Source: a bacterium
Lineage (GTDB): Bacteria > Krumholzibacteriota > Krumholzibacteriia > LZORAL124-64-63
Length of the DNA: 44,319 nucleotides
Reading direction: 5' to 3'
Assembly (NCBI GenBank): GCA_003353795.1
Contig: PIVY01000016.1
Location: 1 to 44,319, forward strand
In this document: one piece after another, positions 1 through 44,319 of the stretch
How the letters are laid out: every line of letters begins with the position of its first letter
How positions within the stretch are numbered: the stretch's first letter is position 1
Position numbers and translations under genes: made by a program
Notes under the pieces: generated by a model
What the model was told of the DNA's origin: nothing
The model's database searches: none
The model's input: the letters and a program-made list of their open reading frames with translations, nothing else

Positions 1-4
1 TAAC

Positions 5-796
5 GTGGTCGGAACGTTGGCAATTCACGACCAGGAGCCGCTCCGCTTGACCGATCCCGCTGCACAGCCCCGCGAGTTCGCCCTCGGCAAGCCCGCCGAA
101 TCCACCGACTTCATCCTCGAGCGTCGCGCCCGCCTGGTCCGCCGTTTCGCGCCACGGCTCGGCGGCACGCTCCTCGACTACGGCTGCGGCAACGGCGCCA
201 ACACGCTGCTCTTCCGCGGCGACTTCGAGACCATCGTCGGCGCCGACGTGGTGCCCGAACACGTCGCGGCCTTCGAGGCCGGTCTTCCCTCCGACGCGGC
301 CCCCGGCAGCATCCGCCCCCTCCTCTACGACGGCGACCGTCTCCCCCTCGACGACGCCACCGTCGATGCCGTGATCTCCTTCGAGGTCCTCGAACACGTG
401 AGTGACGAGCAAGCCTCGCTGGCCGAGATCCTGCGGGTCCTCAGGCCCGGCGGCTGGATCGCCATGACCGTGCCCAACCGCTGGTGGATCTTCGAAACCC
501 ACGGCGCCGACCTGCCGGTGCTCCCCTGGAACCGCGTCCCCTTCTTCAGCTGGCTGCCCACGGCGCTGCACGACCGCTGGGCCCGGGCGCGCATCTACCG
601 TCGGCGGGACATTGCCGCCCTCGTCGCCGCGGCCGGATTCCAGGTCGCCGCAGCGCGATACGTCACCGCGCCGCTGGATGTGCTTCGCTGGCGCGGTCTG
701 CGCGAACTGCTGCGGAGGACCGTTTTCAGCGGCGACCTCACATCGATCCCCATGCAGGCGACTGCCGTCCTGGTGGTTGCGGTCAAGCCGGACTGA
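5..796 (+). CDS. Class I SAM-dependent methyltransferase (possibly 5'-partial)
   Basis: A small class I (Rossmann-fold) methyltransferase that should transfer a methyl group from S-adenosylmethionine to an unidentified small-molecule or lipid/glycan acceptor in the cytoplasm. Motif I (LLDYGCGNGANTL) lies at about residues 56-68, the acidic strand-2 residue in VGADVV follows, and a FEVLEHV motif plus LRVLRPGGWIAMTVPN match the Methyltransf_11 pattern. The first visible start is a GTG four bases from the window edge, and the frame stays open into the edge, so the true start may lie outside the window. It ends just before a strong hairpin shared with the convergent next gene. The substrate cannot be told from sequence. 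Confidence 0.85.
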   Translation: MVGTLAIHDQEPLRLTDPAAQPREFALGKPAESTDFILERRARLVRRFAPRLGGTLLDYGCGNGANTLLFRGDFETIVGADVVPEHVAAFEAGLPSDAAPGSIRPLLYDGDRLPLDDATVDAVISFEVLEHVSDEQASLAEILRVLRPGGWIAMTVPNRWWIFETHGADLPVLPWNRVPFFSWLPTALHDRWARARIYRRRDIAALVAAAGFQVAAARYVTAPLDVLRWRGLRELLRRTVFSGDLTSIPMQATAVLVVAVKPD

Positions 797-831
797 AATC
801 TCCGTACCGCTGGCGACGTCGCCAATTGAAA

Positions 832-863
832 AAGGCCCCGGTCCTGTGCAGGATCGGGGCCTT
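832..863. terminator. Bidirectional terminator hairpin between convergent genes
   Basis: Inverted repeat with 15-base arms (AAGGCCCCGGTCCTG against CAGGATCGGGGCCTT, one G-T pair) and a 2-base loop. It sits between the ends of the methyltransferase (+) and the secreted protein gene (-). A-rich sequence on the left (GAAAAA) gives a U-rich tail for minus-strand transcripts. Confidence 0.8.
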
Positions 864-881
864 CGGTCGCCTGTATATCAC

Positions 882-1583
882 CTACTCGAACAGACTCTTC
901 ACACCGCTCCACGTATGATCCTGCACCGCCACGGTGCCGATCTGGTACGACTCGAGTTGCAGGAACTCCACGTGGACGTATTGCACCAGGCCCACGCCCA
1001 GACTCCACCAGTCAGACGTGGTGCGGTATCCGGGCACCATCAGCTCGCCGTAGACCGAGTAGCGCCGGCCGTCCTTCTCCACGACGGGAGGCTCGACCGT
1101 GCCCACCCCGAAGGCCTCGAAGGAGCCCGCAGGTACGTCGTAGGTTCCCGCCTCGGACACCTCGTAGAAGATGGTGAAGGTCGACAGGTACTCGAGGTCG
1201 GGCAGCGCGTAGCTGTCGACGGTGGTACTCCAGGCCTGACCCAGTTCGAGCGGCGCGTCCACAACCAGGAGCGGCGGGTCGTAGACGCGGCCCCAGTCTT
1301 CGCGCCAGTAGCCGTGGAAGAGCACGTCGCCGTTGTCGGCGACGGACCAGTACTGGTCGAGCACGTCGTTCCAGGGACTGCCGGGGTATTCCATGACCCA
1401 GGCGTCCTGATCGAACACTGTTGTCTGGCCGGTGATGACGCGGGTCTCGTACAGGCCGGCGTCGGTGATGTAGTTCCAGGTGTTGCCCGTGGCGAGCGGC
1501 AGGTAGTCGACCTGGGCGGAGGCGAGGCCGGCGGTCAACAGCAGGACCAGCGTGAGCATGCGGGCGAGAGTGCGATTGTCCAT
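882..1583 (-). CDS. Secreted protein of unknown function
   Basis: A 233-residue protein with an N-terminal signal peptide (basic start, hydrophobic LTLVLLLTAGL, likely cleavage after ASA near residue 23). The mature part begins YLPLATGNTWNY, an opening I associate with exported proteins of FCB-type bacteria whose function is unknown. The rest is rich in aromatic and acidic residues with alternating beta-type patterns, and no catalytic motif is visible. A GGGGG ribosome binding site sits about 6 bases before the ATG. It is convergent with the preceding methyltransferase and shares the hairpin between them. No function is assigned. Confidence 0.7.
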   Translation of the reverse strand: MDNRTLARMLTLVLLLTAGLASAQVDYLPLATGNTWNYITDAGLYETRVITGQTTVFDQDAWVMEYPGSPWNDVLDQYWSVADNGDVLFHGYWREDWGRVYDPPLLVVDAPLELGQAWSTTVDSYALPDLEYLSTFTIFYEVSEAGTYDVPAGSFEAFGVGTVEPPVVEKDGRRYSVYGELMVPGYRTTSDWWSLGVGLVQYVHVEFLQLESYQIGTVAVQDHTWSGVKSLFE

Positions 1584-1664
1584 GGGATCCCCCTCTTTCT
1601 CCGGGCGATGGGTGCGGGCCGAGGTGCACCTTGAGGATACCAGATCATCGCCTGCCGCGGGGGT

Positions 1665-2759
1665 TCAGAAAGCCTCGCCGATCCGGAAGTAGATGCCCCA
1701 GTCGCCATCTCCGGCGGCGATGTCCATACCCACGTTCATGTTGGTCTCGGTGTCCATGGTGTATCGGAATCCACAGCCGATGCCGGGCAGCAGCTTGCCG
1801 TCGTAGTCCGGATTGATCGACTCGAATACGGTGGCCACGCCGGCAAAGCCCACCGCACCGATGCGCGGATGGAAGTTCCAGCGATACTCGCCCTGGAGCG
1901 CCAGCAGGTAGTTGCCGCGGTACTCGCCCTGTGTGTAGCCGCGGATGTCGGCGCGGCGGCCCACGATGAATTGCTGATTGAAGGTGAGGTCGCCGATGCC
2001 CAGGCCGGCGAAGAAGCGGCCGGCCAGGACGTCGCGATCGTCGCGCAGGCCGTGGAAGTGATTCCAGTCGAACTCGATCTTGTCCGACTCGGATTCATTG
2101 CCGAATGCCGAGGGAAAGGTGAAGTACTGGATGGTGCTCTCGAAGCCCGCGCGCGGGTAGAACACGCTCGAGCGGTGATCGAGCGCGAGATCGAAGCCCA
2201 CGCCGTTGAGGGTGGCCAGGAAGGCGTCGTCCGGGATGGGCTCGAGGGTGGTCTTGAAGTTGAGGTAGACGTAGCTGAGACCAACGTAGAGCCGCTTGTA
2301 GGTACGGCGCTGGCCCTGCACGAAGAACATGTCCATCTCTGTGTTGTAGGGGATCCAGGAGTTGACCGGGCTGTCCATGAAGAACTGGAAGTTCACCGAG
2401 CCGGTGCCGCCGGCCATGGTCATTCGCCAGTTGTCCTCGTCGAGGTGGGTCCGGCCGAAGCCCATGACCATCCAGGTGTCGTTGCTGGTGTACATGCCGA
2501 ACAGGCCTGCGACGGACGAGGGCGAGATGGTGTCGTTCTTCACCGGGTTGAACATGGCCATGGGCAGGCCGCCGAGCTGGAAGCCGACGGAGCGGCTGTA
2601 GTTGATGTACGGGATGGGCATGAACTTGAAGTCGCCCTCGATGCGGTGACCGGTACCGCCGAGATTCTGGGCGGTACCGACGGCCGGCGCCATCAGCATG
2701 ATCAGGCCGAGGGCGCAGGCCGCGGCGAGGCAGCGACGTGTTCGCTTGGTCGAATCCAT
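1665..2759 (-). CDS. Omp85/BamA-type outer-membrane beta-barrel without POTRA domains
   Basis: A 364-residue exported protein with a signal peptide (about residues 1-30, ending VGTAQ). Its second half resembles the barrel part of the Omp85/surface-antigen D15 family. The family hallmark RGY appears in ADIRGYTQGEYRGN, followed by beta-strands with glycine-aromatic alternation and a C-terminal phenylalanine (FRIGEAF), the usual outer-membrane insertion signal. The protein is much shorter than BamA and has no visible POTRA repeats, so it is probably an accessory barrel such as the PNPLA-linked or stand-alone Omp85 barrels. A GGAG sequence precedes the ATG. It lies 32 bases downstream of another barrel gene, so the two are probably co-transcribed. 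Confidence 0.75.
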   Translation of the reverse strand: MDSTKRTRRCLAAACALGLIMLMAPAVGTAQNLGGTGHRIEGDFKFMPIPYINYSRSVGFQLGGLPMAMFNPVKNDTISPSSVAGLFGMYTSNDTWMVMGFGRTHLDEDNWRMTMAGGTGSVNFQFFMDSPVNSWIPYNTEMDMFFVQGQRRTYKRLYVGLSYVYLNFKTTLEPIPDDAFLATLNGVGFDLALDHRSSVFYPRAGFESTIQYFTFPSAFGNESESDKIEFDWNHFHGLRDDRDVLAGRFFAGLGIGDLTFNQQFIVGRRADIRGYTQGEYRGNYLLALQGEYRWNFHPRIGAVGFAGVATVFESINPDYDGKLLPGIGCGFRYTMDTETNMNVGMDIAAGDGDWGIYFRIGEAF

Positions 2760-2791
2760 CGAGTCAACTCCGGATCAGGGTAGCAGTCTCG

Positions 2792-3313
2792 CTAGAAGAC
2801 GATTCCCGCGGACAGACTGATCCAGTTGACACTGGTCTGTTCGGCGCTGAACTGGTGGTAGGACAACCGCCACTCCAGGAGCAGGGCCTTCATCGCCGCA
2901 CCGACCTGCCAGGCGAAATCCGTCTTCCGCTTGGATTCGCCGGCATCGTCGACGCCGCTGTAGTTCGCGAAGCCCAGACCGATGAAGCCCTTCAGGAACA
3001 GGATGTTGACCTGACCGAGGGCCTCGAACTCCCAGGCGTTCACCGTGGGTCCGAATACCGCACCGACCTCGTGGTTGTCCTGCTTGGTCGAGAAATCGTT
3101 GTAGGCCACGATGGCGCCGACGTCGACGATGGGCAGGAGGTTGCCCGTGACGTACGCCCCCAGGTTCCAGCCCGTGCCGGCGGCGTTGGTGAAATCGCCC
3201 GTGGGGAAGTTGATGCCGAAGAAAGCGGAAGAGTCCGCCTGGGCCGCCGGGGCGGTGGACAGTACCAGCAAGATTGCCATGACGACGGCGCTGGCGGTAT
3301 TCCGGAGGATCAT
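2792..3313 (-). CDS. Small outer-membrane beta-barrel protein
   Basis: A 173-residue exported protein with a clear signal peptide (MILRNTASAVVMAILLVLS, cleavage near AQA-DSS). The mature part reads as eight or so amphipathic beta-strands (FFGINFPTGDF, WNLGAYVTGN, VDVGAIVAYNDF and so on) and ends in F (LSAGIVF), typical of small OmpA/OmpW-like or opacity-type barrels. No peptidoglycan-binding domain follows. AAAGGAA lies about 7 bases before the ATG. It is the upstream gene of a likely pair with the Omp85-type barrel. Role unknown; structural or transport roles are possible. Confidence 0.7.
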   Translation of the reverse strand: MILRNTASAVVMAILLVLSTAPAAQADSSAFFGINFPTGDFTNAAGTGWNLGAYVTGNLLPIVDVGAIVAYNDFSTKQDNHEVGAVFGPTVNAWEFEALGQVNILFLKGFIGLGFANYSGVDDAGESKRKTDFAWQVGAAMKALLLEWRLSYHQFSAEQTSVNWISLSAGIVF

Positions 3314-3433
3314 TGGACGTTCCTTTCAGATCTCGATCGTTGCTCACAAGCGGGCTACTCGAGCCTGGCGATGGTAGCAGATCACCGTGCCGGGTCGAGA
3401 ACGAGTTCTGGGAATGCGCCGGAACGCGGCAAC

Positions 3434-4132
3434 CTAGCCCACCAGCGACGCCCAGGTCGCCGGCCCGACGATGCCGTCGGCGGACAGTCCGTGGGCGGCC
3501 TGGAAAACTTTTACCGCCTTCAGGGTACCGCGGCCGAAATGGCCGTCCTCGACCACTCCGGCGCCGCGACGATTCAGGAGCGATTGCAGCACGGTGACGG
3601 CCGGCCCCTGATCGGTGAGGCGCACCACCGGCCGCGGTGCCGGTGCCTCGACGACCGAAGGCCCGACGGGGTCGGATCCCGGGCCAGCGATGGCGCCGAA
3701 CCGATCCAGCCCCAGGACCGCGCGGTAGTCGAACACCGGACAGAGCTTGCTCGACACCTCGCAGTGGCCGTGGATCGTCACGCCGGCGTCGTATGCGCGG
3801 TCGATCTGCCGCGAGAGGTCGTGAATGCTGGCGAACTGCTCTCGGGTGAACTTCTCCTTCGCCAACCCGTGCAGGCAGACGGCGATGGTACCGGTGTTGT
3901 GGCCGGCCTGAGCCGCCGGGATGCGCGTGAGCGGACGACCCTCCTGGACCTCGCCGCTCTTGCGAATGAAGAGATGGTAGCCCACGTCCGACCAGCCGCG
4001 GCCGTCCGGCTCGGGGTCGGTGTGCCAGCGGCGCATCACCGACACGTCGTCGTGATGATCGTGGTCGCTGGCGCTGCAGTGCAGGAAGACGCGATCGACG
4101 GGGCGATCCGGTTTGACGAACAGCATGGTCAT
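3434..4132 (-). CDS. Endolysin-like N-acetylmuramoyl-L-alanine amidase with PG-binding domain
   Basis: A 232-residue, two-domain cell-wall hydrolase. The N-terminal part (about 10-140) is an Amidase_2 domain that should cut the bond between N-acetylmuramic acid and L-alanine. The expected zinc ligands are present: H18 (VFLHCSA), and H123 and C131 in the GHCEVSSKLCP block, with YH at 52-53. The C-terminal part (about 165-232) is a PG_binding_1 domain (LTDQGPAVTVLQSLLN, FGRGTLKAVKVFQ, DGIVGPATW). There is no signal peptide, which fits an endolysin needing a holin or lysis to reach the wall. Its start overlaps the stop of the upstream membrane-protein gene by 4 bases, a holin-endolysin-like arrangement. 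It is the last gene of the cassette divergent from the sheath gene. Confidence 0.85.
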   Translation of the reverse strand: MTMLFVKPDRPVDRVFLHCSASDHDHHDDVSVMRRWHTDPEPDGRGWSDVGYHLFIRKSGEVQEGRPLTRIPAAQAGHNTGTIAVCLHGLAKEKFTREQFASIHDLSRQIDRAYDAGVTIHGHCEVSSKLCPVFDYRAVLGLDRFGAIAGPGSDPVGPSVVEAPAPRPVVRLTDQGPAVTVLQSLLNRRGAGVVEDGHFGRGTLKAVKVFQAAHGLSADGIVGPATWASLVG

Positions 4133-4587
4133 GTCCCTCCGTTGAGAAAACCCGTGAACAGGTGCCGGGCGATGGCGCTCATGGCGCGGCCGGCGAGGAT
4201 CCGTCCGATCCCACCGGCGGCGATGCCGCCGAGAGCAGCCGTGACGTAACGGATGATGAAGTTCTCGATCCCGGCGCCCATTGCGATGAGCAGGATCGAG
4301 GCGATGGCGAAGATTCCCATCGAGCCGTTCAAGCAGAAATCGATCGTCTTGTGGACGTCGTGAAGCCGATTCTTGACCTCTCGGTTGTGCGCATCGATGA
4401 CTCCGACCGGTGCGTCGCGATGGAACCGTGCGATCACGTCGCCGTCGGGTTGCACCACGGTCATGGCGATCTGGTACGGCTCATGAGCGGCCGGGGTCTT
4501 GACGACCATGCCGCCCTGGGCCACGAGGTCGCGGATGTCGCCGCGGATCGCGCGCCATCGGCGCCGCAGTTCGGTGAACCCGGACAT
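4129..4587 (-). CDS. Small membrane protein, holin-like position, cassette family member
   Basis: A 152-residue protein whose start I place at the ATG preceded by GGGAG, 4 bases after the upstream stop. A GTG start 11 codons earlier is possible but would overlap. Residues 1-85 are soluble and contain an N-terminal helix (LRRRWRAIRGDIRDL) and the motif IAMTVVQPDGDVIARF followed by H67 (HNREV), resembling parts of the neighbouring 268- and 121-residue proteins. Residues 89-110 form a strong membrane segment (MGIFAIASILLIAMG), with a second glycine-rich one at about 112-132. It overlaps the amidase gene by 4 bases. The position suggests a holin or membrane anchor for the cassette, but family membership is not recognised. 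Confidence 0.6.
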   Translation of the reverse strand: MSGFTELRRRWRAIRGDIRDLVAQGGMVVKTPAAHEPYQIAMTVVQPDGDVIARFHRDAPVGVIDAHNREVKNRLHDVHKTIDFCLNGSMGIFAIASILLIAMGAGIENFIIRYVTAALGGIAAGGIGRILAGRAMSAIARHLFTGFLNGGT

Positions 4588-4591
4588 ACCG

Positions 4592-5398
4592 TCAGCTCCC
4601 GCGGAGGAGGCTGGCAGCACTCGTCAGGAACTTGCCGACCGTCTCCACCAGGTACTGCCACGAATTCATGGCCACCTTGGTGCTGTCCATGTGGGCGTTC
4701 CAGAGATGGTGGTGCTCGTCGCCGGCGTAGGTCCGGCAGATGCGGGTCACCACGTCGCCGTCGAGCTGGATCACGGTCTGCATGGCGATCTGCTCGACGG
4801 AGATCTCCCAGACCTTGCGGATCATGATCCACTCGCGGTTGGTGATGGCGAGGTCCGGCGATCTGTCGTCCGGGTGCTTGATGCTGTACTCGAGAATCCC
4901 GCGTCGCGTCTTACCGAAGGCCCAGCTGGTCTTCTTCCGCGCCTCGACGCGGTCCAGAATGTTCGCGATCTCGACACTGGATTTACGGATGCGGGACAGT
5001 ACGGCCTGCTTGATCTCGGGATCGGCAGCCGGACCGGAACTCGCGGAATCCTCGCTGTCCATATTCTCGATTCGTTCCCGAGCCATGGCGTACAAGGTCC
5101 GGAACGTATCGCCGTTCACACTGGGAGTCTCTTTCGGGCCGGGCTCGTCGGCCGACCGCTGCTGATACTTCGTCGTCTCCCCGGGCGCCCGCTCGGGGGT
5201 CGGCTCATACCCATATTCGAGAAGCGTTTCCCGGTACTCCCAGGCGATATCCAGCAACGCGTGCGCCGGACGCGGAGCCTTGCGCGCGGTCATCAACGAC
5301 GTCTGGATGATCGTGTTGACCTCCAGGTTCATCAGATCCTCGGCGATGTCCTGGAACGTCTCCTTCAAGCCACGGTCTCCACCGGTCAGACTCAACAT
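4592..5398 (-). CDS. Cassette protein of unknown function, 268 aa
   Basis: A soluble protein without signal peptide, not recognised. Its N-terminus (GLKETFQDIAEDLMNLEVNT, residues 10-29) aligns by eye with residues 4-23 of the 121-residue cassette protein (DFKDTIKSVAINLATLKVTT). A low-complexity, charged linker spans about 65-125. The C-terminal third has a helical region (IKQAVLSRIRKSSVEIANIL) and the motif IAMQTVIQLDGDVVTRI with D213-G214-D215, then H236. The same D-G-D...H layout occurs in two neighbours. The gene lies 9 bases after the 111-residue gene and 4 bases before the membrane-protein gene, so all are probably one operon. It looks like a fusion or duplication of the small cassette proteins. 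Confidence 0.6.
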   Translation of the reverse strand: MLSLTGGDRGLKETFQDIAEDLMNLEVNTIIQTSLMTARKAPRPAHALLDIAWEYRETLLEYGYEPTPERAPGETTKYQQRSADEPGPKETPSVNGDTFRTLYAMARERIENMDSEDSASSGPAADPEIKQAVLSRIRKSSVEIANILDRVEARKKTSWAFGKTRRGILEYSIKHPDDRSPDLAITNREWIMIRKVWEISVEQIAMQTVIQLDGDVVTRICRTYAGDEHHHLWNAHMDSTKVAMNSWQYLVETVGKFLTSAASLLRGS

Positions 5399-5407
5399 GG
5401 AAACACC

Positions 5408-5743
5408 TCACTCGTTCTCGTTGCCGTCGAGCGGAAGCGCGTCGAAGGCAGCGATCAGGTTTCGGAAACTCGAGAAACAGGCGGACAGGGGCCGCGTGCC
5501 GACGTCGACGAAGTGGTCGTGGATCGCCAGGACGCGGGCATGACAGGGCTCGAAGAGGCTCTCGTCGATGCAGACGAGGGTCGCCCCGTGGAGCAGATCA
5601 CAACGATGGTACGCCAGGACTCCGGGCGCCTCGGCCCCCGCGGCGCAGATCGTGGTCATCACCTCGCGGACGGCCAGATCGGCGGCCTTCCTGCGCAGGA
5701 CGTCGAGCAGGGAGGCGGCCCGATCGTCACTGGTCGTCGACAC
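5408..5743 (-). CDS. Cassette protein of unknown function, 111 aa
   Basis: A small soluble protein, not recognised. The N-terminal helix SLLDVLRRKAADLAVREVMT resembles those of the 268- and 121-residue neighbours (same L...A-x-D-L...V-x-T pattern). The later TLVCIDES and H77 in HDHFV occupy the places of their D-G-D and H-x3-V motifs, so it looks like the most divergent member of the set. It has five cysteines and no signal peptide. Its start overlaps the end of the upstream 121-residue gene by 17 bases, implying translational coupling. Existence as a gene is supported by tight packing in the operon; function is unknown. Confidence 0.55.
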   Translation of the reverse strand: MSTTSDDRAASLLDVLRRKAADLAVREVMTTICAAGAEAPGVLAYHRCDLLHGATLVCIDESLFEPCHARVLAIHDHFVDVGTRPLSACFSSFRNLIAAFDALPLDGNENE

Positions 5744-6092
5744 CGAGCAGCTTCCCGAACTTGTCGCCGAGCGTCATCATCAACTGGACGTTGCGTTGCA
5801 CGACGTCCTGGGCGCGCACGACCTGGCGTTCATGATACTCGCGCATGACCGCGGCATCGCCGTCGCCCACGAAATCCTCGTGGAGGAAGTTGCCGGCGTC
5901 ACCGTCGATGAGGTTGATCTCCGTGCGCAGGATCCGCGTGTTCTCGGGTTTCCACGCCGGTTCGATCAGCGTCCGACCGACCGAGTCGGCGTCGCCCCGC
6001 TTGGCGTGAATCTCGCCGACGCAGGTCGTGACCTTCAGCGTGGCCAGGTTGATCGCCACGCTCTTGATGGTATCCTTGAAATCCCCAGGCAT
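5727..6092 (-). CDS. First gene of cassette, unknown 121-aa protein
   Basis: A small soluble protein, not recognised, and the first gene of the minus-strand cassette. I start it at the ATG giving MPGDFKDT; the open frame runs further upstream, but that extension has an unnatural, arginine/proline-rich composition. The N-terminal helix (residues 4-23) is clearly similar to that of the 268-residue protein. The central LRTEINLIDGDAGNFL carries D63-G64-D65, followed by H87 in HERQV. The C-terminus is helical (QRNVQLMMTLGDKFGKLL), like the end of the 268-residue protein (LVETVGKFL). It lies about 200 bases from the divergently transcribed sheath gene, so the two transcripts may share regulation. 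Confidence 0.6.
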   Translation of the reverse strand: MPGDFKDTIKSVAINLATLKVTTCVGEIHAKRGDADSVGRTLIEPAWKPENTRILRTEINLIDGDAGNFLHEDFVGDGDAAVMREYHERQVVRAQDVVQRNVQLMMTLGDKFGKLLGVDDQ

Positions 6093-6289
6093 ATCCGTAC
6101 CCCTCGATAGCGTTCGGGATGGAACTCCGGGGGCAGGATCGGCGGAGCAGTCAGGCGGGTGCGGGAGCAGTCGCTCCCCCGGGCGATGGCGGCAGTCTAG
6201 CATGGTCGGCGCCGCAAGAGCGAGTGGATTCATCTCATTTAAAGGCAACCCGCAGTGCCAGAACCGCCGGGGGTCGTTTCATTGGGTCC

Positions 6290-7666
6290 ATGATGCGCGC
6301 CTTGCTCATGACCATCCCATTGATCCTCGCGGCCGCGATCCCCGTCCTCGACACCGGCACGGCCGGATTCGTGGGCCTGTCCCAGCAAGGGCCTCTCGAC
6401 ACGCCGACCCTCGTCACATCCTACGAGCAGTACGCCGACATCTTCGGGACCTCCACCGCCGGCCTGGCCAACCCGTTCCTGGCCCCGTCGGTGGCGGGTT
6501 TCTTCGCCAACGGCGGGCAGCGGCTGGTCGTGGTGCGCGTGGCGAGCGCCGACCCGCTGTCGTTCATCGCCGGCCTGCAGACACTCGCCGAGGTGGACGA
6601 GATTGCCGTGGTCGCCATTCCCGGCGCCACTTCGCCCGCGGTACAGGCGGCGCTGATCGCTCACGCCGAAGGCACGCATGACCGCCTGGCCATCCTCGAC
6701 CCTGCAACCACCGACGACATCCAGCTCGTGCAGGATCAGCGGGCCGCCCTCGACGCCGCCGACGGTCACGCCACCCTCTACTTCCCCTGGATCTGGGCCA
6801 CGCCCGCCGGCGAGTCGCTGCTCCTGCCGCCGAGCGGTTTCGTGGCCGGCGTCTATGCGCGTACCGACACGCCCGACTCTCCCGTGGGCAGCATCGCCAC
6901 GGCCACGGACGTGAGCTATGTCGTGACGCCATCGGAGCAGGACATCCTCAACCCGCTGGGCATCAACGCCATCCGCCTCTTCACCGGCAGCGATGTGCGG
7001 GTCTGGGGCGCACGGACCCTTTCCAGCGATCCCGAGTGGCGCTACGTGGCGGTCCGACGCACGGCGCTGTGCCTCGAGGAATCGATCCAGGAGGGCACGG
7101 CCTGGGCTGTGTTCGAACCCAACGACGAGCCGCTCTGGGCACAACTGCGCGGTGACGTGGGCGACTTCCTGTTCGAACGGTGGGCCGACGGCTGGTTCCA
7201 GGGCAGTACGCCCGACGACGCCTATTTCGTGCTTTGCGACCGCAGCACCATGACACAGGCCGACCTCGACGCCGGTCGCACGGTGATCCTGGCGGGCTTC
7301 GCACCGCTGCAGCCGGCGGAGTTCACGGTGCTACGGATCGTGCACGAGCGACCGGCGGTGGGCGTGGCTTTCGAGATACCCGCGGCCGGCCCCGTGCTTC
7401 ACGATGCGGCGCCGAATCCGTTCAACCCGCAGACGCAGATCCGTTTCGACCTGGTCCAGGGCGGATCGGTTCGGCTCGGCATCCACGACCTCGCCGGACG
7501 GATAGTCCGGCGACTGATCGTCGGCACCCATCTGGCGCCGGGTCGCCACGAGCGCCGCTGGGACGGCCGCGACGCATCCGGCGCCAGCGCGCCGTCGGGC
7601 GTCTACGTGGTCCGGCTGGAAGCGAGCGGCGCCGTCCGAATCGGTCAGATCTCACTGGTCCGCTGA
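6290..7666 (+). CDS. Exported contractile phage-tail sheath protein with C-terminal sorting tail
   Basis: A 458-residue protein. Residues 20-350 match the tail sheath family (Phage_sheath_1) throughout: TAGFVGLSQQGP (24-35), VAGFFANGGQRLVVVRV (68-84), DRLAILDP (131-138), LLPPSGFVAGVYARTDTP, DILNPLGINAIR, VRVWGARTLSSDPEWRY (236-252), FEPNDEPLWAQLR, and the C-terminal APLQPAEFTVLRI (338-350). Known sheaths are cytoplasmic and polymerise around a tube. Two features here are unusual. Residues 1-18 form a hydrophobic signal-like segment (MMRALLMTIPLILAAAI) replacing the usual N-terminal PGVYxEE arm, and residues 373-458 are a PNPFNP...W-D-G-R-D...SGVY sorting tail like those on other exported proteins here. 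The start is the ATG pair at 6290/6293; the upstream open frame looks non-coding. Divergent from the small-protein/amidase cassette; no tube or baseplate gene is present. Confidence 0.88.
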   Translation: MMRALLMTIPLILAAAIPVLDTGTAGFVGLSQQGPLDTPTLVTSYEQYADIFGTSTAGLANPFLAPSVAGFFANGGQRLVVVRVASADPLSFIAGLQTLAEVDEIAVVAIPGATSPAVQAALIAHAEGTHDRLAILDPATTDDIQLVQDQRAALDAADGHATLYFPWIWATPAGESLLLPPSGFVAGVYARTDTPDSPVGSIATATDVSYVVTPSEQDILNPLGINAIRLFTGSDVRVWGARTLSSDPEWRYVAVRRTALCLEESIQEGTAWAVFEPNDEPLWAQLRGDVGDFLFERWADGWFQGSTPDDAYFVLCDRSTMTQADLDAGRTVILAGFAPLQPAEFTVLRIVHERPAVGVAFEIPAAGPVLHDAAPNPFNPQTQIRFDLVQGGSVRLGIHDLAGRIVRRLIVGTHLAPGRHERRWDGRDASGASAPSGVYVVRLEASGAVRIGQISLVR

Positions 7667-7696
7667 CATCCCCCCTCGCCGTCGTCATAAAAAAAG

Positions 7697-7728
7697 ACCG
7701 CCGCCGGCCCGTGCAGGCCGGCGGCGGT
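7697..7728 (-). terminator. Rho-independent terminator
   Basis: Perfect 13-base arms (ACCGCCGCCGGCC / GGCCGGCGGCGGT) with a 6-base loop. Seven A residues on the plus strand at 7689-7695 become the U-tract for minus-strand transcripts. It therefore ends the secreted caspase-fold-like gene and may also stop read-through from the convergent sheath gene. Confidence 0.85.
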
Positions 7729-7754
7729 TCGTCGATCGGGTCGCTGCGTGATCG

Positions 7755-10532
7755 CTACCGCACGAGCACCATCCGCTGCGTGTCGGCATGCTGCGTGCCG
7801 TCGGCGCCGCGGAACTCGAGACGATACAGGTAGACGCCCGAGGCCACGGGGCGGCCACCGGAATCGGCACCGTCCCAGACTCGCGCGTGACGACCGGCGG
7901 CGACAGTGTCGTCGACCAGCGTCCGCACCAGCTGCCCCCGCACGTTCATGATGCGCAGGGTGGCGTGGCCGGATGTGGGCACCGCGAAGGCGATGGTCGT
8001 CCGCGGGTTGAAGGGGTTCGGGTGATTGCCGGTGAGTTCGAAGGCCAGGGGAACGTCCTCGGCCCCCACCACGCCGGTGATGTTGATGGCGATCTGGTCG
8101 GTGGAGGTATAGCCCAGCGCGTCGGTGACCCGCAGCTCGATGGAGATCGGCGCGGGCACGCCCGGCGCGCGGAACCCGGGCAGCAACTCGTCGGTGCTGA
8201 AGTTCTGCTGGTTGGACAGCAGACCGTGGATGTCGGAGTGCCACTCGTACTGGTAGGGCGGCGAGCCGTTGGTCGCGCCGCCGCGGAAGGCCACCTGGGT
8301 GCCGTACTCGAATGAGTCGCCGTCTCCCGGAGCGAGGATCTGGCCATGCACCGGCAGCGAGTCGGATGCCATGTAGAGGCGGGCCGGCACGGTCAGGCGA
8401 CCGCCTTCCTCGCGCGGATCCGGACCGGTGAGGTCGACGTCCATGTAGTAGACGGGGCCCATGAACGTCTGCTGGGACAGGAGTCCTTGCTCGAAGTAGC
8501 CGATGCCGGCATCGCGAACCTGCACTTCCTCGGCGGGGAACTCCGGCGCACCCTGCAGGGCCGCGAATCCGAAGGCGATGAGCTGGTCCAGCGCCGCCTC
8601 CACGGGGATCACGTCCACCTGCTCGCTCACGATCACGTCGCGGCTGACCTGGTTGAACGCCTGGATCTGACCGTCGACGCCCATGGCCACGTGGGTGCGG
8701 CCGCCGTTGCCCACAGCCGGGTACAGCACGTCCGCGCCGTGGTTGGTGCCGATCACCACGTCGTAGGCGAACGGGAACGTCTGGACGATTTCGCCGTCCT
8801 CGCCGATCTCCGCCGCCTCCATCACGTTCACGCCGGCCACGAAGTTGTTCTGGCCCACGAGCTCGAGTTGCTGGAGCGTCTCGAAGGCGCGTGCGCCCGC
8901 CTCGTCCGGGTTCATCTCCACGTCGACCGCGCGCTCGGGTACCACGTGCAGCGCGTCGTTGGTGAACTGCCAGCCGCCCGAGGCGATGTCGCCCGCGAGC
9001 GTGGCCAGGCCCGACGCCGCGGCATAGCCGCTGGCGTCCTCGCGACCCACGGCGAGGTCGGAGCAGTCGAGTCCCAGCATCTCACAGAGGCGCTCGAACA
9101 TCTGGCCGGTGGTGCCGTCATCCATGTTCGGCGGCACGACCCGCATGATCCAGGCGGACTCCGGCAGGCGCTTCTGCAGGACCTCGGGATGCACGGTCAC
9201 CTTGAGCGCCGGGCGCGCGGGGTCGCCGAGCGCCGCGGGCATGACCCACTCGATGGGCGTGCTGGTGCGCTGGACCGCAGCAGGATCGAACACGGCCAGG
9301 CCACCGCCCGCCTTGCTCACCGTGTGGGAGATTGTCCAGTGGGTGGCGTCGGGGCTGTCGGCATACACGGTGCCCTGACCCCAGATCCGTTCGTTGTAGT
9401 GCCGGTTGTCCTCGGCCAGCATGCGCCACTTGTTGCCGGCGGGCTGATGGCTGTCGTTGGCGTGCCACCACGACGAGTAGATCGACCACGACGAGTCGAA
9501 GATGCCGTTGTCGATGAGCTTGCGGGCGATGGTCTTGCCGTAGTTGCTGGAGCCGTTGATGACGTTGATGGCGCCGGAGATGGTGTGGGCGCCGTTGAAG
9601 TTGTTGTGCCAGGCGGTGGACTTGAGGTTGAGGCAGCAGTGGAAGAAGGCCCACTCCAGGTCGTTGTCGCCCCAGGCGCCGTCGGAGTCGGACTGCACCA
9701 TGTTGGCGTCGTCGTGGGAGGTGTTGGCCAGGAAGAGAGCGTCGGTGACGCCGTGGCCGCAGTAGAGGAACGCGTCGGTGGCGTCGAGCCAGTTGTTGTT
9801 GTTGCCGCCCAGGTCGTGGCGCTTGTAGTCGGTCTCCCAGGCGTTGTTGTTGCCCCAGTCGAAGAGCCAGGTCCAGCCGTGGCCGTCGAGGTAGTCGCTG
9901 AAGCGCTGGGCGGTGTTGTTGGGCGAGGAGAGGTCATTGCCGGTGCCGGGGTAGTCTTCGCACCAGTGGTCGGCGACCTCGGCGGCGTCGCGGGTGAGTT
10001 CTTCCTCGAACCAGAAGGCGCCGACCTCGGACACCTCGGGCATGGGGCGGCCGGGCGGCGCGGCAAAGACGAGCTCGAAGCCCTGGTAGCGCTCGGCGGG
10101 CACGGCGAAGGTGACGACGGACCAGTCGGCGGCCGGCGGCAGGCTCACGAAGGTCGCGCCGGCCATCCAGTCCACGTAGGGCCGCAGCAAGTCGACCGTG
10201 ACCGAGCCGGAGCCGCGGTACCGGATCTCGATCTCGTTGGTCCACTCGGCGGCGCCGGCGTAGCGGACGCGGAGATTCGTCTCGGCCAGCTTGGTGGCAT
10301 CGCTGAAGTCGGTCAGGCCGGTTTCCCAGGCCGGGTCGGACAGTCGGGCGCCGATCACGTGGTTGACCGAACGGGCCTCCTCGTGGGTCAGGGCCTTGTC
10401 GGGCGGGAGGGTGCCGCCGCGATTGCGGAGGGGTTCGGCGTCTGCGGAGGCTAGGACGAGTGTCGTCATGAGCACGGTCGTCATGAGCGCCCGGGCCAGG
10501 ACACGTCGTCTATCGTGGGGAAAAAATTTCAT
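7755..10532 (-). CDS. Secreted caspase-fold-like (DUF6345/C25-like) protein with sorting tail
   Basis: A 925-residue exported protein. The signal peptide occupies about residues 1-32. A beta-sandwich-like region follows (about 85-175). The domain at about 185-400 has an arrangement expected of clan CD (gingipain/caspase-like) peptidases: a strand ending in FLYCGHG with H260, then WAFFHCCLNL with C299/C300, and a GSSNYG segment. I recall DUF6345 proteins having this layout, but the exact family is uncertain. A PKD-like segment (about 750-830: GATNGSPPYQYEWHSD, ELRVTDALGY) precedes the C-terminal PNPFNP tail (about 845-925), which should direct export or surface attachment. GAGGTG precedes the ATG. 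It is divergent from a TonB receptor and followed by a strong terminator. Proteolytic activity is inferred, not shown. Confidence 0.7.
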   Translation of the reverse strand: MKFFPHDRRRVLARALMTTVLMTTLVLASADAEPLRNRGGTLPPDKALTHEEARSVNHVIGARLSDPAWETGLTDFSDATKLAETNLRVRYAGAAEWTNEIEIRYRGSGSVTVDLLRPYVDWMAGATFVSLPPAADWSVVTFAVPAERYQGFELVFAAPPGRPMPEVSEVGAFWFEEELTRDAAEVADHWCEDYPGTGNDLSSPNNTAQRFSDYLDGHGWTWLFDWGNNNAWETDYKRHDLGGNNNNWLDATDAFLYCGHGVTDALFLANTSHDDANMVQSDSDGAWGDNDLEWAFFHCCLNLKSTAWHNNFNGAHTISGAINVINGSSNYGKTIARKLIDNGIFDSSWSIYSSWWHANDSHQPAGNKWRMLAEDNRHYNERIWGQGTVYADSPDATHWTISHTVSKAGGGLAVFDPAAVQRTSTPIEWVMPAALGDPARPALKVTVHPEVLQKRLPESAWIMRVVPPNMDDGTTGQMFERLCEMLGLDCSDLAVGREDASGYAAASGLATLAGDIASGGWQFTNDALHVVPERAVDVEMNPDEAGARAFETLQQLELVGQNNFVAGVNVMEAAEIGEDGEIVQTFPFAYDVVIGTNHGADVLYPAVGNGGRTHVAMGVDGQIQAFNQVSRDVIVSEQVDVIPVEAALDQLIAFGFAALQGAPEFPAEEVQVRDAGIGYFEQGLLSQQTFMGPVYYMDVDLTGPDPREEGGRLTVPARLYMASDSLPVHGQILAPGDGDSFEYGTQVAFRGGATNGSPPYQYEWHSDIHGLLSNQQNFSTDELLPGFRAPGVPAPISIELRVTDALGYTSTDQIAINITGVVGAEDVPLAFELTGNHPNPFNPRTTIAFAVPTSGHATLRIMNVRGQLVRTLVDDTVAAGRHARVWDGADSGGRPVASGVYLYRLEFRGADGTQHADTQRMVLVR

Positions 10533-10894
10533 GGCGCACCTCGTTGGTTCAGGGGCGAGAGGCGGATTGATCGCGCGGAATCGCTCGGCTCGAGGCCGCC
10601 GACGTCAGAAGGCATGGCCATCCGACGAATTGCGTGATCAGGAGGGAACCGTTGTCGAACAAGGTGCGGAGCCGCCCACTAATTCAGACTATCATAGTCC
10701 GTTATTGTGAGTCAACGGGGCCCGGGTGGTTCCAGTCTCGGTGTTTGCCGGCGATTGCGGTTCTTACACGGGATCGTTCATCTTCCGTCGAGTCGTATCC
10801 CCCCACCGACGTGCGACTTGCAATCACGGATCGATTCTGTCAGTGTCGAGATCGCGATCGTCGAAACGGTAGAATCTCGTCCGCAGGAGCATGC
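10533..10894. other. Divergent intergenic region
   Basis: A 362-base gap between the secreted caspase-fold-like gene (-) and the TonB receptor gene (+). It must hold both promoters. The middle is locally AT-richer (10675-10715) and carries a 13-base palindrome. I see no convincing small gene: an open frame from 10634 runs into the receptor gene but has poor composition. Confidence 0.5.
10687..10699. promoter_or_regulatory. Palindrome, candidate operator
   Basis: GACTATCATAGTC is a perfect 6+1+6 palindrome in the AT-richer part of the divergent region before the TonB receptor. A TTGACT on the minus strand lies close by, compatible with a promoter for the secreted protein. It does not match a Fur box. 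Assignment as an operator is a guess from position and symmetry. Confidence 0.3.
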
Positions 10895-13093
10895 ATGCGG
10901 ATCAGCAACGGCAGCAACACGATCAAGATTTACGCCCTGGCCATCGGTGCTGCCATCGTCGCGACCTACTCCCCACCTGCCCGCGCCGCGGACGTCGACC
11001 ACACTCTCGACGACCCCTTCGCCCTCAGCCTCGAGCAGCTGGTGGACCTGCCGGTCGCCACGCTCACCACGGCCGAGACCCGCGAGACTCCCGCCTCTGT
11101 CACCACCATCGACCGCGAGATGATCGACGCATCGGGTGCCCGCACCCTCAATGAACTCCTCGACATCTTCGTGCCCAACGTGCAGATCATGCGGCACAAT
11201 TTCGGGTTGCCGCACGTGGGCGTACGCGGTGTCATCGGCGACCGCGACGACAAGTACCTGCTGCTGGTCAACGGCAAGGTCATGAATCACCGTACCCAGG
11301 AAGGCGCCTTCACCGAGCGCGACCTGCAGCTCCTGGGCGACATCCGGCACATCGACGTGATTCGCGGACCGGGGTCGGCGATCTACGGCCCCGGCGCCGT
11401 GTCCGGCGTGGTGAACGTCGTGACCCTCGATGGCCGGTCGTTCGACGGCGTGGAGGTCACCGGACGCGTCGGCGGGGTCGACCAGTTCGCCTCCATGGAA
11501 GCCAGGGCGGGCGCGCGGGTGGGCGAATCAGGCTCGCTCTTCGCCTACTACGGCATCGCGGACGTGAGTGGCTCGTCGCAATCCGACAGCCCCCTGGTCT
11601 ACGGCGTGACCGGGACCTCCCGCGGGGGCGAGGTTCCGGTGAGACCAGGTGAGCCGATCGCCATCGACGTACCCGACGACGGCCGCATGTACCGCGGCAG
11701 GGCCAAGCACAAGCTCCACGCCGGCTACCGCAGCGACGATCTCTCGATCTGGGTACGCTGGACCCGCGGCGGCATGGACCTGCCCTCCGAACGCGGCACG
11801 CTCCTCGATCCGCCCGAGGGCCGCGACCTCGACCAGATGAGCCTCGACGAGATCTCGAGCAACGAGTTCGGCTACCACCAGTTCACGGCCCTGGGCGAGT
11901 ACGACTGGAAGCTCGATCCACGACTGAACCTGGAGTTCACCGCCAGCTACGACGCCCTCGACTTCGAACGCCTGCGCGACCGCCCCGACCTCAACACGCG
12001 CAGCTACCTCGAGAGCGAGATCTACGGCCGCATCCTGGCTCACTGGCGACCCGGCACAGCGCACACCATCGCCGGCGGCATCTCCTACTCCCGCGAGATG
12101 TTCGGCCGCTCGAGCCCAGGCTTTCCCGACCTACCGCCCGCCACCCAGCGCCAGCCCGAGGTCCAGCCCTGGGACACCGACACCTGGTCGTTCATGGCCG
12201 AGGACCGCTGGCGCATGGGCGACCGCGTGACCACCTTCCTCGGCCTGCGCGCCGACAACCACACCTACACCGATATCTTCTGGTCGCCGCGCCTTGCCGT
12301 CGTCCTGGACACCGGAGCGGCGAGCACCTTGAAGGCCATCGCGAATCGCTCGCAGCGCCGGGCCGGCGACGACGAGCTGCGGCATCAGTGGCTCGAGACG
12401 GAGACCTTCGCCGACCCCGAGGAGATCAACGCGCTCGAACTGCGTTACGACCAGGGCTGGAGCCGACCCTGGAGCTGGGCCGTCGTGGGCTACTTCAACG
12501 ACGTGGACATCGTGGCGCGCAACAGTCTCCTGGAACGCAACGTTCTGCTGGGTGAATTCCAGACCTGGGGCGTGGAGCTCGAGCTTCGGCACCACGGCGA
12601 CCGCGACGACTTCCGCGCCAGCCACGGCTACACCAACCTCATCGACTTCACCCTGGAGGACGCCACGAGCATCCAGGGGTTCTCGGCCAAGCCCTACGGC
12701 TACGGCAACGACCTGGCCAACTGGTCCAATCACGTGACCAAGCTCGCCTACACCCGCCATCTGAGCGACCGCTGGCAGGCCTCGACGTCATTGCGGGTGT
12801 ACTGGGAATTCGCCGGCGCCAGGGACCAGACGGAGTGGAACTCGCAGCTCGCGACACCGTCCTTCGCCTTCGGTCTGGCCGACGCGGGATACGACGAGGC
12901 CTTCGGCGCGAACGTGTACTGGAACCTCGGCGCGGAGTACCGGCCGACGCCCCGGCTGCGGCTGCGCCTGGACGGTTACAACCTCGCCGGCCTGTTCGAC
13001 GAGGAGCTCAACAAGCGGAACTACATCCTGCGCGTATCCGACTACCGGTCCGAGGCGACCGCCCTGGCATTGACGGTGGCCTACCGATTCTGA
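10895..13093 (+). CDS. TonB-dependent outer-membrane receptor
   Basis: A 732-residue receptor for active uptake across the outer membrane using TonB energy; the ligand is unknown. The start ATG has AGGAG 6 bases upstream and opens a signal peptide (about residues 1-30, ending ARA). The plug domain follows with family motifs: PASVTTIDREMID, GARTLNELLDIFVPNV, GVRGVIGDRDDKYLLLVNGK, and the hallmark HIDVIRGPGSAIYGPGAVSGVVNVVT. The rest is a long barrel with aromatic-rich strands ending in F (ALTVAYRF). The early LSLEQLVDLPVATLTTAETRETPASVTT resembles the linker typical of colicin I/vitamin-type receptors of FCB and Proteobacteria. It ends 4 bases before a convergent lipoprotein gene. Confidence 0.88.
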   Translation: MRISNGSNTIKIYALAIGAAIVATYSPPARAADVDHTLDDPFALSLEQLVDLPVATLTTAETRETPASVTTIDREMIDASGARTLNELLDIFVPNVQIMRHNFGLPHVGVRGVIGDRDDKYLLLVNGKVMNHRTQEGAFTERDLQLLGDIRHIDVIRGPGSAIYGPGAVSGVVNVVTLDGRSFDGVEVTGRVGGVDQFASMEARAGARVGESGSLFAYYGIADVSGSSQSDSPLVYGVTGTSRGGEVPVRPGEPIAIDVPDDGRMYRGRAKHKLHAGYRSDDLSIWVRWTRGGMDLPSERGTLLDPPEGRDLDQMSLDEISSNEFGYHQFTALGEYDWKLDPRLNLEFTASYDALDFERLRDRPDLNTRSYLESEIYGRILAHWRPGTAHTIAGGISYSREMFGRSSPGFPDLPPATQRQPEVQPWDTDTWSFMAEDRWRMGDRVTTFLGLRADNHTYTDIFWSPRLAVVLDTGAASTLKAIANRSQRRAGDDELRHQWLETETFADPEEINALELRYDQGWSRPWSWAVVGYFNDVDIVARNSLLERNVLLGEFQTWGVELELRHHGDRDDFRASHGYTNLIDFTLEDATSIQGFSAKPYGYGNDLANWSNHVTKLAYTRHLSDRWQASTSLRVYWEFAGARDQTEWNSQLATPSFAFGLADAGYDEAFGANVYWNLGAEYRPTPRLRLRLDGYNLAGLFDEELNKRNYILRVSDYRSEATALALTVAYRF

Positions 13094-13097
13094 CGCC

Positions 13098-13529
13098 TCA
13101 TTGCCGCGCCGCGTTCGCCTTCAGCTCGTTGACGTGCTCGATCTGCTGCTCCGCCTCCTTGCGCAGCTCGGTCTCGGGGAACTCCTCGAGCAGCGTTTCC
13201 AGGTAGCCGAGCGCAACGTCGTAGTCCCGATCCGGATTGAGCAGGTACGAATGGACGTTGCTAAGCTCGAGCAGCGCCTCTTCGCGGTACTTGCTCTCGG
13301 TGGACGGGCTGCGGTACACGCCCAGCAGGAGATCGGCAGCTTCGTCGTACTTGCCGTCCACGCGCAGCTGGCGCGCCTGGGAGATCTGGGCCTCGGCCTT
13401 GCTGCCGTGCAATTCGAACGACGTGCTGGAGCCCTCCTCATCTGCTTGCTGGCTCATCGTGCTGGCGCACGAGGTGAGAAGGAGCGCCGCGAGGAAGAGC
13501 ACGGCGGTGCGGATGGCGAAGGTCGGCAT
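13098..13529 (-). CDS. TPR-like lipoprotein
   Basis: A 143-residue predicted lipoprotein: hydrophobic segment AVLFLAALLLTSC with the lipobox cysteine at residue 21, then an acidic linker. The mature part has helical pairs of tetratricopeptide type (AEAQISQARQLRVDGKYDEAADLLL and DYDVALGYLETLLEEFPETELRKEAE), the second resembling the outer-membrane BamD/YfiO or YbgF style repeat. GGGAG precedes the ATG by about 7 bases. It probably acts as a small periplasm-facing scaffold. It lies 50 bases downstream of the beta-lactamase-fold gene on the same strand and may be co-transcribed with it. Confidence 0.72.
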   Translation of the reverse strand: MPTFAIRTAVLFLAALLLTSCASTMSQQADEEGSSTSFELHGSKAEAQISQARQLRVDGKYDEAADLLLGVYRSPSTESKYREEALLELSNVHSYLLNPDRDYDVALGYLETLLEEFPETELRKEAEQQIEHVNELKANAARQ

Positions 13530-13579
13530 GGGCCACTCCCTGGTTGGTGCGATCGGACCGGCGGGCGCGGCCCAGCATG

Positions 13580-15244
13580 CTACTTCGTCCGCTGCCCCGT
13601 CAACTCCGCTCCGCCCTGCCGCAGGATCACCGCCGACGCCGCTTCGGCGCCGTCCTCGATGACGAACTCCAGGCGAGCATCCACCACCGTCAGGAAGAAC
13701 TCGGTCTCGCTGGATGGATACACCTCCACCTCACCCTGGCCGGTCGCCATGGTCAGGAGCCGGTCGCCGTCGCGGCGAACGGTGAGCTCGAAGCCCGGCA
13801 TCAGCTCGTACGTGCCGACGTAGCGGTCGTAGATCGCCGGGTCCACGTCGGCCACTTCCGGGCCCGTGGGCAGCGGTTCGTCGGTGAGGTCGGCCGGCTG
13901 CTCCTGACCGCCCCAGGGCTTCAGGTGCATGCGGACCACCCGGCCGTCGTCGTCCAGTTCGAAGCGAAGGCGGGACAGGCTGCGCGGGTAGAAGAAGTCG
14001 GTGGCCGTGATGGGGGTCACGGGTTGATTGCCACCGCCGGTGCGCTGGGTGAAGAGGACCCCGTCCTCCACGGTCACCACCCGCGTCTCCTCGTCGTTGA
14101 TGCGATAGACGCCGACGTACTGATCCAGGATCGCCGGGTCGAGATCCGTGGCGGCCACGGGCAGCGTCTCGCCGCTCGCCAGCGCGATGGCCTGGCGGGC
14201 GGGAACCGCGGGATCGAGACCGTGCTCGGGGTTGTTGGACAGCACCGCCGCGAAGATCTTCCGGGCCGGAATGCTCGCGCTGAACGTGAGGAATCCGTGG
14301 ATCCCGCCGCTGTGCATGACCAGCAGGTCGCCGTCGAACTCGCCGATTGCCCAGCCGTAGCCGTAGCTGGTGGCCTCGCCGCCACTGAGCGTGTAGGGCG
14401 TCCACATGCGCTCGCGGGTGGCGGCGGTCACGAGCTCGTCGCTTTCCAGGGCCTGTTGCCAGCGGAGCAGGTCATCGACCGTGGAGAGGAGCGAACCCGC
14501 GGCGTACGGCAGCGACATGCTGATATGCGGGGCGTTGATGTACCGGTCGTTCAGCCAGTGATAGCCCAGGGCGCGCCGCGGGATGATCCGTTCGGTGCTG
14601 CCGTAGTACGAACCGGTCATGCCGAGCGGCCCGAAGATGCGCGTCTCGACAAACTCGGCGTACGACATCCCCGACACCGCCTCGATGATGGCGCCCAGCA
14701 GGAAATAGCCGGAGTTGCTGTAGCGCCACTCGGTACCCGGCTCGAACAGCAGGTCCAGGTCCTTGAAGGTGTCGAGGACCTCCTCGACGGTGCGGTCGAG
14801 GTAAGCGGTCTCCATGACCTCCGGGATCTCGGTGTACCCCTTGATGCCGCTGGTGTGGGTCAGCAGGTGCTCGATGGTGATGGCGCGGCCGTGGGTGGGA
14901 TAGCCGGGCAGGTGCGTCTCGATGGGGTCGTCCACCGAGAGCTTGCCTTCCTCGACGAGCATCATGATGCCGACGGCCGTGAACTGCTTGGTGATCGATC
15001 CGATACGGAAGACCATGTCCGGCGCGTTGGGCACGTCGCGTTCGAGGTCGGCCATGCCGTAGCCGGCTCGGAGCAGGATCTCGCCATCCCTGGCAACGAG
15101 GGCCGTGACGCCGGGATCGTCGGCGGGATAGGCGTCGGAGAGGAGTGTCTCGAGGTCGGTGGCGACCCCGGCAGCGATGGAACCGGTGGCGATCACGGTC
15201 AGCGCGAGAATCAACGGGGCGATGTTGCGGCGCGGGGTCGTCAT
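13580..15244 (-). CDS. Serine beta-lactamase-fold hydrolase (class C / PBP4*-like)
   Basis: A 554-residue exported hydrolase. Start chosen at the ATG after AAAGGAA; the longer frame adds an unlikely N-terminus. A signal peptide covers about residues 1-27. The Beta-lactamase (class C/esterase) domain has the three usual motifs: S83-I-T-K86 (S-x-x-K nucleophile), Y175-S-N177, and H311-S-G-G in place of K-T-G. About 190 residues follow with two lipocalin-like repeats (DQYVGVYRINDEE... and DRYVGTYELMPGFE...), as in DUF3471-type extensions. Family members act as D-aminopeptidases, esterases or cell-wall peptidases rather than antibiotic-degrading enzymes, so resistance should not be assumed. Located in periplasm or outside. 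Confidence 0.85.
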   Translation of the reverse strand: MTTPRRNIAPLILALTVIATGSIAAGVATDLETLLSDAYPADDPGVTALVARDGEILLRAGYGMADLERDVPNAPDMVFRIGSITKQFTAVGIMMLVEEGKLSVDDPIETHLPGYPTHGRAITIEHLLTHTSGIKGYTEIPEVMETAYLDRTVEEVLDTFKDLDLLFEPGTEWRYSNSGYFLLGAIIEAVSGMSYAEFVETRIFGPLGMTGSYYGSTERIIPRRALGYHWLNDRYINAPHISMSLPYAAGSLLSTVDDLLRWQQALESDELVTAATRERMWTPYTLSGGEATSYGYGWAIGEFDGDLLVMHSGGIHGFLTFSASIPARKIFAAVLSNNPEHGLDPAVPARQAIALASGETLPVAATDLDPAILDQYVGVYRINDEETRVVTVEDGVLFTQRTGGGNQPVTPITATDFFYPRSLSRLRFELDDDGRVVRMHLKPWGGQEQPADLTDEPLPTGPEVADVDPAIYDRYVGTYELMPGFELTVRRDGDRLLTMATGQGEVEVYPSSETEFFLTVVDARLEFVIEDGAEAASAVILRQGGAELTGQRTK

Positions 15245-15501
15245 GAGACATTCCTTTCGGGTCGCCGGGAATCGACGCCAGCGTCGGAGCCTAATTCGAA
15301 CCGGTGGAAACACACAACCGGGAAACGTGCAGACCAAGGACGTGGGACCACCGACCGAGGTTGCCTCGCAAACAACCGTTCGGCCATGACCGGCGCGGGG
15401 ACGAATGGCGGCAAACCCCTCGTGGTGCTACGCTTCGAATACGAGATCATCATCGAACTGTATCGAATCCCGATCCCGAACAGATGCCGAAGGAGACTCG
15501 A

Positions 15502-15888
15502 ATGCGCCACGATTCCTGCTCCAGGAATGGACTCCGCGCGATGGTGCTCGTGGCGGTCATCGCGACGGTCGGCGGCTGCGCTCACCATCGGGTCGTCGCC
15601 CACGATGGAGATCCGTCCCAGGTCCCGACGGAAGTCGCCACGCATCATCAGTACTTCTGGGGGCTGGCCGGCGAGCCGACAATTTACGTCACGAACTGCA
15701 GTTCGACCGCGCTGCATGACGTGGAGGTCTCGACGACGTTCTGGCAGGGGCTGGCCACCATCGTCACGCTCGGAATCTGGATGCCGGCCACGGTGGAGTG
15801 GCGGTGCGCGACGGTGCAGGAAACGACCACCGACGCTCCCATCCCCACGGCGCTACGCAACGAGGAGGCCCCCCATGCCGGCCGGTGA
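15502..15888 (+). CDS. Bor/Iss-like lipoprotein
   Basis: A 128-residue predicted lipoprotein. The ATG at 15502 has AAGGAG 6 bases upstream; a signal peptide ends in the lipobox VGGC. The mature region reads HHQYFWGLAGE...VTNCSS...VEVSTTFWQGLATIVTLGIWMPATVEWRC. It closely follows the layout of the Bor family (HH-F, central Cys, then T-L-G-I-Y-x-P...V-x-C), first known from phage lambda and as Iss in enterobacteria, where it is linked to serum survival. The role here is unknown. Its last 14 bases overlap the start of the FAD oxidase gene, so the two are translationally coupled, an unexpected pairing. Confidence 0.72.
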   Translation: MRHDSCSRNGLRAMVLVAVIATVGGCAHHRVVAHDGDPSQVPTEVATHHQYFWGLAGEPTIYVTNCSSTALHDVEVSTTFWQGLATIVTLGIWMPATVEWRCATVQETTTDAPIPTALRNEEAPHAGR

Positions 15889-17413
15889 ATCCACGCCGAA
15901 CTGGGTGCTCGACCCACGCACGACCTGGTCCAACACCCACGAGAACTTCACGGTCCGTAACCTGGATGGCGTCTACCTGCTCGCCAACGCGCCGGCGACC
16001 AATCCGTTCACGGCCTACAAGGACACGGCCGACGCGATCCAGAAGCTGATCCGGCAGGCCCGCGGCATCCGCGAGTTGCGACCCGTGGGTGCGGGCTGGT
16101 CGCTGTCGCCCATGGTCGCCACCGGCGGGCGTCTGCTCAACAACAAGAACCTCAAGCTGCACATCCGATTCCGCGACCAGCGGCAGTTCGATCCCGCGTT
16201 CGTCGGGCAACCGAATCGCATCCACTGCTGCCAGGCCGGCATGACAATCAAGGCGGTCAGCCGGGTCCTCGAGCGCGAGAATCTGTCCCTGCCCACGTCG
16301 GGCGCAAGCAACGGGCAGACCATCGCCGGGGCGCTGTCGACGGGCACGCACGGCGCCGCCATCGGCTTCGGATCGATTCCCGAGTTCGTCGTCGGCCTGC
16401 ACCTGGCGACGGGCAAGGCGCAGACGATCTGGCTGGAGCGCGAGAGCCGACCGGTGCTCTCGGAGGCCATGGTCGGCATGTTTGGCGCCCAGCTGATTCG
16501 CAGCGACGAACTCTTCAACGCGGCGCTGGTCGGACTGGGCGGATTCGGGATGCTTCTGTCGGTGACCATCGAGGCCGTCCCGCGTTATCTCCTCGAGGTG
16601 CACACCAAGAAACTGAAGCTGAACGCGGCGCTGAAGCGGGCCATGGACGCCGCCGATTTCACCGCGCTGCCCATGGGACACGCCGGCCAGCGGCCGTACT
16701 CGGTCGACCTGCTCGTCAATCCGCACCGGCCCGACTCGGCGTACGTCACGCTGATGTACAAGCGCCGGTATCGGAACGACTACCCCCGGCACGACTTCAA
16801 CAATCCGGATTCCGCGCTCGGCGACGACGCCCTCAACGTCATGGGCGACATCATGGATGCCATTCCCGTGGTGGGGACCGTGGCGTTGCCGGGGATCATC
16901 ACGAGTCAGCTCGACGAGCGCTACGAGGAAGTGGCCGGCGCCAAAGGCCTGCACAGCGAGGTGTTCACCTCCACGAAGATCCGCGGCAACGTCAGCAGCA
17001 TGGGGATCGCCGTGTCGGCCGAGAACGCCAGCCGCGCCCTCCAGCTCGTGCTGGACACCCACGATGCGGCAGGCCCGTTCGCCGGCGCCCTGGGCGTCCG
17101 CTTCGTCAAGGGCACCGACGCCACGCTCGGCTTCACGCGCTTTCCGCGCACATGCGTGATCGAGGCGGACGGGGTGCAGAACGATCTGTCCCGACAGTTC
17201 AACCGCGCCCTGTGGAGAGCGTTCGATCAGAGCGACATCGAGCACACCCTGCACTGGGGCAAGCTCAACAACCTGACCCGGCGTCGCGTGCGGTCCATGT
17301 ACGGCGACGATCGCGTGGACCGCTGGCTGAACGCGCGGAACAAACTTCTCGCGCCGGCGGCCCGGCCGGTGTTCGCGAGCGACTTCCTGCGCAAGGCCGG
17401 TCTAGCGGATTAG
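15875..17413 (+). CDS. FAD-linked oxidase, ALO (sugar-lactone oxidase) type
   Basis: A 512-residue flavoprotein of the PCMH/FAD_binding_4 plus ALO class, which oxidises sugar lactones or polyols with oxygen or a carrier as acceptor. Motifs: LRPVGAGWSLSPM near residue 70, LPTSGASNGQTIAGALSTGTHG (in two parts, about 143-164) typical of the FAD-binding half, and HTLHWGKLNN near residue 460, the H-W-G-K signature of ALO family members such as gulonolactone and alditol oxidases. No signal peptide is seen. The ATG has GAGGAGG 6 bases upstream and overlaps the Bor-like gene by 14 bases. The longer open frame upstream runs antisense through the hydrolase gene and is not coding. Substrate unknown. Confidence 0.82.
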   Translation: MPAGESTPNWVLDPRTTWSNTHENFTVRNLDGVYLLANAPATNPFTAYKDTADAIQKLIRQARGIRELRPVGAGWSLSPMVATGGRLLNNKNLKLHIRFRDQRQFDPAFVGQPNRIHCCQAGMTIKAVSRVLERENLSLPTSGASNGQTIAGALSTGTHGAAIGFGSIPEFVVGLHLATGKAQTIWLERESRPVLSEAMVGMFGAQLIRSDELFNAALVGLGGFGMLLSVTIEAVPRYLLEVHTKKLKLNAALKRAMDAADFTALPMGHAGQRPYSVDLLVNPHRPDSAYVTLMYKRRYRNDYPRHDFNNPDSALGDDALNVMGDIMDAIPVVGTVALPGIITSQLDERYEEVAGAKGLHSEVFTSTKIRGNVSSMGIAVSAENASRALQLVLDTHDAAGPFAGALGVRFVKGTDATLGFTRFPRTCVIEADGVQNDLSRQFNRALWRAFDQSDIEHTLHWGKLNNLTRRRVRSMYGDDRVDRWLNARNKLLAPAARPVFASDFLRKAGLAD

Positions 17414-17508
17414 CTCGCGTGCCGGGACGATGGACGGAATCCCTGGAATGGCCTACTCTGTAGAGGATACGATTTCTTCCGCCATTCCGACGAGGATGCA
17501 CCCACCAA

Positions 17509-18579
17509 GTGCCCACACCTGACGTCCTCCAAGTGACCGACCCGACCTGGGATCCGGCAAGATCCCGGAGCTTGTTGGCACGCCTTTCCCGTCCACTCCT
17601 CCGCGACGAGCGCGACGTCGGGATCATCCAAACGCTGCTGCAGGTGTTCCTCCTGGTCGTATTGCCGGGGCTGCTCCTCTTCGTTCCGGGACTCTTCCGT
17701 TGGTGGCTGGCGCCGATCTACTGGTTCCTCTACATCCGCCACATCGGTCCGTTCACACTCATGCTCCACTGCGCGTGCCACCGGACCATCTTCCGCCGCG
17801 AAGTGGGTTTCCTGAATAACGTCTTCGCCTGGGTGATCGGCCCCTTCTTCGGTCACACGCCGGATTCCTACTTCATCCATCACATCGGCATGCATCACAC
17901 CGAGGACAACCTGCCCAGCGACCTCAGCTCGACCATGAAGTACCAGCGTGACAGCTTCCGCGACTTCCTCAAGTACGAGGCGGATTTCCTGTTCCTGGGC
18001 ATCCCCAAGCTGTTCCTCTACATGAAGAATCGCGGACGCACGAAACTCGCGCGACGTCTCGTCGTGGGCGAGCTCTCGTTCCTGATCGTGGCCGCGGCGG
18101 TCACCATCTGGAATCCGCCCGCAGGGCTGACCGTGTTCGTGGTGCCCTTCATGGCGACCCGCGTCCTCTTGATGACCGGCAACTGGGCCCAGCACGCGTT
18201 CATCGACCCCGACGCCTGCACCGACGACTACCGCACCGTGGTCACCTTCGTGAACAGCGTCTACAACCGGCGCGGCTTCAACGACGGCTACCACCTCACG
18301 CACCACCTCAAGCCCAGCCTCCATTACCTGGACATGCCCGGGGATTTCGAGAGTCGCCGCGAGGACATGATCAAGATGAACTCGCTGGTCTTCCGCAAGA
18401 TCGACTACTTCGAGATCTTCCTCATGCTGGTGACCAAGCGGCACCACAAGCTGGCGAGCTACTACGTGCAGCTGGACCCCGAGAACCCCAAGAGCGAGGA
18501 CGAGGTGGTGGCGCTCATCAAGCGGCGGGTGCGGCGGTTCGAGCCGGAAGAGCTGGCGGCGCTGACGGCGAGCGCCTGA
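17509..18579 (+). CDS. Membrane fatty-acid desaturase family protein
   Basis: A 356-residue integral membrane di-iron enzyme. Histidine clusters of the FA_desaturase family are present: H87-x3-H91, H124-H125...H129-H130 (HHIGMHH) and H263...H266-H267 (HLTHH), plus an extra HAF near 230. Hydrophobic segments lie at about 38-60, 66-90, 100-115, 188-203 and 207-225. It should introduce a double bond or hydroxyl into an acyl chain using oxygen and an electron donor. The start is a GTG (GAGG 13 bases upstream); no in-frame ATG fits better. It stands about 95 bases after the oxidase, so co-transcription is possible. Exact position specificity is not predictable. Confidence 0.82.
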   Translation: MPTPDVLQVTDPTWDPARSRSLLARLSRPLLRDERDVGIIQTLLQVFLLVVLPGLLLFVPGLFRWWLAPIYWFLYIRHIGPFTLMLHCACHRTIFRREVGFLNNVFAWVIGPFFGHTPDSYFIHHIGMHHTEDNLPSDLSSTMKYQRDSFRDFLKYEADFLFLGIPKLFLYMKNRGRTKLARRLVVGELSFLIVAAAVTIWNPPAGLTVFVVPFMATRVLLMTGNWAQHAFIDPDACTDDYRTVVTFVNSVYNRRGFNDGYHLTHHLKPSLHYLDMPGDFESRREDMIKMNSLVFRKIDYFEIFLMLVTKRHHKLASYYVQLDPENPKSEDEVVALIKRRVRRFEPEELAALTASA

Positions 18580-18738
18580 ATCCACGGCAGCGACATTTCC
18601 CACGAAATCTCATGATCACTTCCGGCACCGAACTGCGCGTCTAGAGGTAGACCCCGATCCCCGGTGGTCCAGCGATTCGTCGCCGACGAACAACGAATCC
18701 GTCGCCGCCGCGTGACGCGAACCATATTGGAGTCAACC

Positions 18739-19251
18739 ATGACAGGCCACAGCCGGAACCACGTCGCGATCCTGATCGTCCTGGCGCTCGCAGTCGCCGG
18801 GTGTTCGGACGACGACCCCACGGCCCCGTCGGTCCCGACCGACTACGACCACGCCCTGAGCTCCGAGGCCGACGGCCTGCGCATCACCGTCTCCACCTCG
18901 AAGGCGACCTACGAGTTCGCCGAAGACGTCGAGGTGCGCATCACCATGATGAACATCAGCGACCAGCCCCAGAACCTGGACTTCGCGCGAGGAAATCCGG
19001 CGCGCTTCAGCAACTTCAACCTGTCCATCCTGGACGGAGACGACTCCCAGCACCACGCAAGCGGTGACGGCGAGCGTGACACCCTCGAACTCGCACCCGG
19101 GGAGTCGATCTCCGCGACGATGACCTGGAACCAGAACTCCCGGTTCGGCGGCGAACCGGTCGACCGCGGCTTCTATCGGCTGAGCGGGAGGGTGGATTTC
19201 GACGATCGGGCCACTCTGCGGGTCGACCGCCTGTTCATCGAACTGGACTGA
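18739..19251 (+). CDS. BsuPI-domain lipoprotein
   Basis: A 170-residue predicted lipoprotein. The ATG follows GGAG by 6 bases; the signal ends in VAGC. After an acidic, Pro/Thr-rich linker the mature domain (about 50-170) reads as an Ig-like beta-sandwich: ITVSTSKATYEFAEDVEVRITMMN, FDxARGNPA, LELAPGESISATMTWNQ, GFYRLSGRVDF. This order matches the BsuPI family, named after an intracellular proteinase inhibitor of Bacillus; exported members are common and mostly uncharacterised. Inhibitor activity here is not implied. It is followed by a hairpin shared with the convergent methyltransferase gene. Confidence 0.75.
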   Translation: MTGHSRNHVAILIVLALAVAGCSDDDPTAPSVPTDYDHALSSEADGLRITVSTSKATYEFAEDVEVRITMMNISDQPQNLDFARGNPARFSNFNLSILDGDDSQHHASGDGERDTLELAPGESISATMTWNQNSRFGGEPVDRGFYRLSGRVDFDDRATLRVDRLFIELD

Positions 19252-19267
19252 CACCGACAAAACGATC

Positions 19268-19298
19268 GGGCCCCCAGCGTTCGTCGCGCCAGGGGCCC
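19268..19298. terminator. Terminator-like hairpin between convergent genes
   Basis: GGGCCCC...GGGGCCC arms with a small internal mismatch and a further GCG/CGC stem, between the BsuPI-type gene (+) and the methyltransferase gene (-). AAAA precedes it on the left, giving a short U run for minus-strand transcripts. Confidence 0.6.
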
Positions 19299-19314
19299 AC
19301 GGTCGGTCGATCAG

Positions 19315-20397
19315 TTAGTTCCGCGCCTCCAGCACCATGTTGAACGGCGTCTCGCTCGCCCGGCGCACCGTGCCGAATCCACCCTCATCCCCGATGACTC
19401 CGGCCAGCCGGCTCTGCCCCGCCTGCGCGCCCAGCGCCGCGCCGACTTCCTGGCTCAGGGAGCACGGCGTGCACACGGCGGTGGAGAACGCGTAGTAGAC
19501 GCGGCCGATGGGATTGAGATTTTCGGTCAGCGTGTCCTGCGCCATGGGCTCCACCACCATCATGGAACCGTCATCGGCCAGCGTCTCGCGCACCCGCGCC
19601 GCCGCACCGGCCGGATCGCCCATGTCGTGCAGGCAGTCGAACAGGGTCACCAGGTCCCAGTTCTCGTTCGGGATCTCCTTGGCCGTGGACATCTCGAAGC
19701 TCACGTTGGTGAGACCCTTCTCGGCGGCCAGGCGGCGCGCCTCGACCAGGCTGGGCTCGTGCAGGTCGTAGCCGGTGAACTGCGAGTTCGGGTAGTTCTC
19801 GGCCATGATCATGGTCGACAGACCGTGTCCGCAGCCCACGTCGGCCACCTTGGCGCCACTTTCGAGCTTCTCGACCGTGCCGGTCAGCGACGGCAGCCAG
19901 TCCTGGATCAGGTGCGTGCGGTAGGACGGGCGGAAGAACTTGGCCGTACCGCAGAACAGGCAGCTGTCGTGGTCGCCCCAGCCGACGCCCTCGCCGCTGC
20001 GGAAAGCATCGGCCAGCTTGGGCTCGTCCACGTAGAGCGAACGGATGGCGTGGAAACCGCCTGTCATGAGGAACGGGCTGTCCTTGCTGGCGAAGATGGC
20101 CTGCTGCTCGGGGGTCATGGAGAACGTGTCGGTGGTGGCGTCGTGCTCGACGTAGCCGCTAGCGGCGTTGGCGCTGAGCCACTCGCGGACGTAGCGCTCG
20201 TGGCAACCGGTGCGAGCGGCGAGGGTCGCAGCGTCGACGTGACCGTGGTTGGCGAGAGCCTCGTAGAGTCCCAGCTTGTCGCCGGTGAGAACGAGCGAGC
20301 CCATGGCGGCGGCGCCGAGTTCGGTGACCATCTTCATGGCCATGTCGTGCATCTTGTCGGGGTCGATGGTGGCGGCGGGATTCAGCTTGGCTTCCAT
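19315..20397 (-). CDS. SAM-dependent methyltransferase with winged-helix N-domain
   Basis: A 360-residue methyltransferase. Residues 20-95 form a winged-helix dimerisation domain (AALAxxG-type helices, TLAARTGCHERYVREWLSA, GYVEHDATTDTFSMT), as in O-methyltransferases and the Rv2258c-like group. The catalytic Rossmann domain has motif I at KVADVGCGHGLSTMIMA, the acidic residue in FTGYDLHEP, and DLVTLFDCLHDMGDP. GAGGAG precedes the ATG by 8 bases. The acceptor is unknown; Rv2258c-like proteins are common and mostly uncharacterised. It stands alone on the minus strand between a terminator hairpin and a gap of 148 bases. Confidence 0.83.
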   Translation of the reverse strand: MEAKLNPAATIDPDKMHDMAMKMVTELGAAAMGSLVLTGDKLGLYEALANHGHVDAATLAARTGCHERYVREWLSANAASGYVEHDATTDTFSMTPEQQAIFASKDSPFLMTGGFHAIRSLYVDEPKLADAFRSGEGVGWGDHDSCLFCGTAKFFRPSYRTHLIQDWLPSLTGTVEKLESGAKVADVGCGHGLSTMIMAENYPNSQFTGYDLHEPSLVEARRLAAEKGLTNVSFEMSTAKEIPNENWDLVTLFDCLHDMGDPAGAAARVRETLADDGSMMVVEPMAQDTLTENLNPIGRVYYAFSTAVCTPCSLSQEVGAALGAQAGQSRLAGVIGDEGGFGTVRRASETPFNMVLEARN

Positions 20398-20545
20398 CTA
20401 TGTGCTCCTCGAACGGGGAAGGCCGTCGGCCGGCCCGAAGATTCCGTGGGCGAGATCTTGCCCTTGTCGAGGAGCAGTTCGTTGTTCCGGTGGGTGGGCT
20501 GCCAGGTTTTATTCGGTGGAGTGGAGGTTCGATCGACTCGCTCTG

Positions 20546-21916
20546 CTAGCGCCGTCTCATGAGGTACAGCATGCGGGAACTGCCTTCGATGCCCCGTTTG
20601 TGGACGATCTCGAATTCCCCCCCGAATGCAGCCTCGAATCCGTCCGGGTCATAATCCGGAAACACGTCCTCGCGGGTGACAAGGAGGCGGTCCACCTGGG
20701 TATCTCCCTTGGGCACGAACTCGATGATCAGCCAGCGACCCGCCCGGGCGAAGAATCTCGCCAGCAGCGGCAGCGGCACGTTGTTGCTGATGGCGAGGTG
20801 ATGGATCAGGGCGAGCGCGAGAACCACGTCCGTGGGGCCGCGCCCCAGGAGCGAGGCCCGCTCGGTGTGGTTCCAACCCAGATCAGGACTGGGGTTCGTC
20901 AGGTCCATCAACAGGGGCAGGAGATTCGCCTCCCCCTTGTCCTTCACCTCGCGCCAGTTGTTCTCCACCGCGACGGGGTCGATGTCCAGCGCCACCGTGG
21001 GCAGTCCCCGGTCGCTGGCGACGCGGCTGAAGAAGCCGTTGTTGGCGCCCAGGTCCCAGGCCGTGCTGGCGTCGGTCGCGGCCAGGAAATCGTCCACGAT
21101 TTCGCGTTTGCGGGACAGGGCCGCGTCGGAGTAGTTGGTGTCGGAATAATAGGCGCCCCACTCGGTTCCGGCAGGCTTCCACTCCAGCCGGCGGACGGCT
21201 CCCCGCAGGCTGTCGATGATCCCAAGCAGGGCGCGGCGCGACACCCGGGTGTCCTTACCCGACTTCCGGCGATCCTCGTGCTTCTTCTGACTGGCGGCGT
21301 GGGCATGCAAGTGCATGAGCAGGCCGGGATTCAGCTTCGTGCGCAGAGGCAGCAGGGAGGCCGCCAGATCGAGGGGCACGCCGTCGATGCCGGTGCGCAG
21401 GAGGCTACCGAGGCGCACGTCCCGATAGGCCATGAGGGCCAGCGGCGCCAGGAAATGCTGGCAGAACTGCCGATACGCCACCCAGGGCGAACCCTCCTCG
21501 TGCGCGGTTAAGGACAGGGTGTCAATGAGCACCGGTCGACCGTGGTGAAACTGGATGTTGTAGGCCGAGGCGTCCTTGAGCGTCATCCCGCTCTTGAGGG
21601 CGATCTTCTGGATGCGCAGCGTGGTCAGGGCCGCGTCCTTGAGCTGGGAAAACGACCACTCGTAAGGATAGCTGATGAACGGCACCAGCTCCGGTTGCAG
21701 GACCTTGTAGGCGATGTCCGGACGTGGGGATTCCAGTTCAACCTCGGCGTGAGGAATCAGCAGATCCTTGTCCACCAGTCGCTGGTACAGGCCCGAGTCC
21801 GTGAGCATTCGGTAGTCCTCGGCGTAGACCTGATTGACCTGGCGGTACAGCGTGCCGTCTTGCCGGAATAGGAATCCGCTGGGGTCGCGAAAACTCGCGG
21901 CGAGAATGCTATTCAT
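20546..21916 (-). CDS. NoeA-like class I methyltransferase of glycan loci
   Basis: A 456-residue protein with two parts. Residues 1-200 (FRDPSGFLFRQDGTLYRQVN, YRMLTDSGLYQRLVDKDLLI, then YNIQFHHGRPVLIDTLSL, a degenerate kinase-like H-x-x-x-P-x-x-I-D element) match proteins often annotated as nodulation NoeA-related methyltransferases. The C-terminal half is a Rossmann methyltransferase with AWDLGANNGFFSRVA as motif I and VALDIDPVAV after it. Such proteins recur in surface-polysaccharide clusters. Its ATG lies inside the end of the upstream 71-residue gene (8-base overlap, ATGAATAG), so translation is coupled. Substrate probably a glycan or lipid-linked sugar, by context only. Confidence 0.75.
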   Translation of the reverse strand: MNSILAASFRDPSGFLFRQDGTLYRQVNQVYAEDYRMLTDSGLYQRLVDKDLLIPHAEVELESPRPDIAYKVLQPELVPFISYPYEWSFSQLKDAALTTLRIQKIALKSGMTLKDASAYNIQFHHGRPVLIDTLSLTAHEEGSPWVAYRQFCQHFLAPLALMAYRDVRLGSLLRTGIDGVPLDLAASLLPLRTKLNPGLLMHLHAHAASQKKHEDRRKSGKDTRVSRRALLGIIDSLRGAVRRLEWKPAGTEWGAYYSDTNYSDAALSRKREIVDDFLAATDASTAWDLGANNGFFSRVASDRGLPTVALDIDPVAVENNWREVKDKGEANLLPLLMDLTNPSPDLGWNHTERASLLGRGPTDVVLALALIHHLAISNNVPLPLLARFFARAGRWLIIEFVPKGDTQVDRLLVTREDVFPDYDPDGFEAAFGGEFEIVHKRGIEGSSRMLYLMRRR

Positions 21917-22124
21917 CGTCGTCGAGTTCGACGGGCTTCCCCGTCACGACGGCCTTGATCTTGTGCCAGAAGAGCTTGACGGCCACGCCGATGCCGACGA
22001 CGGCGGCGATCAAACCCTGGACCAGGAGGCTGCCGGTGCCGGGGTCGATGTAGGCGTGAGCAGGAGCCGCCAGCAACAGCGCGACCGTAGCCAGGGCGAC
22101 CGTCGACATGGTCGATGACTTCAT
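21909..22124 (-). CDS. Small YIDPGTGS membrane protein
   Basis: A 71-residue protein: signal-like N-terminus (STVALATVALLLAAPAHA), then AYIDPGTGSLLVQGLIAAVVGIGVAVKLFWHKIKAV. I have seen this conserved small-protein pattern next to NoeA-like methyltransferases and sulfatase-like proteins, but its function is unknown to me. One membrane segment spans about residues 36-54, with a basic stretch after it and an acidic end (ELDDDE). The start is the ATG at 22124; the open frame upstream has non-coding composition. It overlaps the methyltransferase start by 8 bases and is divergent from the AlkP/sulfatase-like gene, about 200 bases away. Confidence 0.75.
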   Translation of the reverse strand: MKSSTMSTVALATVALLLAAPAHAYIDPGTGSLLVQGLIAAVVGIGVAVKLFWHKIKAVVTGKPVELDDDE

Positions 22125-22327
22125 GGGATTCCGATCGTTGTTGCGGCCGGGAACCCGGCGGCACTGGTCTCTCGCGGACGACAAACGGGACTCGCAGGCA
22201 AGTGTAGTTGAAGCGTCCACAAAGTGTAAGGAGTGATTGAACGGAAAGCTGGATCCCAATACTCTGGCGAGGGCCGAACCGCCCGGTTCGGGCCGGCGGG
22301 ACATCCGTCGCAGCCAGGCACCGCATC

Positions 22328-24856
22328 ATGGCCACATATTCCGAGGTTCTTGCTTTGTCAATCCCGCGGCCCACTCCGGACATCCAGCCGTTTCGGACCA
22401 TCCTGCTGCAGATCGCGGCGCTGACCGCCCTGGCCCTGGGTCAGCCGCTCTTGCAACTCGTGAAGGAAAATCCGGAGTTCTTGAGCGTCCATCGTAGCCA
22501 GGGCTGGGACATCGTCATCTTCACGGCCGTCCTGCTGCTGGTCGTGCCGGCGATCCTCGCGGCAGTGGTGGCCATCGTGGGAAAGATCGGGCGTCGCGCC
22601 GGCATGCTCGTCCAGGCAGCCGTACTCGGAGGGTTGCTCGCCCTGACCGTGCTGCCGATCCTCGATCGACTGCCGGCAATCGGCGGCTGGCTGACCCTCG
22701 CTGCGGGCGCGGCGATCGGGCTGGCGTTCGCCTTGGGCTTCGTCCGGTCCAGCTTCATCCGCCAGAATCTTGCGATCCTGGCCCTGGTCGTGCCCATCTT
22801 CATGGCGCTTTTCCTGGGGGCGGCGCCCATCCGAGGCATCCTGTTGCCCCCCGAGGCGCCGGCACCCATGCCCGGGCTGCAGGTCGAAGATCCCGTAGTG
22901 CTCATCATCTTCGACGAGTTGCCGACCTCGTCACTCATGGGCCCGGACGGTGAACTGGATTGCCAGCTGTTCCCCGCCTTCTGCCGCCTGGCTGAGCATT
23001 CCACGTGGTACCGGAACGCCACGTCGATCAGCGGGGCCACGTTGCGGTCCGTCCCTGCCATCATGAGTGGAAAACTGCCCCAATGGCGGGAGTCGCCGAC
23101 CCTCGCCGACCATCCCGAAAACATCTTCACCCTGCTGGCCGCCACCCACGACATCTCCGCCATGGAAGTCCAGACCAGCCTCTGCCCCGAGGATCTGGCT
23201 CGCAACCACCTGCCTGGGCTGGCCGACCGGCTCGAGCTCCTGCTGGTGGATCTCTTCGTCCTCTATCAGCACATTGTCGTGCCGGAGCACTGGCGGATCG
23301 ACCTGCCACCAGTGGCCGACAAATGGGGCAACTTCCTTGGCACGTCGGAAAAAGGCGGCGTGGATAACGGGAGCAAGCGGTACGCGAACCTGGCAGCCTT
23401 CCTGTCGTCCATCGACGCGGGTGACCGCCCGCCGCTGATCGTCGCCCACACCCTGTTGCCGCACAGTCCGTTCCAATTCCTGCCCGACGGACGGTACTAC
23501 AACCGAAAACGGGCGATCCCCTCGAACCCCGACGGAACGTGGCGCGACGATTCCGAGGTGATCGCCCACAGCTACCGGCGCCACCTCTTGCAGCTCGTGG
23601 CCGTGGACCACCAGCTGGGCCGGCTGCTCGACCGCCTCGAGGAGCTGGACCTGTTCGACGCGGCCGCCGTCGTCGTCACCGCCGACCACGGCATCAGCTT
23701 CAAGCCTGGATTGCACCGCCGCCAGTACCGTCCGGGTAACGAGGCCGATCTCATGTTCGCGCCGCTGTTCATCAAGGCGCCCGGCCAGACCTCCGGCGCC
23801 ATCGACGACCGCTTCGTCCAGTCGCTGGACATCATGCCGACGCTGGCCTCGGCCCTGGGCATCGAGCTGCCGTGGGAATGCGCCGGCGTGGACCTCCTCA
23901 GCGAGCCGGTCGATCGCCAGGATCTTCTCTTCATGGACCAGGACGCCCGCCAGGAACGGCAGTTCGGCATCGAAATCCGGCGCGACCTCGACGCCAACGT
24001 CGCCTGGAAGCACGCACTGTTCGGCACCCAGGGAGGCCCGGAACGCCTGTTCACCGCCTACGATCCGGGCGGCGTCCTCGGTCGCGCTGTGGCCGACCTG
24101 CCAGTGGCGCCGCATCCGACGTTCCGCGGCGGGATCCGTGAATTTGAGAAACTGGACGCCGTGGACCTGGACAGTCGATTCGTGCCGGCGGAGATCAACG
24201 GCATGGTCGAGGGCTACAGTGGAGATGAAAGGCTCGTGTTGGCGCTCGCTGTCAACGGCACGATCGTCGGGGCGTCCCGCACCTACCTCGACCGCCCCAG
24301 AGCCGGCGTTCGCCGGTGGCAAATCACCGTTTCTCCTGACGTCTTCCGCGATGGCGCCAACGAAGCCGAACTGTTCCTGGTGGACAAGGCGGCGCCAGGA
24401 ACGCAGTTGCTCCGCGTCCCCATGGTCACCCCCCTCTCGGGCGAGGCCACGCTTCTGGGCACAAACCTTGGCGGCACGAACGCCGAGCGCGTCATCGAGA
24501 GCGGTCTCTTCGGCTCCCACGACTGGGGCGACCACGTCGTGCGCTGGACCGACGGCAAGGGTCGCTGGACGATTCCCATCCGACCCGACGAGGTCCCGCG
24601 CCTGCTGGAACTGGGAATCGTCAGCAGCGGTCCGCCGGGTGCGGAGCTGACCGTCAACGTCAACGGCAGCCCCCTGCTGAAACTGGTCTTGCCAAGCGGC
24701 GACTGGGAAACGAGCCTGCCCCTGGACAATGCCGACATCGGCGGCGATTTGACCGTCGAGCTCGAGAGCACCGTGTTCGTGCCGGCGAAGGTCAATCCCG
24801 AGAGTAACGACCGGCGCAAGCTGGGCGTGGCGGTGCGGAAGCTGGTGGTGAGGTAA
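22328..24856 (+). CDS. Membrane-anchored sulfatase-like (alkaline phosphatase superfamily) protein
   Basis: An 842-residue protein. The first about 180 residues contain four or five membrane segments (TILLQIAALTALALG, IVIFTAVLLLVVPAILAAVVA, LLALTVLPIL, LTLAAGAAIGLAFALGF, LAILALVVPIFMALF). A sulfatase-type AlkP domain follows: VVLIIFDELP (about 190-199, metal-binding Asp), a nucleophile region at SISGATLRSVPAIMSG, HTLLPHSPF, and VVTADHGISF near 455 with a following HRRQ. About 280 residues of beta-rich C-terminal domain complete it. Such proteins are transferases or hydrolases that modify surface glycans with phosphate-containing groups. Weak AGG ribosome binding site. Divergent from the YIDPGTGS/NoeA-like pair. 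Confidence 0.8.
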   Translation: MATYSEVLALSIPRPTPDIQPFRTILLQIAALTALALGQPLLQLVKENPEFLSVHRSQGWDIVIFTAVLLLVVPAILAAVVAIVGKIGRRAGMLVQAAVLGGLLALTVLPILDRLPAIGGWLTLAAGAAIGLAFALGFVRSSFIRQNLAILALVVPIFMALFLGAAPIRGILLPPEAPAPMPGLQVEDPVVLIIFDELPTSSLMGPDGELDCQLFPAFCRLAEHSTWYRNATSISGATLRSVPAIMSGKLPQWRESPTLADHPENIFTLLAATHDISAMEVQTSLCPEDLARNHLPGLADRLELLLVDLFVLYQHIVVPEHWRIDLPPVADKWGNFLGTSEKGGVDNGSKRYANLAAFLSSIDAGDRPPLIVAHTLLPHSPFQFLPDGRYYNRKRAIPSNPDGTWRDDSEVIAHSYRRHLLQLVAVDHQLGRLLDRLEELDLFDAAAVVVTADHGISFKPGLHRRQYRPGNEADLMFAPLFIKAPGQTSGAIDDRFVQSLDIMPTLASALGIELPWECAGVDLLSEPVDRQDLLFMDQDARQERQFGIEIRRDLDANVAWKHALFGTQGGPERLFTAYDPGGVLGRAVADLPVAPHPTFRGGIREFEKLDAVDLDSRFVPAEINGMVEGYSGDERLVLALAVNGTIVGASRTYLDRPRAGVRRWQITVSPDVFRDGANEAELFLVDKAAPGTQLLRVPMVTPLSGEATLLGTNLGGTNAERVIESGLFGSHDWGDHVVRWTDGKGRWTIPIRPDEVPRLLELGIVSSGPPGAELTVNVNGSPLLKLVLPSGDWETSLPLDNADIGGDLTVELESTVFVPAKVNPESNDRRKLGVAVRKLVVR

Positions 24857-25002
24857 GGCGCCCGGCACCAGGCTCTGGATTTCGCCAGATTCGTGATCGA
24901 GGTCGAAGGAACGTGCCGGCTACCATGGTCTTTCGTTGGCTCCAGCGCCCGTCGCGTGTACCTTGATTCCGAACCAATCACACTCTCAAGGAGAGACCGG
25001 CC

Positions 25003-25533
25003 ATGATCCGTATCACTCTCGCCGTCCTCGTCAGCGTGCTGGCCCTGGCACTCACCGGCTGCTCGACCCTCTCGGTCCGTAGCGACTGGGACGAGCAAGT
25101 CGATTTCACGACGTTCCAGAGCTTCCATGTCGTGCCGATCCAGTCGCCGGCCCACGAATTGGTCGAGAAGCGGATCATGGACGCGATCGTGGTCCACCTC
25201 ACCGAGCGCGGCTTCACGGAGAACGCCGTCAGCCCGGACATGATCATCGCCGTCCATCTCAACGTGGACGACAAGGTCAGCGTGCAGACCTACAACTATG
25301 GCTACCCCTACGGCGGTTACGGCTACGGCGCCTACCCGTACTGGCACGGCGGAACCGACGTCTCGGTGTCGCAGTACCAGGAAGGCACCCTGGTCATCGA
25401 CCTCGTCGACGCCAACAAGAACGAGGTCGCCTGGCGCGGCTGGGGAACCAAGGTGCTCGACGACTCGTCCGGCAACGCCTACGAGGTCCAGAAGACCATC
25501 GACAAGATCCTCAACCAGTATCCGCCGAAGTAG
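25003..25533 (+). CDS. DUF4136 lipoprotein
   Basis: A 176-residue predicted lipoprotein with AAGGAGAG ahead of the ATG and a lipobox LTGC (Cys about 20). The mature part has the DUF4136 pattern: SVRSDWDEQVDFTTFQSFHVV near the start, IxxALxxxLxxRGF-type helix (IMDAIVVHLTERGF), a Gly/Tyr-rich insertion (YGYPYGGYGYGAYPYW), then GTLVIDLVDANKNEVAWRGWG. The family is widespread in Gram-negative bacteria and has no known function. It is convergent with the TPR gene, with only 8 bases between them. Confidence 0.85.
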   Translation: MIRITLAVLVSVLALALTGCSTLSVRSDWDEQVDFTTFQSFHVVPIQSPAHELVEKRIMDAIVVHLTERGFTENAVSPDMIIAVHLNVDDKVSVQTYNYGYPYGGYGYGAYPYWHGGTDVSVSQYQEGTLVIDLVDANKNEVAWRGWGTKVLDDSSGNAYEVQKTIDKILNQYPPK

Positions 25534-25541
25534 GCAGCGGA

Positions 25542-26075
25542 TCACACCTGGCGAAATCGGGAAAACAGCGCGCGCAATCTGCCGCCGATAACATTGAGCG
25601 GATGGTCGCGCCGAAGTCCGGGAAAGACCGCCTGTCGCCGTGGCTCCGCACGCCGGATCTGTCGTCGGATATCGCGTTCTTCGCTGGCCAGTTGACGGGC
25701 CCGAGCGAACATGCGAAAGGCTTCGCGACGTCGCGATCCCAGCAGGAATATCTGGCCCAGAGCGAAATAGACAATGGGATCATCGGGGTTCGCGGACATG
25801 ATCTCCCGAACCGCCCGCTCGGCTTCACTCGTTTTCGCCCCGCAGGCGACCCGGCAGACTTCGAGATATGCCCGACAGTGATGGTCGTCCGGATTTCGCG
25901 ACAGGCCCTGCCGCAAGTAGTGCTCGGCCTGCGCGAAGTTGCCCTGCTCGATTTCCTCCGCCGCCAACCCAACGATCTCCCCATTCAGGGATCCCGCGAA
26001 GTCTTTGACGTCGATGGTCGAATTGGTAAACGAACTCTTTGAGCGATCTTGACGAGTCCGTGTGGAGGTGGGCAA
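25542..26075 (-). CDS. TPR-repeat protein, TTG start
   Basis: A 177-residue protein with tetratricopeptide-like helix pairs (IVGLAAEEIEQGNFAQAEHYLRQGL, a central SEAERAVREIMSANPDDP, VYFALGQIFLLGSRREAFRMF-like). I choose a TTG start because AAAGGGAGG, the best ribosome binding site of the region, lies 5-6 bases before it. An ATG 14 codons upstream (26117) has none. No signal peptide is seen. The C-terminal 45 residues are very arginine-rich (RRQIRRAEPRR, GLRRDHP, GGRLRALFSRFRQV). It probably serves as a protein-binding scaffold. Partners unknown. Confidence 0.6.
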   Translation of the reverse strand: MPTSTRTRQDRSKSSFTNSTIDVKDFAGSLNGEIVGLAAEEIEQGNFAQAEHYLRQGLSRNPDDHHCRAYLEVCRVACGAKTSEAERAVREIMSANPDDPIVYFALGQIFLLGSRRREAFRMFARARQLASEERDIRRQIRRAEPRRQAVFPGLRRDHPLNVIGGRLRALFSRFRQV

Positions 26076-26158
26076 GACGGCCTCCCTTTGCGGTAGTTCG
26101 GCGGACCGTGCCGCCATGTGGGTATATCGGATAATTTTCGCCAGACTTGAAAGAAAAA

Positions 26159-26192
26159 CGCCCCCCGGCACGACGATCGTTGCCGGGGGGCG
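26159..26192 (-). terminator. Rho-independent terminator of the VWA lipoprotein gene
   Basis: Arms CGCCCCCCGGCA and TGCCGGGGGGCG are perfect, loop about 10 bases. Five A residues to the left (26154-26158) form the U-tract for minus-strand transcripts. It lies 20 bases after the stop of the VWA-domain gene. Confidence 0.85.
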
Positions 26193-26211
26193 CTTCGCTT
26201 TCAGTCGCCTG

Positions 26212-27924
26212 CTAGTTGCAGTCCGGCTCGACCACGTATCCGGCTCCGGTATCTTCCACCGCATGATCGTTCGAGCGGTCATGGGGCACGATCACCTGGG
26301 CTTCCACGTCTGTCGGCTCGCCGGCGTCGTCGACGATGCGGTACACGATCGTATACACCCGACCGTTACCGCCGCCGGCCCGCTCGGCGCGCAGGCTGAC
26401 CGTGTTGGGACAGTCGACGACGATGTCGTCCATGGTGTTGCCGTCGCCGTTGCCGTTCTCGGGCTCGTCACTGCGCACCTCGACCACCGTCACCCCGGAC
26501 AGGTCGATGGGCTGCCCACAGGCATCCTCCGCCGTGGTGATCATCATCTCCACCGAGATCTCGTGGTAGTGGTGGTTCGGCGGCCACAGCATCAGCGGAT
26601 CCTCGCGGACCTCGATCACCGGCGGTCGCTGGTCGTCCACGTGGATCATGGTTTCGCAATGGGAGGTGTCGATGCCGTCGGTCACCATCAGATCCACCAT
26701 GAGCGAGTCCACGCACAGACAGGCGCCGGTGAGCTCGAGCGTCGGCATGACCGCGGTCGGATCGTCGAACACGGCATCGTCGCAATCCACGGTCCAGTGG
26801 AAGCTCAGAGTATCACCATCGGCATCGCCGCTGAGGCTGCCGTCGAGTGTGACCACGACGGTATCCGCAACCACGACCACGGTGTAGGGCCCTCCGGGAT
26901 CGCATGTGGGCGCGGTGTTGCCCCAGTTCACGACGACCGTGTCGTTGAGGGCGAAACCGGTGCCCGGGTGGGCGCCCTCGGCCACGATCGTGTCGATGCC
27001 GGGGCCGCCGTCACCGGTGTAAGCGAACATCGCGACACCGTCGGTGTCGGTGACCGCGGTGGCCATGTCGCCCGCGTTGGGGCCATCGATCACGGTGAAG
27101 GCCACGTCCACGCCGACCAGTGGGTAGGCCTCGGCGTCCGCGCCGCGGAACATGGTGGCGGTGACCTCGTGGTCCTCGCCGCGTACGCGCTCGGCGGTCT
27201 CGGGCTCGAGGACGAGTTCGGCCTGCAGCATGTAGGTCAGCGCGTCGGCCGCAGCGCCGGTGAAGTCGTCGCCGCCCAGACCGAAGAATCCATCCGTCGC
27301 GTCGGCGCAGGCCATGAACGCGGCGGCGGCCGACTCGTCCGAGCCGAGCGCCACGGCCGACACCATCACGCCGGCGTCGCCGAGGGCGGCGCAGGACGCC
27401 TCGGTGGCCGCCGGGTCGGATGCGGCCCCGCTGCCGAGCACGAGGACATGACGATCGAGCACCGTGCCGGGGTCGAGCAACGGTAAAGCCTGATCCAGGG
27501 CGGCGGCGAGGTCGGCCACGGATCCGGTGACCAGGCGGTCGTCTTCCAGTCCGCGCAGCGCCGGTAGGATGGCCTCCTCGAGGTTGGTCGGGGTCACCGC
27601 GACCATCGTGCCCAGAACGGCCGCCGACGTATCTCCGTACACCATGGCGGCGACGGAGACCGATCCGTCCTGCGGGATGAGCATCGGATCGGCCAAATTG
27701 GTCTCCAACGCGGTGATCATGGCCAACAGGTCTTCCTGAGACACGTCGTCGGAGACGTCCAGGCACAGCACGATCTCGCTGGGGCCGACGAACTTGTAGG
27801 CGACGAGCGGCTGCTCACCGTTGGTGGGTGGCACTGTCGGCGAATACCCGTCGTCGCCGGCGCAACCCGCCATGACGATGGCGAGCAAGGTCACCAGATA
27901 AAGAGTTCCCATGACGCGCTGCAT
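26212..27924 (-). CDS. VWA-domain lipoprotein with Ig/PKD-type repeats
   Basis: A 570-residue predicted lipoprotein (lipobox VMAGC, Cys about 21). Residues 45-235 look like a von Willebrand A domain with a D-x-S-like site (LCLDVSDDVS, degenerate MIDAS), GSVSVAAMVYGD and DRHVLVLGSGA. It is followed by an Ig-like Big-type segment (DGPNAGDMATAVTDTDGVAMFAYTG cut across two strands), a PKD-like domain (CDPGGPYTVVV, DGSLSGDADGDTLSFHWTVDC) and an HYR-like C-terminal domain with LWPPNHHYHEISV. It should face the periplasm or surface and bind partners or metal. GGGAG precedes the ATG. A strong terminator follows. Function unknown. Confidence 0.75.
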   Translation of the reverse strand: MQRVMGTLYLVTLLAIVMAGCAGDDGYSPTVPPTNGEQPLVAYKFVGPSEIVLCLDVSDDVSQEDLLAMITALETNLADPMLIPQDGSVSVAAMVYGDTSAAVLGTMVAVTPTNLEEAILPALRGLEDDRLVTGSVADLAAALDQALPLLDPGTVLDRHVLVLGSGAASDPAATEASCAALGDAGVMVSAVALGSDESAAAAFMACADATDGFFGLGGDDFTGAAADALTYMLQAELVLEPETAERVRGEDHEVTATMFRGADAEAYPLVGVDVAFTVIDGPNAGDMATAVTDTDGVAMFAYTGDGGPGIDTIVAEGAHPGTGFALNDTVVVNWGNTAPTCDPGGPYTVVVVADTVVVTLDGSLSGDADGDTLSFHWTVDCDDAVFDDPTAVMPTLELTGACLCVDSLMVDLMVTDGIDTSHCETMIHVDDQRPPVIEVREDPLMLWPPNHHYHEISVEMMITTAEDACGQPIDLSGVTVVEVRSDEPENGNGDGNTMDDIVVDCPNTVSLRAERAGGGNGRVYTIVYRIVDDAGEPTDVEAQVIVPHDRSNDHAVEDTGAGYVVEPDCN

Positions 27925-28018
27925 CTTGATGCTCCCAGGTTGACTGACGACTCGGCGGCTGGACCGTCGCAGATCCGCGGGTCCCTGAAACGAGGATTAC
28001 GGTGATGAACACGAAAAC

Positions 28019-28048
28019 ATTACACAGATAGTCTGATTTATTCAACAA
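28019..28048 (-). promoter_or_regulatory. Candidate sigma70-type promoter
   Basis: On the minus strand TTGTTG and TGTAAT are separated by 18 bases in an AT-rich stretch about 95 bases upstream of the VWA lipoprotein gene. This is close to a sigma70-like promoter but was found by eye in only one place. Confidence 0.35.
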
Positions 28049-28104
28049 CAATCCGCTGCGGTAGGACGAACGGAGACCCTCCTCGAGTCCCGCCATGACG
28101 GCAA

Positions 28105-28130
28105 CGACCCGACCGTCCCCGGCCGGGTCG
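28105..28130 (-). terminator. Weak hairpin after the selenoprotein gene
   Basis: CGACCCG...CGGGTCG (7-base arms, 12-base loop) about 26 bases beyond the stop of the Omp28-like gene. No U-tract follows, so terminator function is uncertain. Confidence 0.35.
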
Positions 28131-28156
28131 CCACCAGCGGTCCCGATGCGAATCCG

Positions 28157-30160
28157 CTACCGCACGAGCATCAATTTCAGCGCGCCGTCCGAATCCTGCG
28201 TCAGGATCCGGCAGAAGTACGTGCCCGACGGCACGGCCTGGCCCGCGTCGTCGCGTCCGTTCCAGCTGGCCGAGTGCTGGCCCGGCTGGCGCATGCCCTC
28301 GTCCAGCGTGCGCACCAGCCGACCCCGCACGTCGAACACGCCGAGCGTGATCTCCGCCCGGTTCGCCACGGCATAGTTAACGGTCGTCAGGGGATTGAAT
28401 GGGTTGGGTGCATTGCCGAGCAATCTGGTGGCCGGGGGCGTCTCGTCGCCCGGGACGTCGAGCGGGTCGGGGACCAGCCAGTTCACGATGCCCTGCATGA
28501 GGGCGGCGCGGTCGGCCGCGTTGTCGATGGCCTCGAAGCCGAAGGCCAGGTAGACGACACGGAAGGTTCCGGTGTCGGCCTTGATCGCACCGTTGCGGGC
28601 GGCATCGTAGGTGAGGATCACCGACGCGTCGGCGCCCCGCGGGTCGATGTCGCTGGGGTACTCCTGGTTATTGGCGCCGTCGCCGCCCGAGATGTTCAGG
28701 CTCAGGCCATTGCTGATGGGATCACCCGCCACGCCCTGGAGCTGCAACATGTTGGTGTCGTCGGCGACGTAGGTGGCGTGCAGGTAGTTCTGGTACCACG
28801 CGAGAGCGGCGCCCCCCTGGTCCGCCATCTCCCAGCCGATGTCCTGGCCGGTGATGAAGAGAGTGCCGCCGCCGTCGAGATAGGCCGACAGGGCCGCGCG
28901 ATCGTCGGCGTCGACGGTGGGGAAAGCCCAGCCGCACGACCACACCACGGCGTCGAAGTTGTCGAGGACGGCCGCGGTGACAGCCGTGGAGTTGCGATCC
29001 CAGGTTGCGAAGCTCCGGCCGGTTCCGGCCAGGGCGGGCGCGAAGTAAAGGCTCTCGTAGTCGTAGGCGCCGTCGTCATCGACGAGGAGGATCTCGGTGC
29101 CGGTCGTGATGACCTTGTAGGTGATGGAGCGGTCGCCGGACGCACCGCCGCGAGAATGGAAATTAAGGGTGACCTCGCCCTCGCCGGGGCCGGCGGCGTC
29201 GATGACCACGTTGAACGAGCCGTGGTCGCCGGCGCCGAGGAGCAAATTCAGCGCGGTGAAATGGCTCGTCTCGTGGATGAAGTAGCTGTTCCAGCCGGCG
29301 GGCAGGCTCGACGTGTCGAGGGTCACGTCGTACATGTCTTCCAGGTTGCCGGCGTTGAACAGCGCCGCCTCCTCGAAAGTCACGACGCCGCTGTCGATGA
29401 CCGTGCGATCGCCGAGAGCGAAGTAACGCATGCAGTAGTCGGGTGTCGGACGGGAGTTGCAGGTCTGCAGGACGGCCTTGTCGCCGTCGCGCTGTACGAA
29501 GGCGATGAGGCGCATGTTGGCCGGATTCCAGGTGCCGTCGATGCTGAACGACAGGGGCACGACCTGCGTCTGACCGGCCTCGCTGATGGTCAGCGACACG
29601 TCGGGCAGCAAGTCCCGCAGGATGTTTTCGTAGACGGTGCCGCCGTAGGTGAGGTGATCCTCGACCACGGCCACGCGCAGATAGGTGGCGGCGATGTCGG
29701 CGAGGTCGTCGGTGAGTTCCAGATTCACGGTGCACGAGGACCCGAGGTTGTCCAGAACCACGTCGGTGAGCGACATCTTCAGCGGTGTGGCGTCGTCCAG
29801 CAGCTTCTGCACCACCGGATCGTAGACGCTGCCGTTGATGGCGTCGGTGCCGGCACCCACGATCATGTCACCGCCGTTGAAGAGCAAGTGGGGCAGGCCG
29901 TTGTTCCCATAGTACGTGATCCGGGCGTCCGAATCGGGAGCGCCGAGACCACCACTGGTGGCCATGTATTCGATGGAGTCGAACTCGATGACGTCGTAGC
30001 GGTCGTGCATGACCTGCAGACCGGCGCGTGCGCGCGGGCAGTAGCCTCACCATGTGGCCGAGCCCATTTCCACGACGATATTCCGGGGCACCAGAGCCAT
30101 GGCCGGGATGGCCGTGACCGCGAGGAGGACGAACGCGAGCAGCAGGCGGGTGGCTTTCAT
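28157..30160 (-). CDS. Predicted exported selenoprotein, Omp28-like, Sec-Gly-Tyr-Cys
   Basis: Read through an in-frame TGA at 30049-30047, this 667-residue protein begins at an ATG with AAGGA upstream and has a signal peptide (MKATRLLLAFVLLAVTAIPA, to about residue 22). Next comes VVEMGSATW-U38-GYCPRARAG: a thioredoxin-fold redox site of the Omp28-like family, in which U38 stands where C-x-x-C proteins have the first Cys; C41 is the second. YYGNNGLPHLLFNGG follows as the family's cis-Pro/loop block. A ThuA/glutamine-amidotransferase-like domain lies at about 355-565 (ILLVDDDGAYDYESLYF, GGGTLFITGQDIGWEM), and a PNPFNP sorting tail at about 597-667. Without recoding, the ORF would begin at 30010 and lose both signal and redox site. 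A stem-loop sits just after the TGA. A point mutation or sequence error at a Cys codon is the alternative. Confidence 0.75.
30000..30023 (-). promoter_or_regulatory. SECIS-like hairpin for UGA recoding
   Basis: On the minus strand CGGTC-TGCA pairs with TGCA-(C)-GACCG: 9 base pairs with one bulged C and a 5-base loop GGTCA. The loop begins 32 bases after the in-frame TGA. Bacterial SECIS elements are small stem-loops inside the coding region just after the UGA, with G near the start of the loop; the spacing and loop fit. This is a visual match, not a computed fold. Confidence 0.6.
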
Positions 30161-30527
30161 GATCGATCCTTCGACGAGTTTGGCGGGCCGGGGGCTCGAA
30201 TGAGATGAAGATGATAACATAGAATCTCTGACGGAGTCGGATAGTCGTCCTCACGGCTCGCGGGTCGGCATGCCGCCAGAGGACTCCAGAGCGCCGTTGG
30301 CGGGACCACGATGTGTAACAAGAACGGCCCCCCCAAGTGCGTTTCATGCGATCCCTCCATCGCATGTGAGTGTGGATTCCATATGGGCAGGAATCCGCGA
30401 ATGCATCTCCCGGGCGCCGCCAAGGAATCCCGGCGATTCAATGCCAGCGCAACTAGATTGACCCAATCGGCCTCACGGGGCACGCCGTCGACAATCCGTC
30501 TCCGGTCGCCGCCGTCAGGGCCAGGGG
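30161..30527. other. Divergent intergenic region
   Basis: A 367-base gap between the selenoprotein gene (-) and the radical SAM gene (+). An AT-richer stretch at about 30205-30240 (ATGATAACATAGAATC) may hold a promoter for the minus-strand gene. A Cys-rich open frame from 30311 runs into the radical SAM gene and is judged non-coding. No RNA gene or strong hairpin seen. Confidence 0.45.
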
Positions 30528-32138
30528 ATGGGAGAGCATGTGCGCAAGCTTCGAGTCGGTGTCATCGATCTGGTCCACAAGGCACCGACGAAAGCGCTCT
30601 ACGCGCGCGTCATGCACGCCAACCTCGCCGCCATCATGCCGCAGGCCGTCGCCGCGTGGTGCCAGGAGCTCGGGCACCAGGTCGAGTTCGTCTGCTACAC
30701 CGGCCTCGAGAACCTGGCGCGCGAGTTGCCGCAGAACTGCGACCTGGTCTTCTTCTGCGGATTCACCGAGGCGGCCCAGCTCGCCTACGCCCTCAGCAAT
30801 CTCCTCCGCTCACAGGGAGCCGTCACGGCCCTGGGCGGTCCGCATGCGCGTTGCTATCCGGAAGACGCGCAGCAGTACTTCGATTACGTCCTGGGTTTCA
30901 CTAGCCGACCGTTGATCCAGGACGTCCTCCAGGATTGCGCCCAGCACCGACCGCTCGGCCTGCACATCTCGGCGCAAGGGCACCCGGCGACCCTCCCCTC
31001 GCTGGAACAACGGTGGCCCTTCGTCGAACACGCCCTCCGCAAGGCGCCGATCTTGAAGCTCGTGCCGATGATCGGCAGCCTCGGTTGCCCCTACACCTGC
31101 CCCTTCTGCATCGACTCGACCGTTCCCTACCAGCCGTTCTCGTTCGAAACCCTCAAGTCGGACCTTCGATTCCTGAGCTCGCGCATGGCGAAGCCGCGGG
31201 TGGGCTGGCACGACCCCAACTTCGGCGTTCGCTTCGACGACTATCTGGACGCCATCGAGGACGCGGTGCCGCCCGGCAGCATCGAGTTCGCCGCCGAGAG
31301 TTCCCTGGCCCTGCTCACAGAACCTCACGTCAAGAGGATGCAGCGCAACGGTTTCAAGGCGCTCCTGCCGGGCGTCGAATCCTGGTACGACATGGGCCAG
31401 AAATCCCGCTGCGGCGGTCGCCAGGCCGAGGATCGCGTGAAGCACGTTTCCGAACAGATCAACATGATCATGCGCCACGTGCCGTACGTGCAGGCCAACT
31501 TCGTGCTCGGTCTCGACAGCGACGAGGGCGCCGAACCGTTCGAGCTGACCAAGAAGTTCATCGACCTGACGCCGGGCGTGTTTCCCGGCTACTCGCTCCT
31601 GACGGCCTTCGGTCGCGCGGCGCCGCTCAACCTGGAGTTGCAGCTGAGCAACCGGGTGATCCCGTTCCCATTCCACTTCCTGGACAACAACCACGCCATG
31701 AACGTCCAGCCGCTCAACTACGAGTGGAGCGAGTTCTACGATCGGGTGATCGACCTTTCCGCCTACACGTTCTCGTGGCGAACCATGGGCCGACGCCTGA
31801 AGGCCAGTCGCGATTCATTGCCGCGCTGGCTGAACCTCGTCCGCGGCGTGTCGTCCGAGGGACGCGGGCGTCTGGCCCAGTTCCGGAACCTACGACGCCG
31901 GCTCGACACCGACCAGGATCTGCGGGCGTTTCTCGAGCGCGAGACCGAACAGACTCCTGGCTACTACACCGAGATCGTGCGGCGGGACCTGGGTGCGCTC
32001 TGGAAGTGGTTGCCCGAGGGCGCGCTGCAGCACGACCCCCAGGCTTACCTGAAGGCTTCGCGGCTGGGCGATCCGTCGGTGGCGACCCGCGTGGTCGACG
32101 CCATGCCTCGTGAGGGGCTGGCTGGCGCGGGGTCCTGA
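30528..32138 (+). CDS. Radical SAM protein with B12-binding-like N-domain
   Basis: A 536-residue enzyme. Residues 1-130 resemble a cobalamin-binding fold of the B12-dependent radical SAM class (RVGVIDLVH, VEFVCYTGLENL, DLVFFCGFTEAAQLAYALS, VTALGGPHARCYPED), though the D-x-H-x-x-G motif of B12 binding is absent. The cluster motif C187-x3-C191-x2-C194 (GCPYTCPFC) binds a 4Fe-4S cluster that cleaves SAM. A GGxxPExxxx-like region (FAAESSLALL) and VQANFVLGLDSD follow. The C-terminal 170 residues are helical and basic. ATG at 30528, or GTG at 30540 with GGGAG just before it. Substrate unknown. Confidence 0.8.
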   Translation: MGEHVRKLRVGVIDLVHKAPTKALYARVMHANLAAIMPQAVAAWCQELGHQVEFVCYTGLENLARELPQNCDLVFFCGFTEAAQLAYALSNLLRSQGAVTALGGPHARCYPEDAQQYFDYVLGFTSRPLIQDVLQDCAQHRPLGLHISAQGHPATLPSLEQRWPFVEHALRKAPILKLVPMIGSLGCPYTCPFCIDSTVPYQPFSFETLKSDLRFLSSRMAKPRVGWHDPNFGVRFDDYLDAIEDAVPPGSIEFAAESSLALLTEPHVKRMQRNGFKALLPGVESWYDMGQKSRCGGRQAEDRVKHVSEQINMIMRHVPYVQANFVLGLDSDEGAEPFELTKKFIDLTPGVFPGYSLLTAFGRAAPLNLELQLSNRVIPFPFHFLDNNHAMNVQPLNYEWSEFYDRVIDLSAYTFSWRTMGRRLKASRDSLPRWLNLVRGVSSEGRGRLAQFRNLRRRLDTDQDLRAFLERETEQTPGYYTEIVRRDLGALWKWLPEGALQHDPQAYLKASRLGDPSVATRVVDAMPREGLAGAGS

Positions 32139-32446
32139 CCCGAGTCGGAATTAGAGACCGTCCCGCGGAGATTCCGCCAGGTCGAGGGGCGGGATTGCGG
32201 CCATTCGGTGTGTCGCCCCGCTTCAGCAGTGTGACCGGGGCGACACGATCGCCACCTTCGGCCGACCATCTCACCATCGCCATCGAACCCCCGAAAATGT
32301 TGAATAGAAATGTCTTACGGGACCTCTCGCCGCGGCCGCCCGGCCTGGCTCGCTCCTTGTAAAGGGTGGAATGACCACGGGAACGATTCGCGACTCTGCT
32401 CTCGCCAAGATGTCCTGCCCGTGGTCGAACCCAAGGAGCCGATACC
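32139..32446. other. Intergenic region with a strong hairpin
   Basis: A 308-base gap after the radical SAM gene. It contains an 11-base perfect inverted repeat at 32210-32246 (GTGTCGCCCCG / CGGGGCGACAC, 15-base loop), possibly a terminator for that gene though no U-tract follows. The rest should carry the promoter of the following lipoprotein gene; AT-rich sequence occurs at about 32294-32312. No gene seen. Confidence 0.5.
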
Positions 32447-33685
32447 ATGAAGCCAGAAAGAATCAGTACGACGATGGTGACGGTCGCCCTGCTCCTGGTC
32501 GCGCTCGGCGGCTGTGCAGACGACGAATCCAATCCGCTCACCCCGACCTCTGCCGACGCCGTTCGTGGGGACAAGGCCACGGTGATCATAGAGGACGGGT
32601 ACACTCGCTACGACGGGGTTACCGGCGGCGACAACCTGTATGCGTTCCTGGTGCCCGACGACTGGAACGGGGAGCTCGTGCTCTATGCACACGGGTTCAT
32701 CGATTCCGAGGAGCCGCTGGCGCTGCCGACCAATGACAACGTCGTGGCCATCCGCGACCGCGTGGTGGACATGGGCTTTGCATGGGCCTACTGCAGCTAC
32801 CGCGAGAACGGCCTGGCCGTCAAGGACGGCGCCTGGGCCACCCGCCAGCTCCAGAACCTCTTCGTCGCCGTGGTGAAGTCCGAGCCGACCTACACCTGGC
32901 TCATGGCTCACAGCCTCGGCGGTTTGATCGGCGTCGAACTCGTCGAGACCCACCCCAACGAGTACGACGGCATCCTGACCATGGGCGGAATGATCGGCGG
33001 CACGCGGGCCCAGCTCGACTACGTGGGACACGTCCGGATCCTCTTCGATTTCTTCTACCCCGGCGTGTTGCCCGGCACCGTGATCGACGTTCCAGAGGGC
33101 CTCGATCTCACCCAGGACGTGATCTACCCCGTCGTCGGTGCGGTGCAGGCCGATCCGACCGGACTGGGCGCCCTCAGCCTGATCCGCGAGACGCCGCTTC
33201 CCTACCGCAGCGCGGAGGAACTGGTGGAATCCCTTGTCACGGCCATCGGTTTCGATTTCCGGGGGATCCACGACGTCCTCGAGCGGACCGAGGACCGCTG
33301 TCCCATCGACAATTTCGACACGGAGTACGCGGCGGCGATTCCCGGCACTCTGCCGCCCGAGGTGCTGGCCATGGTCAACGCGGGCGCCCAGCGTTACAGC
33401 CGGTCGCGTCCCACCGAGAATCTGTTCGACCGCCACTACGAGCCCAGCGGCGAACTCACCGTGCCGATGATTACCCTGCACAACCGCTACGATCCGGTAG
33501 TGCCCGCATTCCACGAGACGCTCTACGCGACCAGGGTCGCCGATGCGGGCAATGCCGCAAACCTGGTCCAGGTCTTCACCGAGCGCTACGGACACACCGA
33601 CTTCTCCGCCGACGAGGCGGCGGCGGCGCTACTGGACTTGCGAGATATGGCGGCGGCTGATCAGAAGATGGCCCTGGCCGACTAG
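32447..33685 (+). CDS. Alpha/beta-hydrolase-fold lipoprotein
   Basis: A 412-residue predicted lipoprotein (lipobox LGGC, Cys about 23, AAGGAG before the ATG). The mature part has an alpha/beta-hydrolase layout: LVLYAHGF with oxyanion-type H-G near residue 84, nucleophile elbow AHSLGG (about 154-159), and a late GHTDF where the His may be the catalytic one (about 385). D in NRYDPVVP (about 346) fits the acid. It is likely an exported esterase, lipase or peptidase. A terminator hairpin follows. Substrate unknown; the DDESNPLTPT linker after the Cys is typical of lipoproteins in this window. Confidence 0.78.
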   Translation: MKPERISTTMVTVALLLVALGGCADDESNPLTPTSADAVRGDKATVIIEDGYTRYDGVTGGDNLYAFLVPDDWNGELVLYAHGFIDSEEPLALPTNDNVVAIRDRVVDMGFAWAYCSYRENGLAVKDGAWATRQLQNLFVAVVKSEPTYTWLMAHSLGGLIGVELVETHPNEYDGILTMGGMIGGTRAQLDYVGHVRILFDFFYPGVLPGTVIDVPEGLDLTQDVIYPVVGAVQADPTGLGALSLIRETPLPYRSAEELVESLVTAIGFDFRGIHDVLERTEDRCPIDNFDTEYAAAIPGTLPPEVLAMVNAGAQRYSRSRPTENLFDRHYEPSGELTVPMITLHNRYDPVVPAFHETLYATRVADAGNAANLVQVFTERYGHTDFSADEAAAALLDLRDMAAADQKMALAD

Positions 33686-33729
33686 GGTCCGGATCCGTGC
33701 GGTAGCACGGTGGCGACCGCAACGGAATG

Positions 33730-33754
33730 GAAGCCGCTCCCCAGGGAGCGGCTT

Positions 33755-33755
<1 letters not shown>
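33730..33755. terminator. Terminator hairpin between convergent genes
   Basis: Perfect 12-base arms (GAAGCCGCTCCC / GGGAGCGGCTTC) with a 2-base loop between the hydrolase lipoprotein (+) and the response regulator (-). It touches the response regulator stop codon. No long U-tract on either side. Confidence 0.7.
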
Positions 33756-35130
<1,375 letters not shown>

Positions 35131-35134
<4 letters not shown>

Positions 35135-37557
35135 GTCGTCTCCTCGGGGACGTCGGGTTCACCGGTGGGAAGGAGGACCGTGAAGACGGCGCCGCCCTCG
35201 TCGCGATTTCCGGCCAGCACGGTGCCGCCCATGCGTTCGACCCAGCTCTTGACCACGAACAGTCCGAGGCCGAAACCCTGCTGCGTGGAGTGGGGGCTCG
35301 CCGATCCCTGGCGGTAGGGCTCGAAGATGGCCTCGAGTTCTTCCGGATCGAGCCCGGGACCTTCGTCCTCGACCACGAACCGCACGCGATCGTCCGCCGT
35401 CGCTATCCGGACGTCGACTCGCGTGTCCGGGGGGGCGTAGCGAATGGCGTTTTCGATCAGGTTGTCGAGGACCTCGAGGAGCTTTTCCTCGTTCGCATGC
35501 ACCGGCGCGGTTTCCGGCGACCACACGACCAGATCGACGTTCTTGGCAGCCGCGATGGCCTGCAGCTTCGAGACCGACTCGGCGACCGTCGCCGCCAGAT
35601 CCACGACGACGAACTCCACCTCGGGCAAGCTGGATTCCAGGCGCGTGGCCTCGAGCAGGTTGTTGACCAGGCGCACGAGTTGCCGGGCGGAGGTGTCGAT
35701 GCCCTCCAGATACCTCGCCTGCGGTGGGCTCACCGCGCCGACCACGCCGTCGAGCAGGTTGCGCGCGGCCCAGTTGATGGAGGTCAGCGGACTGCGCAGA
35801 TCGTGTGCGAACTGGGCGAAGAACTCGGTGCGGAAACGGTTCATCTCTTCCACCTGGTGCCGGGCCACCACCTCGTTGACGAAGTCCTGCTGCAGGATCA
35901 TGCGGTGGACGCGGAGCGCGGCCTCGCGGCAGGCGGCGGCCAGGAGGTCGAGGTCCTCGGCGACGTAACTGCGCCCGGTGGACTTCGGCGCCAGGATCAG
36001 GTGGCCGAAGCGATTGCCTTCGGCCTCGACGGTCTGGGCCAGGACGTATCCTTCGTCCTGCCAGGGCCCGGGGAAGCCGGCCGTCTCGATGCTCTGTCGC
36101 GCCGTGTATCCTGGCAGGGCCATCACCCGCACTCCCGGCGGCAGGAGTGGTCGGGGATCGTCGCCGCCTGACCGGTCGCCGGCGACGAGCGGCTGGTCCT
36201 TATGCAGCAGCAGCACCGAGATGGCCCGCGGTCCCAGGTGCCGCCGGACCACCGCGGCCAGGCTGTCGGCGATCTGCTGCTGTTCGTCGAATTTTCTCAA
36301 CTCGGCCCGGAACGCGGTCAGGGCCTGGGCGTGGTTGTAGTGGATCTGGAAGAAAACGCGGTCGATCAGCTGGGCGATACCGCTGCGCGTGGGCGAGAAT
36401 AGGATGGCGGCAACGACGGTGGCCACGATGGGAACGAAGGGACCGGTTTCCGGCCAGCGCTCCTCGACGCGCTGGCCGATGAAGATCCCAATCACGGCAT
36501 AGATCCCGACCATCAAGCTCGCCAGCGACACGTAGACGAGACTGCGCCGGATGATGATGTCGACGTCGAGCAGCTTGTGCCGGATCACCACGAAGCTCAT
36601 GGCGATCGGGATCACGATGGAGAACATACGCGTGATCTCCACCGGCAGCAGCGGCGCGCGGTCGAAGGCCAGCGGAATCGCGTAGAAGAAAACGTAAGGT
36701 ACCACACCCATGACGATGCCCCAGAGCAACCACTTCACCTGCTCGCGCTCGAGTTCCTGCTCCGACTGTCGGTAGCCCTGGACCATGCCCACGCAACCGG
36801 CGGCAAAGAACGCGGCCATGAAGATCCGTCCTGCCCGATGCGGCAGAGTGATGGCCTCCCAGGAGCCCACGCCGTCGAACCAGCGGACCCAGGTCACGAT
36901 CTGCCAGGCAGCCACGGCGAGGCCCAGTACCAGCACCACCGGCATCAGCCGCGGCGCCCGGTCGAGGATCCCCGACCGCGGCGGAAAACTCAGGCCCACG
37001 TGAAGCATGATCGCCGGCAGGACCACCAGGGCCACGATGCGGGCCGCGGGCAACAGTGCGCCCGGCCAGGTGGAGCCCTGTGGTTGGTGGATGCCGCCGA
37101 TCATGATCGCCAGTCCGTAGAAAAGGCAGGCCCAGAAGAGATCGCGCGCCGGGATCTTGTCGATCCGTGGCGCGAACACGATCAACGACACCGCCAGGAA
37201 GAACAGTCCGTTGATCTTGATGACGATATCGTGGAACGACGTGTAGAGCTTCTGGGTCGTGACGATGATGCTGAGGGAACCGTCGTCGCTGCGCAACCAC
37301 AATGGCTGCCCCACCGGTTCGCCAGCCACCCGGGCGAGCAATTCCGCCTCGCTGCCCACCGTGTGCTGGCCGACCATCAGCGGGTAGGCGAGCGCGTCCG
37401 GTCGGACGTCGGATGGCAAACCGGAGACCCTGGAGTGCGCCATGCCGCCCACGACGTAGAGGCCGATGGCCGCCACGGCGATGGCGCTGTGCAACCAGTG
37501 GGAGATGCTCCAGGTGGGTCGTGGCCAGCGGGGGCCGGTCACCGTGGACGCGCCCAT
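35131..37557 (-). CDS. Membrane sensor histidine kinase
   Basis: An 808-residue sensor kinase. An N-terminal membrane segment (about 22-38) and an outside segment are followed by several further membrane helices up to about residue 385, giving a multi-helix sensor. A GAF-like domain lies at about 425-555 (IADSLAAVVRRHLGPRAISVLLLH). HisKA has the phosphorylated H585 in FAHDLRSPLTSINWA. HATPase_c at about 690-800 has N-box LDNLIENAIRY, G1 VEDEGPGLD and G2 GFGLGLFVVKSWVERMGG. It is paired with the downstream NtrC-type regulator (4-base overlap). The signal is unknown. GAGG precedes the ATG. Confidence 0.92.
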
Positions 37558-37895
37558 CGACGCCTCGATTCGTTGGATGTCGATCGATCGGTTCGCGCGC
37601 GGGAACCCTGAACTATGGCTAAAGGGCCAGGGCCCACCGGTCGGTCCGTGGTGAGTGTGTATGGGCTGGGGCTATGGTCAAACGGTCAGGGAAATCAGGT
37701 CATTCTTACTGTGCACGGATATTCGTTAGTACTTTCCACCATCGAGCATTCGTTGTCAATTAGGCTGGTGGCGGCTCGACCGAGCGGACGAGGATATTCG
37801 GCGGCCTGAGCAGGCCGCCGTGGCGGAACTGGTAGTTCGAGATGCGCGAGCCGGGAATCATTCTTCACGATACCTACGCGCTGCAGCGCCCCGAG
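37558..37895. other. Intergenic region upstream of the sensor kinase
   Basis: A 338-base gap. It is locally AT-richer at about 37690-37765 and has a minus-strand TTGACA near 37759 without a well-spaced -10. A 20-base hairpin GGCGGCCT-GAGC-AGGCCGCC lies at 37800-37819, which could end transcription of the barrel gene on its right. No gene seen. Confidence 0.45.
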
Positions 37896-38444
37896 CTAGA
37901 ACCGGGTCGTGAATCCGAGGCTCAACACGGACAGATCGCTCTCGCTCCCCCGCTCCACGATCTCCCACTCCACGCGCAAGCCGATGAATCCGAGCGTGAC
38001 CTCGGCCCCCAGACCCCAGAGAAAGTCGGTGCTGGAATTCTGGGTGAGGTCGCCGTCGATCGTCACCTCTTCCTTCGCCAGCATGAGCCCTGCCTTGGCG
38101 AAGAGATCGAAGATGGCGACGTCGACGTGGCCGACCGCCTCGAGATCCCAGCCCCAGATCTTTGTTTCGACGCTCGTGCGGGAGACATCGCCACTGACCG
38201 TACCGAAATGCCGGAATCCGCCCTCCAGGCCGAGGAACCCCTGCCCTCTGTAGCCGCCGAAGGCCTTCCATGCGGTCGCGTTCTCATCGATCGTCGTGGT
38301 CTGATCGCCAGACTCATCGACGGGAATCGTCGAACCGTAGAACGAAGTGCCGATGGATCCACCGAGATAGACGCCCTCCGCGAGAACCGGGGAGGCTCAG
38401 ATCGTCAGCATGACGACGATAGCAGCTGCGAGAGTTCGTTTCAT
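37896..38444 (-). pseudogene. Small outer-membrane barrel gene interrupted by TGA in its signal peptide
   Basis: Starting at the ATG at 38444 the frame encodes MKRTLAAAIVVMLTI, then TGA (38399-38397, codon 16), then ASPVLAEGVYLGGSIGTSF... to a stop at 37898: 182 codons in all, with no other interruption. The product would be a signal peptide (cleaved after VLA) plus an eight-strand-type barrel (VYLGGSIG, AFGGYRGQGFLGLEGGFRHF, FDLFAKAGLMLA, LRVEWEIVERG) ending in F (GFTTRF). The rest of the frame looks fully coding. Either the TGA is a mutation or sequence error (for example from TGG or CGA), or the codon is read through. No suitable SECIS-type hairpin was found at the usual distance. Confidence 0.6.
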
Positions 38445-38517
38445 GGACACGCTTCTCCGGATCTTGGGTGTGCGGGGTCGCCGCGATCAGAATCACCGTT
38501 ATCGGCGTCGATCTTAG

Positions 38518-38544
38518 AACGGATATGGCATGAATGCCACCGTT
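38518..38544. terminator. Hairpin after the propeller-type secreted gene
   Basis: AACGG and TGGCAT pair with ATGCCA and CCGTT (11 base pairs with a 3-base bulge, 2-base loop), between the end of the 464-residue secreted protein gene and the start of the interrupted barrel gene. TTTT follows on the plus strand only, so termination on the minus strand is uncertain. Confidence 0.4.
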
Positions 38545-38574
38545 TTGGTCGTTCGCACAGCCTCGACCGGCGAG

Positions 38575-39969
38575 CTACCGTACGAGCGACATCTTCCCCG
38601 TCTCGACACGGTCGCCGGTGGCCATCCGGACCATGTAGGTGCCCGAGGGCACGGCGCGGCCGGTGCGGTCTTGCCCCGTCCAGGTCACCGAGTGGATGCC
38701 AGGATCGAAGATCCGGTCGGCGACGGTCGCGACCTGCCGCCCCGCGAGGTCGTACACCGAGACGCTCACCTGCTGGGTGCGTTCCACCACGAACGCGATG
38801 GCCGTGACGGGGTTGAACGGGTTGGGGTAGTTGCCCACCAGCCGGGCCGCGGGCAGGTTCTCCGATGCCGCCAGCACCGTGCTCGCCGAGAGCCTCGCGG
38901 CCAGGGTGTGGTGGGTGTCGTCGGCGTGGTAGGAGCCCACGGCCCAGACGTCGCAGGCATCGATCTTGGCGAGACCGCGCCATGCCGTCGTCGCCGCGCC
39001 AGGAATGTCGGGGCTGGTTCGCTGATGCCAGGCCGTGCCGTCCCACTGATAGAAGACGAAGCCGGCGATCAGCGAGTAGGACGTGGCCCACGCATCGTCG
39101 GGCGCCAGGACGGCGACCTGGGACAGCGGTGCATCGGATGGCGGCCCGTCCTGCTGGGACCAGGCGCTGCCGTCCCAGTGGAGAGACAGGTGCTGGGACC
39201 AGTTGATGTAGCCCACGATCCAGAGGTCGTCCGGGGCGCAGCCGTCGATGTCGCGGAAGAAGATCGGCTGCTGCCCATCGAAGGGCGTCGGTATCGACGT
39301 CCACGCGGAACCGTCCCAGTGCTGGACGTATCCGCGATACTCGCCGCGCTGGTCGCCGCCGTACCCGACGATCCACACGTCGTCGGGACCGGCCGCGTGA
39401 ATGCCCTCGGGATAGTTCAACGTCAGGAATGGCAACGGCGCCGAGGACAGTGTCCAGTCCGACCCGTCGAAGTGGACGATGCCATTGGTGCTGGTCAGGG
39501 CCCAGACATCCGACGACGAGGTCGCCGACAGGTCGAGCGCGGCGCCGGCGCTGAGGATCAGGTCGATACGGTCGATGGCGCCGTCTCTGGCCCGCAAGAA
39601 GAACAGCTCGCGTTCGTAGACGGAATACGGGCGGGTACCGGTGAGCCAGACGTCCCCATCGGGGCTGCTGCCGGCCGAGGAGAACGCGATCCCCTCCACC
39701 TCCGCGGGCACCGGGAATTCCATCCACTCGCTGCCGTCGAAGTAGAGGATCATGGGCAGCGTGGTCGGACCGGATCGCGATCCGACCGCCCAGGCCGTGC
39801 CGTCGTTGGACGCGGCCACGTCCACGAGCGCGTTGCCTGTGGTGCCCGGATTCGGGGTCGTGACCTGCTGGAAATCGCCGCACGACTGGGCCGTGGCGGA
39901 GTGGTACGGGAAGAACAGGAGCGCCAGGGCAAGGATCGCAAGGAACCAGGAGTGTCGATCGTGTTTCAT
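38575..39969 (-). CDS. Secreted propeller-like protein with sorting tail
   Basis: A 464-residue exported protein. Start at the ATG giving MKHDRHSWF, with AAGG five bases upstream. Signal peptide to about residue 27 (LFFPYHSATAQ). The body (about 45-370) consists of repeated segments with an AW-W-D-G-S-x-W core (YFDGSEWMEF, HFDGSDWTLS, HWDGSAWTSI, HWDGSAWSQQ, QWDGTAWHQR) alternating with DDVW/D-x-W-A-V-G turns, as in a beta-propeller. The C-terminal tail (about 385-464) has YPNPFNP, VSVYDLAGRQV, VTWTGQDRTG and SGTYMVRM. Probably a surface or extracellular protein; no ligand can be inferred. Confidence 0.7.
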   Translation of the reverse strand: MKHDRHSWFLAILALALLFFPYHSATAQSCGDFQQVTTPNPGTTGNALVDVAASNDGTAWAVGSRSGPTTLPMILYFDGSEWMEFPVPAEVEGIAFSSAGSSPDGDVWLTGTRPYSVYERELFFLRARDGAIDRIDLILSAGAALDLSATSSSDVWALTSTNGIVHFDGSDWTLSSAPLPFLTLNYPEGIHAAGPDDVWIVGYGGDQRGEYRGYVQHWDGSAWTSIPTPFDGQQPIFFRDIDGCAPDDLWIVGYINWSQHLSLHWDGSAWSQQDGPPSDAPLSQVAVLAPDDAWATSYSLIAGFVFYQWDGTAWHQRTSPDIPGAATTAWRGLAKIDACDVWAVGSYHADDTHHTLAARLSASTVLAASENLPAARLVGNYPNPFNPVTAIAFVVERTQQVSVSVYDLAGRQVATVADRIFDPGIHSVTWTGQDRTGRAVPSGTYMVRMATGDRVETGKMSLVR

Positions 39970-40057
39970 GGCAACCTTCCTTCCGACTTGAACCACCTCT
40001 CACCACGCTGAGACACTAGGCAATTGATCGCGCGATGTCTGTGACCGCGATCACTCA

Positions 40058-40084
40058 GGGAGCAACTCTTGTCATGAGTTTCCC
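40058..40084. terminator. Hairpin after the seven-repeat protein gene
   Basis: GGGA-gc-AACTC pairs with GAGTT-TCCC (9 base pairs with a 2-base bulge, 7-base loop), 26 bases beyond the stop of the seven-repeat gene. No U-tract follows on the minus strand. Confidence 0.35.
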
Positions 40085-40110
40085 TCGCCCTCCAGCCAAC
40101 CACCTCGCCG

Positions 40111-41469
40111 TCAATCTTGCCGCAGAATCTTGGTCTCCACCGATCCCGCCGACGTCGTCACGTGCACGAAGTACATCCCCGCCGGCGTCCGCCGCCCCTG
40201 GGCGTCGCGACCGTCCCAGAGCGCGCGGCCAACGCCATCTCCCGACGCAGACGTTGCGAGCGATCTCACGAATCGACCCCGAACGTCGTACACCGTGACC
40301 GCCACCGGCGTCGCTCCCGGAACCTCGTATCGGATGTCGACCTGCGCCGTGAAAGGATTCGGGGCTGCATCGACCCGTCCGCCAATCATCGACGGCCGCG
40401 CATCGACCACCGGCAACGGCGTGTCGTCCCAGCGCGCGATTCGCTGCGACGGCTCGCCCCCCGCGTTCTGGAAATTGCCCCCCACGATCAGGCTTCCCCC
40501 GAAGGTCGTGAGCGCGTTGACGAGCCCGTCCATGCCTCCGTCGAGGTCGCTCCAGGTGGCGCCATCCCACTGCGCGATCCTGGGCGCCGGCAGTCCCCCG
40601 GCCTCCATCAACGGGCCACCGGCGATGAGGTTCTCGCCGTAGACCGTGAGCGCATGGATCCCCACGGTGACGCCATCGCCGAGCGGCGACCAGGACGACC
40701 CGTTCCACCGCGCCACGTAGTTCACGTCGAGGACGTTCGGCGGCGCGCCGACCTGGGTGAAGAACCCGCCCACGATCAGGTCGCCGCCATGGGTCGCCAG
40801 CCCCCGGCCTCCCCCGTTCATTCCGGTCTCGAGATCGTCCCAGGAGGTGCCGTCCCAGCTCGCGATCGCCAGTGCCGGATTGCCGCCGGCCTCGGTGAAG
40901 TCGCCCCCGACGAAGAGAATCCCCTCGTGAACATGAAGCACGTTGACCGGCCGGTCGACGCCGCTGTCCAGGGTGGACCAGGAGGACCCATTCCAGCGTG
41001 CGATGCGATTGGCCGCGGCTCCACCGGCCTGGAGGAAAAAGCCGGCGACCACGAGTTCGCCGTCGTACACGGCGAGGGCCGTGACGACATCGTCCACCCC
41101 GACACCGAGAGCGCGCCAATGCTCACCGTCCCACGCCGCGACATGATTCACGTCGACGCCGCCTGCGGCATGAAACTTCCCGGCGGCGACGAGTTCGCCG
41201 TCGTACACGGCCAGGGCGTGGACATCGTCGTCCATGCCCGCGCCGAGCGCCGACCATGCCGCGCCGTCCCAGGCGGCGATGAAGTTCGCGGGCGTGGACC
41301 CCGCGTTGGCGAAGTCACCACCGACGATGAGTTCACCCTCGTACTCAGCCAGCGCTCGCACTCGAGCATCGAGGCCGTTGGCGGCGAATCCGTCCCACCA
41401 TGAAGCGTCGGCTCCAGCGGTGATCGCGGTGGTCACGATGGCGGTCAGTAGTATCGTGCGAGTCAGCAT
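40111..41469 (-). CDS. Secreted seven-repeat (propeller-like) protein with sorting tail
   Basis: A 452-residue exported protein; the ATG at 41469 has GGAGG upstream and opens a signal peptide (to about residue 22). About 45-residue repeats run from about 30 to 350. I count seven, each with the core V-x-A-L-x-V-Y-x-G-E-L-x-V-G-G-x-F, A-G-G, N-x-I-A-x-W-D/N-G-x-x-W-x-x-L-G/D-x-G-M/V. Seven such units fit a seven-bladed beta-propeller. The C-terminal tail (about 365-452) has PNPFTAQVDIRY, VYDVRGRFVRSL, LWDGRDAQG and AGMYFV; it departs from the usual PNPFNP motif. GGDF and IVGG repeats make the gene internally repetitive. Ligand unknown. Confidence 0.75.
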   Translation of the reverse strand: MLTRTILLTAIVTTAITAGADASWWDGFAANGLDARVRALAEYEGELIVGGDFANAGSTPANFIAAWDGAAWSALGAGMDDDVHALAVYDGELVAAGKFHAAGGVDVNHVAAWDGEHWRALGVGVDDVVTALAVYDGELVVAGFFLQAGGAAANRIARWNGSSWSTLDSGVDRPVNVLHVHEGILFVGGDFTEAGGNPALAIASWDGTSWDDLETGMNGGGRGLATHGGDLIVGGFFTQVGAPPNVLDVNYVARWNGSSWSPLGDGVTVGIHALTVYGENLIAGGPLMEAGGLPAPRIAQWDGATWSDLDGGMDGLVNALTTFGGSLIVGGNFQNAGGEPSQRIARWDDTPLPVVDARPSMIGGRVDAAPNPFTAQVDIRYEVPGATPVAVTVYDVRGRFVRSLATSASGDGVGRALWDGRDAQGRRTPAGMYFVHVTTSAGSVETKILRQD

Positions 41470-41730
41470 GGGGTACGACCTCCGGTGGGAGCGTCCTGGG
41501 TGGCGGATCAGCGGATGAAAGCTTCGGCAAAGGGGAACTTCACTGGAACGCCCGCCAACCATCGCCCGTGCGATCCATCCCTGAATGCTGATGATTGTAT
41601 CATGTCTTCGTCCACGTTTCGCGTTGGACTACTCCCGGGTCGCCGTCACGAGGCGCCGGCTCACATCGGCGAGGGAATCAAGTTGCAGACGATGCTCTAC
41701 GGGCAGCGACGAGGTCGCAAGAAACACGAC

Positions 41731-42252
41731 CTACCGCCTCGCCAACGAGACCATTGCGAAGTTCGACCGCTCCCCGCCCCGCTCGTTGTCGATGACCCAG
41801 CTCCACGTGTCGGCCTCGCGGTCGTAGTTCCAGATGTTGTGGATGACGCCACCCTCACCCCCGTCGAAGACCCAGGCCAGCGTGTCACCGTCCGGCTCGG
41901 CGTGGCCAATGATGCCGTTGGTGAGCCCGCCGCCGCCGGTAGTGTCGAGCCAGAGACAGGCGAGTCGGCCGGTGGGTTCGTCCCAGCCGAGAAGGACGAC
42001 GGCCTCGTAGGCGGATTTGCCGGTGGCGGGGTCGGTCTCGCGTGCGAGTTCATGCAACTGCAGGTAGTGGCCCTCGAGGATCCACTCCGCGGTGAGGTCA
42101 TGGGTGACTGGGCCGCCGGCGATGGTGCCGGTCATGAGCCACTGGCCGGCGAATTGGTCGAGAAGAGTGGCGCGCTGGCCGAGTGGGGTTTCGGCGGCGA
42201 CGGCGGTGGCGAGAAGCAGGGCCAGGGCGGTGATCGAGAGCGTGCGGGTCAT
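41731..42252 (-). CDS. Secreted DUF1579-like protein
   Basis: A 173-residue exported protein; the ATG at 42252 has GGGAGG about 8 bases upstream and begins a signal peptide (TRTLSITALALLLATAVAAE). The mature part has LDQFAGQWLMTGTIAGG, TAEWILEGHYLQL, YEAVVLLGWDEPTGRLACLWLDTTGG and WVFDGGEGG, matching the lipocalin-like DUF1579 pattern of F-x-G-x-W-x-G...E-x-x-L-x-G-R/H-x-L followed by G-Y/W-D. These small beta-barrel proteins have no firm role. It stands alone between the seven-repeat gene and the ECF sigma factor gene. Confidence 0.7.
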   Translation of the reverse strand: MTRTLSITALALLLATAVAAETPLGQRATLLDQFAGQWLMTGTIAGGPVTHDLTAEWILEGHYLQLHELARETDPATGKSAYEAVVLLGWDEPTGRLACLWLDTTGGGGLTNGIIGHAEPDGDTLAWVFDGGEGGVIHNIWNYDREADTWSWVIDNERGGERSNFAMVSLARR

Positions 42253-42463
42253 TGCGGTCGCCTCCCATGTCGCGGCCCACGATTGTCGGCGCCTCGTGGA
42301 CCAGTTCATCGTCTTTCAGAGCATGCACCATGAAGAGGGCGATGTCGATGCGGCGCATGAGGGCGATCAGCGACATGATGACTTCGACTTCACCCGGATC
42401 TGGGGTACGCTGTTGACCGAAGCGAGCAACGTATGCTCAGCATGAGCGGGAGAGAATCCAGGG

Positions 42464-43213
42464 ATGTCCACCGATCGTCGCCCGGCCGACATGGACCGCC
42501 GTGATTTCCACACGACTCGCTGGAGTCAGGTCAAGGCTGCCGGCGACAGCCAGGTGGTGGGCTCCGAGCGAGCCCTCGCTGAACTGTGTGCCCAGTACTG
42601 GACGCCGCTCTACGCCTATGCCCGGCGCCGCGGCCACGATGCCGAGGATGCTCGCGACCTCACGCAGGCTTTCTTCGCCAAGCTGCTGGAGAAGCGGGAC
42701 CTGAAGTCGGCCGACCCCACGCGCGGTCGCTTTCGCACATTCTTGCTGTCGTCCATGCAGAATTTCCTGGCCGGTGAGTGGCGCAAGGACCACGCGCTGA
42801 AGCGGGGAGGCGGGGTCGAGGTCCTGTCGCTGGATTATGATTCGGCCGAGGATACTTACCTGCGCGAGCCTTCCCACGATCTGAGTCCGGAAGCGGTCTA
42901 CGAACGACGCTGGGCTCTGGGCCTGATCGAGCAGGCCGTCGCCGAACTGCAGACCCAGTACCTGAAGGCCGGCAACGGCGACCTCTTCGAGGCGCTCAAG
43001 GGTTACCTGGGCGGCGACGTCGAGGTCCTTCCCTACGCTGAGCTGTCACGGCAACTCGGTCAGAGCGAGGGAGCCTTGCGCACGGCCGCTACACGGATGC
43101 GCGCCCGATGGCGAAAGCGGATACGCGAACTGGTGGCCGAGACGGTCATCGATGAGTCCGAGATTCAGGACGAGCTGCGAAGCTTGATCGCTGCCGTCGA
43201 CAGAGGAGTGTAA
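42464..43213 (+). CDS. ECF-type RNA polymerase sigma factor
   Basis: A 249-residue sigma-70-family factor of the extracytoplasmic-function type. Region 2 is seen at about 34-98 (ALAELCAQYWTPLYAYARRRGHDAEDARDLTQAFFAKLLE, RFRTFLLSSMQNFLAGEWRKD) and region 4 at about 178-230 (LSRQLGQSEGALRTAATRMRARWRK). It resembles the group common in Planctomycetes and FCB bacteria, in which a cytoplasmic Ser/Thr kinase gene lies next to it. The kinase gene starts 30 bases downstream. There is no anti-sigma factor gene in view. GGGAGAG is upstream of the ATG. Confidence 0.85.
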   Translation: MSTDRRPADMDRRDFHTTRWSQVKAAGDSQVVGSERALAELCAQYWTPLYAYARRRGHDAEDARDLTQAFFAKLLEKRDLKSADPTRGRFRTFLLSSMQNFLAGEWRKDHALKRGGGVEVLSLDYDSAEDTYLREPSHDLSPEAVYERRWALGLIEQAVAELQTQYLKAGNGDLFEALKGYLGGDVEVLPYAELSRQLGQSEGALRTAATRMRARWRKRIRELVAETVIDESEIQDELRSLIAAVDRGV

Positions 43214-43243
43214 CAATTGGGATCCGATGGCATAGATCCAGGT

Positions 43244-44319
43244 ATGAACACACCAAAGACATGCCCCAGTTGTCGAGCCGCCATACCCGCAGACGCGCCG
43301 GGAGGCATTTGCCCCGCCTGCGCCCTCCGCGCCGGTTTCGACGACGCGTCCGCCCGGACGACTCCCTCGCGAAGTTCGCAGCCCTTGTCCGCCGAGCACC
43401 TCGCCAGCCGGCTCCCCGAACTCGAGCAGTTCGAGCTGATCGGCAAGGGCGGCATGGGCTCGGTCTATCGGGCGCGTCATCGGAAACTCGACCGTCTGGT
43501 GGCCGTCAAGGTGCTGGACCAGGCGTTGCACGACAACGCCACGTTCGCCGAACGCTTCACGCGGGAAGCGCGCACCATGGCGCAACTCGACCACCCGAAC
43601 ATCGTGTCGGTCCATGACTTCGGTCACCGCGACGATCTCACTTACCTGATCATGGAACTGGTCGACGGGGTCGACCTGCGCCAGATGATCAAGAGCGGTG
43701 GCGTGGCGCCGGAAGAGGCCCTGGCCATGGTGCCGCCCATTTGCGAAGCGCTGCAGTACGCCCATGACAAGGGCGTGGTGCACCGCGACATCAAACCGGA
43801 GAACATCCTGGTCGACCGCGCGGGAACCATCAAGATCGCCGACTTCGGGCTGGCCATGCTCGTGGGCCGTGAAGGCGGACAGCGCCTGACCATGACCCAG
43901 CAGCTCATGGGCACGCCCAATTACATGGCGCCTGAGCAGATCGAGAACCCGGCCACGGTCGACCACCGGGCGGATATCTTCGCCCTCGGCGTCGTGTTCT
44001 ACGAACTGCTCACCGGCGAGCTGCCGGTCGGGCGGTTTCCGGCGCCGTCGAAGAAGACATCGGTCGATGGAGGCCTCGACGAGGTGGTGTTCCGCACCCT
44101 CGAGAAGGAGCCGGATCTGCGCTACCAGCAGGCCAGTGAACTGCAGTCCGATGTGGAGTCGATCTCGGCGGGCGAATACCAGGCCGCTCATCAGCCGGTC
44201 GAGACCAAGACGCCCACCGGGAAGCCACAGGAGTACGAGTACCGCTCGGCAAGAACCGTGTTCGGCATACCGCTCGTGCACATCGCGTTCGGCCGCGATC
44301 CCGAGGGCAAGAAGATGCG
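43244..44319 (+). CDS. Ser/Thr protein kinase with zinc ribbon (3'-partial)
   Basis: Runs open from the ATG at 43244 to the window edge (358 codons visible). An N-terminal zinc-ribbon-like element has CPSC and CPAC (residues 7-10 and 23-26). A Hanks-type kinase domain follows: IGKGGMGSVYRARH (P-loop), VAVKVLD with the invariant Lys, HRDIKPEN (catalytic loop), DFGLA, GTPNYMAPEQ (activation loop) and DIFALGVVFYELLTGELP. After it comes a YRSARTVFGIPLVHIAFGRDP segment, seen in planctomycete-type kinases ahead of a membrane-associated C-terminal domain that is cut off here. It is downstream of and probably functionally linked to the ECF sigma factor. Confidence 0.88.
   Translation, partial: MNTPKTCPSCRAAIPADAPGGICPACALRAGFDDASARTTPSRSSQPLSAEHLASRLPELEQFELIGKGGMGSVYRARHRKLDRLVAVKVLDQALHDNATFAERFTREARTMAQLDHPNIVSVHDFGHRDDLTYLIMELVDGVDLRQMIKSGGVAPEEALAMVPPICEALQYAHDKGVVHRDIKPENILVDRAGTIKIADFGLAMLVGREGGQRLTMTQQLMGTPNYMAPEQIENPATVDHRADIFALGVVFYELLTGELPVGRFPAPSKKTSVDGGLDEVVFRTLEKEPDLRYQQASELQSDVESISAGEYQAAHQPVETKTPTGKPQEYEYRSARTVFGIPLVHIAFGRDPEGKKM

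Follow-up and report, generated by a model that had tools for sequence, protein, structure and literature searches.

An Omp28-like gene interrupted by a single TGA

The window, by which we mean the whole 44,319-nt stretch of DNA that was analysed, contains on its minus strand a 667-aa frame whose only in-frame stop is a TGA at residue 38 (positions 30049–30047); the coordinates of this gene and of its features are collected in Table 1. The initial annotation had read the frame as open upstream except for this one TGA, with a signal peptide and a ribosome binding site preceding it, and both elements are indeed in the sequence, the first as MKATRLLLAFVLLAVTAIPAMA and the second as GAAGGA. Around the TGA, the deduced product reads MKATRLLLAFVLLAVTAIPAMA|LVPRNIVVEMGSATW-U-GYCPRARAGL, with the TGA replacing the first Cys of a W-C-x-x-C-P motif (SATW-U-GYCP), which is precisely the position that had been claimed for it. 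The open reading frame obtained for this gene with translation table 11 is 28157–30010, starting at ATG 30010. Standard calling, as anticipated, thus loses the signal peptide and the active site, and gene calls cut proteins of this type just past the active site, dropping the signal peptide.

Table 1. Features of the Omp28-like gene, in positions of the window.
Feature	Position	Strand	Basis
Complete recoded CDS	30160 (ATG) to 28157 (TAG)	minus	667 aa, one in-frame TGA
Candidate ribosome-binding site GAAGGA, 6 nt before ATG 30160	30167..30172	minus	sequence reading
Predicted Sec-type signal peptide MKATRLLLAFVLLAVTAIPAMA	30095..30160	minus	inspection; hydrophobic N-terminus conserved in homologues
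TGA codon, predicted to be read as selenocysteine (U38)	30047..30049	minus	TGA conserved at the homologous site; selenocysteine machinery genes
Putative U-G-Y-C redox motif (U38–C41)	30038..30049	minus	C38, C41 and P90 invariant (29 and 64 sequences)
SECIS-like hairpin CGGUC-UGCA-[GGUCA]-UGCA-C-GACCG	30000..30023	minus	-12 kcal/mol, covariation, codon-shuffle z 7.0
Thioredoxin domain and Omp28-type beta-sandwich, residues 24–237	29450..30091	minus	AlphaFold, structure match, Pfam Omp28
FlgD_ig / T9SS type A-like sorting tail	28160..28456	minus	FlgD_ig over, Por_Secre_tail under cut-off

Homologues of the gene and selenocysteine machinery of the host

A contig scan with the single window protein as query gave no matches. 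A profile of the N-terminal domain was used to search 80 genomes of the phylum and identified homologues in 40 of them, dozens of which contained exactly one internal TGA. The homologues analysed comprised 50 with a TGA and 22 with TGC or TGT at the same codon, the latter being the Cys homologues that the initial annotation had proposed to align. In all 50 TGA homologues the codon occupies the first position of CxxC; one further TGA form (TAIT-U-GFC, L045) was seen but left out of this set. The existence of dozens of homologues with exactly one TGA, always at the CxxC site in those analysed, indicates that the TGA frame is not due to chance. A sequencing error, with TGC or TGT as the true codon, was also rejected, because the TGA is kept in 50 homologues from many metagenome-assembled genomes (MAGs).

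The genome of the window contains, in addition, two tandem paralogues situated on contig C539 (37–38 % identical; SATW-U-VYCP and SATW-U-GYCP) and a fourth, more distant Omp28-like gene on contig C77 (SNGW-U-DPC). Subfamily A, to which the window protein belongs, includes 19 TGA forms of about 670–710 aa, and subfamily B 28 TGA forms of about 880–910 aa with the motif SADG/N-U-PYCPSAV; both are separate supported clades, and a third small clade mixes selenocysteine and Cys forms. Subfamily A also holds one Cys form (SVT-C-GYC, codon TGC; L044), and four changes are needed to place the selenocysteine and Cys labels on the tree. Residues U38, C41 and P90 were invariant in 64 aligned sequences (U written as C), and the block upstream of the TGA, with the signal peptide and the motif VPR..V.E..SATW, is conserved across the family. 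The named relatives are mostly MAGs assigned to Candidatus Krumholzibacteriota or Krumholzibacteriia.

The source genome is a 5.72-Mb MAG in 953 contigs, 86 % complete and with 4.3 % contamination. Genes selA, selB, selC and selD had been singled out as those to look for in it, and all four are present. The tRNA-Sec scored 70.6 bits (gathering score 47) and was called SeC(tca) by ARAGORN, whereas the scores were 451 bits for selA (cut-off 268), 331 bits for selB (cut-off 242), with an intact C-terminus, and 352 bits for selD (cut-off 125), which itself has an in-frame TGA at the usual SAG-U-AAK site. Gene selA was detected in 78 of the 80 genomes of the phylum, making contamination an unlikely source of the machinery genes; it went undetected in two genomes carrying a TGA form (G047 and G070), plausibly because these MAGs are incomplete. 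Contig C77 carries both selD (2981–3901) and the Omp28-like TGA gene mentioned above (11920–12663), ca. 8 kb apart, the product of the latter being shorter, T9SS-tailed and ending in MVLMK.

The stop codons of 15 sampled tail-bearing genes from the same genome were TGA in five cases, one of them in the window, TAG in eight and TAA in two. TGA is therefore a normal stop, and its genome-wide reassignment was rejected. That the TGA of the window gene is read as Cys or Trp, by a general change of the code or by another recoding mechanism, might be suggested by the Cys that relatives have at this position. Nevertheless, this stop codon usage, the presence of a complete selenocysteine pathway with a selenocysteine-type selD, and the specificity for TGA forms of the hairpin described below make such a reading extremely improbable.

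A conserved hairpin downstream of the TGA

Bacterial SelB requires a hairpin directly 3′ of the UGA whose apical loop opens with a G. Conserved guanosines of the apical loop were also marked in the study that predicted the GOS_C family (PMC2398784). The apical loop of the window hairpin, GGUCA (30014–30010), begins 32 nt after the UGA and has G in its first two positions; the hairpin alone folds at -12.0 kcal/mol, and ATG 30010, the conventional start, falls inside it. RNA folding after the TGA, which the initial annotation had proposed as a check, was unremarkable with the single sequence (z -0.22), and the structural evidence is instead comparative.

A codon-shuffle test with a free choice of the best hairpin did not separate selenocysteine from Cys forms (mean z -0.59 vs -0.36, p 0.15). 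This test was too permissive and was replaced by one with a fixed register, using 300 codon shuffles that kept the protein and followed the codon usage of the gene. With the loop starting at +32 nt after the UGA, subfamily A was above all 300 shuffles (z 7.0), as was subfamily B with the loop starting at +16/17 nt (z 12.5 and 10.7), and the small third group had a similar signal at 16 nt (z 6.3), while the z of the Cys forms was never above 2.3; the sequences in these tests are related and not independent, and the z-scores are not probabilities. In the stem of subfamily A, 77.6 % of the cells were paired and 19 cells were changed on both sides, with a covariation of 0.368 compared to 0.223 ± 0.027 in the shuffles (0/500) and to a maximum of 0.170 when the register was slid. 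RNAalifold did not produce a useful consensus for subfamily A, probably because the size of the inner loop shifts, and Rfam had no match at the hairpins. Among the hairpin tests, only those with a fixed register and multiple sequences are strong.

These results bear on whether the TGA could be a true stop, the functional product being a protein of 617 aa starting at ATG 30010 and the upstream part being vestigial. Mechanical ORF calling yields precisely this frame, and a Met recurs at the place of ATG 30010 in several close relatives (GLAVM); however, other TGA forms, both tandem paralogues included, have a Cys or an Asn instead, and the ATG is part of the conserved hairpin. Additionally, the supposedly vestigial region is conserved family-wide, and the truncated product would keep its secretion tail yet lose its signal peptide, so that we give this possibility very little credence.

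The finding of about fifty relatives with the same TGA makes recoding very probably real, and from the sequence data UGA 38 of the window gene is almost certainly decoded as selenocysteine. The machinery genes and the 50 TGA homologues thus give strong support to the proposal of the initial annotation that an exported, Omp28-like protein carrying a sorting tail has a selenocysteine at the first CxxC position. Decoding of UGA 38 would be carried out by the SelA/SelB/SelC/SelD system, directed by the hairpin with the GGUCA loop, 32 nt downstream of the UGA, where bound SelB would deliver the selenocysteinyl-tRNA.

Fold, export and known relatives of the window protein

In the structure predicted by AlphaFold with 64 homologues (pLDDT 91; 48 with three sequences), a thioredoxin domain comes first and a beta-sandwich follows it. 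Among solved structures, by far the best match was HBP35 from P. gingivalis (5y1a; Foldseek E 1.3e-12), which aligned in VIA-align over 206 residues with Z 23.8 and rmsd 2.2; for the Omp28 domain 2r2c, Z was 8.6. Pfam Omp28 (PF11551, gathering cut-off 34.9) scored 33.8 bits with the whole protein and 37.0 bits when the signal peptide and the C-terminal part were removed. A thioredoxin fold that bears a U-x-x-C motif together with an invariant Pro is the layout typical of oxidoreductases. Situated in an HBP35-like thioredoxin domain with an Omp28 sandwich, this motif would most likely make the window protein a selenol/thiol oxidoreductase with an extracytoplasmic substrate, which would reduce or exchange disulfides or peroxides outside the cytoplasm, and we consider a redox role of this kind quite probable.

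The main functional rival to the oxidoreductase role is one related to haem, in which the selenoprotein would mainly bind haem or metal at the surface, like HBP35, with the selenol as a ligand and not as a redox catalyst. The combination of U-x-x-C, thioredoxin fold and invariant Pro at residue 90 argues against it, as does the fact that nothing in this analysis points to haem; we therefore deem it rather unlikely, even though HBP35, the best fold match, has a part in haem utilisation by P. gingivalis (PMC3120885).

The tail of the window protein scored 43.1 bits with FlgD_ig, above the cut-off, and 17.3 bits with Por_Secre_tail (cut-off 27), whereas that of its closest paralogue reached 30.5 bits with TIGR04183, above the cut-off of 23. 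The T9SS translocon SprA was found in the genome of the window (G000; 516.6 bits combined) and in 78 of the 80 genomes of the phylum. Together, the FlgD_ig/T9SS-like tail, the paralogue exceeding the TIGR04183 cut-off and the presence of SprA indicate that type IX surface display is the likeliest destination. The signal peptide would take the protein out via the Sec export pathway, and the tail would then probably direct it to the SprA-type translocon, by which it would reach the cell surface or the exterior; judging from tail and translocon, we give a surface location about an even chance.

Tails of the FlgD/T9SS-like kind recur at more than 100 places in the same genome, among the matches listed, which predicts a very large secretome; examples in the window are 38575–39996, 40111–41562 and 7755–10532, the last being a minus-strand gene for a DUF6345 protein (127.6 bits) with a FlgD_ig tail. 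The plus-strand gene at 6119–7666 encodes a phage tail sheath-like protein (Phage_sheath_1 41.5 bits and Phage_sheath_1C 35.4 bits, each above its cut-off) that ends in a FlgD_ig tail, so that a sheath fold is unusually combined with a secretion tail. Judging from the counts for selA and SprA, nearly every member of the phylum seems to use selenocysteine and to have a type IX-like translocon.

More broadly, Krumholzibacteriota might display selenocysteine oxidoreductases on their surface as type IX cargo, divided by duplication into two large subfamilies with SECIS elements at +32 and +17, a tentative proposal that we rate slightly short of evens. If true, the phylum would possess redox selenoproteins built for work outside the cell as type IX cargo. 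With a selenol on what is probably type IX cargo, the questions arise of why selenium is spent on an exported protein and of what is reduced.

The initial annotation knew of no such site in the Omp28 family, but this was wrong: NCBIfam model NF045500 is named ‘Omp28-related selenoprotein’, and a 2026 review (PMC13188914), the only source mentioning NF045500 in the literature searched, equates it with GOS_C, with a UxxC motif. GOS_C, with 74 selenoprotein sequences and a Trx-like fold, was predicted in 2008 without functional evidence (PMC2398784). In the literature searched we found no paper dealing with Omp28 together with selenoprotein, or with Krumholzibacteriota together with selenocysteine. 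The window protein matches NF045500 along residues 27–233 with 54 bits (E 1.8e-14), and the model matches weakly all 29 family members scanned (best E 6e-21); at E ≤ 1e-20, it had no match in any of the 80 genomes of the phylum. By sequence comparison, the family appears as an unmodelled sister branch of NF045500/GOS_C, a known kind of selenoprotein, and as a well-supported selenoprotein clade that the sole existing model widely misses. Both share a UxxC on an Omp28-related, Trx-like fold, but the window protein misses the curated cut-off of 200 bits and is distinguished by a length of about 670 aa with a long C-terminal part, by a SECIS loop at +32 and perhaps by its sorting tail.

HBP35 has a thioredoxin motif (WCGYCP) and reaches the surface by way of the Por (type IX) system (PMC3120885). 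It resembles the window protein in the thioredoxin and sandwich fold and probably in the C-terminal secretion domain; the window protein has selenocysteine instead of Cys and a long extra middle region, and the two share 16 % identity. Likewise, the Omp28 domain of the outer membrane lipoprotein Omp28 (PF11551, 2r2c) matches residues 81–236 of the window protein, which differs in its borderline score, in having a full thioredoxin-type site with selenocysteine, and in the lack of a visible lipobox.

Follow-up and report, generated by a model that had tools for sequence, protein, structure and literature searches.

The locus and its protein

The window, by which is meant the whole 44,319-nucleotide stretch analysed (contig PIVY01000016.1 of assembly GCA_003353795.1, from the phylum Krumholzibacteriota), carries on its minus strand a UGA-containing reading frame that extends from an ATG at 30160 to a stop codon ending at 28157. 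A stem-loop lying downstream of the UGA had been put forward in a first-pass annotation as a candidate bacterial selenocysteine insertion element (SECIS), and its sequence, strand and coordinates proved exact. The features discussed below are as follows.

28157..30160, minus strand: selenoprotein gene, encoding a 667-aa exported Omp28/thioredoxin-like protein (from translation and profile matches)
30047..30049, minus strand: in-frame UGA, selenocysteine (Sec) at residue 38 in ATW-U-GYC, a UxxC motif (from translation and homologue alignment)
30024..30035, minus strand: upstream 4 bp hairpin GCGC-GCAC-GCGC, of doubtful role (from folding and comparison within clade 1)
30000..30023, minus strand: candidate bacterial SECIS hairpin, with a 9 bp stem CGGUC-UGCA / UGCA-c-GACCG and one bulged C on the 3′ side (from sequence, fold and relatives)
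30023-30015, minus strand: 5′ arm of the candidate SECIS hairpin (from sequence)
30014-30010, minus strand: its apical loop, GGUCA (from sequence and loop comparison across relatives)
30009-30000, minus strand: its 3′ arm, comprising UGCA (30009-30006), the bulged C (30005) and GACCG (30004-30000) (from sequence)

The 667-residue protein has a signal-peptide-like start and a C-terminal part resembling FlgD-Ig domains and secretion tails. Its score against Omp28 (Pfam accession: PF11551) is 33.8 bits, just under the gathering cut-off of 34.9 bits, and profile comparison gave weak hits to 1fo5, a thioredoxin (E 0.007), and to 5y1a, a hemin-binding protein of 35 kDa (E 0.02); a thioredoxin fold for this Omp28-like protein is weakly suggested. 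The profile NF045500, listed as GOS_C with a UxxC motif (PMC13188914), represents a group that goes back to a 2008 prediction by Zhang and Gladyshev, in which it was assigned a thioredoxin-like fold (PMC2398784). Because the window protein reaches only 54 bits against this profile (E 1.8e-14), where the curated cut-off is 200 bits, it is, by profile score, a distant relative of NF045500 and no curated member: the two share the same Omp28/thioredoxin-like region, with Sec in UxxC in the N-terminal thioredoxin-like part, but the window protein belongs to a separate subfamily, here found only in Krumholzibacteriota and bearing the C-terminal FlgD-Ig or secretion-tail-like part. Among the papers searched, no link between Omp28 and a selenoprotein was found.

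A match to SprA_N, of the type IX secretion translocon, is present in the same genome (L124, G000:C314:2695-3213; 52 bits), and since the C terminus of the window protein weakly resembles type IX sorting tails, the protein may be secreted type IX cargo. The divergent neighbour on the plus strand (30528-32138) is radical-SAM-like, at 25.6 bits to PF04055, under the cut-off.

Selenocysteine machinery and the reading of the UGA

The source genome (5.7 Mb in 953 contigs, 86% complete) encodes SelA (451 bits), SelB (331 bits) and SelD (352 bits), as well as SelC, a tRNA-Sec scoring 70.6 bits, above the Rfam cut-off, to which ARAGORN assigns the anticodon tca. The SelD gene itself has one in-frame TGA (L080, G000:C77:2981-3901; SAG-U-AAK), followed by a strong hairpin, GUCCAGG-GGA-CCUGGAC. 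SelB was detected in 74 of 80 genomes of the phylum; UGA-containing homologues accompany no SelB match in two genomes, G033 (65% complete) and G035 (81% complete).

Omp28-like homologues occur in 41 of the 98 genomes searched, mostly with a TGA at the same place, and four further Omp28-like genes of the source genome each have a single in-frame TGA there; the close relatives bearing names are Candidatus Krumholzibacteriia/Krumholzibacteriota metagenome-assembled genomes. Neighbouring pairs of UGA-bearing Omp28-like genes lie on one contig in three cases (L014 with L015 on G000:C539, and on G024:C104 and G001:C2). More distant Omp28-like genes (L016 and L017 of the source genome, and L076) also have an active-site UGA, with hairpins of their own ∼17–20 nt after it, whose loops are GGA, AGUU and GGA.

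A standard-code ORF caller begins the window gene at an internal ATG (30010), as would be expected if no recoding took place and the UGA were a genuine stop codon, a lesion in a pseudogene or an artefact of sequencing. Against this reading, which we regard as barely credible, the frame is conserved ahead of the UGA (VPR..VxE.GSATW), the UGA recurs in 20 genes of the window gene's own group (clade 1) and 29 of a second Sec clade, in many genomes and always aligned to the active-site Cys, and the genome has all the Sec genes. The first-pass annotation had taken the hairpin as the main independent support for recoding, but stronger evidence comes from the alignment of UGA with Cys across dozens of homologues and from the full set of Sec genes in the genome.

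Fit of the hairpin to the bacterial SECIS model

In the E. coli system, the G and U of the SECIS loop contact SelB. The E. coli fdhF SECIS holds CGGUUGCAGGUCUGCACC, with which the apical part of the window hairpin has UGCAGGUC in common; both the fdhF element and the Zhang–Gladyshev consensus are, like the window hairpin, stem-loops within the coding sequence soon after the UGA, with a small loop that has a G at its start followed by G or U. They differ in spacing, the loop lying 32 nt after the UGA in the window gene and 18 nt in fdhF, and while the fdhF SECIS has a bulged U, the bulge of the window hairpin is instead on the 3′ side.

Published rules for bacterial SECIS (bSECIS) elements specify a loop of 3–9 nt with a G in its first two positions followed by G or U, a spacing of 16–37 nt, a stem of 4–16 bp and an energy at or below −7.5 (PMC13188914). 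The window hairpin conforms throughout: the 32 nt from the UGA (30049-30047) to the apical loop and the G at the loop start, both as first annotated, fall within the rules, as do the loop motif (GGUCA), the 9 bp stem with its single bulge, and the energy. The second and third loop positions (G-U) begin a Val codon. Folded alone, the 24 nt hairpin is predicted by RNAfold to adopt exactly the structure CGGUC-UGCA-[GGUCA]-UGCA-c-GACCG, at −11.7 kcal/mol and 77% of the ensemble, and 5 of 200 dinucleotide shuffles fold as well (z −2.75); in a 60-nt context the total energy is ordinary (z −0.42), with the hairpin still within the minimum-energy structure. A scan of the window against Rfam gave no match at gathering thresholds.

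That such a hairpin might arise by chance in GC-rich coding DNA had been allowed for from the outset, and for the single gene the caution holds. In codon-preserving simulations, p was 0.039 for the 27-nt hairpin region and 0.20 for any hairpin satisfying the bSECIS rules; given p values of only 0.04 to 0.20, the lone hairpin is weak evidence, mildly above chance, and the case therefore rests on its relatives.

Conservation and covariation among UGA homologues

Clade 1 comprises 20 UGA genes, whose codons over the hairpin align gap-free; the window UGA aligns with UGA in the 19 relatives and with UGC in one further homologue, L026. The loop positions 32–34 after the UGA read NGU ([G/C/A]GU) in 20/20 of the UGA genes, the GU being invariant, and the stem is kept in 19 of them by compensatory changes, with the inner pairs 29–31 observed as CG, GC, TA or GT; GC, AT, CG or GT; and CG or AT. 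The inner stem is accordingly UGCA/UGCA in the window gene, UCGC/GCGA in L014, UCAC/GUGA in L027 and UUGC/GCAA in L028, around loops of 5 or 6 nt. An Ala-to-Gln change separates the window gene from L018 and displaces the UGC of the 5′ arm by one base, yet the arm still pairs with the same 3′ partner. The exception is L023, in which the stem is broken and a hairpin CGCC-GGUCU-GGCG occurs at +24, 8 nt closer to the UGA.

Across 13 representatives (37–67% protein identity to the window protein), 50 inner-stem pairs were observed, exceeding all 5000 codon-preserving simulations (mean 39.2, sd 2.4, maximum 47), and 0 of 20000 trials in which arms were swapped between genes reached the observed pairing; both statistics ignore kinship, though the representatives are highly divergent as proteins. 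At the level of the family, the codon-preserving folding test proposed in the first-pass annotation is decisive for the stem.

These comparisons bear on the suggestion that the gene is truly a selenoprotein gene but the hairpin a GC-rich by-product, with the SECIS elsewhere, for example in the 4 bp hairpin at 30035-30024. Some rule-satisfying hairpin at −7.5 kcal/mol is found in 60% of codon-preserving versions of the gene, and the upstream hairpin occupies the place of the SECIS of the second Sec clade. The loops of the upstream hairpin are variable and without GU, its stem is reduced to ∼3 bp in several relatives, and its loop begins 15 nt after the UGA, just outside the 16–37 range, whereas in the hairpin at 30000-30023 the loop GU is invariant and the stem covaries; we consider a SECIS elsewhere very improbable. 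On account of these loops the upstream hairpin, which adjoins the SECIS and is partly kept in clade 1, was rejected as a SECIS; it may simply follow from Arg/Ala codons or be left over from the other SECIS position.

Loss of the element in a cysteine homologue

The sole close Cys homologue, L026 (UGC), branches within the Sec clade (support 98/87) and, being nested there, has most likely lost Sec. In this gene GAU replaces NGU, the stem is lost and no hairpin passes the bSECIS rules, as expected of an element under selection in genes with UGA but expendable once Cys is encoded, for which this one close homologue serves as the control. The other check proposed in the first-pass annotation, a comparison of TGA- with TGC-bearing homologues, is also borne out. 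In the wider family, a rule-passing hairpin was found in 48/53 UGA homologues versus 1/8 Cys homologues, a gap explained in part by amino-acid background, which alone favours the UGA set (0.43 versus 0.09).

The first-pass interpretation of the hairpin as a bacterial SECIS element is hence supported with high confidence by results computed here, namely the hairpin itself, the way it is conserved and covaries among UGA genes together with the family simulation, its loss in the Cys homologue and the Sec machinery genes. The element is real and of an already known kind (bSECIS), and the hairpin is very probably the signal by which UGA is read as selenocysteine in this Krumholzibacteriota bacterium's exported thioredoxin-like protein. 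By analogy with known bacterial Sec decoding, the cell's SelB would bind the mRNA hairpin through its C-terminal domain and deliver Sec-tRNA(UCA) to the UGA, which precedes the loop by 32 nt, and selenocysteine would thereby become the first residue of the UxxC redox motif; a redox role of the Omp28-like protein would be anticipated on the same grounds.

A probable second SECIS position within the family

In the second Krumholzibacteriota Sec clade (L033-L066; 29 genes), which belongs to the same family and has its UGA at the same residue, the element is UUCCGC-GGUC-GCGGGA or variants thereof, with loops of GGUC, CGUG or AGUU and an outer pair varying between TA, CG and GC. It shares with clade 1 a [G/C/A]GU loop on a GC-rich stem, the GU likewise beginning an invariant Val codon, but its loop lies 17 nt after the UGA rather than 32 nt, 15 nt closer, and the position of the clade 1 loop is occupied by GA, without GU, in 27/29 genes; the loop motif is therefore shared while its place differs. 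On balance, we favour a picture in which one family in one phylum has its SECIS at two places (17 or 32 nt), possibly with a third (24 nt, in L023), NGU being kept at the cost, to the protein, of an invariant Val codon, and in which either the SECIS moved within a gene that still encoded Sec or this one residue acquired Sec on two occasions. The deepest forks of the tree are weakly supported, with long branches, and are compatible with SECIS movement or a second gain of Sec.

Implications

The known selenoproteins gain a lineage-restricted, multi-copy group of exported members, the active site of which would be missed by gene callers choosing the internal ATG. The occurrence of two SECIS positions inside one family is the most interesting part, the family amounting to a natural experiment of rare clarity on how bacterial SECIS elements function: a single phylum and residue, two spacings, one invariant loop dinucleotide, and one Sec-to-Cys change accompanied by loss of the element.
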